NCBI RefSeq assembly: GCF_000411295.1
Contig: NZ_KE150422.1
Span: 62,001-126,000, forward strand
DNA from: Paenisporosarcina sp. HGH0030
Lineage (GTDB): Bacteria > Bacillota > Bacilli > Bacillales_A > Planococcaceae
Reading direction: 5' to 3'
Length of the DNA: 64,000 nucleotides
Shown: one piece after another, positions 1-64,000 of the stretch
Numbering within the stretch: position 1 is the stretch's first letter
Layout: each line of letters starts with the position of its first letter
Translations under genes and position numbers: made by a program
The notes under the pieces: generated by a model
The model's input: the letters and a program-made list of their open reading frames with translations, nothing else
Told to the model about the DNA's origin: nothing
Databases searched by the model: none

Positions 1-311
1 CCATGTGCGCTTCTGAATGCTTGGTCCATACGTTCTGTGTAGGTAAAATCTAGTGATTGGATAGTGAATCATTCCTTTCAAATTTTCAACCTACTGTTGT
101 AAGTTGTAATCCTTCACATTTGTATATATACCCACAGGTCAAACTTTTAAACAAAAACTCTCATAACTTTTGTTTTTGTTTTATAACAAAAGTATGTATC
201 GATTCGATTTCCACGGACTAACTGGTTAATCTCAGTACGTTGGCTTAGGCCTAACAAGCGGCAAGCGCATATGTACAAAATTTACAACGAGATTTTTAAT
301 CAGCTCAAAAT
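1..311. other. Left-edge stretch without a supported gene
   Basis: No complete gene is visible. On the minus strand one frame with natural-looking codons (QSLDFTYTERMDQAFRSAHG) runs off the left edge from about position 67, just after an in-frame stop, but it has no clear start codon. A competing ATG at 72 in another frame sits directly against a GAAAGGA motif and gives an unconvincing peptide. The rest, to about 300, is AT-rich. It may be the leader of a minus-strand gene that lies outside the window. Confidence 0.3.
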
Positions 312-349
312 AAAAAAAAGTTCGACCGAATTAACGGAAGAACTTTTTT
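312..349 (-). terminator. Terminator after the lipoprotein gene
   Basis: A 10-bp stem (AAAAAAGTTC with GAACTTTTTT) with an inner CCG/CGG pair forms a hairpin followed by a T run on the minus strand, 37 bases past the lipoprotein stop codon. Confidence 0.75.
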
Positions 350-385
350 GGAAAACATCCAACAAATCAAGCTATGATTTGTTTC

Positions 386-919
386 TTATAAAGAAACTTC
401 ATTAAAAATACTTGAACCAACCAAACCGATTTCTTCAAGGACAGCATTTAACTCTTTGTCAGCTTCCTGGAATTTTGCATTTGCTTCATCTAATTGAACT
501 TCGCCTTCAGAAGCTAACGCTTTTGATTTCATTGTGTAAGCTTCTTGAATTTTAGAAAGTGCGCTGTTAATTGCTTCTTGTTGCTTTGTTAAGGTTTTAG
601 GAACTTCCAACGCTTCTACTTTTGCTGATGCATTGTCTGCAGAAGCTATTGCTGCATCTTTCATCGCTTGAAGATCGGCACCTTCAGGAAGTGCTGCTTC
701 ACCCTGTGCATCTTCAAAAGCGTTTAAATCAGCATCAACCTCATTAATTGATTGAGAAATGGATAAATAAAACTTCATCATATCTGCTGCAGGATTAGCT
801 TTTTCTTCAGTCTTTGCTGCTCCGTTTGTTGTTGTTTCCGGCTTTTCTTCTTTATCGGATGAACATGCCGCAAGAACGATTGTAAGTGAAGTAAGTAGTA
901 GTAATAATTTTTTCATCAT
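386..919 (-). CDS. Putative lipoprotein of unknown function
   Basis: A 177-residue protein with a clear lipoprotein signal: MMKK, a hydrophobic stretch, then the lipobox LAAC at about residues 16-19, followed by a charged, disordered linker (SSDKEEKPETT). The mature part is helical and acidic, with heptad-like patterns (DADLNAFEDAQ, NAKFQEADKELNAVLEEI) suggesting a helical bundle or coiled coil exposed outside the membrane. I do not recognise the family. The start was placed at the first of two adjacent ATGs because AAAGGAG lies five bases upstream; an ORF extension of eight residues upstream has no ribosome site. It is monocistronic with its own terminator. Confidence 0.8.
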   Translation of the reverse strand: MMKKLLLLLTSLTIVLAACSSDKEEKPETTTNGAAKTEEKANPAADMMKFYLSISQSINEVDADLNAFEDAQGEAALPEGADLQAMKDAAIASADNASAKVEALEVPKTLTKQQEAINSALSKIQEAYTMKSKALASEGEVQLDEANAKFQEADKELNAVLEEIGLVGSSIFNEVSL

Positions 920-1198
920 TGAATCTCCTTTATATGTAGTCAATTTGCATCATTATCCTACCATAACAATATTCCCAATGTAAAGGCTATACAAAATAGT
1001 CGGAACACATTGAAAATTATGATTCCAAAGAGCTACTTTCATTAGTTTTTTCACGTGAAAGTCGATTCACGATTAACATGGTGATGCCTCATCTCGATTT
1101 ATATTTGTTGCCAATTCAAAACTATCCTGTGCTATGTAATGTACAATCATTAATATAATCATCGTTTGGATTAAATCCTAACTCGGTATGACACTCAT

Positions 1199-1325
1199 TT
1201 AATTTGGAGTAAAGTGAAAATTAATCGGCATCGTCTTGGATTTAATTGGGTTCAACTGAGATTTAAACGGCATTGACTTAGTTTTAATCGGCATCAAATA
1301 CCATTTAATCGGTCTCACCCAATAA
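1199..1325. repeat. Degenerate 21-bp-phased tandem repeat, array 1
   Basis: Units beginning TTAATCGGCATC or close variants start at 1221, 1242, 1263, 1284 and 1305, an exact 21-base period, with a weaker unit at about 1199. The first 12 bases are conserved and the last nine vary. The array lies in the 500-base gap between the lipoprotein gene and metQ, past the metQ terminator; the rest of the gap (944-1198) is featureless AT-rich DNA. Two other arrays of the same spacing lie at 23457 and 57411. Confidence 0.7.
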
Positions 1326-1385
1326 TTCCTACAAAAAATCAAACTTCAAGTTACTGAGTGACTAAGTATCCTCTTCCAAGAAATA

Positions 1386-1410
1386 GAAAAGACGCCGGTT
1401 TCCCGACGTC
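1386..1410 (-). terminator. Terminator of metNPQ
   Basis: GACGtCGG-GAAA-CCGgCGTC hairpin followed by TTTTC on the minus strand, 12 bases beyond the metQ stop codon. Confidence 0.85.
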
Positions 1411-1422
1411 CATAGGATTACT

Positions 1423-2250
1423 TTATTTAACTGGAACGACCGAGCCGCCCCATTCATCTAAAATGAAATCTTGAATTTCTTTAGATTTCAATACTTCAAC
1501 TAATGCTTTAATTTCTTTATTTTTTTCATTACCAGCTTTTACAGCAATGATATTTACGTATGGAGACTCTGAGTTTTCAATAGCGATTGAATCTTCCAAT
1601 GGGTTCAACCCAGCGTCGATTGCGTAGTTTGAGTTGATTAGCACCGCATCGCCTTCTTCATTTTGGTACATTTGTATAAGTAGTGCCGCTTCGTATTCTG
1701 CATCAAATTCCAAGTTCTTCGGATTGTCTACAATATCTTTTACTTCTGCTGTTGTCTTATCAATGCCTTCTTTCAATGTGATTAGACCCTCAGCTTCCAA
1801 CATAGATAGGATACGACCATGGTCAGCAACTGAATTACTGATTAGTATCGTTGCTCCTTCAGGAAGTTCATCCAGAGTCTTATATTTTTTGGAGTACACA
1901 CCGATTGGCTCAATATGGATACCGCCAGCATTGGCAAAATCATAGCCATGATCGGCCATTTGAGCTTCGAAGTAAGGAATGTGCTGGAAGTAGTTAGCAT
2001 CCAAATCGCCATTTTCCAAATCCTCATTCGGTAAAATGTAATCTTGGTAAGTTTCAATTTTAAGTTCAATACCTTTTTCTTCAAGCAACGGTTTTGCTTG
2101 TTCCAAAATTTCTGCATGGGGTACGTTAGATGCTCCCACTACAAGTTCTTTACTGTCTCCACCTGATGATGAGCCAGCTCCTCCTCCACATGCCGCTAGA
2201 GTGATTGCACTTGCCGATAATAAAATTCCTGCTACAAATTTCTTCATCAT
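1423..2250 (-). CDS. metQ: Methionine ABC transporter substrate-binding lipoprotein MetQ
   Basis: Extracytoplasmic, lipid-anchored binding protein of the methionine importer (NlpA family). 275 residues: signal MMKKFVAGILLSASAITLAAC with lipobox LAAC, then the family features VVGASNVPHAEIL, ENGDLDANYFQH and the C-terminal EWGGSVVPV. The start at 2250 follows GGGAG at proper spacing; the longer reading frame to 2343 would remove the signal peptide from the N-terminus. It is the last gene of metN-metP-metQ, 50 bases after metP, and so is controlled by the SAM riboswitch upstream of metN. Substrate is most likely L- and D-methionine or its derivatives, inferred from the riboswitch and neighbours. 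Confidence 0.95.
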   Translation of the reverse strand: MMKKFVAGILLSASAITLAACGGGAGSSSGGDSKELVVGASNVPHAEILEQAKPLLEEKGIELKIETYQDYILPNEDLENGDLDANYFQHIPYFEAQMADHGYDFANAGGIHIEPIGVYSKKYKTLDELPEGATILISNSVADHGRILSMLEAEGLITLKEGIDKTTAEVKDIVDNPKNLEFDAEYEAALLIQMYQNEEGDAVLINSNYAIDAGLNPLEDSIAIENSESPYVNIIAVKAGNEKNKEIKALVEVLKSKEIQDFILDEWGGSVVPVK

Positions 2251-2300
2251 TTTCTCTCCCTTTTTTTGTTTATTTGATCGAGCTTTCACCCGAAAGCACC

Positions 2301-2969
2301 TTAACGTTTGTCTGTTTTTGTTGTGATCGAATCTCCCACCCATTGGATGATAAAGACAATTAGTAAAATGATAATTGTGGAAACAACTGTTACATCTCCC
2401 CTACTGCGTTGGAAGCCATCTAAAAATGCGAGTGTTCCAAGACCGCCCGCTCCAATAATTCCTGCCATCGCGGTATAACCTACAAGGGCAATTGCTGTAA
2501 CGGTCAGTCCTGAGATTAATGCAGGCATGGACTCTGGAAGAAGCACTTTCCATATGATTGTGGAAGTTTTAGCGCCCATTGAGCGAGCAGCTTCAATTAC
2601 ACCTTTATCTATTTCACGTAATGCAATCAGGACCATGCGGGCATAAAATGGTGCTGCACCTATGATTAGTGCCGGTAATGCAGCATTTGCCCCACGAATC
2701 GTACCGAGTAGGAATTTAGTAAACGGAATCAACAAAATAATTAAGATGATAAACGGGATGGATCTGAAAATATTAACGAACGCCCCTGTTAACCAGTACA
2801 CTATTTTATTTGCCCATAATTGACGAGGGCTAGTTACAAACAGCAAAATTCCAAGTGCAAGTCCGATTATGAAAGTTAAAACGGTAGCCATTGAAGTCAT
2901 ATATAACGTTTCAAGTGTGGCTTCCCACATTTTTTCCCAATCCACATTCGGTAGAAGGTTTTCAATCAT
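2301..2969 (-). CDS. metP: Methionine ABC transporter permease MetP
   Basis: Inner-membrane permease of the methionine importer (MetI/MetP type), 222 residues with about five membrane helices. The EAA loop that contacts the ATPase is visible as IDKGVIEAARSMGAKTSTIIWKVLLPES. GGAGGTGATTTCAC precedes the ATG; the start codon overlaps the end of metN by eight bases, indicating translational coupling. It works as a dimer with two MetN subunits and takes methionine from MetQ. Length is normal for the family. Confidence 0.95.
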   Translation of the reverse strand: MIENLLPNVDWEKMWEATLETLYMTSMATVLTFIIGLALGILLFVTSPRQLWANKIVYWLTGAFVNIFRSIPFIILIILLIPFTKFLLGTIRGANAALPALIIGAAPFYARMVLIALREIDKGVIEAARSMGAKTSTIIWKVLLPESMPALISGLTVTAIALVGYTAMAGIIGAGGLGTLAFLDGFQRSRGDVTVVSTIIILLIVFIIQWVGDSITTKTDKR

Positions 2970-3987
2970 GTGAAATCACCTCCGTATGAACATCTTGTCC
3001 ATGTAAATAATCAATCGCTTGATTGATGGCATTTGAATCGCCATCGATTTGTAAATATAACGTTCCATATGCACCATTTTGAGTTTGTGCGATATTCCCT
3101 TGAACGATGTTAACTTCTACTTGATATTGCTTAATTAATCTTGATAGAATCGGTTGTTCCGTTCTATCTCCGACAAAAACAAGTTTCACAAGCTTGCCTG
3201 TGGGATATTGCTCTACCAAATGAGCAATCGTCTGGCTGGCTGACTCCGGACCATTTACCTGGGCAACAAAGCGTTTCGTAATGGGTTGTTCAGGTGTTTG
3301 GAATATTTGAAGTACACTTCCCATTTCAACCACTTTTCCAGCTTCCATGACCGCAACCCGATGACAAATTTTACGGATGACATGCATTTCATGTGTAATC
3401 AGGACAATTGTCAAACCCAACCGTTTGTTGATGTCTACCAATAGTTCCAATATGGCATCTGTTGTTTCAGGGTCAAGTGCTGATGTCGCTTCATCACATA
3501 GAAGCACTTCAGGATTATTGGCAAGGGCACGTGCAATTCCTACCCGTTGCTTTTGACCGCCGGATAATTGGGAAGGGTATGCTTTCTCCCTGCCTGTCAA
3601 TCCAACTAGTTCGATTAATTCTTTAACTCGTTCTGAACGTTTCGTTTTGCTAATCCCTGCAATTTCTAGTGGGAATGAAATATTTTCCTCGACTGTCCGC
3701 GACCATAGTAAGTTGAAATGTTGAAAAATCATGCTTACTTTTTGTCTTGCACTACGAAGATCTTGTCCTGAACTGGACGAGATTTCGTGTCCATTTACAG
3801 TGACACTACCTGAAGTAGGTTTTTCCAAGCCATTTAATAATCGGATCAAAGTACTTTTTCCGGCTCCACTGTAACCGATTATGCCAAAAATCTCGCCTTG
3901 ATCAATCGTCACATTCACGTCATCTACCGCTATGAGTTGTCCATTAGCGGTTTCAAACCGTTTTGATAAGTTTTTTAATTGAATCAT
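2962..3987 (-). CDS. metN: Methionine ABC transporter ATP-binding protein MetN
   Basis: ATPase of the methionine importer, 341 residues. Walker A GYSGAGKST, Q-loop IFQHFN, signature LSGGQKQRVGIARAL, Walker B VLLCDEATSALD and switch His LITHEMH are all present. The C-terminal ~100 residues match the regulatory NIL domain that senses cytoplasmic methionine in this family (LVKLVFVGDRTEQPILSRL onwards). The start at 3987 has GAGGTGAAGTGAAT upstream; the frame extends 15 codons further without support. First gene of the operon, preceded by an S-box leader. Confidence 0.96.
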   Translation of the reverse strand: MIQLKNLSKRFETANGQLIAVDDVNVTIDQGEIFGIIGYSGAGKSTLIRLLNGLEKPTSGSVTVNGHEISSSSGQDLRSARQKVSMIFQHFNLLWSRTVEENISFPLEIAGISKTKRSERVKELIELVGLTGREKAYPSQLSGGQKQRVGIARALANNPEVLLCDEATSALDPETTDAILELLVDINKRLGLTIVLITHEMHVIRKICHRVAVMEAGKVVEMGSVLQIFQTPEQPITKRFVAQVNGPESASQTIAHLVEQYPTGKLVKLVFVGDRTEQPILSRLIKQYQVEVNIVQGNIAQTQNGAYGTLYLQIDGDSNAINQAIDYLHGQDVHTEVISHD

Positions 3988-4175
3988 ATTCACTTCACCT
4001 CTGAATTTATAACGCATTTTATTTGTTTTCATTATCGTGCACTTGCGCTGGCTGCAAGTTTCGCATGAGTCAACAAGTTTAAAACCACTTACCTGCTCTC
4101 AAGCTTAATGCGCGCAAATAAACTCTTTCATTTCGCTTAATATCAACATCATTTTATTGAAATATCCTAAAAAAA

Positions 4176-4346
4176 TAAAAATCCCTTCCGCAGACAAGCA
4201 GAAGGGACTAATGCACAATTATATACGTTAGACCGTTCTCTCATCTTTCAAAGCAAATTCGCTTTGAGTGATTTGGCACCATTTCACAAATTGTGACGGT
4301 TGCCGGGCTTCATAGGGCACTTCCCTCAGCCTCTCTTTATAAGAGT
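4176..4346 (-). promoter_or_regulatory. SAM riboswitch (S-box) with terminator, controlling metNPQ
   Basis: On the minus strand the conserved S-box core is plain: CTCTTATAAAGAGAGG, CTGAGGGA, GCCCTATGAAGCCCGGCAACC, GGTGCCAAATC and GATGAGAG, spanning about 4346 to 4236. It is followed at 4208-4176 by an intrinsic terminator (AGTCCCTTCTGC loop GCGGAAGGGAT then T-rich). In this family SAM binding stabilises the terminator, so metNPQ is transcribed when SAM is low. The leader from terminator to the metN start is about 190 bases. Confidence 0.95.
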
Positions 4347-4402
4347 TTACGATATTAAGTTTTTAGTTACGAATGATAATGTAACACGTTCAAATGCGAA
4401 CG

Positions 4403-4711
4403 TCAATTATTTTTTTGCAAACGATTATAGAGATAGGGAACTGATTGAAAAGCATAAACTTTTTCAACTATTTGACCATTTTCCGCAATGAGTAAACAAG
4501 GGACGCTTTGGATTTGATAATCGACCGCTAAACTTTCTACATAGTTCAAGTTTGCTTTCCCTATTTGCAAATCCGGCAAAAGTTCTTCCACAACGTCCAT
4601 CATTTTTGAGGCAACTTGGCAAGTTCCACACATGGGCGTATATAAATAATAAGCTGCCCTCTTTGCGTTTTGAGAATGATTTTCCCACTCCGCACGCGTC
4701 CATTCTTTCAT
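4403..4711 (-). CDS. Thioredoxin-like protein (YusE type)
   Basis: A 102-residue thioredoxin-fold protein. The active-site-like motif CGTC (in YTPMCGTCQVASKM) lies near residue 28, and the cis-proline segment VPCLLI follows, itself with a cysteine. Short compared with classical thioredoxin, as for B. subtilis YusE, which occupies the same place next to a TOPRIM gene. The start was set at the fourth codon of the open frame because AAAGGA is eight bases before that ATG but touches the upstream one. It starts 12 bases after the TOPRIM gene stop, so the two are co-transcribed. Substrate unknown. Confidence 0.85.
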   Translation of the reverse strand: MKEWTRAEWENHSQNAKRAAYYLYTPMCGTCQVASKMMDVVEELLPDLQIGKANLNYVESLAVDYQIQSVPCLLIAENGQIVEKVYAFQSVPYLYNRLQKNN

Positions 4712-4723
4712 TGTATTCATCCT

Positions 4724-5065
4724 TTAGGCAATAAATTCCGCTTTAACATCGATATTCGCTCCGAGCAACACAGTTGCTAGAACTTTCATTGGTGTAGTCG
4801 CAACTTCTCGGTAGGCTGGATCAGTATATAAATGAAGTGCTTCGGGAAATTCACGTTTAATGAGCGCACGTAATTTCTCTCCGGACTTATCAGCATCGAC
4901 AAATACATAAATCTCCAACTGATCGTAGGGGGCTAATATTTCTTCCAATCGCGTGGGGCTGACTGTTCCGTTCGTGCAGATAATTTCAACTGGCTCTGCA
5001 ATAAGACGCAGAATCCGCTGTTTATCTGATCGACCTTCTACAATTATGACTTTATCAATTGGCAT
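4724..5065 (-). CDS. TOPRIM domain protein (YusF type)
   Basis: A 113-residue stand-alone TOPRIM domain: conserved glutamate in VIIVEGRSDKQRI near residue 10 and the metal-binding aspartates in VFVDADKSGEKLR near residue 55. Such small proteins resemble the primase-like RNase M5 N-terminal domain, which acts on RNA or DNA phosphodiesters, but the role of this subfamily is not known. CAGGAG precedes the ATG at good spacing. It is the first gene of a pair with the thioredoxin-like gene, the arrangement also seen in B. subtilis. Confidence 0.85.
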   Translation of the reverse strand: MPIDKVIIVEGRSDKQRILRLIAEPVEIICTNGTVSPTRLEEILAPYDQLEIYVFVDADKSGEKLRALIKREFPEALHLYTDPAYREVATTPMKVLATVLLGANIDVKAEFIA

Positions 5066-5211
5066 GGGATCACTCCTGGCTGTACTGACATAAAAGATTG
5101 TTTAAAAAGTTTTCTTGAAACGGAGTCCATCAGGTTGCAACTCTTCCCGATCACAACCAATGCCACTCTTTTCAATATCCCGTTTTAAACTCGCTGTTAT
5201 AATCGACATAT

Positions 5212-5240
5212 GCAAAAAACGCCGAACAAATGTCGGCGTT
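5212..5240 (-). terminator. Terminator of gcvH
   Basis: AACGCCGA loop TCGGCGTT stem followed by TTTTTTG on the minus strand, 12 bases after the gcvH stop. Confidence 0.85.
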
Positions 5241-5252
5241 CAACTAACGATA

Positions 5253-5633
5253 TTACTCTTGTGTCATTTCTTCGTATTGCTCAGCCGTCATTAATGAGTC
5301 CACTTCAGACAAATCTGTAGGTTCTACAACGATCATCCATGCATTCTCGTATGGAGATTCATTCACGAATTCAGGACTGTCTTCCAATCCGCTGTTCACT
5401 TCAACTACTTTACCACTGATTGGTGCGTATAGCTCAGAAACTGTTTTAACAGATTCAACACTGCCAAATGGTTCGTTCGTTTTGATTTCGTCGCCTACTT
5501 GTGGAAGTTCTACGAATACAATATCACCAAGCTCAGATTGAGCGAAGTTAGTGATGCCGATGCGTGCTTTTCCATCTTCAACTTTAACCCATTCGTGTTC
5601 CTCAGAGTAGCGTAATTCTTTTGGTGTGCTCAT
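5253..5633 (-). CDS. gcvH: Glycine cleavage system H protein
   Basis: Lipoyl carrier protein of the glycine cleavage complex, shuttling the aminomethyl group between the P, T and L proteins; in Bacillales it also serves as the entry point for lipoate transfer to other complexes. 126 residues; the lipoylated lysine is K63 in [24 protein letters not shown] lies before the ATG. It stands alone here between its own terminator and the Spx-like gene, away from gcvT and gcvP, as in B. subtilis. Confidence 0.96.
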
Positions 5634-5707
5634 TAATACCCCTCCAAATATGTAATATATTCAACTTCAGTTTGACATAATCTTTCCTTAAAAACAAGAA
5701 CTGAAAA

Positions 5708-6067
5708 TCAGCTTTTCCAATTCACAGTAAAATCCGACTCCTTAAAACCTACTGTGGCTTTCAAGCCGTCCGTCACAAGGGGTCTTTTAATGAGCATCCC
5801 GTCTGAAGCAAGCAATTCATATTGTTCTTCATCTGACATCGTCGGCAGTTTATCTTTTAAACCAAGCTCCCTATATTTCATTCCACTCGTGTTATAAAAC
5901 TTCTTAAGCGGCAACCCACTTGTCTCTACGATCTTTTTCAACTCTTCCTTTGAAGGGGGAGTTTCTACAATATGTACATCATGATACGAAAGACCTTCGG
6001 CATCCAACCATGCTTTAGCCTTTTTGCAAGTACTACATTTCGGATATCCATAATACGTAATAGCCAT
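5708..6067 (-). CDS. Spx/ArsC-family thioredoxin-fold protein (YusI type)
   Basis: A 119-residue member of the arsenate reductase/Spx superfamily, with the N-terminal CXXC motif in YGYPKCSTCKKAKAWL and the family segment LIKRPLVTDG (Arg-Pro) near residue 95. It lacks features that would assign it to Spx (RNA polymerase binding) or to arsenate reduction, so the substrate is unknown. Start: two adjacent ATGs follow AAGGAGG; the second gives seven-base spacing and the usual MAITYYGYPKC start. It lies between gcvH and fadE, as yusI does in B. subtilis. Confidence 0.88.
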   Translation of the reverse strand: MAITYYGYPKCSTCKKAKAWLDAEGLSYHDVHIVETPPSKEELKKIVETSGLPLKKFYNTSGMKYRELGLKDKLPTMSDEEQYELLASDGMLIKRPLVTDGLKATVGFKESDFTVNWKS

Positions 6068-6112
6068 CATTAAACCTCCTTATCATCATTTTAACCAGTC
6101 TATCAAAAAATA

Positions 6113-6145
6113 AATCCGAACACCTCATCAGAAGCGTTCGGATTT
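6113..6145 (-). terminator. Second terminator beyond fadE
   Basis: AATCCGAAC stem closed on GTTCGGATT; both flanks are T-rich on their own strands, so it may act in both directions between fadE and the Spx-like gene. Confidence 0.6.
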
Positions 6146-6279
6146 TTTATTCTACGTTTTTCTTTGCGTCAATCAAATATTTTCACTTGTTTATTTCCAG
6201 TATTGAAGGAAGTTCTCCTTAGGTTCATCGAAGAACCTATCGGTGATTTTTAGTATTAATAGTTTTCTTAAAATACAAA

Positions 6280-6310
6280 CAAGGCGAAGTGGCAGAAGCA
6301 CTTCGCCTTG
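6280..6310 (-). terminator. Terminator of the fadNAE operon
   Basis: Twelve-base perfect stem CAAGGCGAAGTG / CACTTCGCCTTG with a seven-base loop, followed by TTTGTATTTT on the minus strand, 32 bases after the fadE stop. Confidence 0.85.
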
Positions 6311-6341
6311 TTCAATAATAGGGTCAAATATCGAGATTTTA

Positions 6342-8126
6342 TTAAACTACGTATTTCTCAGCGTCAATCAATTTAACCGAAGCTTCACGTTTTTTGGCAA
6401 TTACATTATAAGGAGTAGAGCGAGTCAATTTACGCAGTGCAGAAAGCATCATGCGTAAGTTATCGCCTTCAACTGCAGCAATCAATGTTTCTTTCGCATC
6501 TTTTTCGATACATTCAAAAGCTTCCTGACAGAAGATTTGAGTGTATAGAAGTTTTTGGTTCGCTTTATCAACACCGTCACGCTGGATTGCTTTCTCTGTA
6601 CGCAGAACAGCTGATTCCATTGCGAATAGATTGCTCACGATGTCCGCAATGTTTGCCAATACCTCTTGTTCAGTTTCAAGTTTTGTACCGTAACGTTGAG
6701 CCGCTAAACCTGCAGCTAGCAAGCCGATTTTTTTAGCATTTTGCACCAATACTTTTTCTTGAGCTAATGGTGTATCTTCAATTTCTTCTGGCATCATCAT
6801 TAACAATTCTGATTGAAGCGCTTGTGCTTTTTGAAGAAGTGGAAGTTCACCTTTCATAGCTTTACGCAAGAACGTACCAGGTACCAGCAAACGATTGATT
6901 TCATTTGTGCCTTCGAAAATACGGTTAATGCGGGAGTCACGATAGATGCGCTCTACTTCATACTCTTGCATGAAGCCGTAACCGCCATGCAACTGAACTG
7001 CTTCATCCGCAATATAATCCAATACTTCTGTGCCGAACACTTTGTTGATTGAACATTCAATAGCATATTCCGCAATAGAAGCAGCAATAGCTTTGCCATC
7101 TTTTTGCTCTTCAGGACTCAATTGACTCATGCGGTCTTCAAAATAACCAACCGTACGATAAATCAAACTTTCCGAAGCATATAATTTGGATGCCATTGTT
7201 GAAAGCTTTTCTTTTGTTAAGTTGAAAGAAGAAATCGGTGTTTTAAATTGTTGACGTTGGTTCGAATAGGCAACAGCCAATTCAAAAGCACGTTTGGATG
7301 CACCAACTGTACCCACTCCCAATTTGTAACGACCAATATTCAAGATATTGAATGCAATAACGTGGCCACGGCCAACTTCCCCAAGTAAGTTTTCAACCGG
7401 CACTTGTGCATCCTGTAAAATTAAAGTACGTGTCGAAGAAGATTTAATCCCCATTTTCTTCTCTTCCGCGCCTACTGAAACGCCTGAGAATTCACGTTCT
7501 ACGATGAAAGCAGAGAATTGTTCTCCGTCAATTTTTGCATACACAACAAATACATCCGCAAAACCAGCGTTTGTAATCCATTGTTTCTCTCCATTTAATA
7601 CATAGTGCGTACCTTCTGCATTTAACTTGGCAGAAGTTTTAGCACCTAAAGCATCCGAACCTGAACCTGGCTCTGTTAGCGCGTAAGCGGCAATTAGTTC
7701 GCCAGTAGCGAGTTTAGGCAAATATTTTTGTTTTTGCTCTTCATTCCCAAAAAGTACAATTGGTAATGATCCAATTCCAACGTGTGCACCGTGAGTAATG
7801 GAGAAACCACCTGCACGCGACATTTTCTCTGCAATTAGTGCAGATGAAACTTTATCCAATGCCAGACCGCCGTATTCTTCAGGCACGTCTGCACCTAGTA
7901 AACCTAAGTCACCAGCTGATTTTAATAGTCTTACAGAATGCTCAAACTCATGATGTTCCAAGTTTTCAATGACTGGCACCACTTCATGTGTAACATAATC
8001 CTCTGTTGTTTTAGCAATCATTTTATGTTCATCTGTAAAGTCTTCCGGTGTAAAGACGCGATCAAGTGCTACATCTTCCACTAAAAAGCTTCCGCCTTTA
8101 ATTACATTTGCAATCGTCTTCGTCAT
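6342..8126 (-). CDS. fadE: Acyl-CoA dehydrogenase FadE
   Basis: Flavoprotein catalysing the first step of fatty-acid beta-oxidation (acyl-CoA to trans-2-enoyl-CoA). 594 residues: an acyl-CoA dehydrogenase core with the signatures AYALTEPGSGSDA and the C-terminal domain element QLHGGYGFMQEYEVERIYRDSR, then IFEGTNEINR, followed by an additional ~170-residue helical C-terminal domain as in B. subtilis FadE (YusJ) and VLCAD-type enzymes. TAGGAGGG precedes the ATG. It is the last gene of fadN-fadA-fadE, 32 bases after fadA. Confidence 0.93.
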   Translation of the reverse strand: MTKTIANVIKGGSFLVEDVALDRVFTPEDFTDEHKMIAKTTEDYVTHEVVPVIENLEHHEFEHSVRLLKSAGDLGLLGADVPEEYGGLALDKVSSALIAEKMSRAGGFSITHGAHVGIGSLPIVLFGNEEQKQKYLPKLATGELIAAYALTEPGSGSDALGAKTSAKLNAEGTHYVLNGEKQWITNAGFADVFVVYAKIDGEQFSAFIVEREFSGVSVGAEEKKMGIKSSSTRTLILQDAQVPVENLLGEVGRGHVIAFNILNIGRYKLGVGTVGASKRAFELAVAYSNQRQQFKTPISSFNLTKEKLSTMASKLYASESLIYRTVGYFEDRMSQLSPEEQKDGKAIAASIAEYAIECSINKVFGTEVLDYIADEAVQLHGGYGFMQEYEVERIYRDSRINRIFEGTNEINRLLVPGTFLRKAMKGELPLLQKAQALQSELLMMMPEEIEDTPLAQEKVLVQNAKKIGLLAAGLAAQRYGTKLETEQEVLANIADIVSNLFAMESAVLRTEKAIQRDGVDKANQKLLYTQIFCQEAFECIEKDAKETLIAAVEGDNLRMMLSALRKLTRSTPYNVIAKKREASVKLIDAEKYVV

Positions 8127-8158
8127 TTTGTTTCCCTCCTATTTTTTCAATAATTCAA

Positions 8159-9334
8159 TTAAAGAATCTCAAATACGCCAGCTGCACCCATGCCTCCGCC
8201 GATACACATCGTGACAACACCAAATTGCTTGCCTTGACGTTTTAATTCATGAATCATTTTCAACGTTAAAATCGAACCTGTAGCACCAAGTGGATGTCCA
8301 AGTGCTATGGCACCACCATTGACATTCACTTTATTGATGTCGATTCCTAAATGACGAATTACTTGAATCGATTGCGATGCGAATGCTTCGTTCAATTCCC
8401 ATAAATCAATGTCTTCAATTGAAAGACCCGCTAGCTTCAACGCTTTTGGAATCGCTACAATCGGTCCAATTCCCATGACTTCCGGTGGAACCCCGCCAAC
8501 CGCAAATGAACGGAATTTAGCTAGTGGTTTTAGTCCTTGCGCTTCAGCTACTTCTCGATCCATGACAAGCACTGCACCTGCACCATCAGAAGTTTGAGAT
8601 GCATTTCCTGCAGTTACAGTCCCACGTGCGTTGAATACCGGACGAAGTTTTGCCAGAGTCTCCATGTTCGTCCCAACACGAACGCCTTCATCCATTTCGA
8701 ACATGATTTTCTTTTCTTGTGGTTTGTTATTTTCATCAATATATCTTTTCAGAACTTCTACTGGTACAATTTCTGTTTTGTATTTACCTGCCGCGATGGC
8801 TGCAGCTGCAAGCTCATGTGAGCGTACAGCAAAAGCATCCTGGTCTTCGCGGGTAATGCCAAACTTCATTGCCACTTGTTCAGCAGTATGCCCCATCCCC
8901 ATATAGTATTGAGGTGCTGTTTCTGCAAGTGTTGCGTTAGGACGAATTGTATTTCCCATCATCGGAACCATACTCATCGATTCAACACCACCTGCAATGA
9001 TTGCTTCAGAGTGACCAAGCATAATGCGTTCTGCTGCATAAGCGATTGATTGCAGACCTGAAGAACAGAAGCGGTTGATAGTAATCGCTGGTGTTGTATC
9101 TGAAAGTCCTGCCAGTGCACCTATATTACGGGCAACGTTCATCCCCTGTTCCGCTTCAGGCATTGCACAGCCTAAAATCAAATCGTCAATCGGACCATCA
9201 TAACCGCCCGCTCTTTTTAACGTTTCTTTTACAACCAATGCACCAAAGTCATCTGGTCTCACTGTTGCAAGGGAGCCTTTTTTCGCTTTCCCTACAGGTG
9301 TTCTGGCACCTGCTACAATAACTGCTTCGCGCAT
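8159..9334 (-). CDS. fadA: Acetyl-CoA C-acyltransferase (3-ketoacyl-CoA thiolase) FadA
   Basis: Thiolase of beta-oxidation, cleaving 3-ketoacyl-CoA with CoA to acetyl-CoA and a shortened acyl-CoA. 391 residues. Nucleophilic cysteine C90 in [10 protein letters not shown], catalytic His in [14 protein letters not shown], and second cysteine in [12 protein letters not shown] near the C-terminus. GAGGAGGAG precedes the ATG. It lies 31 bases after fadN and 32 before fadE, in one operon under the FadR site. Partner of the FadN multienzyme protein. Confidence 0.95.
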
Positions 9335-9365
9335 AAGTTCTCCTCCTCATTGCCGCTTCGTACGC

Positions 9366-11732
9366 TTAGTTACGAAGTGGCTTTCCTTTCACTAACATGT
9401 GCTGCATTCTCGCTTGAGATTTTGGTTCAGCTACTAAACTTAAAAATGCTTCACGTTCTAAATCGAGTAAATATTGTTCATCGACCAAAGTACCGTAAGG
9501 CACTTTTCCTCCTGCTAGCACGTAGGCTAATTTCTTCGCAATTTTTAAATCATGATCGCTGATGAAACCTGAAAGGAACATTCCTTCAGCTCCAAGTAAC
9601 AGCGTTGCATATCCTGACTCGCCGGTTACTGGTACTTTTTCACGAAGAGGTGCTTTGTAGTTGTTTTCATATAGCGAAAGTGCAACTTGTTTCGCATCAT
9701 AGATTAAGTGATCAGCATTTACACTGATACCGTCTGCAAAGTTCAGGAAGTTGTTTTCACGTGCTTCTTCGGCAGATGTCGATACTTTTGCCATGGCAAT
9801 TGTTTCAAACACTTTGTTTGACACGTACTGATAATCAACATGAACACCCGTTGGCAAGCCTTTTAAGTGTTTCATATACAATTCTTTATTTCCGCCGCCT
9901 CCAGGAATGAGTCCCACTCCCACCTCAACTAATCCCATATATGTTTCATGAGATGCTTGAATGTGTGCAGCTGGCAGACATGCTTCCGCCCCGCCACCAA
10001 GCGTCATGCCGAATGGAGCTGCCACTACAGGTTTCGAACAATACTTTATTTTCATCATGGCGTTTTGGAACGAACGCACGACGAAATCCAATTCAAAAAT
10101 ATTGTCGTCCTGGGCCTCCATAAGAATCATGCCAAGGTTTGCGCCTACACAGAAGTTTTTCCCCTGGTTACCAATCACAAGACCTTTAAAGGTTTTCTCT
10201 ACTTCATCAACTGCAAAGTTAATCATTTGGATAATATCGAGCCCGATTGCATTTGATTGTGAATGGAACTCCAGTAAAGCAATCCCATCTCCTAAATCTA
10301 TTAAACTGGCACCTGAATTTTTCTTGATTACGCCATGTTTTTTCTTGTAACGTTTTAAGTTAATTACTTTTTCATTCGTTGGAACCAATGAATAACCCTC
10401 ACCATTGAAGAAATACAAATCTCCATTGTCTTCTTTATAGAAGGAATCGAATCCTTGATCAAGTAAGCTTTGTGTGAAAGTTGGAATTTCCAACCCTTCC
10501 GCTGCCATTTTTTCAGTGGACTCTTTTACGCCGATGGCATCCCATACTTCAAATGGTCCTTGTTCCCATCCAAACCCCCACTTCATCGCATTATCGATTG
10601 CCACGATATCATCTGCAATTTCTCCATGTAGTTTTGCGGAATAAGACAATGTAGGTGCTAAAATGCTCCACAGTAATTCCCCTGTGCGATCTTTAGCATA
10701 AGTTAATGTTTTCACTTTAGCTGCAAGACCTTTTTGTTGCTTCGCCATTTCCAATGAAGGGGTTTTCAGCTTCTTCACTGGTTCGTACTCCATCGTTTCA
10801 GCATTCAATTCAAGAATTTCTTTACCTTTTTTCAGGAAAAATCCTTGACCTGATTTTGCACCTAACCAGCCGTTTTCAAGCATATTAGTAATCAAGGTCG
10901 GCAATTCGAACACTTTTTGTTCGTCACCTGTAGTCTGGTCGTAAACGTTTTTTGCGACGTGACCAAAAGTATCCAAACCGACCACATCAAGCGTACGGAA
11001 CGTCGCCGATTTCGGACGACCAATGACAGGACCTGTAATGGAATCCACTTCACCAACCGAGTAGCCTCTTGCCAGCATTTCACGAAGTGTCACAAGAAGG
11101 CCATACGTACCAATGCGGTTCGCAATAAAGTTTGGTGTGTCTTTAGCAAGAACAACACCTTTTCCTAAACGATCCTCACCGAATGTTTGCATGAATACTA
11201 CAACTTCCGGGAGCGTATGATGAGCTGGTATAACTTCCAACAGTTTTAAATAACGTGGCGGATTGAAGAAATGAGTGCCAAGGAAGTGCTTTTGAAAATC
11301 TTCACTTCGTCCTTCAGCCATTGCATTGATGCTAATGCCGGAAGTATTAGAACTGACAATTGTGCCTGGCTTACGAACCGCGTCAATTTTCTCGTAAAGA
11401 CCTTTTTTAATATCCAGATTTTCTACAATAACTTCGATAATCCAGTCGACATCTTTTAATTTATCCAAGTCGTCTTCGAGATTTCCTGCTGTCAATAATG
11501 AAAGATTTTTCTTTGACGATAGGGGTGCGGGCTTTTGTTTTAGAAGTTTCTCTAGTGCACCTTGGGCTATTTGATTACGAGCTTTTGAATTATTTTTGTC
11601 CTCTACTTTTAAATCTCGAGGTACCATGTCAAGCAATAAAGTTGGAATTCCGATATTTGCTAAGTGAGCAGCGATTCCTGAACCCATAACGCCAGAACCC
11701 AGAACAGCAGCCTTTTTAATTTGATAAGTCAC
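9366..11732 (-). CDS. fadN: 3-hydroxyacyl-CoA dehydrogenase / enoyl-CoA hydratase FadN
   Basis: Bifunctional beta-oxidation enzyme, 788 residues. N-terminal NAD-binding 3-hydroxyacyl-CoA dehydrogenase domain (AAVLGSGVMGSGIAAHLA, then NTSGISI and THFFNPP), a second dehydrogenase C-terminal domain, then an enoyl-CoA hydratase/isomerase domain in the last ~300 residues (FHSQSNAIGLDII, APFGMTLGGGAE). Domain order is that of B. subtilis FadN (789 residues). The start is the GTG at 11732, eight bases from AAAGGAGG; the frame continues 13 codons upstream across the FadR operator without a ribosome site. First gene of fadN-fadA-fadE. Confidence 0.93.
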   Translation of the reverse strand: MTYQIKKAAVLGSGVMGSGIAAHLANIGIPTLLLDMVPRDLKVEDKNNSKARNQIAQGALEKLLKQKPAPLSSKKNLSLLTAGNLEDDLDKLKDVDWIIEVIVENLDIKKGLYEKIDAVRKPGTIVSSNTSGISINAMAEGRSEDFQKHFLGTHFFNPPRYLKLLEVIPAHHTLPEVVVFMQTFGEDRLGKGVVLAKDTPNFIANRIGTYGLLVTLREMLARGYSVGEVDSITGPVIGRPKSATFRTLDVVGLDTFGHVAKNVYDQTTGDEQKVFELPTLITNMLENGWLGAKSGQGFFLKKGKEILELNAETMEYEPVKKLKTPSLEMAKQQKGLAAKVKTLTYAKDRTGELLWSILAPTLSYSAKLHGEIADDIVAIDNAMKWGFGWEQGPFEVWDAIGVKESTEKMAAEGLEIPTFTQSLLDQGFDSFYKEDNGDLYFFNGEGYSLVPTNEKVINLKRYKKKHGVIKKNSGASLIDLGDGIALLEFHSQSNAIGLDIIQMINFAVDEVEKTFKGLVIGNQGKNFCVGANLGMILMEAQDDNIFELDFVVRSFQNAMMKIKYCSKPVVAAPFGMTLGGGAEACLPAAHIQASHETYMGLVEVGVGLIPGGGGNKELYMKHLKGLPTGVHVDYQYVSNKVFETIAMAKVSTSAEEARENNFLNFADGISVNADHLIYDAKQVALSLYENNYKAPLREKVPVTGESGYATLLLGAEGMFLSGFISDHDLKIAKKLAYVLAGGKVPYGTLVDEQYLLDLEREAFLSLVAEPKSQARMQHMLVKGKPLRN

Positions 11733-11756
11733 GTGCAAAGCCTCCTTTAGAGTTTT

Positions 11757-11774
11757 TGAATGAATACTCATTCA
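11757..11774 (-). promoter_or_regulatory. FadR operator upstream of fadN
   Basis: TGAATGAATACTCATTCA is an 18-base palindrome with perfect seven-base arms and matches the Bacillus FadR (TetR family) consensus TGAATGAnTAnTCATTCA. It lies 24 bases upstream of the fadN GTG. In Bacillus, FadR represses the fad genes and long-chain acyl-CoA relieves it. A weak promoter (TTGCGA, 17 bases, TAAACT) can be read upstream at about 11810-11850 but is not certain; the rest of the gap to 11985 is AT-rich. Confidence 0.9.
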
Positions 11775-11985
11775 TTTTTTAATGAAAAAAAATAGAAACA
11801 ACCTCTATGTCTATTAGTTTAGTTCATTTTCAATTTTTTCGCAATATTTAAATGATGATTAAAAACCAAAATTTACCCCGAAAAATCTTGCTAACTATTG
11901 CGTCCTTTTATTCTATGAAAGGCGTATTTTTTGTATGCACTATGTAGCTGAAGAATTCAAATAAAACTTTTCCAAGTCTAATTCA

Positions 11986-12012
11986 AAAAGGAGATGTTCG
12001 TTGGCATCTCCT
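11986..12012 (-). terminator. Terminator after the fadM remnant
   Basis: GGAGATG loop CATCTCC followed by TTTTTGAATT on the minus strand, immediately past the fadM remnant stop. Confidence 0.75.
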
Positions 12013-12018
12013 CTCCTA

Positions 12019-12369
12019 TTATTTATTCAAAATACCATTGGCAACAAACGCAACATTTGCTGGCCGTTCAGCTAAGCGTCTCATAAAATAACCATACCAA
12101 TCAGACCCATATGGGACATAAATACGCTTTTATAGCCTTCTTTTACAAGTTGGCGCTGTAATTCTTCACGAATACCAAACAACATCTGGAACTCGAATTG
12201 ATTGCTTGCAATCCCATGTTCCTTAACTAATTCTTTCGTATAGTTGATCATTGCTTCGTCATGAGAAGCAATGGCCGTATAGTTACCTTTCAATAAATGG
12301 GTTTTAATGATTTTTTTGAAATTCTCATCCACATCAATTTTAGAATTCACGCATCGATTGTTCGATTAT
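12019..12369 (-). pseudogene. fadM: fadM remnant (proline dehydrogenase-like), deleted and frameshifted
   Basis: FadM is a ~300-residue proline-dehydrogenase-family protein next to fadN in B. subtilis. Here only its last third survives: KIDVDENFKKIIKTHLLKGNYTAIASHDE... to LVKEGYK, then a one-base frameshift near 12120, after which the family ending continues in another frame ([35 protein letters not shown], read to TAA at 12019). Upstream, GGAGG is followed by ATA in place of a normal start and about eight N-terminal codons (IIEQSMREF), then joins directly to codon ~205. So about 190 codons are missing, the start is altered and the 3' end is shifted. An open frame of 89 codons (12081-12350) remains but is unlikely to make a working enzyme. 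Confidence 0.88.
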
Positions 12370-12472
12370 GAGTTCCAGCCTCCTCTATTCAAATACATTT
12401 TATTAGTATGTTCTTTCCTATATATACATAACTACCCTAACATCTTTTTTACAAAAGAAACTAAACGGAAAA

Positions 12473-12502
12473 TGTATATATAATCATTTCTGCCTCACAC
12501 TA
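12473..12502 (+). promoter_or_regulatory. Candidate sigma-G/F-type promoter of the coat-protein pair
   Basis: TGTATA, 17 bases, CACACTA, close to the sigma-G consensus TGAATA-N17/18-CATACTA, starting 50 bases before the first CotF-like start codon. The gene content (spore coat type) supports forespore or late expression. Prediction by eye only. Confidence 0.4.
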
Positions 12503-12525
12503 AAACGAAAAGGAGGATACATTAC

Positions 12526-12786
12526 ATGAATTTATTTTCACAACAAAAAGAACAGCCAATTTCATTTCCCGAACCCCCTAAAATGGTTTCTTCAAAAGAT
12601 TTCAGCTACTTGACAGATATGATGTCATGGAATTTGCTGGCAGCTAAAAAAATGAATTGGGCGGCTGAAAATTGCCAACTCCCTGATTTGAAGAAGGAAT
12701 TTGAGACAGCTGAACAAATGCACAGTAATCATTACGACGAGTTGCTCAAGTTACTGAAACAAAATGAAGGAGGTTCTGTTTCATGA
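12526..12786 (+). CDS. Small coat-associated protein, CotF-like partner
   Basis: An 86-residue protein with helical content (FSYLTDMMSWNLLAAKKMNWAAENC, LKKEFETAEQMHSNHYDELLKLL). The helical-bundle pattern resembles half of a ferritin-like/CotF fold, and it is immediately followed, with a four-base ATGA overlap, by a gene with a full CotF pattern. In B. subtilis a CotF-like gene (yusN) lies at this same place beside fadM. AAGGAGGAT precedes the ATG. Probably a spore coat component; function inferred from context. Confidence 0.75.
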   Translation: MNLFSQQKEQPISFPEPPKMVSSKDFSYLTDMMSWNLLAAKKMNWAAENCQLPDLKKEFETAEQMHSNHYDELLKLLKQNEGGSVS

Positions 12787-13097
12787 ATCAGCAAACAGTG
12801 AAAAATCCACAAACTCCTTATGTTGAAACACCGCAATTAAACGACCGCGACATCTTAAATGATGCCCTTTCTACTGAAAAATATTTATGTAATTCTTATG
12901 CAACGGCAATGCATGAGGCCAGCCATGATGCGCTATATCAAACCATTTTCACTCAATTAAGAGCTACATCCAAACAACAACGTAGCCTTTACGACTTAAT
13001 GTTCAAGCATGGTTGGTATAAATTGACACCGGCAGATCCTAAAGAAATCCAACAAGCGACACAACAATTCCAGGGATACAAGCAACAGCTTCAGTAA
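12783..13097 (+). CDS. Spore coat protein, CotF domain
   Basis: A 104-residue protein with the Coat F domain: LNDRDILNDALSTEKYLCNSYATAMHEASHDALYQTIFTQLRATSKQQRSLYDLMFKHGWY, spanning about residues 20-82. This domain is found in spore coat proteins of Bacilli. Starts inside the previous gene (ATGA overlap), so the two are translationally coupled. Supports a spore-forming host. Confidence 0.85.
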   Translation: MNQQTVKNPQTPYVETPQLNDRDILNDALSTEKYLCNSYATAMHEASHDALYQTIFTQLRATSKQQRSLYDLMFKHGWYKLTPADPKEIQQATQQFQGYKQQLQ

Positions 13098-13168
13098 TGA
13101 AACAAATTGCTATCCGATGGAAGTAAAACCGTGTAAACTGTTCCTATAGAAGTCGAGGAGGAACAAAA

Positions 13169-13489
13169 ATGAAATCTATTACAACAACTGAACAATTCAA
13201 TGACATTATTTCTTCTGATAATGAAGTCATCGTAAAATTCACTGCTGGATGGTGCCCTGATTGTACTCGTATGGACATGTTCATTGATCCAATCGTTGAA
13301 GAGTATAAACAATACACTTGGTACGAAGTGAATCGCGACGAACTTCCTGAAATTGCTGAAAAGTATGATGTTATGGGCATTCCAAGCTTGCTGATTTATC
13401 AGGATAGCGAAAAGAAAGCTCATTTGCACAGTGCAAATGCAAAATCACCTGAACAAGTAACTGAATTTTTGCAGAGTCAAAAAGGATAG
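13169..13489 (+). CDS. Thioredoxin family protein (YdbP type)
   Basis: A 106-residue thioredoxin-fold protein with active site WCPDC in FTAGWCPDCTRMDMFIDP near residue 31 and the cis-proline in MGIPSLLIY. Close in length and motif to B. subtilis YdbP. CGAGGAGG precedes the ATG. The WCPDC site (Pro-Asp between the cysteines) differs from the WCGPC of thioredoxin A, suggesting a specialised disulfide or thiol role. Monocistronic, with a terminator that overlaps its stop codon. Confidence 0.9.
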   Translation: MKSITTTEQFNDIISSDNEVIVKFTAGWCPDCTRMDMFIDPIVEEYKQYTWYEVNRDELPEIAEKYDVMGIPSLLIYQDSEKKAHLHSANAKSPEQVTEFLQSQKG

Positions 13490-13510
13490 ACCTCGTGTCT
13501 ATCCTTTTTT
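13480..13510 (+). terminator. Terminator of the YdbP-like gene
   Basis: AAAAGGATAGAC - CTCGT - GTCTATCCTTTT hairpin followed by a T run; the 5' arm includes the stop codon. Confidence 0.9.
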
Positions 13511-13569
13511 CGTGCAGAATCAAGAATAGATTATGCTATACTTAGTGAAAATAATCACTGAGGTGTAAA

Positions 13570-14037
13570 ATGACTCAAGAACTTGAATTGCAACAACTGA
13601 AAGAGAAAGTTAAATACTATGAAAATATTATCAAGAACATGTCTGCCCCAGTGATTCCTTCTGTCGTACCAAATACAATATTGATTCCGATTGCCGGATA
13701 TATGTTCAAAGAACGCTTTGATATGATTCAAACCAAAGCACTTCAATATGCAGGAACCCATCGTGAAACGGAGCGAGCTATCTTTGATTTTACTGGAGTT
13801 ACAGTAGAAGACGTTGCATCTTTTGATTACAATGATTTGGCAACGGAAATTTACCAACTGAATAACTCACTTAAACTAATGGGTATTCGTCCGATTTATG
13901 TTGGTTTTAATCCTCGATTTGTCAGAGAAATTGTTCATGCTGGTATTCAAGTGGAAATCGAAACGTATGTGAATTTCCGTGCAGCTCTTCAACGTCTATT
14001 AAAAGAAAACAACCAATCGCTTCACTCCCTTGGGTGA
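13570..14037 (+). CDS. STAS domain protein, RsbR-paralogue-like
   Basis: 155 residues: a short N-terminal coiled coil (ELELQQLKEKVKYYENIIKNM) followed by a STAS domain (VIPSVVPNTILIPIAGYMFKERFDMIQTKAL ... IRPIYVGFNPRFVREIVHAGI). The segment opening the domain is typical of RsbR co-antagonists in the stressosome, which tune sigma-B by binding the kinase RsbT. Unlike full RsbR paralogues (~270-300 residues) there is no N-terminal globin-like sensor domain. Family assignment is good; a stressosome role is inference, since no rsb genes are near. Confidence 0.75.
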   Translation: MTQELELQQLKEKVKYYENIIKNMSAPVIPSVVPNTILIPIAGYMFKERFDMIQTKALQYAGTHRETERAIFDFTGVTVEDVASFDYNDLATEIYQLNNSLKLMGIRPIYVGFNPRFVREIVHAGIQVEIETYVNFRAALQRLLKENNQSLHSLG

Positions 14038-14054
14038 ATGATTGGTTGTTTTTT
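14006..14054. terminator. Bidirectional terminator between STAS and GNAT genes
   Basis: AAAACAACCAATC ... GATTGGTTGTTTT stem with an inner CACTC/GTGA pair; T-rich on both strands. Its arms reach into the ends of both converging genes (stops at 14037 and 14053). Confidence 0.85.
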
Positions 14055-14919
14055 AGTATTTCTTGAGCATAAAGACTTGTGAAATTGCTGTATTTTCAAA
14101 ACCACTTTCCTGAAGGTAAGATACCACATTGCCTTTCCCCGTCATAAAGTTGTATGTAGATCGACTAACAGGTTGATCATATTCAAGTGCATGTGCCAAT
14201 AGAAGGTTAACCTCATGTTGTTCGTCTCTGGAAGCCACTTGGAATAAGGTAATTCCATCCGAAGGATTATTATAAATTCCTCTTTTTCGAATTAAACAGG
14301 ATGCTTTTATTTCCCTCTCTTTTAACAAATTCACTACTTCTCCACCGACTTTGGGTACAACACTCTCGGCTGTTTGCCACGGGACGAGCGTTGGAAAAAG
14401 ATCTGATCCAATGGCTAGAAACGCAGGAAATCTTTCTAATTCGTAATCTCCTAATTCAGGCAGTTTGTCGATTAGTTTTCCGGAACCAGATAAAAATACA
14501 AGCTTATCCTGAATTTCGTATCCACACTTTTCATATAATTTGATTGCAGGCCCGTTTTCAGACAAAGCCTCTAAAGTTGCAAAGGCTACTTCATTTTCCA
14601 CAAGAATGCGCTCTGCTTCTTTCATTAGGTGAAGTCCAACGCCCTTACCCCGATATTTAGGAATGATCCCCGTACCACCATTCCAGGAAATTTTAACTCC
14701 GTCATTTTCTCTTATTCCTTGCAGAATAAACCCAATTGGTGTGTTTCCATCAAAAGCTACAACTGATAGTTCCACCGACAATCCTTCGTTGCCAAAGCGT
14801 CCAACAAACTGTTCCATTGTTAAATGCATCGGGATTAGGTATCCTTCAAAACCTTTATTGAACAAAGCAAGTGCATCTTCAAAATTTAATAATGATAACC
14901 GTTTATATGTGATATTCAC
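14053..14919 (-). CDS. GNAT family N-acetyltransferase
   Basis: 288 residues. The N-terminal half is a complete GNAT domain: acetyl-CoA loop IIPKYRGKGVGLHLMKEAE near residue 90 and the following ENGPAIKLYEKCGYE. The C-terminal half is a second, degenerate GNAT-like domain (FQVASRDEQHEVNLLLAHALEYDQPV ... YLQESGFENTAISQVFMLKKY) without an obvious acetyl-CoA loop. Substrate unknown. The start is a GTG eight bases after GGGGG. Monocistronic. Confidence 0.85.
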   Translation of the reverse strand: MNITYKRLSLLNFEDALALFNKGFEGYLIPMHLTMEQFVGRFGNEGLSVELSVVAFDGNTPIGFILQGIRENDGVKISWNGGTGIIPKYRGKGVGLHLMKEAERILVENEVAFATLEALSENGPAIKLYEKCGYEIQDKLVFLSGSGKLIDKLPELGDYELERFPAFLAIGSDLFPTLVPWQTAESVVPKVGGEVVNLLKEREIKASCLIRKRGIYNNPSDGITLFQVASRDEQHEVNLLLAHALEYDQPVSRSTYNFMTGKGNVVSYLQESGFENTAISQVFMLKKY

Positions 14920-15084
14920 CAGTTATTCCCCCTTTATTAGTGATGTTTAACTTTACGATTGAATTTGTGGAAACATTCTTTCTCTTCTATAATTGTATTT
15001 TTTCATCTTCTACAAGTCTACAAGCTAGTAAAAATTTTTTAGACTTTCACTCAATCATATTACTTGATAATCACTTAAATATAC

Positions 15085-15122
15085 TTTACATTTGAATTAG
15101 TTCTTTTTTATAATAATTATTA
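15085..15122 (+). promoter_or_regulatory. katA promoter with Per box
   Basis: A -35-like TTTACA (15085), 18-base spacer and perfect -10 TATAAT (15109-15114). Overlapping the -10, TTATAATAATTATTA at 15108-15122 matches the PerR box TTATAATnATTATAA at 14 of 15 positions. PerR would cover the -10 and start site and be released on peroxide oxidation, inducing katA. The predicted leader is short, under 20 bases. Confidence 0.75.
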
Positions 15123-15138
15123 ATAAGGAGTCGATACA

Positions 15139-16584
15139 ATGAAAAAGCTAACAACTAACCAAGGTGTACCAATCGGCGATAATCAAAATTCCCGAACTGC
15201 GGGTGAACGTGGCCCAACACTTTTAGAGGATTATCAATTAATTGAAAAATTAGCTCACTTTGACCGTGAACGTGTTCCTGAACGTGTTGTACATGCTCGT
15301 GGAGCTGCTGCCCACGGTACATTCGTCGTCAAAAACAGTATGAAAAAATATACAAGAGCTGCTTTCTTACAAAATGAAGGGCAAGAAACGCCAGTATTCA
15401 CTCGATTCTCTACCGTCATTCACGGGCTCCACTCACCAGAAACTGCTCGAGATCCACGTGGATTCTCAGTAAAGTTCTATACAGAAGAAGGCAACTATGA
15501 TTTTGTTGGGAATAATTTGCCTGTATTCTTTATCCGGGATGCAATCAAGTTCCCTGATGTTATTCACTCATTAAAACCAGATCCACGTACGAATCTTCAA
15601 GATGCTTCACGTCTTTTTGATTTCATGGGTCTTTCGCCTGAAGCGACAAATATGCTCATTCACTTGTTTACAGATGAAGGAATCCCTCAAGATTACCGTC
15701 ACATTCGTGGATCTTCAGTGCATTCATTCAAATGGATCAGCGAAGATGGCAAAACTACATATATAAAACTTCGTTGGGTTCCTAAACAGGGCATTAAAAA
15801 CATGACAATTGAAGAAGCTGCAGAACAGCAAGGAAAAGATTTCAGTCATGCAACGCGTGATTTATATGAAGCAATTGAGCGTGGAGACTATCCTGAATGG
15901 GATTTATTTGTTCAAACTTTGAAACCTGAAGACATGGATAACTTTGACTTTGATCCACTTGACGCTACGAAAGATTGGTTAGAGAAAGACTTCCCTTATG
16001 AGTTGGTGGGAACAATGACTTTAAATCGTAATGTAGACAACTTCTTTGCAGAAACAGAATCAGTTGGATTCAATCCAGGTGTTCTAGTACCGGGTATACA
16101 ACCATCTGAAGATAAAATGTTGCAAGGTCGTTTGTTCTCTTACTCAGATACACAACGCTACCGTATTGGTGCAAACTACTTACAGTTGCCAATCAATGCA
16201 CCAAAATGTCCATTCTCAAATAACCAACGTGACGGCGCTATGCCATTTAGACAACAAATGTCTCGCGTAAACTACGAACCAAATAGTTTCGACTCAGAAC
16301 CAAAAGAAGCGCCTGAATTCAAAGAATTTGATCAACCAATTTCAGGAGTTGCAGGTAAAAATGCAATCGAAAAAACAAATAACTTCGGTCAAGCTGGTGA
16401 AATTTATAGAAGTTATGATGAATCGACAAAACAAGCATTAATTAAAAACTTACTTGATCAGTTCTCTGGCATTGAAAATCGCGATATCGTAGGTCGAGCG
16501 ATTGCAAACTTCCACCGCGCCGATGAATCGCTTGGGCATGCACTTGCCGAAGGTGCAAACGTAGACGTTCATCAATACTTGTAA
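15139..16584 (+). CDS. katA: Catalase (heme monofunctional, small subunit)
   Basis: Cytoplasmic enzyme dismutating hydrogen peroxide to water and oxygen. 481 residues, typical of small-subunit catalases. Distal histidine H52 in VVHARGAAAHG, distal asparagine N125 in DFVGNNLPVFF, and the proximal heme tyrosine in RLFSYSDTQRYRIG. AAGGAG precedes the ATG. Monocistronic with a Per box overlapping its promoter and a strong terminator after it, so peroxide-inducible regulation is likely. Confidence 0.96.
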   Translation: MKKLTTNQGVPIGDNQNSRTAGERGPTLLEDYQLIEKLAHFDRERVPERVVHARGAAAHGTFVVKNSMKKYTRAAFLQNEGQETPVFTRFSTVIHGLHSPETARDPRGFSVKFYTEEGNYDFVGNNLPVFFIRDAIKFPDVIHSLKPDPRTNLQDASRLFDFMGLSPEATNMLIHLFTDEGIPQDYRHIRGSSVHSFKWISEDGKTTYIKLRWVPKQGIKNMTIEEAAEQQGKDFSHATRDLYEAIERGDYPEWDLFVQTLKPEDMDNFDFDPLDATKDWLEKDFPYELVGTMTLNRNVDNFFAETESVGFNPGVLVPGIQPSEDKMLQGRLFSYSDTQRYRIGANYLQLPINAPKCPFSNNQRDGAMPFRQQMSRVNYEPNSFDSEPKEAPEFKEFDQPISGVAGKNAIEKTNNFGQAGEIYRSYDESTKQALIKNLLDQFSGIENRDIVGRAIANFHRADESLGHALAEGANVDVHQYL

Positions 16585-16653
16585 TTTAATAGATCGCTAG
16601 ATTTTAAGTTTCTCTTCCATTTTTAGTCGCAACGAAAGCTTCAAAGTTTACAG

Positions 16654-16701
16654 AAAAAGAGTTTTTCCGTACTGTTAAATCAGACGGAAAAACTCTTTTT
16701 T
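16654..16701 (+). terminator. Terminator of katA
   Basis: AAAAAGAGTTTTTCCGT / ACGGAAAAACTCTTTTT long hairpin ending in a T run. Confidence 0.9.
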
Positions 16702-16716
16702 CACTGAGGTGACATT

Positions 16717-17259
16717 ATGCGTATTCAATTAGAATTACAAGGTCTATCGCAATTTGATAGATCAATCAAAATACAGTATCAGAAATCTGCATGTGGACCT
16801 GTTACTGCCCTGACCATTTTGCGTTACTTGATGCCGAATTCATGTCCTTATGATGCGAGTCGATTATACCGTTTACTGGGAGGTACTCGAATTGGTTTAT
16901 TTACATGGCGTTTAAAACGTAATTTACGGAAACTTCTCGGCCCTAATTGGGATATTGATACCTGTTCGATGGATGAAGCAAAAGAAGAATTACGAGCCGG
17001 TAGACCGGTGGCATGTAAATTTGATCGGTACTTTTCATTTCACTGGTTCAGCTCTTATGATTTTTCCTATCATTGGGTCCCGCTCATCGGGTTTGAAGAA
17101 AAAGAAAACGACTTGACGCTGATCATCCACGATAATGGTGGAAGAAATCGCCCAAGCCGAATTCGCCAAATTTCATATGAAAAGAACAAAGGAATTTTAA
17201 CGTTCGTAAAAATATCCCCAAATACTAAGAAGTTTGAATTACTGACAATGCTCGTTTAA
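16717..17259 (+). CDS. C39-like cysteine peptidase-fold protein
   Basis: 180 residues with the pattern of the C39-like papain fold: KSACGPVTALTILRYL carries the putative nucleophile C26 after a Gln (Q22), YHWVPLIGFE carries H119, and IIHDNGG near residue 137 supplies an Asp/Asn. No signal peptide or membrane segment, and no ABC transporter or leader peptide neighbour, so it is not a bacteriocin exporter domain. Function unknown; it could be a cytoplasmic peptidase, deamidase or transglutaminase-like enzyme. GAGGTGAC precedes the ATG. It lies between katA and a converging exonuclease gene. Confidence 0.7.
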   Translation: MRIQLELQGLSQFDRSIKIQYQKSACGPVTALTILRYLMPNSCPYDASRLYRLLGGTRIGLFTWRLKRNLRKLLGPNWDIDTCSMDEAKEELRAGRPVACKFDRYFSFHWFSSYDFSYHWVPLIGFEEKENDLTLIIHDNGGRNRPSRIRQISYEKNKGILTFVKISPNTKKFELLTMLV

Positions 17260-17303
17260 GAGCCGATTAACTTCCGACACGACCAAGTTTCCTCCAAATA
17301 AAG

Positions 17304-18194
17304 TTAAATCGAATATAAAGTTCGAGCATACCGACTCGTAATGCCGTATCCGGCTTCCTCTACCTGAGTTAATAATTGCTGACTGTATGAAGGCACAATC
17401 AATTGATCAAGTTCAATCGGCAAATCCATTTCACAATGGATCGTAGCAAGTCTTTTTGACAATCGTAACATGTCCAGGTTTTCCTGAATCTTCTTTTGTT
17501 GACCCGGCTTTAACTCCGGTAACGCCTCAATGACTCCTTCAACAGAACCATAGTTTTGAATAAGTTGAAGTGCACTTTTCGGTCCTATTCCTTTAACTCC
17601 CGGGTACCCGTCACTCGAATCTCCCATAAATGCTTTCACATCGGCAAAAAACGAAGGCTCAATTTGATACTCTTCTACAAAACGTTCGTATGTATATTCG
17701 TCATAGATGTTATACCCTTTTTTCGTAAAAGCGATCTTAGTTGTGGGATTGAGTAATTGCAATAAATCTTTATCTCCACTTACGATGGTGATATCTGCTT
17801 CATTTTGCCACTTGCATGCCATGGAGCCAATTAAATCATCCGCTTCCATCCCAACTTCCCCAAAGTTTTTCCAGCCAAGCATTTCAGAAAGATTCTTAGC
17901 CATATCAAATTGAGGCAGCATTTCTTCAGGCGGAGCAGGACGGTTGGATTTGTATCCATCAAACAAATCATTGCGGAAAGTGTGCATACCCATATCCCAA
18001 CAAATGGCCATATGAGTCGGTTGCATAATTTGTTTTGCGCTCATCACATGACGGGCAAACCCTTGTACACCATTAGTTGGGACACCTTGTTCATTTCTAA
18101 AGTATTGTCCAAAGACTGAAGTTGCAAAAAACGAACGGAATAAAAGTGCCATTCCGTCGACTAATAAAATGTGGGGTCTCTGATTGGATTGCAT
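17304..18194 (-). CDS. 5'-3' exonuclease (FEN/Pol I N-terminal domain family)
   Basis: 296 residues matching the stand-alone 5'-3' exonuclease family related to DNA polymerase I N-terminal domain (as B. subtilis YpcP). Metal-binding acidic residues in LLVDGMALLFRSFFA, MEADDLIGSMA and ITIVSGDKDLLQLL, and the helix-hairpin-helix GYPGVKGIGPKSALQLIQNYG. Probably removes RNA primers or flaps during replication and repair. Start at 18194 after AGGAG; the longer frame to 18236 lacks a site. Its ATG overlaps the stop of the upstream reductase by one base (TAATG), so the pair is coupled. Confidence 0.9.
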   Translation of the reverse strand: MQSNQRPHILLVDGMALLFRSFFATSVFGQYFRNEQGVPTNGVQGFARHVMSAKQIMQPTHMAICWDMGMHTFRNDLFDGYKSNRPAPPEEMLPQFDMAKNLSEMLGWKNFGEVGMEADDLIGSMACKWQNEADITIVSGDKDLLQLLNPTTKIAFTKKGYNIYDEYTYERFVEEYQIEPSFFADVKAFMGDSSDGYPGVKGIGPKSALQLIQNYGSVEGVIEALPELKPGQQKKIQENLDMLRLSKRLATIHCEMDLPIELDQLIVPSYSQQLLTQVEEAGYGITSRYARTLYSI

Positions 18195-18760
18195 TATATC
18201 TCCTCTTTCTGCCACTCTTTTGTAGCATCGATCCATGTAATGAATTTCTTCAAGACTCCATTAATGAATATTACGGTCTTATCATCAGTTAGTGTTCCTT
18301 TATCATTAAATTTCGTTGATGCTTGTCCAATCAAAATTTCATTTCCAGGTAGTGTTAACGCTTGATGTCCTGGTGAATTTAATATTAATCGCAAATGATT
18401 TTGAGCACGTGATGTTCCTACTGGTCCTCCTGAACAACCCATGATCAGAACTGGTTTCTTTACAAAAACTTTTTCTTTTCTTGAAAGCCAATCCAATGCA
18501 TTCTTCAATGCCCCAGGCACTGAATGGTTATATTCAGGCGTCGCAATCAGCACACCGTCAGATTCCTGTATCAGTTGGATGGCTTTTTTCACCTGTTCAG
18601 GAACCTCAGCTTCGATATCTTCATTAAACAATGGAAACTCATTGATTTCAATAAACTCCATTTTTATGTCCACTTTGTACGTTTCTTGTAAGTAGGCAAG
18701 TAACTTTCGATTTAATGATTCTTTCCGCAAACTTCCAGCGATCAAGGCGAATGTTTTCAT
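18194..18760 (-). CDS. NADPH-dependent FMN reductase
   Basis: 188-residue flavodoxin-fold protein. Phosphate-binding loop GSLRKESLNRKL at residues 9-20 and the PEYNHSVPGALKNALDWLS segment near residue 80 are diagnostic of the NADPH-dependent FMN reductase family, which includes azoreductases and chromate/quinone reductases. Physiological substrate unknown; likely quinone or flavin reduction in the cytoplasm. AAAAGGAGAG lies before the ATG. First gene of a two-gene operon with the exonuclease. Confidence 0.9.
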   Translation of the reverse strand: MKTFALIAGSLRKESLNRKLLAYLQETYKVDIKMEFIEINEFPLFNEDIEAEVPEQVKKAIQLIQESDGVLIATPEYNHSVPGALKNALDWLSRKEKVFVKKPVLIMGCSGGPVGTSRAQNHLRLILNSPGHQALTLPGNEILIGQASTKFNDKGTLTDDKTVIFINGVLKKFITWIDATKEWQKEEI

Positions 18761-18870
18761 TGGAATCTCTCCTTTTAAAATATCTTGTTTCAGTATAACA
18801 AATGCAGATCGAACTGTACGAAAGTCTGTATTCTATAAGTGTCAAAAAATATTATTACATTTGAATTATG

Positions 18871-18901
18871 AGTATAGATTATTTTCCTGGAGCCTATTCT
18901 A
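18871..18901 (+). promoter_or_regulatory. Candidate sigma-G promoter of the germinant receptor operon
   Basis: AGTATA, 18 bases, TATTCTA: a partial match (4/6 and 5/7) to the sigma-G pattern TGAATA-N17/18-CATACTA, placed 30 bases before the first gene. Germinant receptor operons are sigma-G dependent in Bacillus, which is the main support. Confidence 0.35.
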
Positions 18902-18931
18902 AAAGAAAGGGTTGTGAAAGGAGGGAAAGAA

Positions 18932-20485
18932 ATGTTTAAAAAAAAGAGCAGACAGTCTTCCTCGAAAAATAAACCGACTGTTGAAGATGGCGAAAATCAC
19001 AAAGATGAAAAAGCAAGTAAGGTTCATAATGAAAGCTTGTTTCCAATCTCATCAAAAGATTATTTAGAGGCTATTAAAAAAGCAACCAACAATCCAACTG
19101 ACTTAGTTGTCAAAACAATTTCTCCAAATCTCACGCTTACTTACATAGATAGTTTAGTGGATGGCCAAACCATAAGAGATCAGCTCATTCCAGATCTTTT
19201 AAGAAAAGAGTATGAATCACCTGAAAGTCTTAAATCTGCACTTTCCCTCCCCGAGGTAGATTTGGATGAACAACTTGATCATTCCGTACTTTCTATGTAT
19301 AACGGGACGGCACTGATTCATATAAATGGCTTTTCTCAAGTTGTAATGGCAAAAATAACGACGAAAGAGTCCCGAAGCTTGACAGCACCTGAAAATGAAT
19401 CACAGGTAATCGGGGCACAGGTCGGATTCAATGAAAGTCTGTCTACCAATGAATCGCTAATTCGAAGGTATATTAAAAATCCTGAACTGTGCAATGAAAA
19501 ATTTGTTGTTGGAAAACAAACGAATACAACGATTGCCCTTTTATATATCAAGGGCATTGCATCCGAGGACATGGTGAATACGCTGAAAGACCGGATTACC
19601 AGCTTAAAGCTAGATGCCTTATTGGACAGTTCGGCTCTTGCTGAAATGATTGATGACAATTCTTTATCACCGTTTCCCCAGATGCTTCTTACTGAAAGAC
19701 CGGACAGGTTTTGCGAAGGGTTGCTGAATGGTAAATTAGGCATCCTTGTGGATGGCAGTTCCATGGCATTATTATGCCCATACGCGTTCATTGAATTTTT
19801 CCAAAGCAGGGAAGATCAAAACCTGCGATGGCCAATCGCTTCCTTTTTTCGACTTTTGAGATTCGGTGCCATATTTTTGTCCACTTACTTGACACCTATA
19901 TATGTAGCAGCTCTGACTTTTCATTATGAAGTCATCCCCCAATCACTGTTAGTTCCTTTAAGCGAATCAAGAGCTCTAGTGCCATTCCCACCAATAATTG
20001 AAGCATTACTCCTGGAATTGATAATTGAATTATTAAGGGAAGCAGGGGCAAGATTACCGACCAAAGTTGGACAAACCATCGGTATCGTAGGCGGTATCGT
20101 GATAGGAACCGCGGCGGTACAAGCCGGGATTACGAGTAATATTCTTATTATCATTGTTGCGCTAAGCGCATTGGCTTCTTTTACGACGCCAAGCTTTATG
20201 ATGGGTAACGTCATTCGGGTCATCCGATTTCCATTGATTTTGTTAGCGGGTTTTTGGGGTTTTTATGGAATCATGCTCGGTTTTTGCTTCATCTTGATCC
20301 ACCTGATTCGTCAGTCTAGTTTGGGAGCACCATACACTGCTCCTTTCTATCCCCCGCGTTTTAAGGATTGGCGAGATAGTATCATTAGGTTGCCATTACC
20401 ATTTGCTTACAAAAGGCACTCAAATGCAAGGCCACAGGATGCAGATAAATATCAACCAGAACCAATCAATCCAGAAAAAAGTTGA
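18932..20485 (+). CDS. Spore germination protein, GerA (A subunit)
   Basis: A subunit of a GerA-type germinant receptor in the inner spore membrane. 517 residues: a charged, Lys/Ser-rich N-terminus (~40 residues), a cytosolic N-terminal domain with the conserved ...TLLYIKGIAS, then about five membrane helices and the family motif RSSLGAPYTAPFYPPRFKDWRDS-type ending (here QSSLGAPYTAPFYPPRF). Start at 18932 after GGAGGG. Heads a three-gene A-B-C operon, B following after 16 bases. Germinant specificity cannot be read from sequence. Confidence 0.93.
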   Translation: MFKKKSRQSSSKNKPTVEDGENHKDEKASKVHNESLFPISSKDYLEAIKKATNNPTDLVVKTISPNLTLTYIDSLVDGQTIRDQLIPDLLRKEYESPESLKSALSLPEVDLDEQLDHSVLSMYNGTALIHINGFSQVVMAKITTKESRSLTAPENESQVIGAQVGFNESLSTNESLIRRYIKNPELCNEKFVVGKQTNTTIALLYIKGIASEDMVNTLKDRITSLKLDALLDSSALAEMIDDNSLSPFPQMLLTERPDRFCEGLLNGKLGILVDGSSMALLCPYAFIEFFQSREDQNLRWPIASFFRLLRFGAIFLSTYLTPIYVAALTFHYEVIPQSLLVPLSESRALVPFPPIIEALLLELIIELLREAGARLPTKVGQTIGIVGGIVIGTAAVQAGITSNILIIIVALSALASFTTPSFMMGNVIRVIRFPLILLAGFWGFYGIMLGFCFILIHLIRQSSLGAPYTAPFYPPRFKDWRDSIIRLPLPFAYKRHSNARPQDADKYQPEPINPEKS

Positions 20486-20501
20486 ACTGAAGGTGATTTG
20501 A

Positions 20502-21614
20502 GTGAACAACACCATACATGTGAAAAACCAAGAGATGATCAATGCTTTTCTACTTTTTTTTGTGATTCATACGATTCAAGTAGGTGTTGGTATCCATGGC
20601 TTCCAACGTGTCATTTATCAGGACGCCAAACATGATGCCTGGATTTCTGTTCTGCTCGTCGGAATTGCCACTCATATTATCGCGATTATTATGATTAAAA
20701 CGCTGGAAATCTACGGTTCGAATGATTTATACGGCATCCATCAAGACATTTTTGGAAAATGGGTCGGCAACTTTTTAAATCTTTTATATATATTGTATTG
20801 TTCAACTGCATTTTTCTCTGTATTACGAAACTATATTGAAGTGGTTCAAACATGGGTTTTTCCGAACTTGAGTACGTGGTTTATTTCCGCTACTTTACTG
20901 CTGATAGTCATCTACGCTTTTACAGGTGGACTGCGTGTTATTGTTGGGATTTCATTTTTCAGTTTCGTTCTGTCCATTTGGCTTTTGCCCATGTTGGTAT
21001 ATCCACTTCAATTTACTTCGGCGCGAAGTTTGCTGCCCATAATGGAAACCGATATTATCGGAATTTTAAAAGGTGCACAGTCCATGACGTTTACTATTGC
21101 GGGGTTTGAGATACTCAATGTGATCTACCCATTCATCAAGGATAAAAATAAAGTACAAAAGCATGTACATTTTGGATTGTTGGCAACTACGATCATTTAT
21201 CTATCTGTCATATTAGTTTCTATCACATACTTCAGCCCAGAACAATTAAATAAATCGATTTGGGCCACCTTAACATTATTCAGCGTCGTCCATTTTCCGT
21301 TTATCGAACGGTTTGAATATATTGCCGTTTGCTTTTGGATGTTAGTGATTTTGCCCAACCTTTGTCTATACCTATGGGCTGCTTATCGGGGAAGCTTACG
21401 ATTGGTGAAAGTAAATTCAAACAAATTTATTTGGCTTTTTTCGGTTGTCATCTTTATGCTCTCTCTTTCCATTGAAACTCGTACTCAAATCAATGCGGTG
21501 AACACTTACTTTTCCAAAGTTGGATTTTATGTCATATTTGTTTATCCCATCTTTATATACTTTCTCGCAATAATGAAAAAGAAATATCGGACTCGTAAGG
21601 AGCAAAAGATGTGA
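20502..21614 (+). CDS. Spore germination permease-like protein, GerB (B subunit)
   Basis: 370-residue integral membrane protein of the amino acid-permease-like GerAB family, with about ten hydrophobic helices and a basic C-terminus (KKKYRTRKEQK). The N-terminal segment QEMINAFLLFFVIHTIQVGVGIHGFQRVIYQDAKHDAWISVL is characteristic. In this family the B subunit carries the germinant-binding pocket. GTG start after AAGGTG, 16 bases after the A gene; its end overlaps the C gene. Confidence 0.92.
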   Translation: MNNTIHVKNQEMINAFLLFFVIHTIQVGVGIHGFQRVIYQDAKHDAWISVLLVGIATHIIAIIMIKTLEIYGSNDLYGIHQDIFGKWVGNFLNLLYILYCSTAFFSVLRNYIEVVQTWVFPNLSTWFISATLLLIVIYAFTGGLRVIVGISFFSFVLSIWLLPMLVYPLQFTSARSLLPIMETDIIGILKGAQSMTFTIAGFEILNVIYPFIKDKNKVQKHVHFGLLATTIIYLSVILVSITYFSPEQLNKSIWATLTLFSVVHFPFIERFEYIAVCFWMLVILPNLCLYLWAAYRGSLRLVKVNSNKFIWLFSVVIFMLSLSIETRTQINAVNTYFSKVGFYVIFVYPIFIYFLAIMKKKYRTRKEQKM

Positions 21615-22735
21615 AAAAAATAAAACTTGGCTTCATATTCGTTGTTCTCTTTGTTTCGTTGGTTGGATGTGCGGAACAGAAATTGCTGGAACAGATTGGA
21701 TTGACAACCTTACTTGGATATGATTTGAGAGAAGACGATAAATTATCGGTAACAGCAGTCGTTCGTCAAGTGAATCCAGAATTCCAAAGTAATGTAGAAG
21801 TAATTTCGGCTGAGAATGAAACTATTCGTGGTGCCCGTACTGTTATTAATAGAAAAACATCGAAAAAAAACGTGACCGGTCAGATGCGAGTCGTCTTGTT
21901 TGGAGAAGAAATATCAAAAGACGGAATTGCTCATTATATTGATACTCTTTCGAAGAATTCCGAGACGAGCGGTGGCTTGTATGTGGCTGTTGTTGAGGGT
22001 GAAACAAAATCATTACTTGAATATCAATATCAGGAAATCGAAGATATAGGAATCCATATCTTCAAGTTGCTAGAACAAAACATCAAGAGCGAACAAATGA
22101 TTTCATCCACTATTCATGAAGTAGCACACGATTATTACTCTCTAGGTAGGGACGTTGCTTTACCCATAATTAAAAGAAAGGATGAAATTGTGGAAATTTC
22201 AGGAGTTGCTTTATTCAACAAAGACAAAATGGTCGGGAAATTATCGGCTGAAAATAGTTTTTACCTTAAATTGGCTAGAGATTTTCATAAGGCTGCCATG
22301 TTTGAAACGAAGATTCCTAAAGAATCACTACCAGCTTCACAAACACAGGAATCTCAAGAAGATATTACAGTAGTGATTGATACTATCTCTACGAAGAAAA
22401 AATTGAAACTCATTAATCCGGACACACCGGAATTCGACATGCAATTCACAGTTCGTGGAAGATTATTAGAAATAGAAGCAAATATGGATATGGACAATCC
22501 AAAAAATGTGCAGAAATTGGAAGAAGAAATCGAGAAAAGTATGTCCAAGAACCTTGCAAAAATACTCGTTTATTGTCAGGAAGTGGACTCCGATGTTTTT
22601 GGTTTAGGTGAATTTTACCGAAGCTCGGTCAGAGAGTCCGATCTCACTTATGAAAAATGGCATGAGATGTATAAGGACGCGAAAGTAAATTTTAAAATTG
22701 ACTTTACCGTTCTTAGAAGTGGGATTTTCGAATAA
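21611..22735 (+). CDS. Spore germination lipoprotein, GerC (C subunit)
   Basis: 374-residue lipoprotein of the Ger(x)C family: signal KKIKLGFIFVVLFVSLVGC with lipobox LVGC, then the family domain. Lipid-anchored on the outer face of the inner spore membrane and required for receptor function. GTG start overlapping the B-gene stop by four bases (GTGA), after AAGGAG. Last gene of the operon. The next clear plus-strand terminator is about 640 bases downstream. Confidence 0.92.
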   Translation: MKKIKLGFIFVVLFVSLVGCAEQKLLEQIGLTTLLGYDLREDDKLSVTAVVRQVNPEFQSNVEVISAENETIRGARTVINRKTSKKNVTGQMRVVLFGEEISKDGIAHYIDTLSKNSETSGGLYVAVVEGETKSLLEYQYQEIEDIGIHIFKLLEQNIKSEQMISSTIHEVAHDYYSLGRDVALPIIKRKDEIVEISGVALFNKDKMVGKLSAENSFYLKLARDFHKAAMFETKIPKESLPASQTQESQEDITVVIDTISTKKKLKLINPDTPEFDMQFTVRGRLLEIEANMDMDNPKNVQKLEEEIEKSMSKNLAKILVYCQEVDSDVFGLGEFYRSSVRESDLTYEKWHEMYKDAKVNFKIDFTVLRSGIFE

Positions 22736-22769
22736 GCTAGAGCGAATATACTTATCCCTCTTTCTCTTT

Positions 22770-22937
22770 TTATTGTTCCCCATTACGAGTATGTTGGCCA
22801 ATCATGACGGACATAAACTGTTTAAAAAACGTATCATAGTCGATATCGAATGCGATGCGATGTTTTTTATTTCCGTCCTTTTTTGATTCAATATCGTTCC
22901 GATGCCCATTTAGTGCAACTGGATCGTAAATATGGTG
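22770..22937 (-). pseudogene. Possible 3' gene remnant
   Basis: A 55-codon open frame on the minus strand with natural codon choice (IYDPVALNGHRNDIESKK, then HRIAFDIDYDTFFKQFM, MIGQHTRNGEQ and TAA at 22770) but preceded directly by a stop and with no usable start before the middle. It has the look of the C-terminus of a lost gene; no family is recognised. The upstream part would have lain where the palindromic elements now are. Confidence 0.3.
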
Positions 22938-22989
22938 TTAAATAAGTGAATATAACTGTATACTATTTAAAAAGAGCCTATGCAAGAAA

Positions 22990-23112
22990 ATGTTGATTTC
23001 CATTGCGGCGGACGCGTTTCGCGGGCACGACTTCAGTCTCCTCGTCACTACGTTCCTGCGGGGTCTTCAGTTCGTACTGTTCCCGCTGAAGTCGCCGCCT
23101 CCACTCCAATCA
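22990..23112 (+). repeat. Bacillaceae-type palindromic repeat element, copy 1
   Basis: GC-rich stretch in an AT-rich gap, ends in inverted TTGATT/AATCAA and GCGGCGGAC/GTCGCCGC arms, with CTCCTCG and CTGCGGGGTCTTC inside. It resembles a repetitive element that I know to be common between genes in Bacillus-group genomes (recollection, not searched). No coding capacity. Confidence 0.65.
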
Positions 23113-23163
23113 AAAGAAATTGCTTCTGTAAGCGTGTCTCTGCAAAATTTTAAAGTTAGAAGG

Positions 23164-23292
23164 GGTCGGCTATTTCTGAAGACTCCTGCGGAAAAACGAA
23201 ACAAGCTAGACCCCACATGCTCAGCTGTCATAGACAGCTGAGCCGAGGAGGCTAGCGTTTCGTCCGCGGAAAGCGAAAGAAATAGCCGGCCA
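23164..23292 (-). repeat. Bacillaceae-type palindromic repeat element, copy 2, inverted
   Basis: Terminal inverted repeats GGTCGGCTATTTCT and AGAAATAGCCGGCC (one mismatch) enclose GACTCCTGCGG, a perfect 11-base hairpin (GCTCAGCTGTC-ATA-GACAGCTGAGC at 23219-23243), CCGAGGAGGCT and CCGCGGAAAGCG. Same internal landmarks as copy 1 but in opposite orientation, 50 bases away. Confidence 0.7.
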
Positions 23293-23376
23293 CAATCTTT
23301 TTCGATAGAGTGCAAAAAATAAGAACTCAATTTTTATACTTTTATATTAATTGTTATTCTTTTGTCAACAAGCTGA

Positions 23377-23409
23377 GGCAGTCTCCAAAAATGGAGACTG
23401 CCTTTTTTA
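23377..23409 (+). terminator. Plus-strand terminator
   Basis: GGCAGTCTCC loop GGAGACTGCC followed by TTTTTTATT. The nearest upstream plus-strand genes are the ger genes. Confidence 0.7.
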
Positions 23410-23456
23410 TTGGCTCATTGAGTAGCTGAGCGATAACTCAGTTTAACTTTTTGGGT

Positions 23457-23530
23457 TTCACGTCTGAAAAATTAGCGTTCACATCTGACTTTGCAGATTC
23501 ACGTCTGAAAACGACCTTTGAGACATCTTG
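23457..23530. repeat. Degenerate 21-bp-phased tandem repeat, array 2
   Basis: Units TTCACGTCTGAAA, TTCACATCTGACT, TTCACGTCTGAAA start at 23457, 23478 and 23498, and a weaker unit (GAGACATCTTGAC) follows at about 23519. Spacing 20-21 bases. It lies in the gap just after the hutH stop codon. Confidence 0.6.
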
Positions 23531-23539
23531 ACTCATCGC

Positions 23540-25066
23540 TTACTGGACGGTTACAGCCTCTTTTTTCGCATAAATTGAGGAAGCAGTTTCGTTCTTTAAA
23601 TGTACGCTGATTCGCTCGATATCTGTGCTGAAAATCCGGTCTTCATCCATCGATGGGACGAATGCTCTAAATTCATTCCATTTATCCTGTAACAATGGAG
23701 ACATTTTATCTTTGCCTCTGTACTCTGAACCTTGCAATGCACAGAAAGCTTCGATTGCCAACACGCGTCGTGCATTTTGAATCATATTTCCAGCATGACG
23801 AGCGCCGATTGTCCCCATGCTCACATGATCTTCCTGATTAGCCGAAGATGGGATTGAATCAACCGAGGCTGGATGTGCCAGAGTCTTATTTTCCGATACT
23901 AAGCTTGCCGCCGCATATTGCAGAATCATGGCACCTGATTGAAGTCCTGGTTGTGGACTTAGGAAAGGCGGTAAACCTTCGTTCAATTGTGGATTGACCA
24001 ATCGTTCGATTCGGCGTTCCGAAACATTCGCAAGCTCCGCAACTGCCAATTTCAGAAAGTCCATCGCAAAAGCAATCGGCTGACCATGGAAATTACCTCC
24101 TGAAATGATGACTTCCCCATCCTCAAAAATCAATGGATTGTCTGTTGCTGCATTCATTTCGATTTCAAGCTTCTCTTTTACATAACCAAGCACCTGCCAG
24201 CTGGCACCGTGAATTTGTGGAATGCAACGCAGCGAATAGGCATCCTGCACACGCTTTTCACCTTGAGTTGTAACAAGTTGACTGCCTTGCAACCACTCTA
24301 GCATTCTACGTGCCACATCTACTTGCTCGACATAGCCACGTGCCTGATGGACAGCTGGATGAAATGCATCCGTTATACCGTGAAGCGCTTCCATTGTCAT
24401 CGCCGCAATCCATTCACTTTGATAAGCCATTGTCTCCGCTTCTAACCAGTTCACTACGCCCTGCGCTGTCATGGCTTGCGTACCATTGATTAGCGCCAAG
24501 CCTTCTTTTGCTTCCAGCACTAATGGTTCAATACCTTTATTCCCCCATACTTCATGAGCTGGAATTTGCTGTCCCTCATGCCAGACAAACCCTTCCCCCA
24601 CCAATACAAGTGCCAGATGAGACAAAGGTGCTAAATCACCGGATGCCCCTAGAGATCCTTGTGAAGGAATGACTGGATGAATAGAATGATTGACCATGTA
24701 AGCCAATCGTTCTAATACATCTACTCTAATGCCCGAGAAACCTTTCAATAATGCATTTAATCGTAAGACGACCATTGCACGGGACACTCGTTCTTCAAAT
24801 GGTTCACCAATTCCACATGCATGTGAACGGATTAAATGGAGTTGTAGTGCGTGTACATCTTCCTCATCAATGCTGACATCACTGAACTTACCAAAGCCCG
24901 TATTAATGCCATAAACTGTTTTGCCTTCCCTTACGATTCTCTCAACCGCTTCACGGCTTTTTTGAACACGTGTTAATGCATTTGAATCAAGATTTATTGT
25001 TTCATTCTGAAATAATATGGATCGCATTTCTTCTAAATTTAATTTCTCACCAGTTAATAAGATCAT
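23540..25066 (-). CDS. hutH: Histidine ammonia-lyase
   Basis: Converts L-histidine to urocanate and ammonia, the first step of histidine degradation. 508 residues, the family length. The self-made MIO cofactor comes from Ala141-Ser142-Gly143 in [14 protein letters not shown]; the active-site segment [13 protein letters not shown] near residue 52 is present. Start: three clustered start codons follow GGGGTG; the ATG giving MILLTGEKL aligns best with B. subtilis HutH (MVTLDG). No hutU, hutI, hutG or permease is nearby, so the rest of the pathway must lie elsewhere or be absent. Confidence 0.95.
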
Positions 25067-25215
25067 CATAATCACCCCTATACTTCGAGTATATGTGTGT
25101 ATATAATGAACTGCAATTACTATTTTCCAAATTATAACAAGATGCAGTGGTAGTGTACTATCTTAATAAAGTGTTAAAATGGGGAATATTCACATTTTTT
25201 AGAGGAGGAATTCAA

Positions 25216-25701
25216 TTGGAATGGCAATCGATGTTTCATTATCACAAATGGGCTACACAAAAACTATTGAATCATGTAGATTCACTAGATGCATCTATCT
25301 TTCACCAAGAAGCAAAAAATTCATTTCCATCTATCAGTGAAACTTACTCACATGTCATCAGTGTTGATTACTTATGGTATAAGCGTTTAATTGGTATTGC
25401 TAAGCCGGAATGGAAACAATTTGATGTGAGTTCTGTTCAATCAACGAAAGAAGCATTTGCAGCTTTACACGAAAAAATGGAACAATTTTTCTCGACGCTA
25501 ACTGACGAACAGTGGAAAGAAACAGTGAATTTTACCAATATAAAAGGTGCTCCGTTTTCCAACAAACGAGACGAAATGTTCTTTACGTTCATCAACCACT
25601 CTTCCTATCATCGGGGTCAGGTGACTTCATTCCTGCGTCAGTTTGATTTGGAGGGCGTTCCAGTCGATTACATTTATTTTGCAAATGAAATTCAAAGCTA
25701 A
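25216..25701 (+). CDS. DinB family protein
   Basis: 161 residues of the DinB/YfiT four-helix metalloprotein superfamily. The three metal-binding histidines fit HVISVDYLWYKRL (H46) and NHSSYHRGQ near residues 130-134. Members include thiol transferases that use bacillithiol, so such a role is possible in this host, but the substrate is unknown. Start is TTG at 25216, seven bases after GGAGG; the open frame extends 23 codons upstream without a site. Confidence 0.87.
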   Translation: MEWQSMFHYHKWATQKLLNHVDSLDASIFHQEAKNSFPSISETYSHVISVDYLWYKRLIGIAKPEWKQFDVSSVQSTKEAFAALHEKMEQFFSTLTDEQWKETVNFTNIKGAPFSNKRDEMFFTFINHSSYHRGQVTSFLRQFDLEGVPVDYIYFANEIQS

Positions 25702-25718
25702 TTATGGAGGTTTTCCTG

Positions 25719-26267
25719 TTGTCTTTTCCTGTACTAGAATCCGATAGACTTAACTTAATCGACTTAAATCAATCCCATGCAGTCCACTTGTTCAATCAAT
25801 TCTCACGTGAAGATGTCACACGTTACTATGGGATGGACCCCATCACAACAATGGAACAAGCAGAAAAAATGATTACCAATATGAATAAAGGCTTCATGGA
25901 AAAACGTTCAGCACGATGGGGCATCCAACTAAAAGAAACTGGAGAGTTGGCTGGAACAATCGGGTTAAATAATCTGCAGCTTTGGAGCAAAAAATGTGAA
26001 GTTGGCTATGACCTGCATCCAGATTTTTGGGGCAAGGGCTATGTGAAAGAAGCACTGGAGAAGGTTTTGTCACATTGCTTTGAAACACTTGAACTTTCCC
26101 GAGTTGGCGCCGTTACATTTCCTGACAATGAAGCTTCGTGGAAGCTATTGTTGAAAATGGGGTTTGAAAAAGAAGGATTGCTAAGAAATTATTTATATCA
26201 AGGTGGTAAAACTCACGATGCTTTCGTCTTTTCCATAACGTTTGAAGACTGGAATCGACTTCATTAA
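25719..26267 (+). CDS. GNAT acetyltransferase, RimJ/RimL type
   Basis: 182 residues. LESDRLNLIDL at the N-terminus, ETGELAGTIGLNN, the acetyl-CoA loop HPDFWGKGYVKEAL near residue 98 and ASWKLLLKMGFEKEGLLRNYLYQGGKTHDAFVFSI are typical of RimJ/RimL-type N-acetyltransferases. Protein or small-molecule substrate unknown. Start is TTG at 25719, eight bases after GGAGG, preferred over the ATG at 25704, which lies inside the ribosome site. It follows the DinB gene by 17 bases: likely a two-gene operon. Confidence 0.87.
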   Translation: MSFPVLESDRLNLIDLNQSHAVHLFNQFSREDVTRYYGMDPITTMEQAEKMITNMNKGFMEKRSARWGIQLKETGELAGTIGLNNLQLWSKKCEVGYDLHPDFWGKGYVKEALEKVLSHCFETLELSRVGAVTFPDNEASWKLLLKMGFEKEGLLRNYLYQGGKTHDAFVFSITFEDWNRLH

Positions 26268-26274
26268 TAATTGG

Positions 26275-26317
26275 AAAGAGGATGTCCCAACAATGGGTAG
26301 GCATCCTCTTTTTTTTA
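26275..26317. terminator. Bidirectional terminator
   Basis: AAAGAGGATG ... GCATCCTCTTT hairpin with inner CC/GG pairs and T runs on the plus strand; reaches the end of the converging anti-sigma gene. Confidence 0.8.
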
Positions 26318-27646
26318 CTTATTTGGTTTTTTCAATTCTACCTTAATATCGCCTTCAATGTAATTTGGATATGCCAATAATTCGAGCTCTAGTGGATTCT
26401 TATAGTCGATAGTATCAAAATCTAGTGACCAATGACTTTCCAATTTTCCTGAATCATAAAACATTGAGGTAGATGGAGAACTTATCGATTTTCCATTGGC
26501 ATCTTGTATTATGCTGGTTAAACTAAAATTGTTATTTACATCTTTGGCCTGTGTTAAGAAGAAATCAGCGTGAGTTTTACTAGACTCACCTAATTGCAAT
26601 CTTCCATCACGTGGACTGTTCAATAAAATATTTTTTTCAGTATCTACAACAACAATTGCTTCATCTTTATTAAGGGCCTGTAATTTATTTATTCGTAAGA
26701 ATAGTTCTTTTGGTTTTTCAAAGTAATTGCTTTGTAAGTATATAATTTGTTCTAACTCTCCAACTTCACTTCCAGAAATTCCACTTCTAGAACCCCAAAT
26801 CTCTCCATTTTCATCTTCTAAACGTAAATCCGGAAATTGGAGGATTTTTTTCGAGTTATTTGGATTTATTGAAATTCGAACATCTACACGGAGAGGATTG
26901 ATTGTTACTTCTTCAATCGTAAACTTTTGATTTTCAATTTCTACTTCTTTCTTTAATACAAAATTAATGCTCGGTTTAACATTTTCGGGAACAGTAAACG
27001 GAATAATATATTCTATTTCCTTTCCTTCATTCTCGATTGTCATCACGAGTGAAAATGATAAATCATTAAACTTCGTTGGCTTTTGAAAATGAAAATCGAT
27101 TGTATTACTAAACTCTTTAACAGCTTGATCATTAGCTGAGATACTAAAAGAACTACTTGGCGAAATAATTTCGTCGTTCCTTAATTCTACATTTCCAACC
27201 CGAACATTCTGTATGGCTTCTTCAGAACTAACGGTATAAAAAACATTCATCCCCGATTCATCTAGGATGACACCGTCAATGGTTAGTGTTAGATCTTCCT
27301 TGGTTTGAGAAGCATTAATTTCTTGGTAGTAGTCATTTTCAATAGCTGCCGTTAAACCCTTATCATAGTGTATCATTTCAACAATTTTCTCCAGTCCAGG
27401 TATAGATGAAACCGCATTTGCAAAAGTTGCGGACACTCGAATGGATGTGGCCAATGTAATCATGAGAAGTGCAGTTGCTGCAAGCATTCCATAATTTCGT
27501 ATTTTTCTCTTTTTCTTTTTCACTTTTTCAATCTTTGCACGTTCATAGCCTTGCCCAATTGCTCCGTCCAGCTGTTCGGTAGGAATACTGATGTGTTCAA
27601 GCTGACGTCGAAGTTCTGCCAATTTCTCTTCCTCGTTTTCAAACAT
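26315..27646 (-). CDS. DUF4179 anti-sigma factor-like membrane protein
   Basis: 443 residues. Short acidic cytoplasmic N-terminus (ELRRQLEHISIPTEQLDGAIGQGYERAK), a basic stretch KVKKKKRKIRNY, one membrane helix GMLAATALLMITLATSIRV at about residues 51-69, then a large extracytoplasmic region with the DUF4179 pattern (SSIPGLEKIVEMIHYDKGLTAAIENDYYQEINASQTKEDLTLTIDGVILDES). Overlaps the upstream sigma gene by eight bases. The topology and pairing suggest it holds the sigma factor at the membrane until a signal causes release. Confidence 0.88.
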   Translation of the reverse strand: MFENEEEKLAELRRQLEHISIPTEQLDGAIGQGYERAKIEKVKKKKRKIRNYGMLAATALLMITLATSIRVSATFANAVSSIPGLEKIVEMIHYDKGLTAAIENDYYQEINASQTKEDLTLTIDGVILDESGMNVFYTVSSEEAIQNVRVGNVELRNDEIISPSSSFSISANDQAVKEFSNTIDFHFQKPTKFNDLSFSLVMTIENEGKEIEYIIPFTVPENVKPSINFVLKKEVEIENQKFTIEEVTINPLRVDVRISINPNNSKKILQFPDLRLEDENGEIWGSRSGISGSEVGELEQIIYLQSNYFEKPKELFLRINKLQALNKDEAIVVVDTEKNILLNSPRDGRLQLGESSKTHADFFLTQAKDVNNNFSLTSIIQDANGKSISSPSTSMFYDSGKLESHWSLDFDTIDYKNPLELELLAYPNYIEGDIKVELKKPNK

Positions 27647-28157
27647 GATCCACTTCCCCTTTCTCCGTCAGATGGTGGCGCAACGTTTTCAAGATTTTGT
27701 GAAGACGGGATTTGACGGTTCCCTCAGGTATATTTTCTATCACCGCAATGTCCTTAATCTTCGTATCTTGAAAATATTTCATATACACCAATTGCTGCTC
27801 CTGCTCTGATAACTTATTTAAGGCTTCCTGCAATTCAAATTGAACCAAATCATTATTAACGGATATTTCATTAATTAGTTCAGAATTTGAGAAACGCTTT
27901 TTCTTTTTCAATTGATCTTGGCAATAATTCATCATGATACGAGTCAGCCATGTATTAATATAGCAAGGTTCTTTGACTGTATGAATTTTTTTATATGCTC
28001 TGTAGGTGACTTCCTGAATGGCTTCCAGAGCATCATGTTCATTTCTCAAAAAAGCGAATGCTGTCCGGTACAATGCTTCTTTATTGAATTGCATTACGAG
28101 CAGGAATGATTCATCATCTCCAGCAATTGCCCGTTTGACGATTTCAATTTCCCCCAA
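27639..28157 (-). CDS. ECF-type sigma-70 family RNA polymerase sigma factor
   Basis: 172 residues. Region 2: ALYRTAFAFLRNEHDALEAIQEVTYRAYKKIHTV ... INTWLTRIMMNYCQDQLKKKKR (DNA melting and -10 recognition); region 4 helix-turn-helix: LSEQEQQLVYMKYFQDTKIKDIAVIENIPEGTVKSRLHKILKTLR. TTG start five bases after GAGGGG. Co-transcribed and overlapping with its DUF4179 anti-sigma partner; a self-directed promoter is proposed upstream. The regulon cannot be inferred from the window. Confidence 0.9.
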   Translation of the reverse strand: MGEIEIVKRAIAGDDESFLLVMQFNKEALYRTAFAFLRNEHDALEAIQEVTYRAYKKIHTVKEPCYINTWLTRIMMNYCQDQLKKKKRFSNSELINEISVNNDLVQFELQEALNKLSEQEQQLVYMKYFQDTKIKDIAVIENIPEGTVKSRLHKILKTLRHHLTEKGEVDHV

Positions 28158-28188
28158 ATCGACCCCTCATTTCAACCTCTGTTATGTA

Positions 28189-28216
28189 TTAGACATTTCA
28201 CATTCCAAAAAGTTCA
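28189..28216 (-). promoter_or_regulatory. Candidate autoregulatory ECF promoter
   Basis: TGAACTTTTT, then GTCTAA, with 16 bases between TGAACT and GTCTAA on the minus strand, 32 bases before the sigma gene start. ECF promoters of Bacilli commonly read TGAAAC-N15/16-CGTC, so both elements differ by one base. Autoregulation is usual for such operons. Confidence 0.45.
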
Positions 28217-28225
28217 TATGACAAA

Positions 28226-28260
28226 TAAAAAAAACCTGCCACTTTATGGTAGTGGTCAGG
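28226..28260 (-). terminator. Terminator of the FemAB/BioF2-like gene
   Basis: CCTGACCAC loop GTGGCAGG (one bulge) followed by TTTTTTTT on the minus strand, about 210 bases past the gene's stop. The 28261-28467 gap holds nothing else visible. Confidence 0.65.
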
Positions 28261-28467
28261 CAGATGGTACACAAGATGTATTTTAGGAAGCTAAGAGTAA
28301 TGACTTATCGATTTTTTCTCTCTTTGTTTCTTTGCACATTTCTCAACCATATTATAAGCTTTCCTAACCGATGTTTTGATACGTAATCGGAATATACTTT
28401 CACATGATCTCCCCCAAAACCAATTTACTGTTGCATGTCCATTTTTAAACCAACAACTCAGCCAAGC

Positions 28468-30096
28468 TCACTGCTTGCTCGTCGAATTAGTTAAAACTTG
28501 TGTAGATGGCTTAAATAACAAATTTCTTTTCTTGATACTGCTGACATGAGTGAAACCTAATTGTTGAAGATGTTTCGTAGTCACTTCATCTTTTTTTGTG
28601 GTATGCAGAAAAATGTCCTGAACTCCATTATCTTGCCGCAAAAATGAACATACACTCGACAACTTATGAATTTGCCACTCTGCAATATACGCACTGTTTT
28701 TTGGCAACTCCTGCAAGTAATCAACTTCATCTACACGTATAACATTTGGATGAACCCAAAACATCGAAACATTGGCATCACCATAGGGGGTGAACCCATT
28801 ATAAAACCATTTATTCGTTTGCTTCAGGTCGTGATGTCGTTTTCGTGCTTCGGGATAGATAAGCATTTGATAATCCAGCGAATCTTTAGTACCTTGCTTT
28901 TGTTGATAAATCTCGACAGATTTCTGCGAATAAATTTTACCAACTTGGCTGCGAAACGCTTTTACCCACTCTCTGAAGCTAGCATTCCGAAAAAAATGCA
29001 GATTTTTTCCAAGAAACTCATTTTTAAATAACAATACTTTATAATTCTTCTTTAAAATTTCTTTTACATACCCCTTACCTTTGATCAGTTGGAAGACCAT
29101 TTGAGTTTGCCATTCATTAGAAGAAAACAAGAAATTGTTCGTGTAGTCTACTCCCGTATTCCAGTCGAACTTATATGGCTCGTAGCCAATGCTCAAGTCA
29201 TAAATTCTCAAATCATCATTTTGGCTTCTAGTGATCAATTCTTTATCGAGGATTGTTCCAGGTCCATAAAGGCTGTAGTCAGGATCGTGCCCGTTCAAAT
29301 AACCGACATGTCGACCTCTGCACTTAAATACGTAAGAGAACGCAATCATTTGATCATCCAAATATAAGCCTTCCACTTTTGCTTTCATCGGTCCATCTTC
29401 ACAGTTTAATAAAGCACTGTAAAACATCTGATGTTCTTCATCCGTGAAATTGGTCTCGTCCATCTTTCTCCATCGCTTATCATGTAGCGTAAAAACTTGT
29501 TCGATTTCATCTGGACTGCTAGTCATTACTTTTGGATGACCTAAATAACGAAGTCTCTTTTCCCTGCGATTGAGACCGTGAATTTTGCTTCTTTTTTTCA
29601 AGTAATCTTCGAGATTGAGCGTGTCCGTTTTCACGAAAGGCGTAACAATTGAAAATATGGTGGGTTCACACTTTCTTCTAGCCAGATACAAACTCAACAT
29701 ATTGGTTGTAGGGCTGCTTGATAATAACCCATGTAAATTAAAGATGCATTTCGGCATCGACTCCATTAATTCATCGAAAACATATTGAATCACTTGTTCT
29801 CTTTCATCATCGTATACGACGATATCCATGTAATGCGCTTCACCACGCCCGAGGAACTCAATGACGGTCGACTTCATCATGTGAGTGATTTGCAAAGGGA
29901 AAAAGGCAATCACGTTATCTGCTTTTTCTACGACGATAATTTCGACTCCCCGATTGCGCCCAAGGTATTTCCACCAATTCTCTATCCATTGAAATTCAAT
30001 GAATGGGTTATCGTTCTGATTGATATCCAAAATGTGATCCCACATTTTCTGATAAGGTTTCAATTGCTCCAATGACCGGATATGGTAAACCTTCAT
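28468..30096 (-). CDS. Large GNAT/FemAB-like acyltransferase (BioF2/CelD-like N-terminal domain)
   Basis: 542 residues. The N-terminal ~370 residues fit the GNAT-superfamily domain annotated as BioF2-like or CelD/cellulose-biosynthesis acetyltransferase: NPFIEFQWIENWWKYLG near residue 31, FFPLQI, FLGRGEAHYMDIVV, then LHDKRWRKMDE, DDQMIAFSYVFKCRGRHVGYLNGHDPDYSLYGPGTILDKELI and YDLSIGYEPYKFDW, the typical second half. The C-terminal ~170 residues are unrecognised. No signal peptide; likely cytoplasmic. Relatives act on polysaccharide or surface-molecule precursors, but no such cluster is nearby, so the substrate is open. Monocistronic. Confidence 0.75.
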   Translation of the reverse strand: MKVYHIRSLEQLKPYQKMWDHILDINQNDNPFIEFQWIENWWKYLGRNRGVEIIVVEKADNVIAFFPLQITHMMKSTVIEFLGRGEAHYMDIVVYDDEREQVIQYVFDELMESMPKCIFNLHGLLSSSPTTNMLSLYLARRKCEPTIFSIVTPFVKTDTLNLEDYLKKRSKIHGLNRREKRLRYLGHPKVMTSSPDEIEQVFTLHDKRWRKMDETNFTDEEHQMFYSALLNCEDGPMKAKVEGLYLDDQMIAFSYVFKCRGRHVGYLNGHDPDYSLYGPGTILDKELITRSQNDDLRIYDLSIGYEPYKFDWNTGVDYTNNFLFSSNEWQTQMVFQLIKGKGYVKEILKKNYKVLLFKNEFLGKNLHFFRNASFREWVKAFRSQVGKIYSQKSVEIYQQKQGTKDSLDYQMLIYPEARKRHHDLKQTNKWFYNGFTPYGDANVSMFWVHPNVIRVDEVDYLQELPKNSAYIAEWQIHKLSSVCSFLRQDNGVQDIFLHTTKKDEVTTKHLQQLGFTHVSSIKKRNLLFKPSTQVLTNSTSKQ

Positions 30097-30282
30097 TAAT
30101 TTCTCCCTTCTATTATCAGTTGATATTGAATGGTTTCGAGGAAATAAATGAGAAACTTCCGATTGCTTAAGAATTAATCTGAGAAGCTTGGACTATTTAC
30201 AGTCGCTCAAGTCGCACTTTTTATAAGAGGCGATATGAGATTATATTCAGCCAAGGACCTTATACAGAACCTTTTTATTAAC

Positions 30283-30321
30283 AACAAAAAAACACGTCTT
30301 TCGAAATGAATCGAAAGACGT
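30283..30321 (-). repeat. Duplicated terminator-like hairpin, copy 1
   Basis: ACGTCTTTCG loop CGAAAGACGT stem followed by GTTTTTTTGTT on the minus strand. The 39 bases are identical to 33924-33962, where the hairpin serves as the sstT terminator. Here no minus-strand gene feeds into it. The rest of 30097-30732 shows an imperfect palindrome TTCTAAG-N8-CTTAGAA at about 30513 and no gene. Confidence 0.8.
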
Positions 30322-30732
30322 GGTTAATGATGGGTAAATCCATCTACATTTAAATGAATCATGTAAATGGAAACGGCGTGGCCGCTACCCCCTTATAACA
30401 ACGTAATTGTCTGTAAATGCCGTTGTTCTATTTGATTAATACAATGCATAGTTTGAGAGGTTATTTGATGTTTTCTCATGTTCAAAACATCACTCCGTTT
30501 ACTTTTCCATTATCTTCTAAGTCTTAGGTCTTAGAAAAACATAATTCTAAGGATCAATGTGGAAGAGACTCCTTTTTTTTACAATGAAGATGTAACTGAA
30601 AAGATGGTAAGAAGGGAGCATATAGTTTGAATTAAGTTTTTGTAAAATTTAATAAAAGTCTGATTTTTCGTTTTGCATTTATAGTATATTTCTTTTGATA
30701 TCAAATTTGTAATTTTATGGAGGGGAATTGTT

Positions 30733-33700
30733 ATGTCGATATTTACCAAGTGGGCTTTTCGAAACAGGGCTGCTGTCGCTGTATTAACCATTTTAATATT
30801 GGTGATAGGTATTGTCAGCTATTTTAGATTGCCTATGGAATTTTTACCATCTGCGGATAATCCGCAAGTCACCATTATTTCCGTAGGTCAGGGAACTGAC
30901 TCCAATACGATGGAATCAGAAGTAACCTATCCGATTGAAAGAGCTGTTGCAGGATTGAATGGAAAAACATCTGTCTATTCTACAACAGGAGATGGATTTT
31001 CAAAAGTAGACCTGTTTTTCGAGGCAGGATATGATATGAAACAAGCCAAACAGGATGTACAAGATGCGTTAAGTAATGTAGCTTTGCCGCACTATATATC
31101 CAAGCCAACCATATCACAGCTTAATACATCTATGATTCCAATTGCTAACATTGCTGTCACCTTTGAAGAAGGTGTGACTACAGAAAATGTGGATTTTGCT
31201 CGTGAAGAGCTTCAATCTCTTTATCAAGAAATCAAAGGTGTTTCCAGTGTAGATCTATATGGGATTACAGATTCCGTCATTTCCGTGAATATTGATGATG
31301 AAAAATTGGCTGAAAATCAAATTTCTCTTCAAGCAGTTATGGGCATTCTTAATGGTCAAAATACTGCTGTAGCTGTTGGTGAAAAGATTATTGACGGAAA
31401 AACAAGCAATATTAAAGTAATCGGTGATTTAACAAGCATTGAAAAACTAAAAGGTTTAACTGTTGCACCCAGTGTGACGCTTGGAGATATTGCAACAATT
31501 GAAGAAACAAGAGATGCAAATTTCATTAGCCGATTCAATGGAAAGGAAAGCTTAGATATTAGCATCACAAAGGATAGCCAATCCAATGCGGTGACTATTA
31601 GCAAAGAAATTGAAAAAGTAACAAAGAAAATCAATGAAAAGTATGATCAGCAGGAATCTGTTATTTATATTTCCTCTGCTGATATGGTCCAAAATTCCGT
31701 TCATACTATGATAAAAGAAGTTCTTCTTGGTGCACTATTTGCAACAATCGTCATTATGGTTTTCCTGCGAAATATCCGTTCTACTTTTATTACCATAATA
31801 TCGATTCCTCTATCCCTGTGTTTCACACTATTCCTTCTGTCTTGGTCTGGTGTGACATTGAATATCTTAACGCTCGGTGGTGTCGCTGTTGCAGTTGGAC
31901 GCCTAGTTGATGACAGTATTGTCGTCATAGAAAATATTTTCCGGAAAATGCAAACAGAGAAATTCTCAGTTCAAATGGTTATTGACGCAACGAAGCAAGT
32001 AGGGGTTGCTATTACTGCCTCTACATTAACAACAGTAGCCGTTTTCTTACCTATGAGTTTACTGAATGGTGGACTTCAAGAATTTCTTTTACCATTCGCT
32101 TTAACCGTTACTTATTCCTTGCTAGCATCCTTGATTGTCGCGTTGACTGTTGTTCCGTTAATGAGTGCGGGATTATTAAAGAATACAAAGCTTCCTGAAC
32201 ATAAACCAGCTGTTCGTTTTCCAAAAGTAGTTACTTGGTCCTTGAATCATAAATGGATTGTTTTCTCGATTTCCATCCTCCTATTCATCGGATCCATAGG
32301 CACTTACTTTTTCATTCCAAAAGGTGCAGTTGACAGCTCCTCTGCTGACTATGTCCTGACCACGCTGAGTTACCCGAATGATACGCCAGTGGAAGAAGTA
32401 AAGGAAAAGACAATTGAATTTGAATCATCCATTCGATCTATGGATGTAGTGAAACATGTGTTTTCACAGGTAGGTTCTCCAGCTGAAGCTGCTCAATATG
32501 GCTATGTTGGATCACCGACAGAAGCGTCCTTCAGTATTTTATTAGACGATAAAAATGATACAGACTTCATAGTGAAAGAAATGTTAAAGAAAAAGGATCA
32601 ATATCCTGATGCCATTCTAGAAGTAACTACAGCCTCCTTTATGATGGGAGGAGCAGGTACAAATATCACCATTGATGTAGTCGGTGAAAATTTAGCAGAC
32701 CTTGAAGAAGTGGCAACCAATATTAAAGAAAAAGTGCTAAACATTGAGGGTGTCGAGGAAGTATCGACCAATCAAGACGAGAAGAAAACTGTACACTCCC
32801 TTGTTGTAGATCCAACAAAAGGAAATACTGAACAAATCGCACAGCAGTTGGGTGTGATGTTAAATAAAACACCAATTGGAACGATTAGTTTAGATGACAA
32901 GCAGAAAACTGTATTCCTGGAACCGCTCCTGGATACGGAGACACCTGAAGACTTGGAGAATATACCAGTCATGACCGATTCCGGCCTTGTACCAGTATCA
33001 TCCATTGCTACTTTACAAAGTGAAGAGCTTTCAACCAACCAGTTTCATAAAGATGGGGATGCCTACCTTCGTGTTACAGCATCAGTTGATCCTGCAAAGC
33101 TTTCTGAAATCTCAAAAACAATCAATCTAGAGATTTTCGGCGATCAAAAAGACAATAAAGGCATGGATCTACCAGATAATGTTGAGGTTCTAGTAGGTGG
33201 ATCAAGTAGCCAACAGGCAGATGATTTTACAGATTTATTTCTAATAATGCTTGTTTCGATCGGAATAGTATTTTTAATTATGGTCATCACATTTAAGTCG
33301 ATCAAAGCACCAATCGCCATTCTTTGCTCCCTTCCACTTGCTGCGATTGGCGCAATTTTAGGAATCCTCATCAGTGGAATTCCAGTTGATATCACAGCAC
33401 TACTAGGAGCATTAATGCTAATTGGTATCGTCGTAACAAACGCGATTGTTCTTCTAGACCGAGTAAAACAAAATGAACAAAAAATGATTATTCGTGATGC
33501 GCTAGTGGAAGCGACATCAACAAGGATGAGACCGATTTTCATGACTGCAATTGCAACCATCTGTGCGATGCTTCCACTGCTACTAAAACAAGCCGAAACA
33601 GGAAGCTTAGTATCACAAAGTCTAGCTATTGTTGTGATTGGTGGTCTAGCCATGGCAACCGTGCTGACCCTAATCGTGATTCCTTGTATGTATGAATTAC

Positions 33701-33765
33701 TTTACTATAGAAAGTCTAAGAAACAGCGAATGAATCAAACAACTGAACAAGATATTTCAGTATGA
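30733..33765 (+). CDS. RND family efflux transporter (AcrB/SwrC-like)
   Basis: 1010 residues. Proton-driven exporter of the AcrB/HAE family: N-terminal WAFRNRAAVAVLTILILVIGIVSYFRLPMEFLPSADNPQVTI, twelve predicted helices in two halves with large extracytoplasmic loops after TM1 and TM7, and the TM4 charged motif GRLVDDSIVVIENIFR holding the proton-relay aspartates. Distantly like B. subtilis SwrC (YerP), a surfactin exporter. No membrane-fusion or outer-membrane partner is near, as expected for a Gram-positive host. GGAGGGG precedes the ATG. No local regulator; substrates unknown. Flanked by duplicated hairpins. Confidence 0.93.
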   Translation: MSIFTKWAFRNRAAVAVLTILILVIGIVSYFRLPMEFLPSADNPQVTIISVGQGTDSNTMESEVTYPIERAVAGLNGKTSVYSTTGDGFSKVDLFFEAGYDMKQAKQDVQDALSNVALPHYISKPTISQLNTSMIPIANIAVTFEEGVTTENVDFAREELQSLYQEIKGVSSVDLYGITDSVISVNIDDEKLAENQISLQAVMGILNGQNTAVAVGEKIIDGKTSNIKVIGDLTSIEKLKGLTVAPSVTLGDIATIEETRDANFISRFNGKESLDISITKDSQSNAVTISKEIEKVTKKINEKYDQQESVIYISSADMVQNSVHTMIKEVLLGALFATIVIMVFLRNIRSTFITIISIPLSLCFTLFLLSWSGVTLNILTLGGVAVAVGRLVDDSIVVIENIFRKMQTEKFSVQMVIDATKQVGVAITASTLTTVAVFLPMSLLNGGLQEFLLPFALTVTYSLLASLIVALTVVPLMSAGLLKNTKLPEHKPAVRFPKVVTWSLNHKWIVFSISILLFIGSIGTYFFIPKGAVDSSSADYVLTTLSYPNDTPVEEVKEKTIEFESSIRSMDVVKHVFSQVGSPAEAAQYGYVGSPTEASFSILLDDKNDTDFIVKEMLKKKDQYPDAILEVTTASFMMGGAGTNITIDVVGENLADLEEVATNIKEKVLNIEGVEEVSTNQDEKKTVHSLVVDPTKGNTEQIAQQLGVMLNKTPIGTISLDDKQKTVFLEPLLDTETPEDLENIPVMTDSGLVPVSSIATLQSEELSTNQFHKDGDAYLRVTASVDPAKLSEISKTINLEIFGDQKDNKGMDLPDNVEVLVGGSSSQQADDFTDLFLIMLVSIGIVFLIMVITFKSIKAPIAILCSLPLAAIGAILGILISGIPVDITALLGALMLIGIVVTNAIVLLDRVKQNEQKMIIRDALVEATSTRMRPIFMTAIATICAMLPLLLKQAETGSLVSQSLAIVVIGGLAMATVLTLIVIPCMYELLYYRKSKKQRMNQTTEQDISV

Positions 33766-33817
33766 AATCCTGACTTTCGCTTAAAAGCTTGGGACTGACC
33801 AAATAGAGTGAGACAAA

Positions 33818-33876
33818 TAAAAACACCTTTAAGTTGAAAACGGGTTTGAATACCTGAACCAACTTGGAGGTGTTTT
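33818..33876 (+). terminator. Terminator of the RND exporter gene
   Basis: AAAACACCT / AGGTGTTTT outer stem with inner AAGTT/AACTT and GGGTT/AACC pairs, then TCTATT. Imperfect long hairpin. Confidence 0.6.
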
Positions 33877-33923
33877 CTATTAGTAAAAGAATAATTTAAT
33901 ATATCCCAAACCATTATGTACAA

Positions 33924-33962
33924 AACAAAAAAACACGTCTTTCGAAATGAATCGAAAGACGT
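33924..33962 (-). terminator. Terminator of sstT; duplicated hairpin, copy 2
   Basis: Identical over 39 bases to 30283-30321. On the minus strand the hairpin and T run follow the sstT stop by about 90 bases, so this copy has a plausible job. Confidence 0.8.
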
Positions 33963-34054
33963 ACGTGATGGTGATTTCAAATGAATACCTTTATGGAGCA
34001 TTAGGTCAGATCAATAGTTAAGCTTCTATATTCTTTTTACTAGAGTCGTAGATC

Positions 34055-35323
34055 CTAAGATTTCATAGTTACTACTGTACCTTCTGTACCTTCTTTACGT
34101 TCTTTACGTTCTGTACCTTCTTTACGTTCTTTAGCATACTCAGCTGTAGCTGTGAACAGTACGTCAGAAGAAGAATTCAGTGCAGTTTCACAAGAATCTT
34201 GAACAACACCGATGATAAAACCAACACCAACAACTTGCATTGCAATATCATTTGGAACTCCAAATAAATTACATGCTAGTGGGATAAGTAATAGTGATCC
34301 GCCTGCAACACCTGATGCACCTGCTGCAGAGATAGCTGCTACAACAGAAAGCATTAGTGCAGTCACAAAATCAACTTCAATACCAAGCGTATTTACTGTT
34401 GCAAGAGTTAGTACAGCAATTGTAACGGCTGCACCAGCCATATTAATTGTAGCACCTAGAGGGATTGACACTGCATAAGTATCCTCATCTAAGCCTAGTT
34501 TTTCACATAATTTCATATTTACCGGAATATTTGCAGCTGAACTACGTGTAAAGAATGCCGTAATACCACTTTCTCTTAAAACCATTAAAACAAGTGGATA
34601 AGGATTTTTTCGCGTATAGATGAATACGATTAACGGATTCACTACAAGTGCGATAAACAACATACATCCAACTAGAATTAAAATTAATCTACCGTAATCA
34701 AGTAAAGCAGAAAGACCACTTGTTACAATTGCACTAAATACAAGCCCCATAATACCAAGCGGTGCTAAATTAATCACCCATTGTACTACTTTAGTAATTG
34801 CATCTGAAAAATTACCTAACATGTCTTTCGTATTTTGATTCGCATTTTTTAATGCAATCCCAAGAACGATTGCCCACATTAATATACCTAGATAGTTAGC
34901 ATTTACTAATGCATCAATTGGATTAGCAACTACGTTAAATAGTAATGTTTGAATAACTTCAACAATACCTTCTGGTGGAGATATGTCTTCTGCTCCTGAT
35001 GTCAGTGTTAATGTAACTGGGAACATAAAGCTTGCAACTACAGCGACAGCCCCAGCTAGGAATGTACCAATAGCATAAAGACCAAGAATTGATTTCATAT
35101 TCGTTTTCTTACCACTTTTATGTACGGCAATCGCATGCATCACTAAGAATAATACTAATATTGGTGCAACTGCCTTTAATGCACCGACAAATAAAGAACC
35201 GAAAATGGAGATCCAACTTGCGGCTTCAGGAACCGTTAAAGCTAAGATAAGACCGACAATAATACCGATCATAATCCTTTTTACTAGGCTCACTTGATTC
35301 CATTTAACAAATAAATTTTTCAT
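34055..35323 (-). CDS. sstT: Serine/threonine:sodium symporter SstT
   Basis: 422-residue dicarboxylate/amino acid:cation symporter family member, SstT type, importing serine and threonine with sodium. Multiple membrane helices; the substrate-site hairpin and motif [22 protein letters not shown] and [20 protein letters not shown] are clear. Start at 35323 after GGGGGG; the frame continues 16 codons upstream without support. The C-terminus is odd: after TATAEYA comes a repetitive charged tail of three-residue units ([18 protein letters not shown]) encoded by a 9-bp minisatellite. Monocistronic. Confidence 0.93.
34072..34134. repeat. 9-bp minisatellite within the 3' end of sstT
   Basis: Seven tandem 9-mers built from four variants: CTACTGTAC, CTTCTGTAC, CTTCTTTAC, GTTCTTTAC, GTTCTGTAC, CTTCTTTAC, GTTCTTTAG. 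Each unit encodes three residues of the charged tail. Length is a multiple of three, so changes in copy number would keep the frame. Confidence 0.85.
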
Positions 35324-35609
35324 TCTACTACCCCCCAAAATTTTCTTAAAACACGCATAAAAAACGCACAATCACTTCTCCTCGTTAAAATAATGTGTAC
35401 TTATTTTAACTTTAAATAGACTGATATTTTATTCTATCACAAATTTTTAGAATGTTATATCGATTTTTTTTGTTATCTTTTGGGATATCTTATGAAAGCC
35501 GTCCTTGTGTTAGTTGCAATTTGGGGAGCATAAGGGCAGGGCATCATAAAACATCAAAAAAGCCACAATCCTGAATTATCTTCAGTAATTGAAGCTTTAA
35601 AATTCATAG

Positions 35610-35705
35610 TGTTTGTTCCCTGTGTAAGAAACAAGCTTGAGCGTTAGCGAATAAGGAGGGTGAAGCCATGCCCCCGGAAAGCGTCCGGTCATAGCGAAAA
35701 TCAAC
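35610..35705. repeat. Degraded Bacillaceae-type repeat element
   Basis: The stretch AACAAGCTTGAGCGTTAGCG, then GAGGGTGAAGCC and CCCGGAAAGCGTCCGG, matches the right half of the element at 23164-23292 in landmark order but has lost its inverted end. The rest of the 695-base gap (35324-36018) is AT-rich with no supported gene. Confidence 0.4.
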
Positions 35706-35932
35706 ATGATGATTATTTAGATTCTTTTTATTAAAAAATCACTTATTAGAATGCCATTAGATGAAAAAACGTATATTTAGGTGAAAAAGTAAAAAACGCC
35801 ACCCCCCTTGATTAAAGCATTCGCTGCATTGTTGTTTCTATAGAGTGCAGTTTTATAAAAGTGGTAACAAACAATTCCTACAGTCATTTGACTATCGTCA
35901 CATAAGGCTCAGTTAATCGCCGATAATTCGGC

Positions 35933-35960
35933 AAAAGAAAAAAGAACTCTATTAGAGTCC
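35933..35960 (-). terminator. Terminator of the small membrane protein gene
   Basis: GGACTCT-AAT-AGAGTTC stem followed by TTTTTTCTTTTG on the minus strand, about 60 bases past the stop. Confidence 0.65.
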
Positions 35961-36018
35961 CTTTTTGAATTCTTCTTAAACTAAAAAAGCATTACAACTG
36001 ATGCTTTGGAATTGGAAG

Positions 36019-36198
36019 TTATGGGGAAGTGCGCTCATTTAAAAGTAAATCTTTGATTTCATCTAGTTTAGTTTCAATATCTTTATAATGAGTATTCCGC
36101 AAGCTTGAATTTATTAATAACCTACGTATAAAAAGAGTAAACGACATTGCTCCTACCAAACTTAAAGTTATTATAATAAGATTTAAGATTATCTCCAT
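36019..36198 (-). CDS. Small membrane protein with coiled tail
   Basis: 59 residues: one membrane helix (IILNLIIITLSLVGAMSFTLFI), a basic stop-transfer RR, then an amphipathic segment IETKLDEIKDLLLNE. TGGGGG precedes the ATG at 36198 by five bases, and a terminator follows. The plan of a membrane anchor and a short KLDEI-type helix resembles small DUF4083-like proteins of Bacilli, but I cannot assign it. Function unknown. Confidence 0.55.
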   Translation of the reverse strand: MEIILNLIIITLSLVGAMSFTLFIRRLLINSSLRNTHYKDIETKLDEIKDLLLNERTSP

Positions 36199-36437
36199 AT
36201 TAACCCCCAACACTTTTTTCTAATTGTACCATATTTTGCACTTTATATAATGATTAGCCTAAACTGGTTTGTCCCCCTGCCCATTACCGATATAGATAGT
36301 AAAAGTTGCAAAATATTTAAATTTTTCACTTAAACTAGATTCTACGTATGGTTAATGGGATTGAACTAACCAGTGGCGTTAGTTTAAGTACATTCTCTTC
36401 ACAATTTCTGTATTTATAAACTAATCATAATTTAAAA

Positions 36438-36520
36438 TTCATTGAAACTCGATGAAATATAAAAAACGCCAAAACCTTTATGTATCAAGGATTTTGACGT
36501 TCATTGAAACTCCATGAAAT
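36438..36520 (-). terminator. Terminator flanked by 21-base direct repeats
   Basis: On the minus strand AACGTCAAAATCCTT ... AAGGTTTTGGCGTT forms a long hairpin (36462-36501) followed by TTTTTATATTT. It is bracketed by two 21-base direct repeats, 36438-36458 and 36500-36520, differing at one base (ATTGAAACTCGATGAAAT and ATTGAAACTCCATGAAAT). It lies just downstream of a degraded ssrA-end copy and may be a displaced ssrA terminator. Confidence 0.65.
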
Positions 36521-36525
36521 TAAAT

Positions 36526-36539
36526 TATGGAGACGGCGG
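36526..36539 (-). other. Degraded ssrA 3'-end copy (candidate old attachment site)
   Basis: TATGGAGACGGCGG is identical to the last bases of ssrA (38842-38855, complement strand), after which the match breaks (TTCTTGAA in place of GAATCGAA). Alone it would be weak, but it has the same neighbour as the copy at 38289: a terminator preceded by ATTGAAACT-GATGA on its left. Confidence 0.4.
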
Positions 36540-36651
36540 TTCTTGAAATGAAATTATAGAAAAGTGCTGAAATACCAGTATTTCCAACGATTTTTGGTAC
36601 ACCGTCCTATACGCGAATTGGAAATATTAAAGACACCTGATTTTTTAGACA

Positions 36652-36688
36652 CAAAAAAACCTCCTAATCATAATTGATTTAGAAGGTT
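36652..36688 (-). terminator. Terminator of nupC
   Basis: AACCTTCTAA ... TTAGGAGGTT hairpin (one mismatch) followed by TTTTTTG on the minus strand. It is 176 bases past the nupC stop; the bases between hold no gene. Confidence 0.75.
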
Positions 36689-36863
36689 CTTTGGTAATCT
36701 TAACAGTAAGACGAGATTGAAGATAAAATACTAAAATTCGTATTCCGTTCTTTTACCTACTCACTGAAAAGGTTTATTTGACGTCCTTTTATGTCCAAGG
36801 AATACTTATAAGTATTCGCTGGGATGTTGCTTTTATTAGGGTTTTGGATGACACTTTTTCTAA

Positions 36864-38042
36864 CTATAGGATAAAACTCACAATAATCGCTGATAATACG
36901 CTCACTAAAGTTGCTCCGTATAAAAGTTTCAAGCCGAATCGTGCTACAACGTTTCCTTGTTTTTCATGAAGACCTTTTACAGCACCTGAGATGATGCCAA
37001 TTGAAGTGAAGTTTGCAAATGAAACAAGGAAAACTGAAATGATTCCAATTGATCGTTCACTCAGATTTGACGCTAATTCATTTAATGAAAGCATCGCTAC
37101 AAATTCGTTTGTAACTAGTTTGGTAGCCATAATACCGCCTGCTGTTACTGATTCTGAAACAGGGATACCCATTAAAATCGCAAATGGAGCAAAGACATAT
37201 CCAATAATTGCTTGGAACGTGACTCCAAATATCATATCAAATAAGTTATTTATTCCTGCCATTAGTGCAACGAATCCAATTAACATCGCCGCAACCACGA
37301 TTGCAACCTTGAATCCATCCATAATATATTCGCCAAGCATTTCAAAGAAGCTTTGTTTTTCTTCTTGCACAACAAGGAGATCTTCTTCTTCGGTTACAGA
37401 GTAAGGATTAATGATTGAAGCAATGATGAATCCTCCAAATAAATTAATCACGATTGCAGTCACGACATATCTCGGTTCAATCATCGTCATATAAGCTCCG
37501 ACAATAGACATCGATACTGTAGACATCGCTGACGCACTTAGTGTATATAGACGTTGAGGGGATAATTTTCCAAGCTGTTTTTTCACAGTAATAAATACTT
37601 CAGATTGTCCAACAATAGCGGATGCTACTCCATTGTAAGATTCCAATTTACCCATGCCATTTACTTTACTGATTGCCCAGCCAAGCCATTTCATAATGAA
37701 AGGAAGAACCTTAATGTGCTGCAGAATTCCAATCAGAGCCGAAATGAAAACGATTGGAAGTAAAGCAGTTAAGAAGAAAGGAGCTTGTCCTTCATTTGCA
37801 ATGCCGGCAAATACAAAGTTGATTCCTTCATTAGCGTAATCTAGTAATTTTGTAAACACAGCTGCGATTCCCTCAATAAGAATCAATCCAAATTTGGTAT
37901 TCAGTAATATAAAAGTTAATATTAACTGAATTATGATCATCTGAATAATTGGTCTTATTTTTATTTCTTTACGATTGTTACTTGCAACCCAGGCAAGACC
38001 CAGAACAACAATTATGCCTACGATTGAGATTAAATAATTCAT
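36864..38042 (-). CDS. nupC: Concentrative nucleoside transporter (NupC family)
   Basis: 392-residue CNT family importer of nucleosides coupled to protons or sodium. N-terminal helices ([27 protein letters not shown]), then the family core [29 protein letters not shown] and [18 protein letters not shown], and the ligand-site region [13 protein letters not shown] ... [24 protein letters not shown] precedes the ATG. Monocistronic, with a candidate operator palindrome upstream. It lies between two ssrA-end copies, so it may be part of an integrated stretch or of the original flank. Confidence 0.93.
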
Positions 38043-38075
38043 TTAATGCCTCCACAAAGTTGTATTATTAAAAGG

Positions 38076-38094
38076 TTAAACGTCTGACCATTAA
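38076..38094. promoter_or_regulatory. Candidate operator upstream of nupC
   Basis: TTAAACGTCTGACCATTAA is a 19-base imperfect palindrome centred on GTC-T-GAC with TTAA ends (seven of nine arm positions pair), 34 bases before the nupC start. GTC-n-GAC cores with A/T flanks are typical of GntR-family repressors. Assignment by pattern only. Confidence 0.35.
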
Positions 38095-38230
38095 ACTTAC
38101 TTAATAAGTATACATTTATAACTTATCATGTCCATATACAATTTATTAAATGTTGCCCATGTTGATAAAGGAATATTATATTTTGACTACGTTCGGTTAA
38201 TACTTATTGAAACTAGATGATATAGACAAA

Positions 38231-38257
38231 AAGAAAAAACCCTTGATTATCAAGGGT
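38231..38257 (-). terminator. Terminator beyond the displaced ssrA end
   Basis: ACCCTTGA-TAA-TCAAGGGT perfect stem followed by TTTTTTCTTTTTG on the minus strand. It follows both the 49-codon gene and the displaced ssrA end, and may be the original ssrA terminator. Confidence 0.85.
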
Positions 38258-38288
38258 CTTAACACTGTATGAAATCATATGATTTCGT

Positions 38289-38320
38289 AATATGGAGACG
38301 GCGGGAATCGAACCCGCGTC
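38289..38320 (-). other. Displaced 32-base copy of the ssrA 3' end (attachment-site footprint)
   Basis: These 32 bases are identical to 38840-38871, the T-arm and acceptor 3' end of tmRNA, in the same orientation and 551 bases downstream of it. Mobile elements that integrate in ssrA restore the gene's 3' end and push the old one downstream; this is that pattern. No integrase gene remains in the stretch between the copies. Confidence 0.75.
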
Positions 38321-38340
38321 TTCCTATGTTTTCATTCATA

Positions 38341-38490
38341 TTATTTATCTGTTTGTTTTTGTTTTTTTTTCAAATACTCCGCACGTATTTTTTCAAGTTG
38401 CTGCTTTTTATCAAATTTGGCAGGCTTGTGTTTTTCATGATACTTTGCCACAGCCACCTGACCTTTGGTATCCAATTGATATTTCCCCAC
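38341..38490 (-). CDS. Small basic protein, 49 residues, unknown
   Basis: A gene too short for usual cut-offs: GTG start at 38490 with AGGTGA five bases upstream, and TAA at 38341. The product is MGKYQLDTKGQVAVAKYHEKHK-type, strongly charged, ending in a lysine/glutamine-rich helix (QLEKIRAEYLKKKQKQ). An in-frame GTG at 38499 is a less well-placed alternative. Natural codon use, a proper ribosome site and a strong terminator 84 bases on support expression. It is the only gene left between the two ssrA ends. No family is recognised with confidence; the basic helix could bind nucleic acid. Confidence 0.65.
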   Translation of the reverse strand: MGKYQLDTKGQVAVAKYHEKHKPAKFDKKQQLEKIRAEYLKKKQKQTDK

Positions 38491-38843
38491 TTTGTTCACC
38501 TACTTTTCTTGTCTTTAAAGAGAATCTATTCAACAAATATAATATACCTTATTTTACTGAAGTAAACCTTTTTACTTTATTAGTGTACTGCCTAACCTTG
38601 CATATATCAGTAAAAACTTAGTAAAATAATTCATAGCCAAATGGTATTCATTATACTTATCTTTACGACAAGCTCCTAATCCAAATTGGAATCAGAAGGT
38701 TTATAAACAAAGTTCATATAAATAATGTGTAAATTACCCTAATAACAAAACAAGGATATTTAATAAGAGTTCAACTCCTATCAAATACCCCTAACATTGT
38801 TTAAACATTGATTTAACAGTGTTTCTACTGTCAAAAATAAATA

Positions 38844-39196
38844 TGGAGACGGCGGGAATCGAACCCGCGTCCAGAAACTCCAACACTTAAGCTTCTACGC
38901 GTGTATCTTGCCTATTGAGGTTTCGCGCAGCATTATGCCGACAAGCGGGCGTCTTGTGCGCTAACTTGAAAGTCTCTTCTCGGCGGCTCAAGTCGCACCG
39001 ACGATCGTATCCCACTAAGAGTGAGCTCGTACAGGACCACATGGGCGATGGTCAAGACAAGCAACATTGTCAGCTTACGCTGCGAATGCTAGGTTTTGGT
39101 TTTTGCCAGTTATTATAAAATGACGTTGATACGGAGCCGATCCCTCCGACGCGCAACTTAAGCTCAGACCATCCCTGTCGAATCCGTAACGTCCCC
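38844..39196 (-). ncRNA. ssrA: Transfer-messenger RNA (tmRNA)
   Basis: 5' end GGGGACGTTACGGATTCGACAGGGATGG and 3' end GACGCGGGTTCGATTCCCGCCGTCTCCA pair as the tRNA-like domain; total about 353 bases. CCA is not encoded (the gene reads TAT after the discriminator A). The tag frame at 39107-39075 reads GKNQNLAFAA then TAA, giving the tag A-GKNQNLAFAA with the usual degradation end. It rescues stalled ribosomes with SmpB, encoded just upstream, and RNase R. Its 3' end is duplicated downstream at 38289. The bases 38491-38843 after it hold no gene, only a weak ACAGT/ACTGT hairpin. Confidence 0.95.
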
Positions 39197-39318
39197 TTAT
39201 AGGATAATCATAAAGTCTTTTAACTCTTTATGATAAGGGATGTTCGGGTGAACAAAAAGTTCAGCTGGCAAAGCTGTAAATCTATTATAAGGCAAATTTG
39301 GTCAAACTTCAAGTACCA

Positions 39319-39786
39319 TCAATCTTGATTGCGGGATTTGAATGCACGTTCAATGTCTCGCTTCGCTTCTTTCTTCTTAAGATCATCGCGTTTATCGTAA
39401 TTCTTTTTCCCTTTACCCATGCCGATTAACACTTTTGCAAAGCCATCCTTCATGTACATTTTGATGGGAATGATTGAATAGCCATCTTGTTTTGAAAGAC
39501 CAATCAATTCACTGATTTGTTTTTTATGCAATAACAGTTTCCTAGAACGCAAAGGTTCATGGTTGAATCGGTTTCCTTGTTCATATGGGCTGATGTGCAT
39601 ATTCGAAATCCATGCTTCATTGTTGCGAATGCGGACGAATGCATCCTTCAGCTGAACTTTCCCGTTACGGACTGATTTGATTTCCGTACCTTGAAGCACA
39701 ATTCCTGCTTCAATTGTTTCATCAATAAAATAATCGTGATTGGCTTTCTTGTTCTGCGCAACCACTTTCCCAGTTCCTTTTGGCAT
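39319..39786 (-). CDS. smpB: SsrA-binding protein SmpB
   Basis: 155-residue tmRNA-binding protein that places ssrA in the ribosomal A site. Family landmarks: [68 protein letters not shown], and the C-terminal tail [27 protein letters not shown]. The start is the ATG of [14 protein letters not shown] at 39786, after GAGGTG; the frame stays open 62 codons further upstream through a repeat element, which is not part of the protein. Lies directly before ssrA and after rnr, as in B. subtilis. Confidence 0.96.
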
Positions 39787-39796
39787 CTGTCTACAC

Positions 39797-39972
39797 CTCG
39801 CTGTCAAGAAAAGCGCAAAGCACCACTCTAGCCTACACCATCGCCTGAAGTTACCGAATCGAAGTGCATTCGTTTCGATAGGAAGGCTAAAGTCACCGCG
39901 TCCTGCGGTAACGCATGACCCACATCCTGTGGGCCCAAGCTTTGGCGTAGGCTGGCGCTTGGAGCTAGACAT
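39797..39972 (-). repeat. Intergenic palindromic element (TCTAGCTCC...GCGCTTTTCT type)
   Basis: Between rnr and smpB. On the minus strand it starts GTCTAGCTCCAAGCGCC and ends GGTGCTTTGCGCTTTTCT, with inverted ends (GGCGCTTGGAGC against AAAAGCGCAAAGC, and GTAGGCT against AGCCTAC) and inner hairpins (CCCACAGGATGTGGG, ACCGCAGGACGCGGT). I recall elements with these ends as common between genes in Bacillus-group genomes. It is more GC-rich than its surroundings and read-through of it creates a false 62-codon N-terminus for SmpB. Confidence 0.7.
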
Positions 39973-40028
39973 AACATAATTTTATATTTTATTAGCTTTG
40001 TGGAGCGGCTATCCGCCGCTCCGATTAC

Positions 40029-42353
40029 TTACTTTTTCTTACGCTTACGACTGCTTTTATTTTTCTTGGCAATGTCTTCATAAAACTTTTTCTTTTGATT
40101 CACGCCTTTTTTTGGTCCTGGCGATGATTTATCAGCAGAAGATTTACCTCTTCCTGCCCCTTCTTTTCGTTTCGCATGAATGACTTTCGGCGTTTCCTTG
40201 CGAGGAGGACGGTTGAAAGTTTTGACCATACCGACAATTTCAAAGTCGATGGCAGACTCTTCAGGTTTAACAGATGTCACACGAACCGTAACTTCATCCC
40301 CGATTCGGAATTGTTTTCCTGCTCTTTCACCAATCATCATCATCTGACGATCATCAAATCGATAATAGTCATCTGTCATATTACTTACATGCACGAGTCC
40401 TTCAATTGTATTCTGAAGTTCGATAAACATACCAAAGTTTGTTACAGAGCTGACGATTCCTTCAAACTCTTCACCAATCTTATCAGCCATGTATTGTGCT
40501 TTCTTCAATGATTCTGTATCCCGCTCTGCATCAACAGCACGGCGTTCACGTCCAGAAGTATGGTCAGCAATTTCATCCATCACTGCACCCCAATGAGCCA
40601 CTGTTGGTTTTGAAACATCTCCATTAATTAAATATGTTCGAATTAATCGGTGAACGATTAAATCCGGATAACGGCGAATCGGTGAAGTGAAATGCGTATA
40701 GTAGTCCGTCGATAATCCGAAATGTCCTAAACTTTCCGCATGATACTTCGCTTGTTGCATTGAACGTAACATCATCGTTGAAATAACCGGTTCTTCTGGT
40801 AGTCCTTCGATTGACTCTACGATTTCCTGTAACGCACGTGGATGGATTTCATTACCCGAACCTTTTACCACGATGCCGAAATTTGTAATGAATTCGAAGA
40901 AACGTTGAAGCTTCTCAGGTTTTGGATCTTCGTGAATACGGTAAATGAATGGTACATCCATCCAGTGGAAATGCTCTGCAACTGTTTCGTTCGCAGCCAG
41001 CATGAATTCTTCAATCAAGCGCTCAGCGATCGTACGTTCACGAATGACAACATCCGTTGGCCATCCATCCTCGTCCACCAAAATTTTTGATTCCTTGAAG
41101 TCGAAATCAATCGCACCGCGGTCTGCACGTTTTTGGCGTAAAACTTCAGCCAATTCTGCCATTAGTTCGAACATTGGAACCAAATCACGGTAGCGTTCGA
41201 TTAGTGCTTCATCTTTTTCTTCGACAATCTTGAAAACATCCGTGTATGTCATACGTTCTGTTGTTTTGATGACACTTTGGAAGATTTCATGTGATACGAC
41301 TTTCCCGCTGCCATCAATCACCATTTCACAAGATAATGTCAAACGGTCCACTTTTGGATTCAATGAACAAATTCCGTTAGAAAGACGGTGTGGAAGCATT
41401 GGGATTACACGGTCAGTCAAATAGACACTCGTTGCGCGTTCATAGGCTTCGGTATCCATTGGCGAACCATCAGTTACATAGTGACTAACGTCTGCAATAT
41501 GAACTCCGAGCTTGTATGTTCCATCTGCATTCTTCGTGACTGTAACGGCGTCATCCAAGTCTTTTGCATCTGCTCCATCAATCGTCACGATAACTTCATT
41601 TCGAAGATCACGTCGACCTTCCAAGTCCGCTTCAGTGATTTCATCAGGCACTGCATTAGCTTGATCCAATACTAGTTTCGGGAATTCCGTTTCGATTCCA
41701 TGCTTATGGATAATGGATAAAATATCGACACCAGGATCATTTTTATGTCCAAGAATTTGTGTAACCATACCCGTTGCTGATTTACGACCTTCTGGCCATC
41801 CAGTAATTTCTACAACTACTTTATGTCCTTCCATCGCGCCAAGTGTATCTTCTTTCGCAATGAAAATATCCATTGAGATTTTTTTATCGTCCGGAAGTAC
41901 AAAGCCGAAGCCTTTATTATCTTGGAACTGTCCGACCACTTTCGTGATGCCACGTTCTGTAATTTTGGTAATCGAGCCTTCACGTCTATCGCCTGAGCTT
42001 GAGCTCGAAACACGAACTAAAACGCTATCTCCATTCATTGCTCCATTGATTTCTGTTGGTGGAATGAAAATATCATCCATGCCTTCTTCTTCCGGTGAAA
42101 CAAACCCAAATCCTCTTGGATGTCCAATGAACTTACCTTTTAATAAATTCATTTGTTGCGGGAGTCCATAACGGTTCGATCTAGAGCGGATGACATCGCC
42201 TTGTGTTTCTAATCGGGCAAGCGTCTTCACTAATTCCTTAAATTCCTCGGAATACTCCAGCTCAAGCTTTGATTCTAATTCCTGAACGGTCATTGGTTTA
42301 TAATCTTCTTCTCGTAATATCGCGAATAATTGTTCTTCTAAAGATTGTTCCAT
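40029..42353 (-). CDS. rnr: Ribonuclease R
   Basis: 774-residue processive 3'-5' exoribonuclease that degrades structured RNA, including mRNAs released by trans-translation. Order: winged-helix N-terminus (~1-75), two cold-shock domains ([15 protein letters not shown] and [14 protein letters not shown]), catalytic RNB domain from about residue 240 with metal-binding aspartates in [13 protein letters not shown], an S1 domain ([32 protein letters not shown]) and a lysine-rich tail. GAAGGAGGG before the ATG. Follows est by 43 bases and precedes smpB: the classic secG-est-rnr-smpB-ssrA block. Confidence 0.96.
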
Positions 42354-42396
42354 GATTCATCCCTCCTTCTATCAGCGTGTGCGTGCATGGCAATTT

Positions 42397-43143
42397 TTAC
42401 ACATGCCAGTCAAGTGATTGTAAAAATTCTAAAATATCTTCGTGCAATTGCTCTTTTTCCTGATCAAGTGTAATTACATGGCCTGATTGTTCGTACCATT
42501 TAATCTGCTTTTCAAATGATTCCGCCTGATTATATATAATATTAGCCGAGTCCACGTCAATAACACTATCTTGACGGCCTTGCACAACAAAAAGTGGTGC
42601 ATAGACATGATCCACATGATCACGAACGTTATACACGAGTTTTCGTAATTCAGGTAGTGAATCCATCGAAGTCTTTTGAAGTGCTTCTACTTCTTCTTCG
42701 ATAAGTGATGTGTCTTTTCCTTCATAGCGCTTATAATCCCTCGCATATTTCAATACACCTTCATACATGAGTTCAGTAGTCTTCATGGACATTGGTGCAC
42801 ACATCGTCACGATACCCTTTACAGGAACGGTATACCCTAATTTCAGTGAAAAGACACCACCTAATGATAAACCTGCCACAGCAATTTCTTCGTATCCAGC
42901 AGCCTTCAATTGATCATAGCCACGCATGACATCTTTCCACCAATCAGCAGGTCCACTTTGAATCAATTCTTCTGGTGGAACACCATGCCCTTTATAATGA
43001 GGAGCCAATGATGTGTAGCCATTCTTTTCTAAAAAACGGCCAAGCATGCGTACATCTGATGAGTTCCCAGTAAATCCATGCAACAATAATACGGCTCTTT
43101 TACCCGCTTCAAAAAAGAACGGTTTGGGTTGCGCAATTCGCAT
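42397..43143 (-). CDS. Carboxylesterase Est (alpha/beta hydrolase)
   Basis: 248-residue alpha/beta hydrolase of the Est30 type. Oxyanion region [13 protein letters not shown], nucleophile S93 in GLSLGG, catalytic aspartate after [11 protein letters not shown], and histidine in [19 protein letters not shown]. Hydrolyses short acyl esters in vitro for the family; true substrate unknown. Start at 43143 after AAAGGAGAGG. Lies between secG and rnr, its conserved place in Bacilli (yvaK in B. subtilis). Confidence 0.93.
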
Positions 43144-43246
43144 TAAAAAAACCTCTCCTTTACAAAACACATCATTCAATCAGTATGTATCTAAATAATG
43201 TTTTTAATTATGACATCCAACTTTTCCCATCATTTCATGGAATAAG

Positions 43247-43280
43247 AAAACGCCTAACCAATTCAGTCGGTCAGGCGATT
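43247..43280 (-). terminator. Terminator (attenuating) after secG
   Basis: CGCCTGACC loop GGTTAGGCG (one mismatch) followed by TTTTCTTATT on the minus strand, 13 bases after the secG stop. Confidence 0.8.
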
Positions 43281-43292
43281 CGTATGTGTTGA

Positions 43293-43520
43293 TTATAATT
43301 TTGTTACGGCAATTGCCAAAATAAAAAATAATACAGCTAATACAATCGTTACACGGTGCAAGACAAGATCAATACCTCTTGCTTTTTGCTTACCGAAAAG
43401 TTGCTCAGCTCCGCCAGAGATGGCACCTGATAAACCTGCACTTTTCCCTGATTGTAACAACACAACAACGATTAATGCTAGCGAAACGATGACGAGTAAA
43501 GTCAGTAAAAACGCATGCAT
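43293..43520 (-). CDS. secG: Preprotein translocase subunit SecG
   Basis: 75-residue membrane protein, accessory subunit of SecYEG. Two helices ([21 protein letters not shown] and [19 protein letters not shown]) joined by the conserved loop [28 protein letters not shown]. The ATG at 43520 lies eight bases after GGAGG; a GTG three codons earlier overlaps the ribosome site. First gene of the secG-est-rnr-smpB block. Confidence 0.95.
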
Positions 43521-43558
43521 TTGTTCCACCTCCGATCAGAAACATCACAACAATAACT

Positions 43559-43587
43559 ATTTTACCAAATAATAGAGATAAGCACAA
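43559..43587 (-). promoter_or_regulatory. Candidate sigma-A promoter of secG
   Basis: TTGTGC, 17 bases, TAAAAT on the minus strand, 39 bases upstream of the secG start. The rest of the gap to the eno terminator (43588-43826) is AT-rich and shows no gene. Confidence 0.5.
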
Positions 43588-43826
43588 TAAGTTAAGAGAA
43601 ATAGAATAAGAATTCTGTCAGATTATCTGATAATATGATAGAATCTTGCAGAAAATGTGTATAGCACCTTTATAATTTGACTCCATATTTTGCTGGAGAG
43701 ATTCGAAAAATAACCTATCGCATAATGGACTGAATCTAATTCCAGAATGGCGCTTTAAGTTAGACAAAGAAAGAATATTGCAAGCGCAAATGTACGATAA
43801 ACACCTAATTTTATAAAAAAGCCAAA

Positions 43827-43868
43827 TAAAAAAAGCCGCACACCTAAATGAAAAAGGTGTGCGGGCTT
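43827..43868 (-). terminator. Terminator of the pgk-tpiA-gpmI-eno operon
   Basis: AAAGCCCGCACACC ... GGTGTGCGGCTTT hairpin followed by TTTTATTTGG on the minus strand, six bases after the eno stop. Confidence 0.9.
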
Positions 43869-43873
43869 TCCAA

Positions 43874-47482
<3,609 letters not shown>

Positions 47483-48670
47483 TTAGTTTTGATCGTTCAG
47501 AGCTATGACTCCAGGTAAGTCTTTACCTTCCATGAACTCTAATGAAGCTCCGCCACCAGTCGAAATGTGATCCATTTTTTCTGCAACATCGAATTTTTCA
47601 ACAGCCGCGGCTGAATCGCCGCCGCCGATTACTGTATACCCCTGTGTTTCGGCCATAGCATTTGCAACACCTTTCGTGCCTTCCGCAAATGGTGCCATTT
47701 CAAATACGCCCATTGGTCCATTCCAAATAATCAGTTTCGAATTGGCAATGACATCCGCATATTGAGCTGTTGTTTTTGGTCCGATATCAAGACCCATCCA
47801 ATCAGAAGGAATCGAATCGATTGCGACAACTTTTGTTTCGGCATCTTTTGAAAATTCATTTGCTACGACAACGTCTATCGGCAAGAATAAATTCACGCCT
47901 TTTTCTTTCGCTTTATCGATAAATGATTTGGCTAAATCAATTTTGTCTTCTTCAAGCAAAGATTTCCCAATATCATTGCCTTGTGCTTTAGAAAATGTAT
48001 AAGATAAGCCTCCACCGATAATAAGGTTGTCCACTTTATCCAATAAATGATCAATTACACCGATTTTGTCTTTTACTTTTGCTCCACCAATAATCGCTGT
48101 AAATGGACGGTCGGGTTCCGATAATGCTTTACCTAGTACATCCAATTCTTTTTCCATCAACAAACCAGAAACTGCTGGAATGTGCTTAGCAATACCTTCT
48201 GTTGAAGCATGAGCGCGGTGCGCAGCTCCAAAAGCATCGTTTACAAACACATCTGCAAGCTTCGCGAATTGCTCAGCCAATTGTTGATCATTTTTTTCTT
48301 CACCCTTATGGAAACGGACATTTTCAAGCAATACAATGTCTTCGTCTTCCATTCCGGCAATTGCTTCTTCAACCGACGCGCCGACTGACTCGTCCAGTTT
48401 TTGAACAGGCTTATGTAATAGCTCACTTAAATGTTTACCGACTTCAGTCAAGCGTAACTCTTCAGTGACTTCTCCTTTTGGACGGCCCATATGGCTCGCC
48501 AAAATTACTTTCGCACCCTTTTCCATCAATAGTTGAATCGTTGGAAGTGCTGCACGTATGCGTGTATCATCAGTAATTTTGCCATCTTCCATCGGGACGT
48601 TGAAATCCACCCGGCAAAATACGCGTTTTCCTGCTAATTCGAGCTGTTGCATTGTCTGTTTTTGTTTCAT
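47483..48670 (-). CDS. pgk: Phosphoglycerate kinase
   Basis: Transfers the acyl phosphate of 1,3-bisphosphoglycerate to ADP. 395 residues. Signature [43 protein letters not shown], the hinge lysine region [13 protein letters not shown], and the nucleotide-binding end [41 protein letters not shown] before the ATG. First gene of pgk-tpiA-gpmI-eno; a strong terminator separates it from gap, so partial read-through or its own promoter must supply it. Confidence 0.97.
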
Positions 48671-48692
48671 GAAGAATCTCCTCCTCCAAAAA

Positions 48693-48729
48693 TTAAAAAA
48701 ATAAGGAACGGAGGGTACCTCCGTTCCTT
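48693..48729 (-). terminator. Strong terminator between gap and pgk
   Basis: Perfect 12-base stem AAGGAACGGAGG / CCTCCGTTCCTT with a three-base loop; on the minus strand followed by ATTTTTTTAATTTTT. Confidence 0.92.
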
Positions 48730-48794
48730 TTACCCTACTTTATTATAGAGGTTAATGACAATATTCGCTACTATAGCTCAAGAACTTAAACGCC

Positions 48795-49802
48795 TTATAA
48801 ACCTTTGCTAGCCATGTGTAATGCAAGGTCGATACAACGAGTAGAGTAGCCTGTTTCGTTATCATACCAAGACAATACTTTTACCATGTTTTTCTCAAGA
48901 ACCATTGTAGACAATCCATCAACAGTTGATGAAGCAGCGTTACCGTTATAGTCACGAGATACTAATGGTAACTCGTTATATTCTAAGTAACCCTTAAGTT
49001 CATTATCAGAAGCAGTTTTAAGTGCTGAGTTTACTTCTTCAGTCGTTACATCTTTTTCAAGCTCAACTACTAAATCAACAAGTGATACGTTTGGTGTTGG
49101 CACGCGAACAGCCATACCATCTAATTTGCCTTTTAATTCAGGAAGAACTAGTGAAACTGCAGCTGCAGCGCCTGTAGATGTTGGAATCATTGATTCAGCA
49201 GCTGCACGTGCGCGACGGTAGTCTTCATGTGGTAAATCTAAAATACGTTGATCATTAGTATAAGAATGAATTGTTGTCATCATCCCACGTTTGATACCAA
49301 AGCTTTCATGAAGTACTTTTGCCACTGGTGCCAAACTGTTTGTAGTACATGAAGCATTTGATACAACATTATCCGAATCTGCGTTATAAGACTCGTGGTT
49401 AACTCCCATAACGAATGTCGGCATACTTCCTTTACCAGGAGAAGAAACGATAACTTTTTTCGCACCCGCTTCGATATGTTTGCCTGCAGTTTTTTCATCA
49501 CGGAAGATTCCTGTTGATTCGATTACGATATCGATTTCAAGGTCTTTCCAAGGCAATACCGATGGGTCTTTTTCTGCATACACACGTACTTGTTTACCAT
49601 TGACGATTAAGTATTCACCTTCAGAAGAAACATCAGCATCAAAAACGCCGTGAATTGAATCGTATTTCAGTAAATGAGCTAACATCGCTGCATCAGTTAA
49701 GTCGTTAATTGCTACTACTTCCACTCCATCACGTTGTAATGCCTCGCGGAATACCACTCGCCCAATACGTCCAAATCCGTTAATCGCTAATTTTAAAGTC
49801 AT
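48795..49802 (-). CDS. gap: Glyceraldehyde-3-phosphate dehydrogenase (glycolytic)
   Basis: NAD-dependent oxidative phosphorylation of glyceraldehyde-3-phosphate. 335 residues. Rossmann start AINGFGRIGRVVFRE, active-site cysteine C152 in SNASCTTNSLAPV, catalytic histidine in TTIHSYTNDQRILD, and SWYDNETGYSTRCIDL near the C-terminus. It pairs with cggR, 12 bases upstream, which marks it as the glycolytic GapA rather than the gluconeogenic GapB. AGGAGG before the ATG. Confidence 0.96.
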   Translation of the reverse strand: MTLKLAINGFGRIGRVVFREALQRDGVEVVAINDLTDAAMLAHLLKYDSIHGVFDADVSSEGEYLIVNGKQVRVYAEKDPSVLPWKDLEIDIVIESTGIFRDEKTAGKHIEAGAKKVIVSSPGKGSMPTFVMGVNHESYNADSDNVVSNASCTTNSLAPVAKVLHESFGIKRGMMTTIHSYTNDQRILDLPHEDYRRARAAAESMIPTSTGAAAAVSLVLPELKGKLDGMAVRVPTPNVSLVDLVVELEKDVTTEEVNSALKTASDNELKGYLEYNELPLVSRDYNGNAASSTVDGLSTMVLEKNMVKVLSWYDNETGYSTRCIDLALHMASKGL

Positions 49803-49814
49803 TTATAGTTCCTC

Positions 49815-50852
49815 CTAATTTTCATTACTCATAAGTTGAGTTAATTTCTTCGCTGCACCTTCATCCGTAATCAATACGGTCTGATTTGGTGCATGCTTTA
49901 AATATGAAAGCATGGCAGAAGCTTTTGATGCTCCACCAGCTACTGCTAGTAAATGCTTCACTTGATTCAGTTGTTTTAATTGTATTCCAACTGTCCGAAT
50001 CCGATGGACTGCTTTGCCTTGCTCATTGAAATAGTATCCAAACGCTTCTCCCACAGCCTGTTTCCCTGAAATGATATCCAGTTCCTCAAGGCTTGAGTTG
50101 CGTCGTTTAGCCATTTCTTTTGCATCACCGATACCATGAATGACAATGTTCGTGTGATCATATAAGTCCATCATTTCCTTAATGACAGGCTCTTTTATCA
50201 TGGTCTTATATGCAGCTTCACTTAAATGATCAGGTAAGTATAGTGTTCTGGAAGTACCACTGGCTTGTGCGGCAAATGCAGATGCAATATGATTCGCTTG
50301 CAGTTCCACATTTTCCCCGATTCCTCCCCGCGCTGCCACAAACACTAGATTCTTTGGTTTGATGTGCACCGACAAGTGATTCGTAATGGCAGCAATCGTA
50401 CTTCCACCCGTTACAGCGACAATATCAAGCTCTTTTGATAATTGCTCCAGTTGCTTTGCAGCTTCCTGACCAATCAATGACTTCGCTTGACTTTCTTTTT
50501 CGCTATCTCCAGGCACGATGATTACGCGACTTAACTTGAAACTCTTCTCAAGTTGTTTTTCCAGTTCACTTAATCCAGACCATTCGTGTACTAAATTTTT
50601 CAAGCTATCTAAAACATCTTTACCTTCATGCGTAATTTCCATTCCATTTGCAAGCACATGTATTAATCCTTGTGCTCGTAAAATGTCAAGCTCTCTTCTT
50701 GTCTCCCGTTCGGTTGAGTGAACGATTTCACTAAGGGCTCTGCGACCAATTCCAGCAGTTAACTGGATGGTCATCAATAAACGATATCTTTTTTGGAGAA
50801 GCGCAGTCATTTCCGGTAACAATTTTTGTTGTGCTCCAAGTAATTGATTCAT
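49815..50852 (-). CDS. cggR: Central glycolytic genes regulator CggR
   Basis: Repressor of gap and downstream glycolytic genes; relieved by fructose-1,6-bisphosphate in B. subtilis. 345 residues of the SorC/DeoR type: winged helix-turn-helix in the first ~90 residues (GIGRRALSEIVHSTERETRRELDILRAQGLIHVLANGMEITHEGK), then the sugar-phosphate-binding domain (VAVTGGSTIAAITNHL, VFVAARGGIGENVELQANHIA, TVGIQLKQLNQVKHLLAVAGGASKASAMLSYL). GAAGGAG precedes the ATG. First gene of cggR-gap, with its operator directly upstream, so autoregulated. Confidence 0.94.
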   Translation of the reverse strand: MNQLLGAQQKLLPEMTALLQKRYRLLMTIQLTAGIGRRALSEIVHSTERETRRELDILRAQGLIHVLANGMEITHEGKDVLDSLKNLVHEWSGLSELEKQLEKSFKLSRVIIVPGDSEKESQAKSLIGQEAAKQLEQLSKELDIVAVTGGSTIAAITNHLSVHIKPKNLVFVAARGGIGENVELQANHIASAFAAQASGTSRTLYLPDHLSEAAYKTMIKEPVIKEMMDLYDHTNIVIHGIGDAKEMAKRRNSSLEELDIISGKQAVGEAFGYYFNEQGKAVHRIRTVGIQLKQLNQVKHLLAVAGGASKASAMLSYLKHAPNQTVLITDEGAAKKLTQLMSNEN

Positions 50853-50878
50853 TGCATTCTCCTTCTGAAAAGTGGTTG

Positions 50879-50953
50879 GACGTTTTTTGTCCCACTACAT
50901 CATTTTATGTCCCACCTTAATAATAATATACTCCTTTTCTAAAAAAAGAGCAA
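50879..50953 (-). promoter_or_regulatory. cggR-gap promoter and CggR operator
   Basis: Promoter: TTGCTC, 17 bases, TATATT (50953-50925, minus strand). Operator 50914-50879: TGGGAC-N6-TGAT-N4-TGGGAC-N6-CGTC, which reproduces the B. subtilis CggR operator layout GGGAC-N6-TGTC-N4-GGGAC-N6-TGTC with exact spacing and small changes in the TGTC halves. It lies just downstream of the -10, so repression would act on initiation or early elongation. Confidence 0.85.
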
Positions 50954-50982
50954 ATAAAAAAGACGTTTACGATGTAAACGCC
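50953..50982 (-). terminator. Terminator of the glutaredoxin-like gene
   Basis: GGCGTTTAC-ATC-GTAAACGTC stem followed by TTTTTTATTTG on the minus strand; the stem includes the end of the gene and its T run abuts the cggR promoter. Confidence 0.85.
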
Positions 50983-51200
50983 TCTAATAACGTAGGATAA
51001 TCAATCCGTCCTTCCTGAATGACCACTCCGTTGCTTTCGATTACTGGAATGCGGAGTAAGTACTTTTCATGGATGTCATCATTGTCTTCAATATTGATTT
51101 CTTCTATATGTAATTCAACATCTTCTTTTACAAGTTGTAGCATCATTCGTGCGTCTTCACACAAAGTACAGTTCGGGCGAGAATAAAATTGTACGTTCAT
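50967..51200 (-). CDS. Glutaredoxin-like protein
   Basis: 77 residues with a thioredoxin/glutaredoxin fold: N-terminal MNVQFYSRPNCTLCEDARMMLQ with CXXC motif (C11-T-L-C14), cis-proline in LRIPVIES and EGRIDYPTLLEAF at the end. Belongs to the short glutaredoxin-like family (DUF836 type). Start at 51200 with GGAAG upstream; the frame extends 23 codons with no ribosome site. Thiol-disulfide role unknown; no clear partner. Confidence 0.85.
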   Translation of the reverse strand: MNVQFYSRPNCTLCEDARMMLQLVKEDVELHIEEINIEDNDDIHEKYLLRIPVIESNGVVIQEGRIDYPTLLEAFTS

Positions 51201-51282
51201 TATCCATCTTCCTTTCACGTCTTTAACATCTTGATATCCAGAATTGTACTCTATTTTCCACAATTGCACGTCATAAATTTAT

Positions 51283-51312
51283 AAAAAAACAAGTGGCTGT
51301 CTTAAGCCGCTT
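51283..51312 (-). terminator. Orphan terminator-like hairpin
   Basis: AAGCGGCT loop AGCCACTT (one mismatch) followed by GTTTTTTTAT on the minus strand. No minus-strand gene lies between it and the clpP terminator; the 51313-51474 stretch has only a short Gly/Arg-rich frame without a start. Confidence 0.5.
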
Positions 51313-51474
51313 TCTGTACCCTCATTTAAAAACCACGACAAGCGCCGCGTCCACGTGAACCCGGTCCCACACCGCCACCGCCAGCACTTCCTTGATTGGC
51401 CTATACCGGCTCGTGCTTTTAAGTTATCCGGAAATGCACTCTTTCGTTACAGTATCCTTAATCATAGCCATAAA

Positions 51475-51513
51475 CAAAAAAGCTACAATGACTATAAAAG
51501 TCACTGTAGCTTT
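51475..51513 (-). terminator. Terminator of clpP
   Basis: AAAGCTACAGTGACT / AGTCATTGTAGCTTT stem (one mismatch) followed by TTTGTTT on the minus strand, a few bases after the clpP stop. Confidence 0.85.
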
Positions 51514-51518
51514 GGTTA

Positions 51519-52115
51519 TTATGATTTTTTCAATTCACTGCGAGAAATAATGTGATCAACAAGACCATAGTCTTTCGCACGCTCAGCTGTCATGAAGTTG
51601 TCGCGGTCCGTATCTTTTGCGATGACATCAATCGGTTGACCTGTACGTTCTGACAAGATACCGTTTAATTTTTCACGCAAGAATAAAATGCGTTTTGCAG
51701 CGATTTCAATTTCAGTCGCTTGCCCTTGTGCTCCACCAAGTGGTTGGTGAATCATGACTTCAGCATTCGGTAAAGCATAACGTTTACCTTTTGTTCCAGC
51801 CGCAAGCAAGAATGCGCCCATTGAAGCTGCCATCCCGATACAAATTGTTTGCACGTCCGGTTTGATGAAATGCATTGTGTCAAAAATCGCCATACCCGCC
51901 GTGATACTTCCACCTGGGCTGTTGATGTAAATAGAAATATCTTTTTCTGGATCTTCAGCTTCTAGGAAAAGTAATTGTGCCACGATGGAGTTTGCAACAT
52001 TATCATCAATGCCGCTTCCAAGCATAATCACTCGGTCTTTTAATAAACGTGAGTAGATGTCATAAGCGCGCTCTCCGCGGCTTGTTTGTTCAATAACTGT
52101 AGGAATTAAATTCAT
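51519..52115 (-). CDS. clpP: ATP-dependent Clp protease proteolytic subunit
   Basis: Serine peptidase core of ClpCP/ClpXP/ClpEP. 198 residues; catalytic triad S98 in [13 protein letters not shown]123 in VMIHQPLGG and an aspartate in DTDRDNFM (near residue 172). Start at 52115 after AAGGGGG; the frame extends 17 codons without need. Monocistronic, with a CtsR box at its promoter, so heat and protein-stress inducible. It also degrades ssrA-tagged proteins, linking it to ssrA/smpB nearby. Confidence 0.97.
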
Positions 52116-52155
52116 GGAAATGCCCCCTTCAAGCTTAAAATAATTTTCGTACATC

Positions 52156-52220
52156 CCGAGTATCATCTATTGTACTCGGTTGTTCCTTTATAATATACAA
52201 GTTGGTCAAGGAAGGTCAAA
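52156..52220 (-). promoter_or_regulatory. clpP promoter, CtsR operator and 5' hairpin
   Basis: The direct repeat GGTCAAG-GAA-GGTCAAA (52204-52220, plus strand) matches the CtsR heptad operator with one mismatch. It overlaps the minus-strand -35 TTGACC (52219-52214); -10 is TATATT (16-base spacer) or TATTAT (18-base spacer). The predicted transcript begins close to a 7-bp hairpin (CCGAGTA/TACTCGG, 52179-52156), which may stabilise the message. Confidence 0.8.
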
Positions 52221-52284
52221 TATTATGCATAAAAAAGTACAGTTGAATTGTTTGCCTACTATTTGTATAATAGGTAAGTCGCTT

Positions 52285-52356
52285 GCCCTCGTGGTGCAAT
52301 GGATAACACGTAAGATTCCGGTTCTTGAGATGGGGGTTCGATTCCCTCCGAGGGCG
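52285..52356 (+). tRNA. tRNA-Arg (anticodon CCG)
   Basis: 72 bases fold as a cloverleaf: acceptor GCCCTCG/CGAGGGC with discriminator G, D-arm GTG...CAC, anticodon arm TAAGA-TTCCGGT-TCTTG (anticodon CCG, reading CGG), T-arm GGGGG-TTCGATT-CCCTC. CCA is not encoded. A tRNA-Arg sits between clpP and crh in B. subtilis too. It is transcribed divergently from clpP and followed by its own terminator. Confidence 0.95.
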
Positions 52357-52362
52357 TCAAAA

Positions 52363-52407
52363 GGAAACCGTCCCAAACGTTAAAAGACGTATGGGTCGGT
52401 TTTTTTA
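52363..52407 (+). terminator. Terminator of tRNA-Arg
   Basis: AAACCGTCCCA ... TGGGTCGGTTT hairpin (one T-T mismatch) with an inner ACGT pair, followed by a T run. Confidence 0.85.
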
Positions 52408-52537
52408 TTTATATTCATTCATTCAGACAATGGATCACTTTAACTTCCACAAAGAATGGAAATCTGCGAGTAACAACCTTTTTTGCATCAGTGGCTTTTC
52501 ATTACAAAATTTTCACCCATTCAAAACTGTGAATTTT

Positions 52538-53326
52538 TTATATTTTATCCAAGAGCAACCGTTTTAACACAATTGCAGTTAATCCAATCGCTTCAGATTC
52601 TGTCAAGCTTCCCTCCTCAGCCTTTTTCTCCCAATGATTGGATTCAATTACGCCTTGTTCACGCGCCTTGGTCAACATATTTTTAAATTCATTATTTAAT
52701 GATATTGAACCTGTATTGAAAAACTTCGTTTCCTCCTTACCAGAAGAATCAATAACTTCTTTCATTTTCAGTCCGAAACTCTCCGCGATACCTTGAGCGA
52801 TTGCTACACCGTGTGCTTTCAAATAACTGTCATCACGCATTTTTACGATATCCGTGAGACTATCCATAAAACCACCTTCTACTAGTACTGCTGGCATAAC
52901 TGTCTCCCGCAATTCATGAAAGTTGGCAGATTTCACACCGCGATCCCTCAACCCCATCGCTTTCACTACTTTCGGATGAATGGAATTGGCCAGTTTGAGT
53001 GAAGATGGATTATTGTTTGCCGGCTCCATTACGTAGGTTTCGATTCCTCCATGATTTCCCCATTGCCCTCCAAGAGCATTATGGTGACAGCTGATGTACA
53101 TATCAGCTTTCCAAGCATTTGCCATATCAGTGCGAGACGCTAAGGGTATATCCGTTTTTCCGCTGGGATCGTCGACCCGCATTTGTAGAACACCTTCATA
53201 TTTATCCAGATGTGCCATGCCTGACAGAACCACTTTGTTATTGAATGTCCATTCTTTTTCATCATTTGGCGACCGTTTCCCTGCAGTAGTCAATCCATGT
53301 CCTGCAGACCATGCTATTTTAATCAT
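52538..53326 (-). CDS. N-acetylmuramoyl-L-alanine amidase (Amidase_3)
   Basis: 262 residues. Zinc amidase of the AmiC/CwlC type: zinc histidine H10 in WSAGHGLTTAGKRSP, second zinc ligand by DKYEGVLQMRVDD-like segment, histidines in DMYISCHHNALGG, and catalytic glutamate in AVLVEGGFMDS. The C-terminal ~80 residues (FNTGSISLNNEFKNMLTKAREQGVIESNHWEKKAEEGSLTESEAIGLTAIVLKRL) are unusual and resemble tails of phage or spore amidases. No signal peptide, so export would need lysis, a holin or a mother-cell role. Inserted between tRNA-Arg and crh relative to B. subtilis. Confidence 0.88.
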   Translation of the reverse strand: MIKIAWSAGHGLTTAGKRSPNDEKEWTFNNKVVLSGMAHLDKYEGVLQMRVDDPSGKTDIPLASRTDMANAWKADMYISCHHNALGGQWGNHGGIETYVMEPANNNPSSLKLANSIHPKVVKAMGLRDRGVKSANFHELRETVMPAVLVEGGFMDSLTDIVKMRDDSYLKAHGVAIAQGIAESFGLKMKEVIDSSGKEETKFFNTGSISLNNEFKNMLTKAREQGVIESNHWEKKAEEGSLTESEAIGLTAIVLKRLLLDKI

Positions 53327-53555
53327 TTCTATTTCCCCCTTTCCTATTAAGATTTTTATCCCATTTTTTAATAACATTCGAAAAAACCATGAATAGTCAT
53401 CGTCGCTTTTATGCCCCTATTATTTAAAATTAAATTGTATTGTAGCTATAACCCATAGTATTCTCGTAAATCTATTGGGACTGAGTAATTTACTAGATTT
53501 ATCGAAAAGTAGCAATAGTTAAGTGAAACATTGTGAACTTGATGAATTTTGTCCA

Positions 53556-53590
53556 TAAAAAAACCTTCGACAGATCGTCGAAGGTTTTTG
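53556..53590 (-). terminator. Terminator of crh
   Basis: AAACCTTCGAC-N5-GTCGAAGGTTT perfect stem followed by TTTTATGG on the minus strand. The remaining gap to the amidase gene (53327-53555) shows no gene. Confidence 0.92.
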
Positions 53591-53593
53591 ATT

Positions 53594-53851
53594 TTAATTT
53601 TCTTTTTGAATCATGGCGATTAGTCCTTCAACCGCCTGTTCTTCATCTGATCCTTCAGCACTGATTGTAACTGATGATCCTTTGCTGATGGCTAGGCTCA
53701 TTATGCCCATAATACTTTTTGCATTTACTTTTTTATCGTCTTTTTGCAGATATACATCTGCTTGGTAACGATTTGCTTCTTGCACAAAAAGAGCAGCCTG
53801 TCTTGCCTGTAATCCTGATTTCAATTCAACTTGTACTTGATTTTCCGTCAT
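53594..53851 (-). CDS. crh: HPr-like catabolite repression protein Crh
   Basis: 85-residue HPr homologue. Position 15 is glutamine (SGLQARQAALF) in place of the PTS histidine, so it cannot carry phosphate from enzyme I, while the regulatory serine S46 is kept (KSIMGIMSL). This is the diagnostic pattern of Crh, which in Bacillus is phosphorylated by HprK and acts with CcpA. Start at 53851, nine bases after GGGGGG. Last of the nudix-rapZ-yvcK-whiA-crh cluster, 74 bases after whiA. Confidence 0.94.
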   Translation of the reverse strand: MTENQVQVELKSGLQARQAALFVQEANRYQADVYLQKDDKKVNAKSIMGIMSLAISKGSSVTISAEGSDEEQAVEGLIAMIQKEN

Positions 53852-53925
53852 TAGTTCATGCCCCCCTAATCTCTGTCCGTTCATGTATTGTTTTTTATGT
53901 TAGCTGAAATGAGTCATTCTCACAA

Positions 53926-54882
53926 CTATCTTTTCACTTTATCGAACGCAACGCCACCGCGAAGTCCATCAGCAATTTCATCAAGCTTACGTAATCGGTG
54001 ATTAATGCCTGATTTACTGATTGTACCTGTTGAAACCATTTCGCCAAGCTCTTTAAGCGTGACATCTGTGTACTCAACACGCAATCTTGCTACTTCCCTC
54101 AGCTTTTCAGGCAATTGATCAATTCCCATGACATTATCAATATAACGAATATTTTCCACTTGTCGTATGGATGCGCCAATTGTTTTATTGAGATTGGCAG
54201 TTTCACAATTGACGAGACGATTTACGCTATTTCGCATATCGCGGACAATGCGGACATCTTCAAATTTCAATAATGCGTGATGAGCTCCGGTAATACTTAA
54301 AAAATCCGATATTTTTTCAGCTTCTTTTAAATAGGTCACAAACCCTTTTTTACGTTCAATTGTTTTAGCATTCAATCCAAAGCCATTCATTAAATTAACA
54401 AGTGCATCACTATGGTCTTTATATAGCGAATAAACTTCCAAATGGTATGCAGAGGTTTCCGGATTATTGACTGAGCCACCAGCCAGGAATGCACCACGCA
54501 AATACGCCCGCTTGCAACAATTCTTTTTAACCAGTTCAGCTGAAATTGTATGATTGAACTGAAAGTCTTCTGTAATGATTTTCAAATCTTCCAGCAAAGC
54601 TTTTGACCCATCTCGCACCCGACAAATATATACATTGTTTTTTTTCAAGCGCATCTTTTTTCGTACCAATAGTTCTACTTGGTACGGGTACAATTCTTTC
54701 ATCAATGTATATAAACGTCTGGCAATCGCTGCATTCTCGGTTTGTACATCCAAACTCAAACTTCGGTTCGCAAATGAAAGCGCACCATTCATGCGGATGA
54801 GTGCAGATAGTTCTGCTTTCGCGCAACAAGGTGTTATGTCAGCCTGCGTCATTTCTTTTTTTGTTTCAGATGCAAATGACAT
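53926..54882 (-). CDS. whiA: DNA-binding protein WhiA
   Basis: 318 residues: N-terminal LAGLIDADG-homing-endonuclease-like domain ([29 protein letters not shown], ligand-like acid residues lost) and C-terminal helix-turn-helix ([42 protein letters not shown]). In Bacillus it affects division and chromosome segregation; in actinobacteria it controls sporulation. GGGGG before the ATG. Follows yvcK by 26 bases. Confidence 0.95.
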
Positions 54883-54908
54883 ATATATTTCCCCCTTTCG
54901 AGCGAAAG

Positions 54909-55901
54909 TTAGATAAATGATTGCTTGATTGCATTTTCCTTATCTTCCGCATAATGGACCAGCCATTCCGCAACTTTGGTTGCGTCATGACGAATGGCTC
55001 CATCCTGGATGGTCGCAATATCTTTTTTGACCACTGTTATTCCTAATTGATTTAATCTTGATTCGTCATAACTCACCGGCATAGACTGTTCTTGTGCATA
55101 AATTTCTTGAACGGATAATGGAACTTCATCCGTGTTAAGTAAAATCGTCTGAATAAACGGCGCACCCATATGCAACATCAATGCACGGACATGATCAGCC
55201 GCTGAATAGTTCAATGTCTCTCCAGCTTGTGTCATCAAGTTGCAAATGTATACGTTTGGTACCTTCGATTCGAGTATTGCTTTTTGAATTCCTTGAACCA
55301 ATAAATTGGGCAAAATACTAGTATATAAACTTCCTGGTCCAAATACGAGTAAATCAGCTTTGCAAATTGCTTTAATCGTATCTGGAAGCGGTTCCACATC
55401 ATTGGGTGTCAGAAAGACACGATGAATGCGTTGATTGTATGTAGGAATCTTTGATTCTCCCGTAACAATGGTCCCGTCGTCCAGTTCTGCATGAAGGGTG
55501 ATTGTCTGATTCGCAGCTGGCAATACAGTACCATGAACATTTAATACGCGACTCATTTCCCGAATCGCATGCGAAAAGTCACCAGTTATATCTGTCAACG
55601 CTGTTAACATTAAATTACCTAGTGAATGTCCACCTAAATCATCAGATTGACTGAAACGATATTGGAACATTTCTTCAACTAAAGGCTCTACATCTGATAA
55701 TGCAGCCATTACTTTTCGAATATCTCCCGGAGGCGGAATATCGTAATCGTCGCGGAGTCTGCCTGAGCTGCCTCCATCATCTGCAACTGTAACAATTGCA
55801 GTGATATCGACCGGGAATTTCTTTAATCCTCGCAACAACGTGGATAGACCCGTCCCCCCGCCGATTATGACGATTCGTTTCCGGCGTTTGGAACGTGCCA
55901 T
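54909..55901 (-). CDS. yvcK: YvcK/GlmR family gluconeogenesis and envelope regulator
   Basis: 330 residues of the CofD-like YvcK family. Rossmann-like start [56 protein letters not shown] and [22 protein letters not shown]. In B. subtilis it binds UDP-N-acetylglucosamine and stimulates GlmS, and is needed for growth on gluconeogenic carbon. AAAGGGCTGATGGA precedes the ATG, four bases after rapZ. Confidence 0.95.
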
Positions 55902-55905
55902 TCCA

Positions 55906-56793
55906 TCAGCCCTTTCTATGTTTAATATCGCGATGCGTAATTACAGTTTGATAATCTTGTTGGAACAATTTCGCATAGTATTCCGTAAGGGTTACGGAAC
56001 GGTGTTGCCCACCGGTACAACCAAATGCAATGACGAGCTGGCGTTTTCCTTCTCGTTTATATTGAGGAATCATGTAAGTCAGTAAATCAGTCAGTTTTTC
56101 AATTAATATTTGGGTTTCCGGCCATTTCAACACATAACCAGATACATCAGAATCCAAGCCGGTTTTCGGACGCAAATCTTCTATATAATAAGGATTTGGC
56201 AAGAATCGTACATCAAATACTAAATCCGCATCAATCGGTAAGCCATGTTTAAAACCGAATGACATGACGTTTACAGTAAATGTAGAGCTTCCTATTGAAG
56301 AAAACTCTTCTTGTATTTTTTCACGAAGATCTTTCGGTTTCAGGGTTGAGGTGTTGTAAATGAATTGAGCTCTTCCTTTCAACTCAGAAAGCAACAAACG
56401 TTCTTTTGCAATCCCCTCTAAAGGTAAGCCTTCAGGAGCGAGCGGATGTGAACGCCGTGTTTCTTTATAGCGTCTGACCAGAGTTTCATCGTCCGCTTCC
56501 AGGAATAAAATTTTTGGTGTACATAAATTCCCTTGCGCCATTTCATCGAGAGCACCAATCAACGAATCGAATAAATCTCCGCCACGCATATCCATTACCG
56601 CAGCAATCCGATTCATGTCTTTTCCTGATTCCTTCATTAATTTTAAAAACGTCATTAATAAAGCTGGTGGCAAGTTATCGATACAGAAAAACCCTAGATC
56701 TTCGAAACTTTGAATGGCAACTGTTTTCCCTGCGCCAGACATGCCGGTAATGATGACCAATTCCGAATCCTGAGTTTGTTTTGATTCCATCAT
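55906..56793 (-). CDS. rapZ: RNase adapter protein RapZ (nucleotide-binding YvcJ)
   Basis: 295 residues. P-loop [30 protein letters not shown] near residue 14, [11 protein letters not shown], and the C-terminal [33 protein letters not shown]. In enterobacteria RapZ steers RNase E to GlmZ; in Bacillus (YvcJ) it hydrolyses GTP and has other, less clear roles. Its ATG overlaps the nudix gene stop by four bases (ATGA). Confidence 0.94.
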
Positions 56794-57275
56794 TGCTTCT
56801 CTCCCTCATATGACGCTTGTATATCTTGTTTAATCAAATCAAAATCATGGGTGTAAACAAATGTCCCGTATTGAACCCCTTGTCCTGATACAGCAAATTG
56901 TAAGTTCGTACGATCTCCTTCTGCCATTGGCAAATGTGCCAAGGCTTCCACAGGATGCCACTCCAAAATTCCTTCTTTTGTTACTTCAAATGGAATACCT
57001 TCTAAATCATGCGACACAAATGTAAAGAGCATCCACTCATTTTCGATCTGCTGTTCGTCTTGTACGATCATCGTATAAACGCCTTTTAAATGAGGTTTGA
57101 CAGGTACGGTGTTGGTTTCCTCTTGAAATTCACGAATGGCCGCGCTGTAAATGGACTCGCCTGCTTCCATTTTCCCGCCAGGGGCTACATACCAATTTCT
57201 ACGTGGTTTTTTCAATAAAAGAACCTGTTGATCTTTCAAAACAATTAAATTTGCTATACGCTGCACATTCGACAC
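56790..57275 (-). CDS. NUDIX hydrolase (YvcI type)
   Basis: 161 residues. Nudix box [23 protein letters not shown] (GX5EX7REUXEEXGU, with Asn at the last small position) near residue 40. Probably hydrolyses a nucleoside diphosphate derivative; substrate unknown. Start is uncertain: the GTG at 57275 aligns with B. subtilis YvcI (MTYLQRV against MSNVQRI), a GTG at 57266 has a better GGAG, and the frame is open to 57296. First gene of the rapZ cluster. Confidence 0.88.
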
Positions 57276-57410
57276 TCCACATCCAAATAAACTCACTTAT
57301 TCTATTATACAACTTTGAAGGATGGCATATCAAAAAGTATGCAAAAAAGAAAAGCGGAAAGCTCGTCTAGTGATCGGAATGACATCATGGCAAGTTGTTT
57401 TCAAGAGTTT

Positions 57411-57535
57411 TGACCATTGTTATTGAATATCTGACCATTCAGAACCGTTATTGACCACTCAAAGACGTTTTCTGACCGGTTAACTTGATTTTCTGTCCAG
57501 TTCGAAGCACTTTCTGTCCATACACTTTCAACCCC
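57411..57535. repeat. Degenerate 21-bp-phased tandem repeat, array 3
   Basis: Units opening TGACCATT, TGACCATT, TGACCACT, TGACCGGT, TGTCCAGT, TGTCCATA start at 57411, 57432, 57452, 57473, 57494 and 57515: spacing 21, 20, 21, 21, 21. The 5' five bases are best kept. It lies between the trxB terminator and the nudix gene. The rest of the gap (57276-57410) shows no gene. Confidence 0.75.
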
Positions 57536-57548
57536 CTTTCCAAACGGC

Positions 57549-57593
57549 AAAAAAAGAGGCTGTTTCATCGATTTGCACCGAGAAACAGCCTTT
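57549..57593 (-). terminator. Terminator of trxB
   Basis: AGGCTGTTTC ... GAAACAGCCT stem; on the minus strand followed by CTTTTTTTGCC. Confidence 0.85.
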
Positions 57594-57689
57594 CAAAATG
57601 TTGCTATAAAAAGGGGGTCAATTTACTATCCTTAATATACACCTTTATTGTTGCAAGGGTATTACAGATGGATTAAAGATTGATTAAAA

Positions 57690-58652
<963 letters not shown>

Positions 58653-58709
58653 CTAAACCCTTCTATCACAAATCGTATAAGATTCATGCAAGTCATTCAA
58701 CTTTTTTGC

Positions 58710-60236
58710 TTAAGTATCAAAAAGCGGTAAAAATTGAATAAGTTCATTTACATATTTTGTGATGGTTGGTGTGGTAATCTCATAGCGTTCCGCTAGTGCT
58801 TTTTTTGTAATGCCTTGTGAACGTGATGATTGGAACATATAATCCGCAGCGGCCGCTAAAGCCTTAGGGTTTTTAAAGGCATAGCCTTTATCAATACCAC
58901 GCTCAATTAACACAAACCACATTTGAAAGAGGAATGATCCGTCAATTGTTAACGGGTGATTTTTCCGGTACAGCACTTCTGTTGCTTCGACCGCTCTTAA
59001 AAAAGAACGTTCAGCAAGTCGACTAGTTTCAAATTCGTGCCCAAGGGCATGGGCCAACAACCATTTTTCCATCGTAGAGTACGTTTCTACATTTACCCAT
59101 TCAGGATGAGCGATAATTTCTTGTTTATGTGCAGTCTTACCCAACAAAAACAAACCGAACATTCGCTCACTGCGATACGCATTTTCAAGCTTTTCTACAA
59201 TAAAATCACGATTGTGCTCCATGCCATCTAAAGATTCGCCTTCTTTTTGGCCAGCCCAAGGTTCCAGTCCGTGTTTTTCGGGATCAATTTGAATCAGTTG
59301 TTTCCAGTATTGACGAGCTTCTTTTTCATGTCCCGAAAAGTATGCAGAATGTGACAACCAGAAATAAAAGCCAGGGTCGCCCTCGTATCCGCGTTTTTGA
59401 AGTGAACGTAACCATTTATACGCATCTTCATATTTACCAACCAAAGCAAAAGTTGCACCCAGCTTGTAGCGGTGTTCCAGCATATACGGTTGGATTTTCC
59501 CGAGTAAATTCAAAAGATAAGAGAGTTCCTGCTCATTTTTTTCGTAATAATGAACGACTGCCAAATTACACAATGCATGCAAATTCCCTGTGTTTTCTTC
59601 CAACACTTTATGTAATAAAGCTTTTGCTTGATCGACTTCACCGATATAAAAATAAGCAAGCGCCAAATTGTTGAATGCAGCCCAGAAATCCGGATTTTCT
59701 TCAATCAAATTCTCCAAAACTTCAATTGCCTTCTCAAAGTTTCCTTGTTCCATCATCCGTCTTGCTTTTTCTTGAATGACTAAAATTTCGCTTCCGATAT
59801 TATCATCTTCAAATAACGGCCAGTCTTCTTGTTCCGAGAAATCAATGATCTCCATCGCTTCCTCAGCGTAAGCTCCCGTCATATCCAATTCAATATACTG
59901 TTTGGCATACTTATGGGCATCCGAAAGAAAACCGAGATGAGCATTGACTTCGGCCAAGAAGAAAACAATTTCACTTTCATTTGGATCAAGACTGTACGCA
60001 CTTTGCAATAATTCTAGGGCATGGTCGTATTTTTCCACTTCCATTTCCACAATTGCGTATTGCATTAAAATAAGCGGATCATCAGGACTCAGTTCCGCTG
60101 CACGTCTCAAATATTTATGCGCTTTTTCAAAATGCTCACGATTCAGAGCTACTAACGCTTTTTGATAATAATATTCGCCTGTAGGAATAAACGAGACGAT
60201 GTTTTCATTCGCGAGTTGTTTGTGTTTTTTCTCCAA
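58710..60236 (-). CDS. Tetratricopeptide repeat protein (YvcD type)
   Basis: 508 residues. TPR units from about residue 21 (YYYQKALVALNREHFEKAHKYLRRAAELSPDDP), through residues 180-330, then a helical region and, at the C-terminus, a helix-turn-helix-like segment ITKKALAERYEITTPTITKYVNELI. TPRs bind partner proteins; the C-terminal segment hints at DNA binding. B. subtilis has a TPR gene (yvcD) in this place between trxB and the his operon. TTG start after CGGAGG. Function unknown. Confidence 0.85.
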   Translation of the reverse strand: MEKKHKQLANENIVSFIPTGEYYYQKALVALNREHFEKAHKYLRRAAELSPDDPLILMQYAIVEMEVEKYDHALELLQSAYSLDPNESEIVFFLAEVNAHLGFLSDAHKYAKQYIELDMTGAYAEEAMEIIDFSEQEDWPLFEDDNIGSEILVIQEKARRMMEQGNFEKAIEVLENLIEENPDFWAAFNNLALAYFYIGEVDQAKALLHKVLEENTGNLHALCNLAVVHYYEKNEQELSYLLNLLGKIQPYMLEHRYKLGATFALVGKYEDAYKWLRSLQKRGYEGDPGFYFWLSHSAYFSGHEKEARQYWKQLIQIDPEKHGLEPWAGQKEGESLDGMEHNRDFIVEKLENAYRSERMFGLFLLGKTAHKQEIIAHPEWVNVETYSTMEKWLLAHALGHEFETSRLAERSFLRAVEATEVLYRKNHPLTIDGSFLFQMWFVLIERGIDKGYAFKNPKALAAAADYMFQSSRSQGITKKALAERYEITTPTITKYVNELIQFLPLFDT

Positions 60237-60250
60237 TTAATGCCTCCGAA

Positions 60251-60281
60251 AAAATAAAAAGGAACACAACAGGTCCCTTTT
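60251..60281 (-). terminator. Terminator of the his operon
   Basis: AAAAGGGACC loop GTTCCTTTT (G-T pair) followed by TATTTTTTC on the minus strand, about 30 bases past the hisIE stop. Confidence 0.8.
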
Positions 60282-60309
60282 CAGTATCTCTCTATTATAG
60301 CACATTGGC

Positions 60310-60945
60310 TTATGATTTACTCTCATGTCGTTTCTGTAAAACTTCCAACACATCATACAAATTCACTTTTTGTTCTTGAAGCAAGACTAATAAGTGATAG
60401 ATCAAGTCAGCCGCTTCCCATTGCAATTCTTCGGCATCACGGTTTTTTGCGGCAATTACAACTTCTGTCGCTTCTTCCCCGATTTTCTTGCCGATTTTGT
60501 CCACGCCTTTTTCAAATAAGTAGGTCGTATAGGCACCTTCTGGCATAGATTTTTCACGTTGTTGGATGACTTGTACCAAATCTGCCAAAATCCCAAAACT
60601 GCCGACAGTTTGTCCTGGAGAGAGGATGTCTTTATGAAAACAAGTGGCTTCACCCGTATGACAAGCAGGACCTTTTGGCAACACTTCCACCACTAATGCA
60701 TCTTCATCACAGTCTGTTCGGATGGCTACTACTTGTTGCGTGTTACCACTCGTTGCACCTTTATGCCATAGTTCTTGTCTCGAACGACTGAAGAACCATG
60801 TTTCTTTCGTTTCAATTGTTTTTTCCATTGATTGACGATTCATATAAGCGACCGTCAACACTTCTTTTGTTTGTGCATGTTGAACAACAACCGGTATCAG
60901 TCCTTGCTCATCAAATTGAATGGTTTCCAATACGTTTTTTGTCAT
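60310..60945 (-). CDS. hisI: Bifunctional phosphoribosyl-AMP cyclohydrolase / phosphoribosyl-ATP pyrophosphatase
   Basis: Steps 2 and 3 of histidine synthesis in one 211-residue protein (HisIE). N-terminal cyclohydrolase (residues ~1-115) with metal-binding [26 protein letters not shown]-terminal MazG-like pyrophosphohydrolase (~120-211) with [37 protein letters not shown]. The ATG overlaps the hisF stop by four bases. Last gene of the operon. Confidence 0.96.
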
Positions 60946-61700
60946 CTGACTGACACTCCCTTCTCTCGCAGTACACTTTTCACTTCTGCTACACTTGTCT
61001 CTTTATAATGAAAAATGGAAGCCGCCAATGCCGCATCTACATCCACTTCATTGAATACATCATAAAAGTGTTGGGCATTTCCTGCTCCACCACTTGCGAT
61101 AACCGGAACATTGACAGCCTCCCGAACCGCTTTCGTTAACGCCAAATCAAAACCACTTTTTTCACCATCTTTGTTCATGGACGTCAGGAGAATTTCTCCT
61201 GCACCTAATCGAGTGGCTTCTTGTGCCCATTTAACTGCTGTCCATTGTGTAAGCCGTCGACCACCATGCGTATAGACCATCCACGTCCCGTCATCTTCTG
61301 ACCATTTTGCATCAATAGCGACGACAATGCATTGTGAACCGAAATAAGCCGCACCTTCAGCAATCAATTCGGGACGGTCAAGTGCAGATGTATTGACTGA
61401 TACTTTATCTGCACCTGCCCGCAGCAAGTTTTTCATATCATCCAGTGTTCGGATTCCGCCTCCAACGGTAAAAGGAATAGCCAGTTCAACGGCAGTTTGA
61501 CGTACGACATCAATCATCGTCTCTTTTCCTTCATGCGAAGCCGATATATCCAAAAATACTAACTCATCTGCCCCTTGCTCATCATAAAATTTTGCAAGTT
61601 CGACCGGATCTCCTGCATCTCGTAATGAAACAAATTGAACCCCTTTTACCACTCGTCCTTCTTTGACATCCAAACATGGAATAATTCGTTTTGTTAACAT
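60942..61700 (-). CDS. hisF: Imidazole glycerol phosphate synthase cyclase subunit HisF
   Basis: 252-residue (beta/alpha)8 barrel that, with HisH, makes imidazole glycerol phosphate and AICAR from PRFAR. Catalytic aspartates in [13 protein letters not shown] (near residue 11) and [11 protein letters not shown] (near residue 130); phosphate sites [11 protein letters not shown] and [13 protein letters not shown]. Overlaps hisA by seven bases and hisI by four. Confidence 0.97.
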
Positions 61701-62437
61701 GAAGCCACCTCACGCAATGCTTCCGGTAACGTGAAACGATTTTCATAAAGTGCTTTACCAATAATCACGCCACCAATTTTTGAACCTGCGGCTGCTTTTG
61801 CAACTTTCTTTACGTCTGAAAGTGAACTAATGCCCCCAGAAACAATCACTTCTGCTCCCGTAGCTTCGGCAAGAAGTTCATTCGCAAGAATATTAGGTCC
61901 ACTTAATGTTCCGTCCGTTGCTATATCCGTAAAAATAAAGGTTTTCGCACCATGAGTTGCAAAATATTGCCCTACTTCAATCGCGGATTTTGAGGAAGTT
62001 TCCAACCATCCATGTGTAGCAACCATGCCTTCTTTTGCATCAAGGCCTATAACTATTTTCTCTGCACCGAACCTTTGGATTATCGAGACCGCTAGCTCTG
62101 GTTGCTGAATAGCCAAGCTTCCGATGATGACTCTTGCCACACCATTATCCAGATAATATTTCACATCTTCTTCAGTGCGTATTCCTCCGCCAATTTGCAC
62201 ATTCACACCAAGCTCAGTAGCCGCACGGATTACATCCTTATCATGAATTCGTTTCCCATCTTTCGCGCCATCCAAATCTACCATGTGAATCCACTTTGCT
62301 CCTTGGCATGCAAAAGTTTTTGCCATTTCAAAAGGAGATTCCGCATAAACCGTCTCTTGATTATAATCACCTTTAAATAAGCGCACACATTTGCCTCCAC
62401 GCATATCAATCGCAGGGAATAATTCAATCACTGTCAT
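61694..62437 (-). CDS. hisA: ProFAR isomerase HisA
   Basis: 247-residue barrel isomerising ProFAR to PRFAR. Catalytic aspartates in [18 protein letters not shown] (near residue 11) and [14 protein letters not shown] (near residue 130); [17 protein letters not shown] and [13 protein letters not shown] are the phosphate loops. Overlaps hisH by four bases. Confidence 0.97.
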
Positions 62438-63087
62438 CTTTGTTCACTCCTTTCTTTTACTTGACCGACCCATTTTTTCAACAAGTACTTTCCGAACGGT
62501 CCAGACTTTTCAGGGTGAAACTGCATACCAGTGATTGAGTCTTTCTGGACAAGTCCAGGAACAAACTGACCTGCATATGTACTGCTTGCCAGTACTTCTT
62601 TTTGCATTGTATTTTGTGCCAAATAGGAATGGACAAAGTAGACATGAGTTGAATCTTCTTTATCGAGACCCTTCAGCCAATCTGGTTGATGTGTAAAAGA
62701 TAATGGATTCCATCCCATATGAGGAATTCTGATACGTTTTTGTTCTGTATCCAGTTGTTCAAATTTCTGAATATGACCCGTTAATATACCTAAACCTTCC
62801 GTCCATCCATTTTCTGTACTATCTTCATATAGAAGCTGCATGCCCAGACATATGCCAAGTAACGGTTTGTTGGTGTTCTCGATTTGTTTAATATATTGAT
62901 CCAATCCAGACTCACGCAGACGACTCATGGCATCTGGAAATGCCCCCACACCTGGTAAAACATAACCATCCATTTGATTTAAGATGTTTGTATCTGCCGT
63001 TATGGAAACTTCACAACCTAGTCGGAGCAGCGCTTGTTCAACACTATACAAATTGCCCATGCCGTAATCGATTACACCAATTTTCAT
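62434..63087 (-). CDS. hisH: Imidazole glycerol phosphate synthase glutamine amidotransferase subunit HisH
   Basis: 217-residue class I glutamine amidotransferase that supplies ammonia to HisF. Catalytic cysteine in [11 protein letters not shown] (near residue 81), histidine and glutamate in [10 protein letters not shown] near residue 193, and start [16 protein letters not shown]. Overlaps hisB by four bases. Confidence 0.97.
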
Positions 63088-63674
63088 GTTAATAATCCTT
63101 TAGTGGATGGCACTCCTTTGACACGCGGATCAATGGATACCGCTTCATCGAGCGCTCTTGCCAAAGCTTTGAATATGGCTTCAATCATGTGGTGTGTATT
63201 ATGGCCATAATGAAGGATTACATGAACATTCATCCGTGCTTCGAGAGTGAATTTCCATAAAAATTCATGGACAAGTTCCGTATCGAAATTCCCTACTTTT
63301 TCTTTAGGGAATGTCGCTCTGAATTCAAGGTGAGGACGGTTTGAACAATCCACAATCACTTGCGCCAGTGCATCATCCATCGGCACAAATGCATTACCGT
63401 ATCGTCGTATCCCTTTTTTGTCACCTAACGCTTCTTTGACAACTTGCCCGAGTACAATCCCGATATCTTCAGTTGTATGATGATCATCAATATGTGTATC
63501 ACCAGACGCTTGAATGGTCGCATTAAAGAATCCATGTTTCACAAATAAATCAAGCATATGATCCATAAAAGGGACGCCAGTATCAATCGTGGCCTGTCCT
63601 TCTCCATCCAGTTGCATCGTAACTTTCACTTGTGTTTCGTTCGTTTTTCTATTAATCGTTGCTTCGCGTGTCAT
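63084..63674 (-). CDS. hisB: Imidazoleglycerol-phosphate dehydratase
   Basis: 196-residue manganese enzyme removing water from imidazole glycerol phosphate. Monofunctional type, lacking the N-terminal phosphatase of enterobacteria. Metal-binding segments [34 protein letters not shown], and [25 protein letters not shown]. Overlaps hisD by four bases. Confidence 0.97.
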
Positions 63675-64000
63675 GATTGATTCATCCCCTTTTTCCAGCC
63701 TCTTGATTCTACAGCTCTTGCATGGGCTTCTAACCCTTCCATTCTAGCCAGTCTTGCTATTTTGTCTGCATGTTGTTGCCATGTTTCTTCTGTGTAAAAA
63801 ATGATGCTTGTCTTTTTGATAAAATCATCCACCGATAATGGACTGGAGAACCGAGCAGTGCTGTTTGTCGGCAAAACATGATTGGTCCCTGCAAAGTAGT
63901 CACCAATTGGTTCCGAACTGTATCGACCGATAAAAATCGCACCTGCATGTCGCACTTGTTGTGCAACTTCATGAGGATTGATTGTCATGATTTCCAAATG
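63671..64000 (-). CDS. hisD: Histidinol dehydrogenase, C-terminal part (cut by window edge)
   Basis: The last ~109 codons of hisD; the frame runs off the right edge without a start. Contains the family end [65 protein letters not shown], including the conserved EP.GDY..G.NHVLPT motif with a zinc-site histidine. Catalyses the last two oxidations to L-histidine. Its stop overlaps the hisB start (ATGA). The upstream part, and any hisZ/hisG, lie outside the window. Confidence 0.95.

Follow-up and report, generated by a model that had tools for sequence, protein, structure and literature searches.

A genome-wide family of 21-bp-phased repeat arrays at gene ends in Paenisporosarcina

The DNA analysed here, the window, is a stretch of 64,000 nucleotides from Paenisporosarcina sp. 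HGH0030. Near its start, the minus strand carries a met operon with a SAM riboswitch (4238-4345) and metQ (1423-2343), which encodes an NlpA/MetQ lipoprotein (Pfam PF03180, E 8.2e-85). Behind this operon, downstream of metQ, lie five 21-bp units on the minus strand (array 1; 1200-1325). By eye, the operon ends in an intrinsic terminator that points into the array (1385-1410, minus strand; hairpin GACGTCGGGAAACCGGCGTC followed by TTTT), and a leader, TTTTTTGTAGGAATTATTGGGTGAGACC, runs from a T-run into the first unit (1311-1338, minus strand). The minus-strand core is GATGCCGATTAAA, designated class A. Cores fall at 1221, 1242, 1263, 1284 and 1305; all four spacings are 21. The lag-21 score is 71 of 105 (scored stretch 1214-1318), and Tandem Repeats Finder independently called the array (1221-1295, period 21, 68% matches, score 80). 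Hence, the five units at an exact 21-base period reported in a preliminary description of this DNA are borne out. The same description had the units opening TTAATCGGCATC. This is correct, letter for letter, at 1221 and 1284 and incorrect for the other three of the five.

Two other arrays lie in the window. Array 2 (23457-23509, plus strand) consists of three class E cores, TTCAC[AG]TCTGA, with spacings of 21 and 20. A plus-strand intrinsic terminator, recognised by eye as a hairpin and T-run, points into it (23376-23408), and a small hairpin, CTGAG..CTCAG, adjoins it (23426-23441, plus strand, by eye). Array 3 (57411-57525, minus strand) has six class C cores, TGGWCARAA on the minus strand, spaced by 21, 20, 21, 21 and 21, and a lag-21 score of 58 of 105. 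Its terminator is again a hairpin and T-run found by eye (57549-57591, minus strand). These two arrays had been given the same period as array 1; the spacings are mostly 21, with one of 20 in each. All three arrays are intergenic and close to a terminator, as the preliminary description stated for the two further ones, and by eye a transcript leaving the hairpin and T-run would enter the array. Elsewhere in the window is a Bacillaceae-1 RNA (RF01690) near the tmRNA gene (39875-39933 and 38841-39196).

We then considered the genome as a whole. The sample comprised 50 regularly placed 20-kb stretches and the window (1.064 Mb), and gave 504 intergenic pieces, each 84 bp or longer (162,881 bp in all). 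As genes we took ORFs of 90 codons or more called by a simple program of our own, in place of an annotation. Arrays were called at 54% identity over lags L and 2L, and ten extra stretches picked around pattern matches were excluded from the count. Intergenic DNA contained 21 arrays at lag 21. Lags 18, 19, 20, 22, 23, 24 and 25 gave 0, 1, 1, 1, 0, 0 and 0, respectively. Over lags 14-35 only 21 stood out, the runner-up count being 3 (lags 14 and 15); lag 42 also stood out. Dinucleotide-preserving shuffles of the same pieces contained no lag-21 array in 30 of 30 runs. The preliminary description had proposed this comparison with shuffled intergenic DNA of like composition and, at 21 against 0, its observation stands. 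Two of the 21 arrays lie in the window and seven in stretch L086, four of them in one intergenic region; hence, independent arrays number fewer than 21. By simple proportion, the 3.52 Mb genome would hold about 70. Within genes without N, lags 15, 18, 21, 24 and 27 gave 16, 11, 5, 3 and 2 matches, with no more than one at any other lag between 16 and 26. Genes thus show several lags and intergenic arrays 21 alone, so intergenic DNA differs from coding DNA in period. A 50 kb sample of E. coli had no lag-21 array, though its 3,780 intergenic bases are too few to carry weight.

The period held when spacing was left free. Around 47 arrays, 184 spacings between cores were 21, with neighbours in L086 and L129 counted more than once. 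Fifteen departing spacings below 70 were found (seven of 20, one of 22, two of 42, then 1, 31, 34, 39 and 66) and none of 18 or 24 between neighbouring cores. We also searched 200 genomes of the family for two cores separated by any gap of 1-31. Among the matches listed, 31 of 34 class A pairs and 48 of 50 class E pairs were spaced by exactly 21, and the five others by 20, 20, 32, 40 and 41. Reversed control patterns gave no match for class A and five matches in four genomes for class E. We conclude that the arrays are a true genome-wide repeat family with a period fixed at 21 bp. That two helical turns are common to arrays of differing consensus, as first described, holds far beyond shuffles and other lags.

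About 12 bp of each unit form its core and the rest is free, and units are direct copies in a row; opposite-strand core matches numbered 0 or 1 per array region (47 arrays). Among 50 arrays from this and related genomes, 30 had four units, seven had five and 11 had six, the remaining two being overlapping calls on one 35-unit array in genome G017. Because the scan starts at four units, shorter arrays such as array 2 escape and this narrow copy number carries no weight. The 35-unit array (L112:11197-11939) has two unit types, mostly alternating, with a 42-bp super-period; other scored arrays have 4-6 units. Four class G arrays occupy one intergenic region in our genome, at about 1.759 Mb of C1 (L086:9232-10216), within a super-repeat of about 270 bp. 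The other strain has five.

We distinguished about ten core types in our genome by eye: A (GATGCCGATTAAA), B (AGTTGCCCCWATA), C (TGGWCARAA), D (GGGAATAAA), E (ACGTCTGAA), F (TGTCTACCTGGA), G (GATATC type), H (TTAGTTGGAAAA), I (GCGAATAGAA) and J (GCTCATAAA). When the 50 arrays were clustered, 13 clusters resulted across all genomes, with A and D falling together. Also by eye, a leader around AATTGGGYGAAAC precedes class A and D arrays, often after a T-run; a small hairpin, CTGAGC/GCTCAG, lies at one end of several arrays of class E type; and a possible micro-ORF (start-GGY-GAA-..-stop) lies in the leader. A weak W/S shoulder at lags 8-13, 29-31 and 50-52 would suggest a half-period signal, on which we do not rely. 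With one representative for each of 12 of the 13 clusters, the AT-rich chance cluster being omitted, no common pattern was demonstrable (z 1.1; 11 of 60 shuffles at or above). A 19-member set that included related types did share a weak pattern (z 5.4), which none of 60 shuffles reached with equal restarts. Hence, the different consensus noted for different arrays holds, though the larger set aligns beyond shuffles. A single ancestral unit for all types was considered and dropped, given the one-per-cluster result and the related types within the 19-member set.

The preliminary description had asked whether arrays favour DNA after terminators or between convergent genes. A strict scan for a hairpin with T-run found, for 20 of 41 arrays, a terminator no more than 70 bp away that points into the array, compared with 213 of 1414 controls (15%; p 4e-7). 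Control positions were drawn at random from non-divergent gaps of 150 bp or more and were unmatched for distance to the gene end. The 41 arrays exclude other genera, three of the four tandem L086 copies and one AT-rich match. Array 2 is outside this set, and the scan scored neither of the terminators seen by eye at arrays 1 and 3. For 27 arrays of our genome, pattern-chosen stretches included, the flanking genes were codirectional in 18 cases, convergent in eight and divergent in one; gap length predicts about 17, 5 and 5. Arrays are thus few between divergent genes. Relative to the upstream gene, most class A arrays, not all, share one orientation. By eye, the array at L132:13362 sits between gene and terminator rather than behind.

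To follow turnover, we used a second genome of the same species. Briefly, 33 arrays were submitted, 27 aligned across the array and six fell outside the fetched stretches. Two were dropped, L017 because it matched another locus only and L009 because the array was replaced. This left 25 usable arrays, including L086:9550, which is ambiguous within its tandem cluster. The comparison of copy number between strains that had been proposed revealed whole-unit changes at three of the 25: L091:10966 (42 bp), L086:4700 (21 bp) and L069 (units rearranged). This supports the earlier suggestion of slippage-born DNA under a shared length constraint. Array sites differed at 46 of 2184 positions and flanks at 138 of 13,315, with L017, L009, L069 and L086:9550 excluded and all L086 removed from the flanks; before exclusions the values were 123 of 2620 and 244 of 19,181. 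Differences fell in conserved (14/890), intermediate (22/904) and variable (10/390) columns. Selection on the core is therefore at most weak over this short time.

For arrays of the second strain, 19 of 20 sites were spanned in the first and one lay outside the sample; no spanned site lacked the array. We therefore rejected mobile insertion leaving an empty site: none was seen among the 19, and L009 is a replacement, the other strain having the entire spot, terminator included, exchanged for unrelated DNA. By eye, that DNA (L164, about 2400-2510) resembles a GC-rich stretch of about 300 bp in the window (22990-23330; GCGGCGGACGCG... CGCCGCC), which looks like a second dispersed repeat family.

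Persistence at homologous sites was mixed. The array behind metQ is present in both genomes of its own species (scores 71 and 68 of 105) and searching 600 bp behind metQ did not find it in the remaining seven species of the genus (best scores 37-51 of 105). At four of nine testable loci, the homologous 3' site in another species also carries an array: L083 (G000)/L128 (G006), L013/L130, L014/L132/L106 and L091/L129. Chance alone, by proportion, would put an array at 2-3% of gene ends. The score of the L014 array, 53, is below the cut of 55; its class A units are plain nonetheless. The L091/L129 pair is less certain, since the genes are just 60% identical and the L129 array is reversed. No array was found at the other species' site for five of the nine (L084/L105, L091:13992/L106, L101/L062, L107/L012 and L132:13362/L014). 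At L083/L128, the genes on both sides are homologues (identities of 81% and 87%), and by eye the promoter region downstream still aligns. The two arrays are of types I and A; place and period are kept and the core spelling is different. At L130 (G006), two arrays of unlike type follow each other in one intergenic region.

At least five of the 200 family genomes had class A pairs, one of them a stray from outside the genus; class E pairs occurred in at least five, all of the genus. These two core types are genus-specific. The dominant type varies by species: among the matches listed, G004 had 26 A pairs and no E pairs, and G005 no A pairs and 34 E pairs. Lag-21 arrays with other cores occur in other genera of the family (G008, G017, G018, G019 and G024). 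Samples of 40-60 kb from G009, G013, G014 and G021 had no lag-21 arrays, and neither did 60 kb each from G025 and G037, which belong to other families. G015 gave a single, AT-rich and unconvincing match, and the four matches in G026 all fall in a single block of repeats of another, longer kind. A plasmid collection searched with array 1 gave no match. Long arrays occur in G018 (L184:10637-11100 and 18275-18460; L185:14229). In the first, two frames stay open through many units (reading EINPFKT / DKPIQDR), and gene callers may annotate it as repeat proteins. The paired class A pattern also matched once in a contig of Oceanospirillum maris (L148:5930-5963), with no lag-21 array in its 8 kb. This is probably chance or coding.

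Several known systems invite comparison. BOX elements of Streptococcus pneumoniae are dispersed, intergenic and modular, with the arrangement boxA-boxB(n)-boxC and a variable copy number of the inner module. The arrays are likewise dispersed with a repeated module, and have 21-bp units rather than boxB modules. Intergenic VNTRs, or minisatellites, are tandem units with a period that varies from locus to locus. Tandem units and whole-unit differences between strains (3/25) are shared with these. However, the arrays have one period over many loci and several core types, with only 21 standing out, alongside 42, in the scan and 21 again prevailing in the free-spacing searches, and they are associated with terminators. 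Plasmid iterons and partition-site repeats are direct repeats of about two helical turns, one face of which is read by a protein, and iterons adjoin a Rep gene or origin. In contrast, the arrays are chromosomal, number dozens and comprise several core types per genome. CRISPR arrays also have repeats separated by variable stretches, the repeats being near-identical and the spacers unique. PMC3733652 gives 24-48 bp for the CRISPR repeat; here the whole unit is 21 bp with about 8-9 variable bases, the cores are degenerate and the loci are many and dispersed.

The closest likeness is to REP/BIME elements. PMC3733652 describes these as short, intergenic, many per genome, downstream of genes and of several sequence types, and as lying mainly between codirectional and convergent genes. 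The 21-bp arrays are also short, intergenic, numerous, downstream of genes and of several types, and they avoid divergent pairs (1/27) and have terminators pointing into them (20/41). They differ in structure. The 21-bp unit has no palindrome of the 20-40 bp REP kind, inverted copies are almost lacking (0 or 1 opposite-strand core, 47 arrays), there is no clear fold excess and copies run head-to-tail at a fixed 21 bp. Among the open-licence PMC papers listed by our searches, titles and abstract openings held no account of such arrays. We conclude that they extend the known small interspersed 3'-end repeats by an unusual, fixed helical period.

How is the period maintained? Twenty-one bases are seven codons, and the arrays could be small translated ORFs of heptapeptide repeats. 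The minus strand of array 1 is open from a GTG start to TAA (39 codons), by eye a class B array (L026) and others likewise have an open frame and a Shine-Dalgarno-like stretch, and stops were slightly depleted over six frames (11.6 versus 12.5 per 100 nt in column shuffles, p 0.046). However, open frames were not significantly more numerous than in column-shuffled arrays (1.78 versus 1.54; 49 arrays, p 0.30), eight of the 15 departing spacings are one base off and so break the frame, none is 18 or 24, and genes show several lags (15, 18, 21, 24 and 27) where intergenic arrays show 21 alone. Some other class A arrays lack the start codon by eye, many matches in relatives contain stops and a Pfam search with the 39 aa gave no match. 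Lacking a genome-wide excess of open frames and frame-preserving spacings, we rejected the coding reading of the array 1 ORF, and translation is very improbable for the family. A stop codon was conserved per unit at 0.79 versus 0.68 (p 4e-4), an excess that we set aside because many arrays are related. Scarcely more probable is an RNA element of 3' untranslated regions, such as a stability or Rho-type termination signal. The array at L132:13362 precedes its terminator by eye, so some arrays may be transcribed, and REP elements are thought to work partly as RNA, according to PMC3733652. Against this, many arrays are behind a terminator, folding showed no clear excess (mean z -0.24, s.e. 0.16, 54 strands) and single-stranded RNA would not need strict spacing. 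Least probable of all is intrinsically curved DNA, in which phased A-tracts would bend the DNA behind terminators with no sequence-specific protein. Two helical turns make 21 bp, and A-tracts show an apparent excess over column shuffles, which break ordinary dinucleotide bias (0.57 versus 0.38 per unit, 44 arrays, p 1.6e-4). Cores, however, are of mixed sequence and on this account would not need to resemble each other.

A far stronger contender is a neutral or selfish 21-bp minisatellite family of the Planococcaceae. It would have spread among these genomes, last only in tolerant spots at gene ends and change by slippage and recombination of whole units, its period being inherited and not selected. 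We regard this as quite possible. It would account for the whole-unit differences at three of 25 aligned arrays, for arrays diverging about twice as fast as their flanks, for the relatedness of some core types and for the 35-unit array in G017. Moreover, two pairs of same-type arrays align over leader and units and not over the outer flanks, like dispersed copies. The 19-member set shares a pattern, so part of the shared period may indeed be inherited. However, the period is constant with no common pattern across clusters, departures from 21 are rare and arrays persist at four of nine homologous sites. Given the missing pattern and the other cores in other genera, simple inheritance of a single unit is a weaker account of the shared length. 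The one-per-cluster result slightly raises the preferred explanation, below, and slightly lowers the neutral one.

Our preferred explanation, at a probability of about 0.48, is that the arrays belong to one dispersed family of DNA elements at gene 3' ends, that DNA geometry holds their period and that they probably form a platform for a candidate DNA-binding protein. The arrays have a fixed 21-bp period and a characteristic location, turn over by whole units, include two genus-specific core types and persist at some homologous sites. We lean towards a protein on one face because the same period occurs in clusters with no demonstrable pattern and because the L083/L128 array is respelled. Each core would have to face the same side of the helix, to meet a putative DNA-binding protein or an enzyme that wraps DNA, gyrase for example; REP elements and gyrase offer a precedent in PMC3733652. 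The putative protein would occupy the array as a row, and the period would be kept by that need. The exact core may drift with its protein or through homogenisation between units. Most likely, the arrays would act on the DNA ahead of any RNA polymerase that reads through, possibly as a roadblock, an insulator or a sink for transcription-driven supercoiling. Counted against the protein account are the weak constraint on cores, the faster change of arrays than of flanks, the absence of array 1 behind metQ elsewhere in the genus, the five of nine loci with no array and the mixed orientation. The protein account and the neutral repeat family stay close. More doubtful is a family-wide scheme of post-terminator "helical rulers". 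Here, a conserved candidate protein along about 100 bp, making one contact per two turns, would stop or insulate read-through, and spelling would be replaced repeatedly between species, much like satellite DNA, while spacing and often position were kept.

Should a function be confirmed, the arrays would represent a bacterial repeat family under selection for geometry over sequence and placed where transcription ends. They would also provide a handle on how such Firmicutes separate transcription units or manage supercoiling. Even if neutral, the arrays would be a satellite-like bacterial family with several core types, whole-unit turnover and persistence at sites, in which concerted evolution is measurable.
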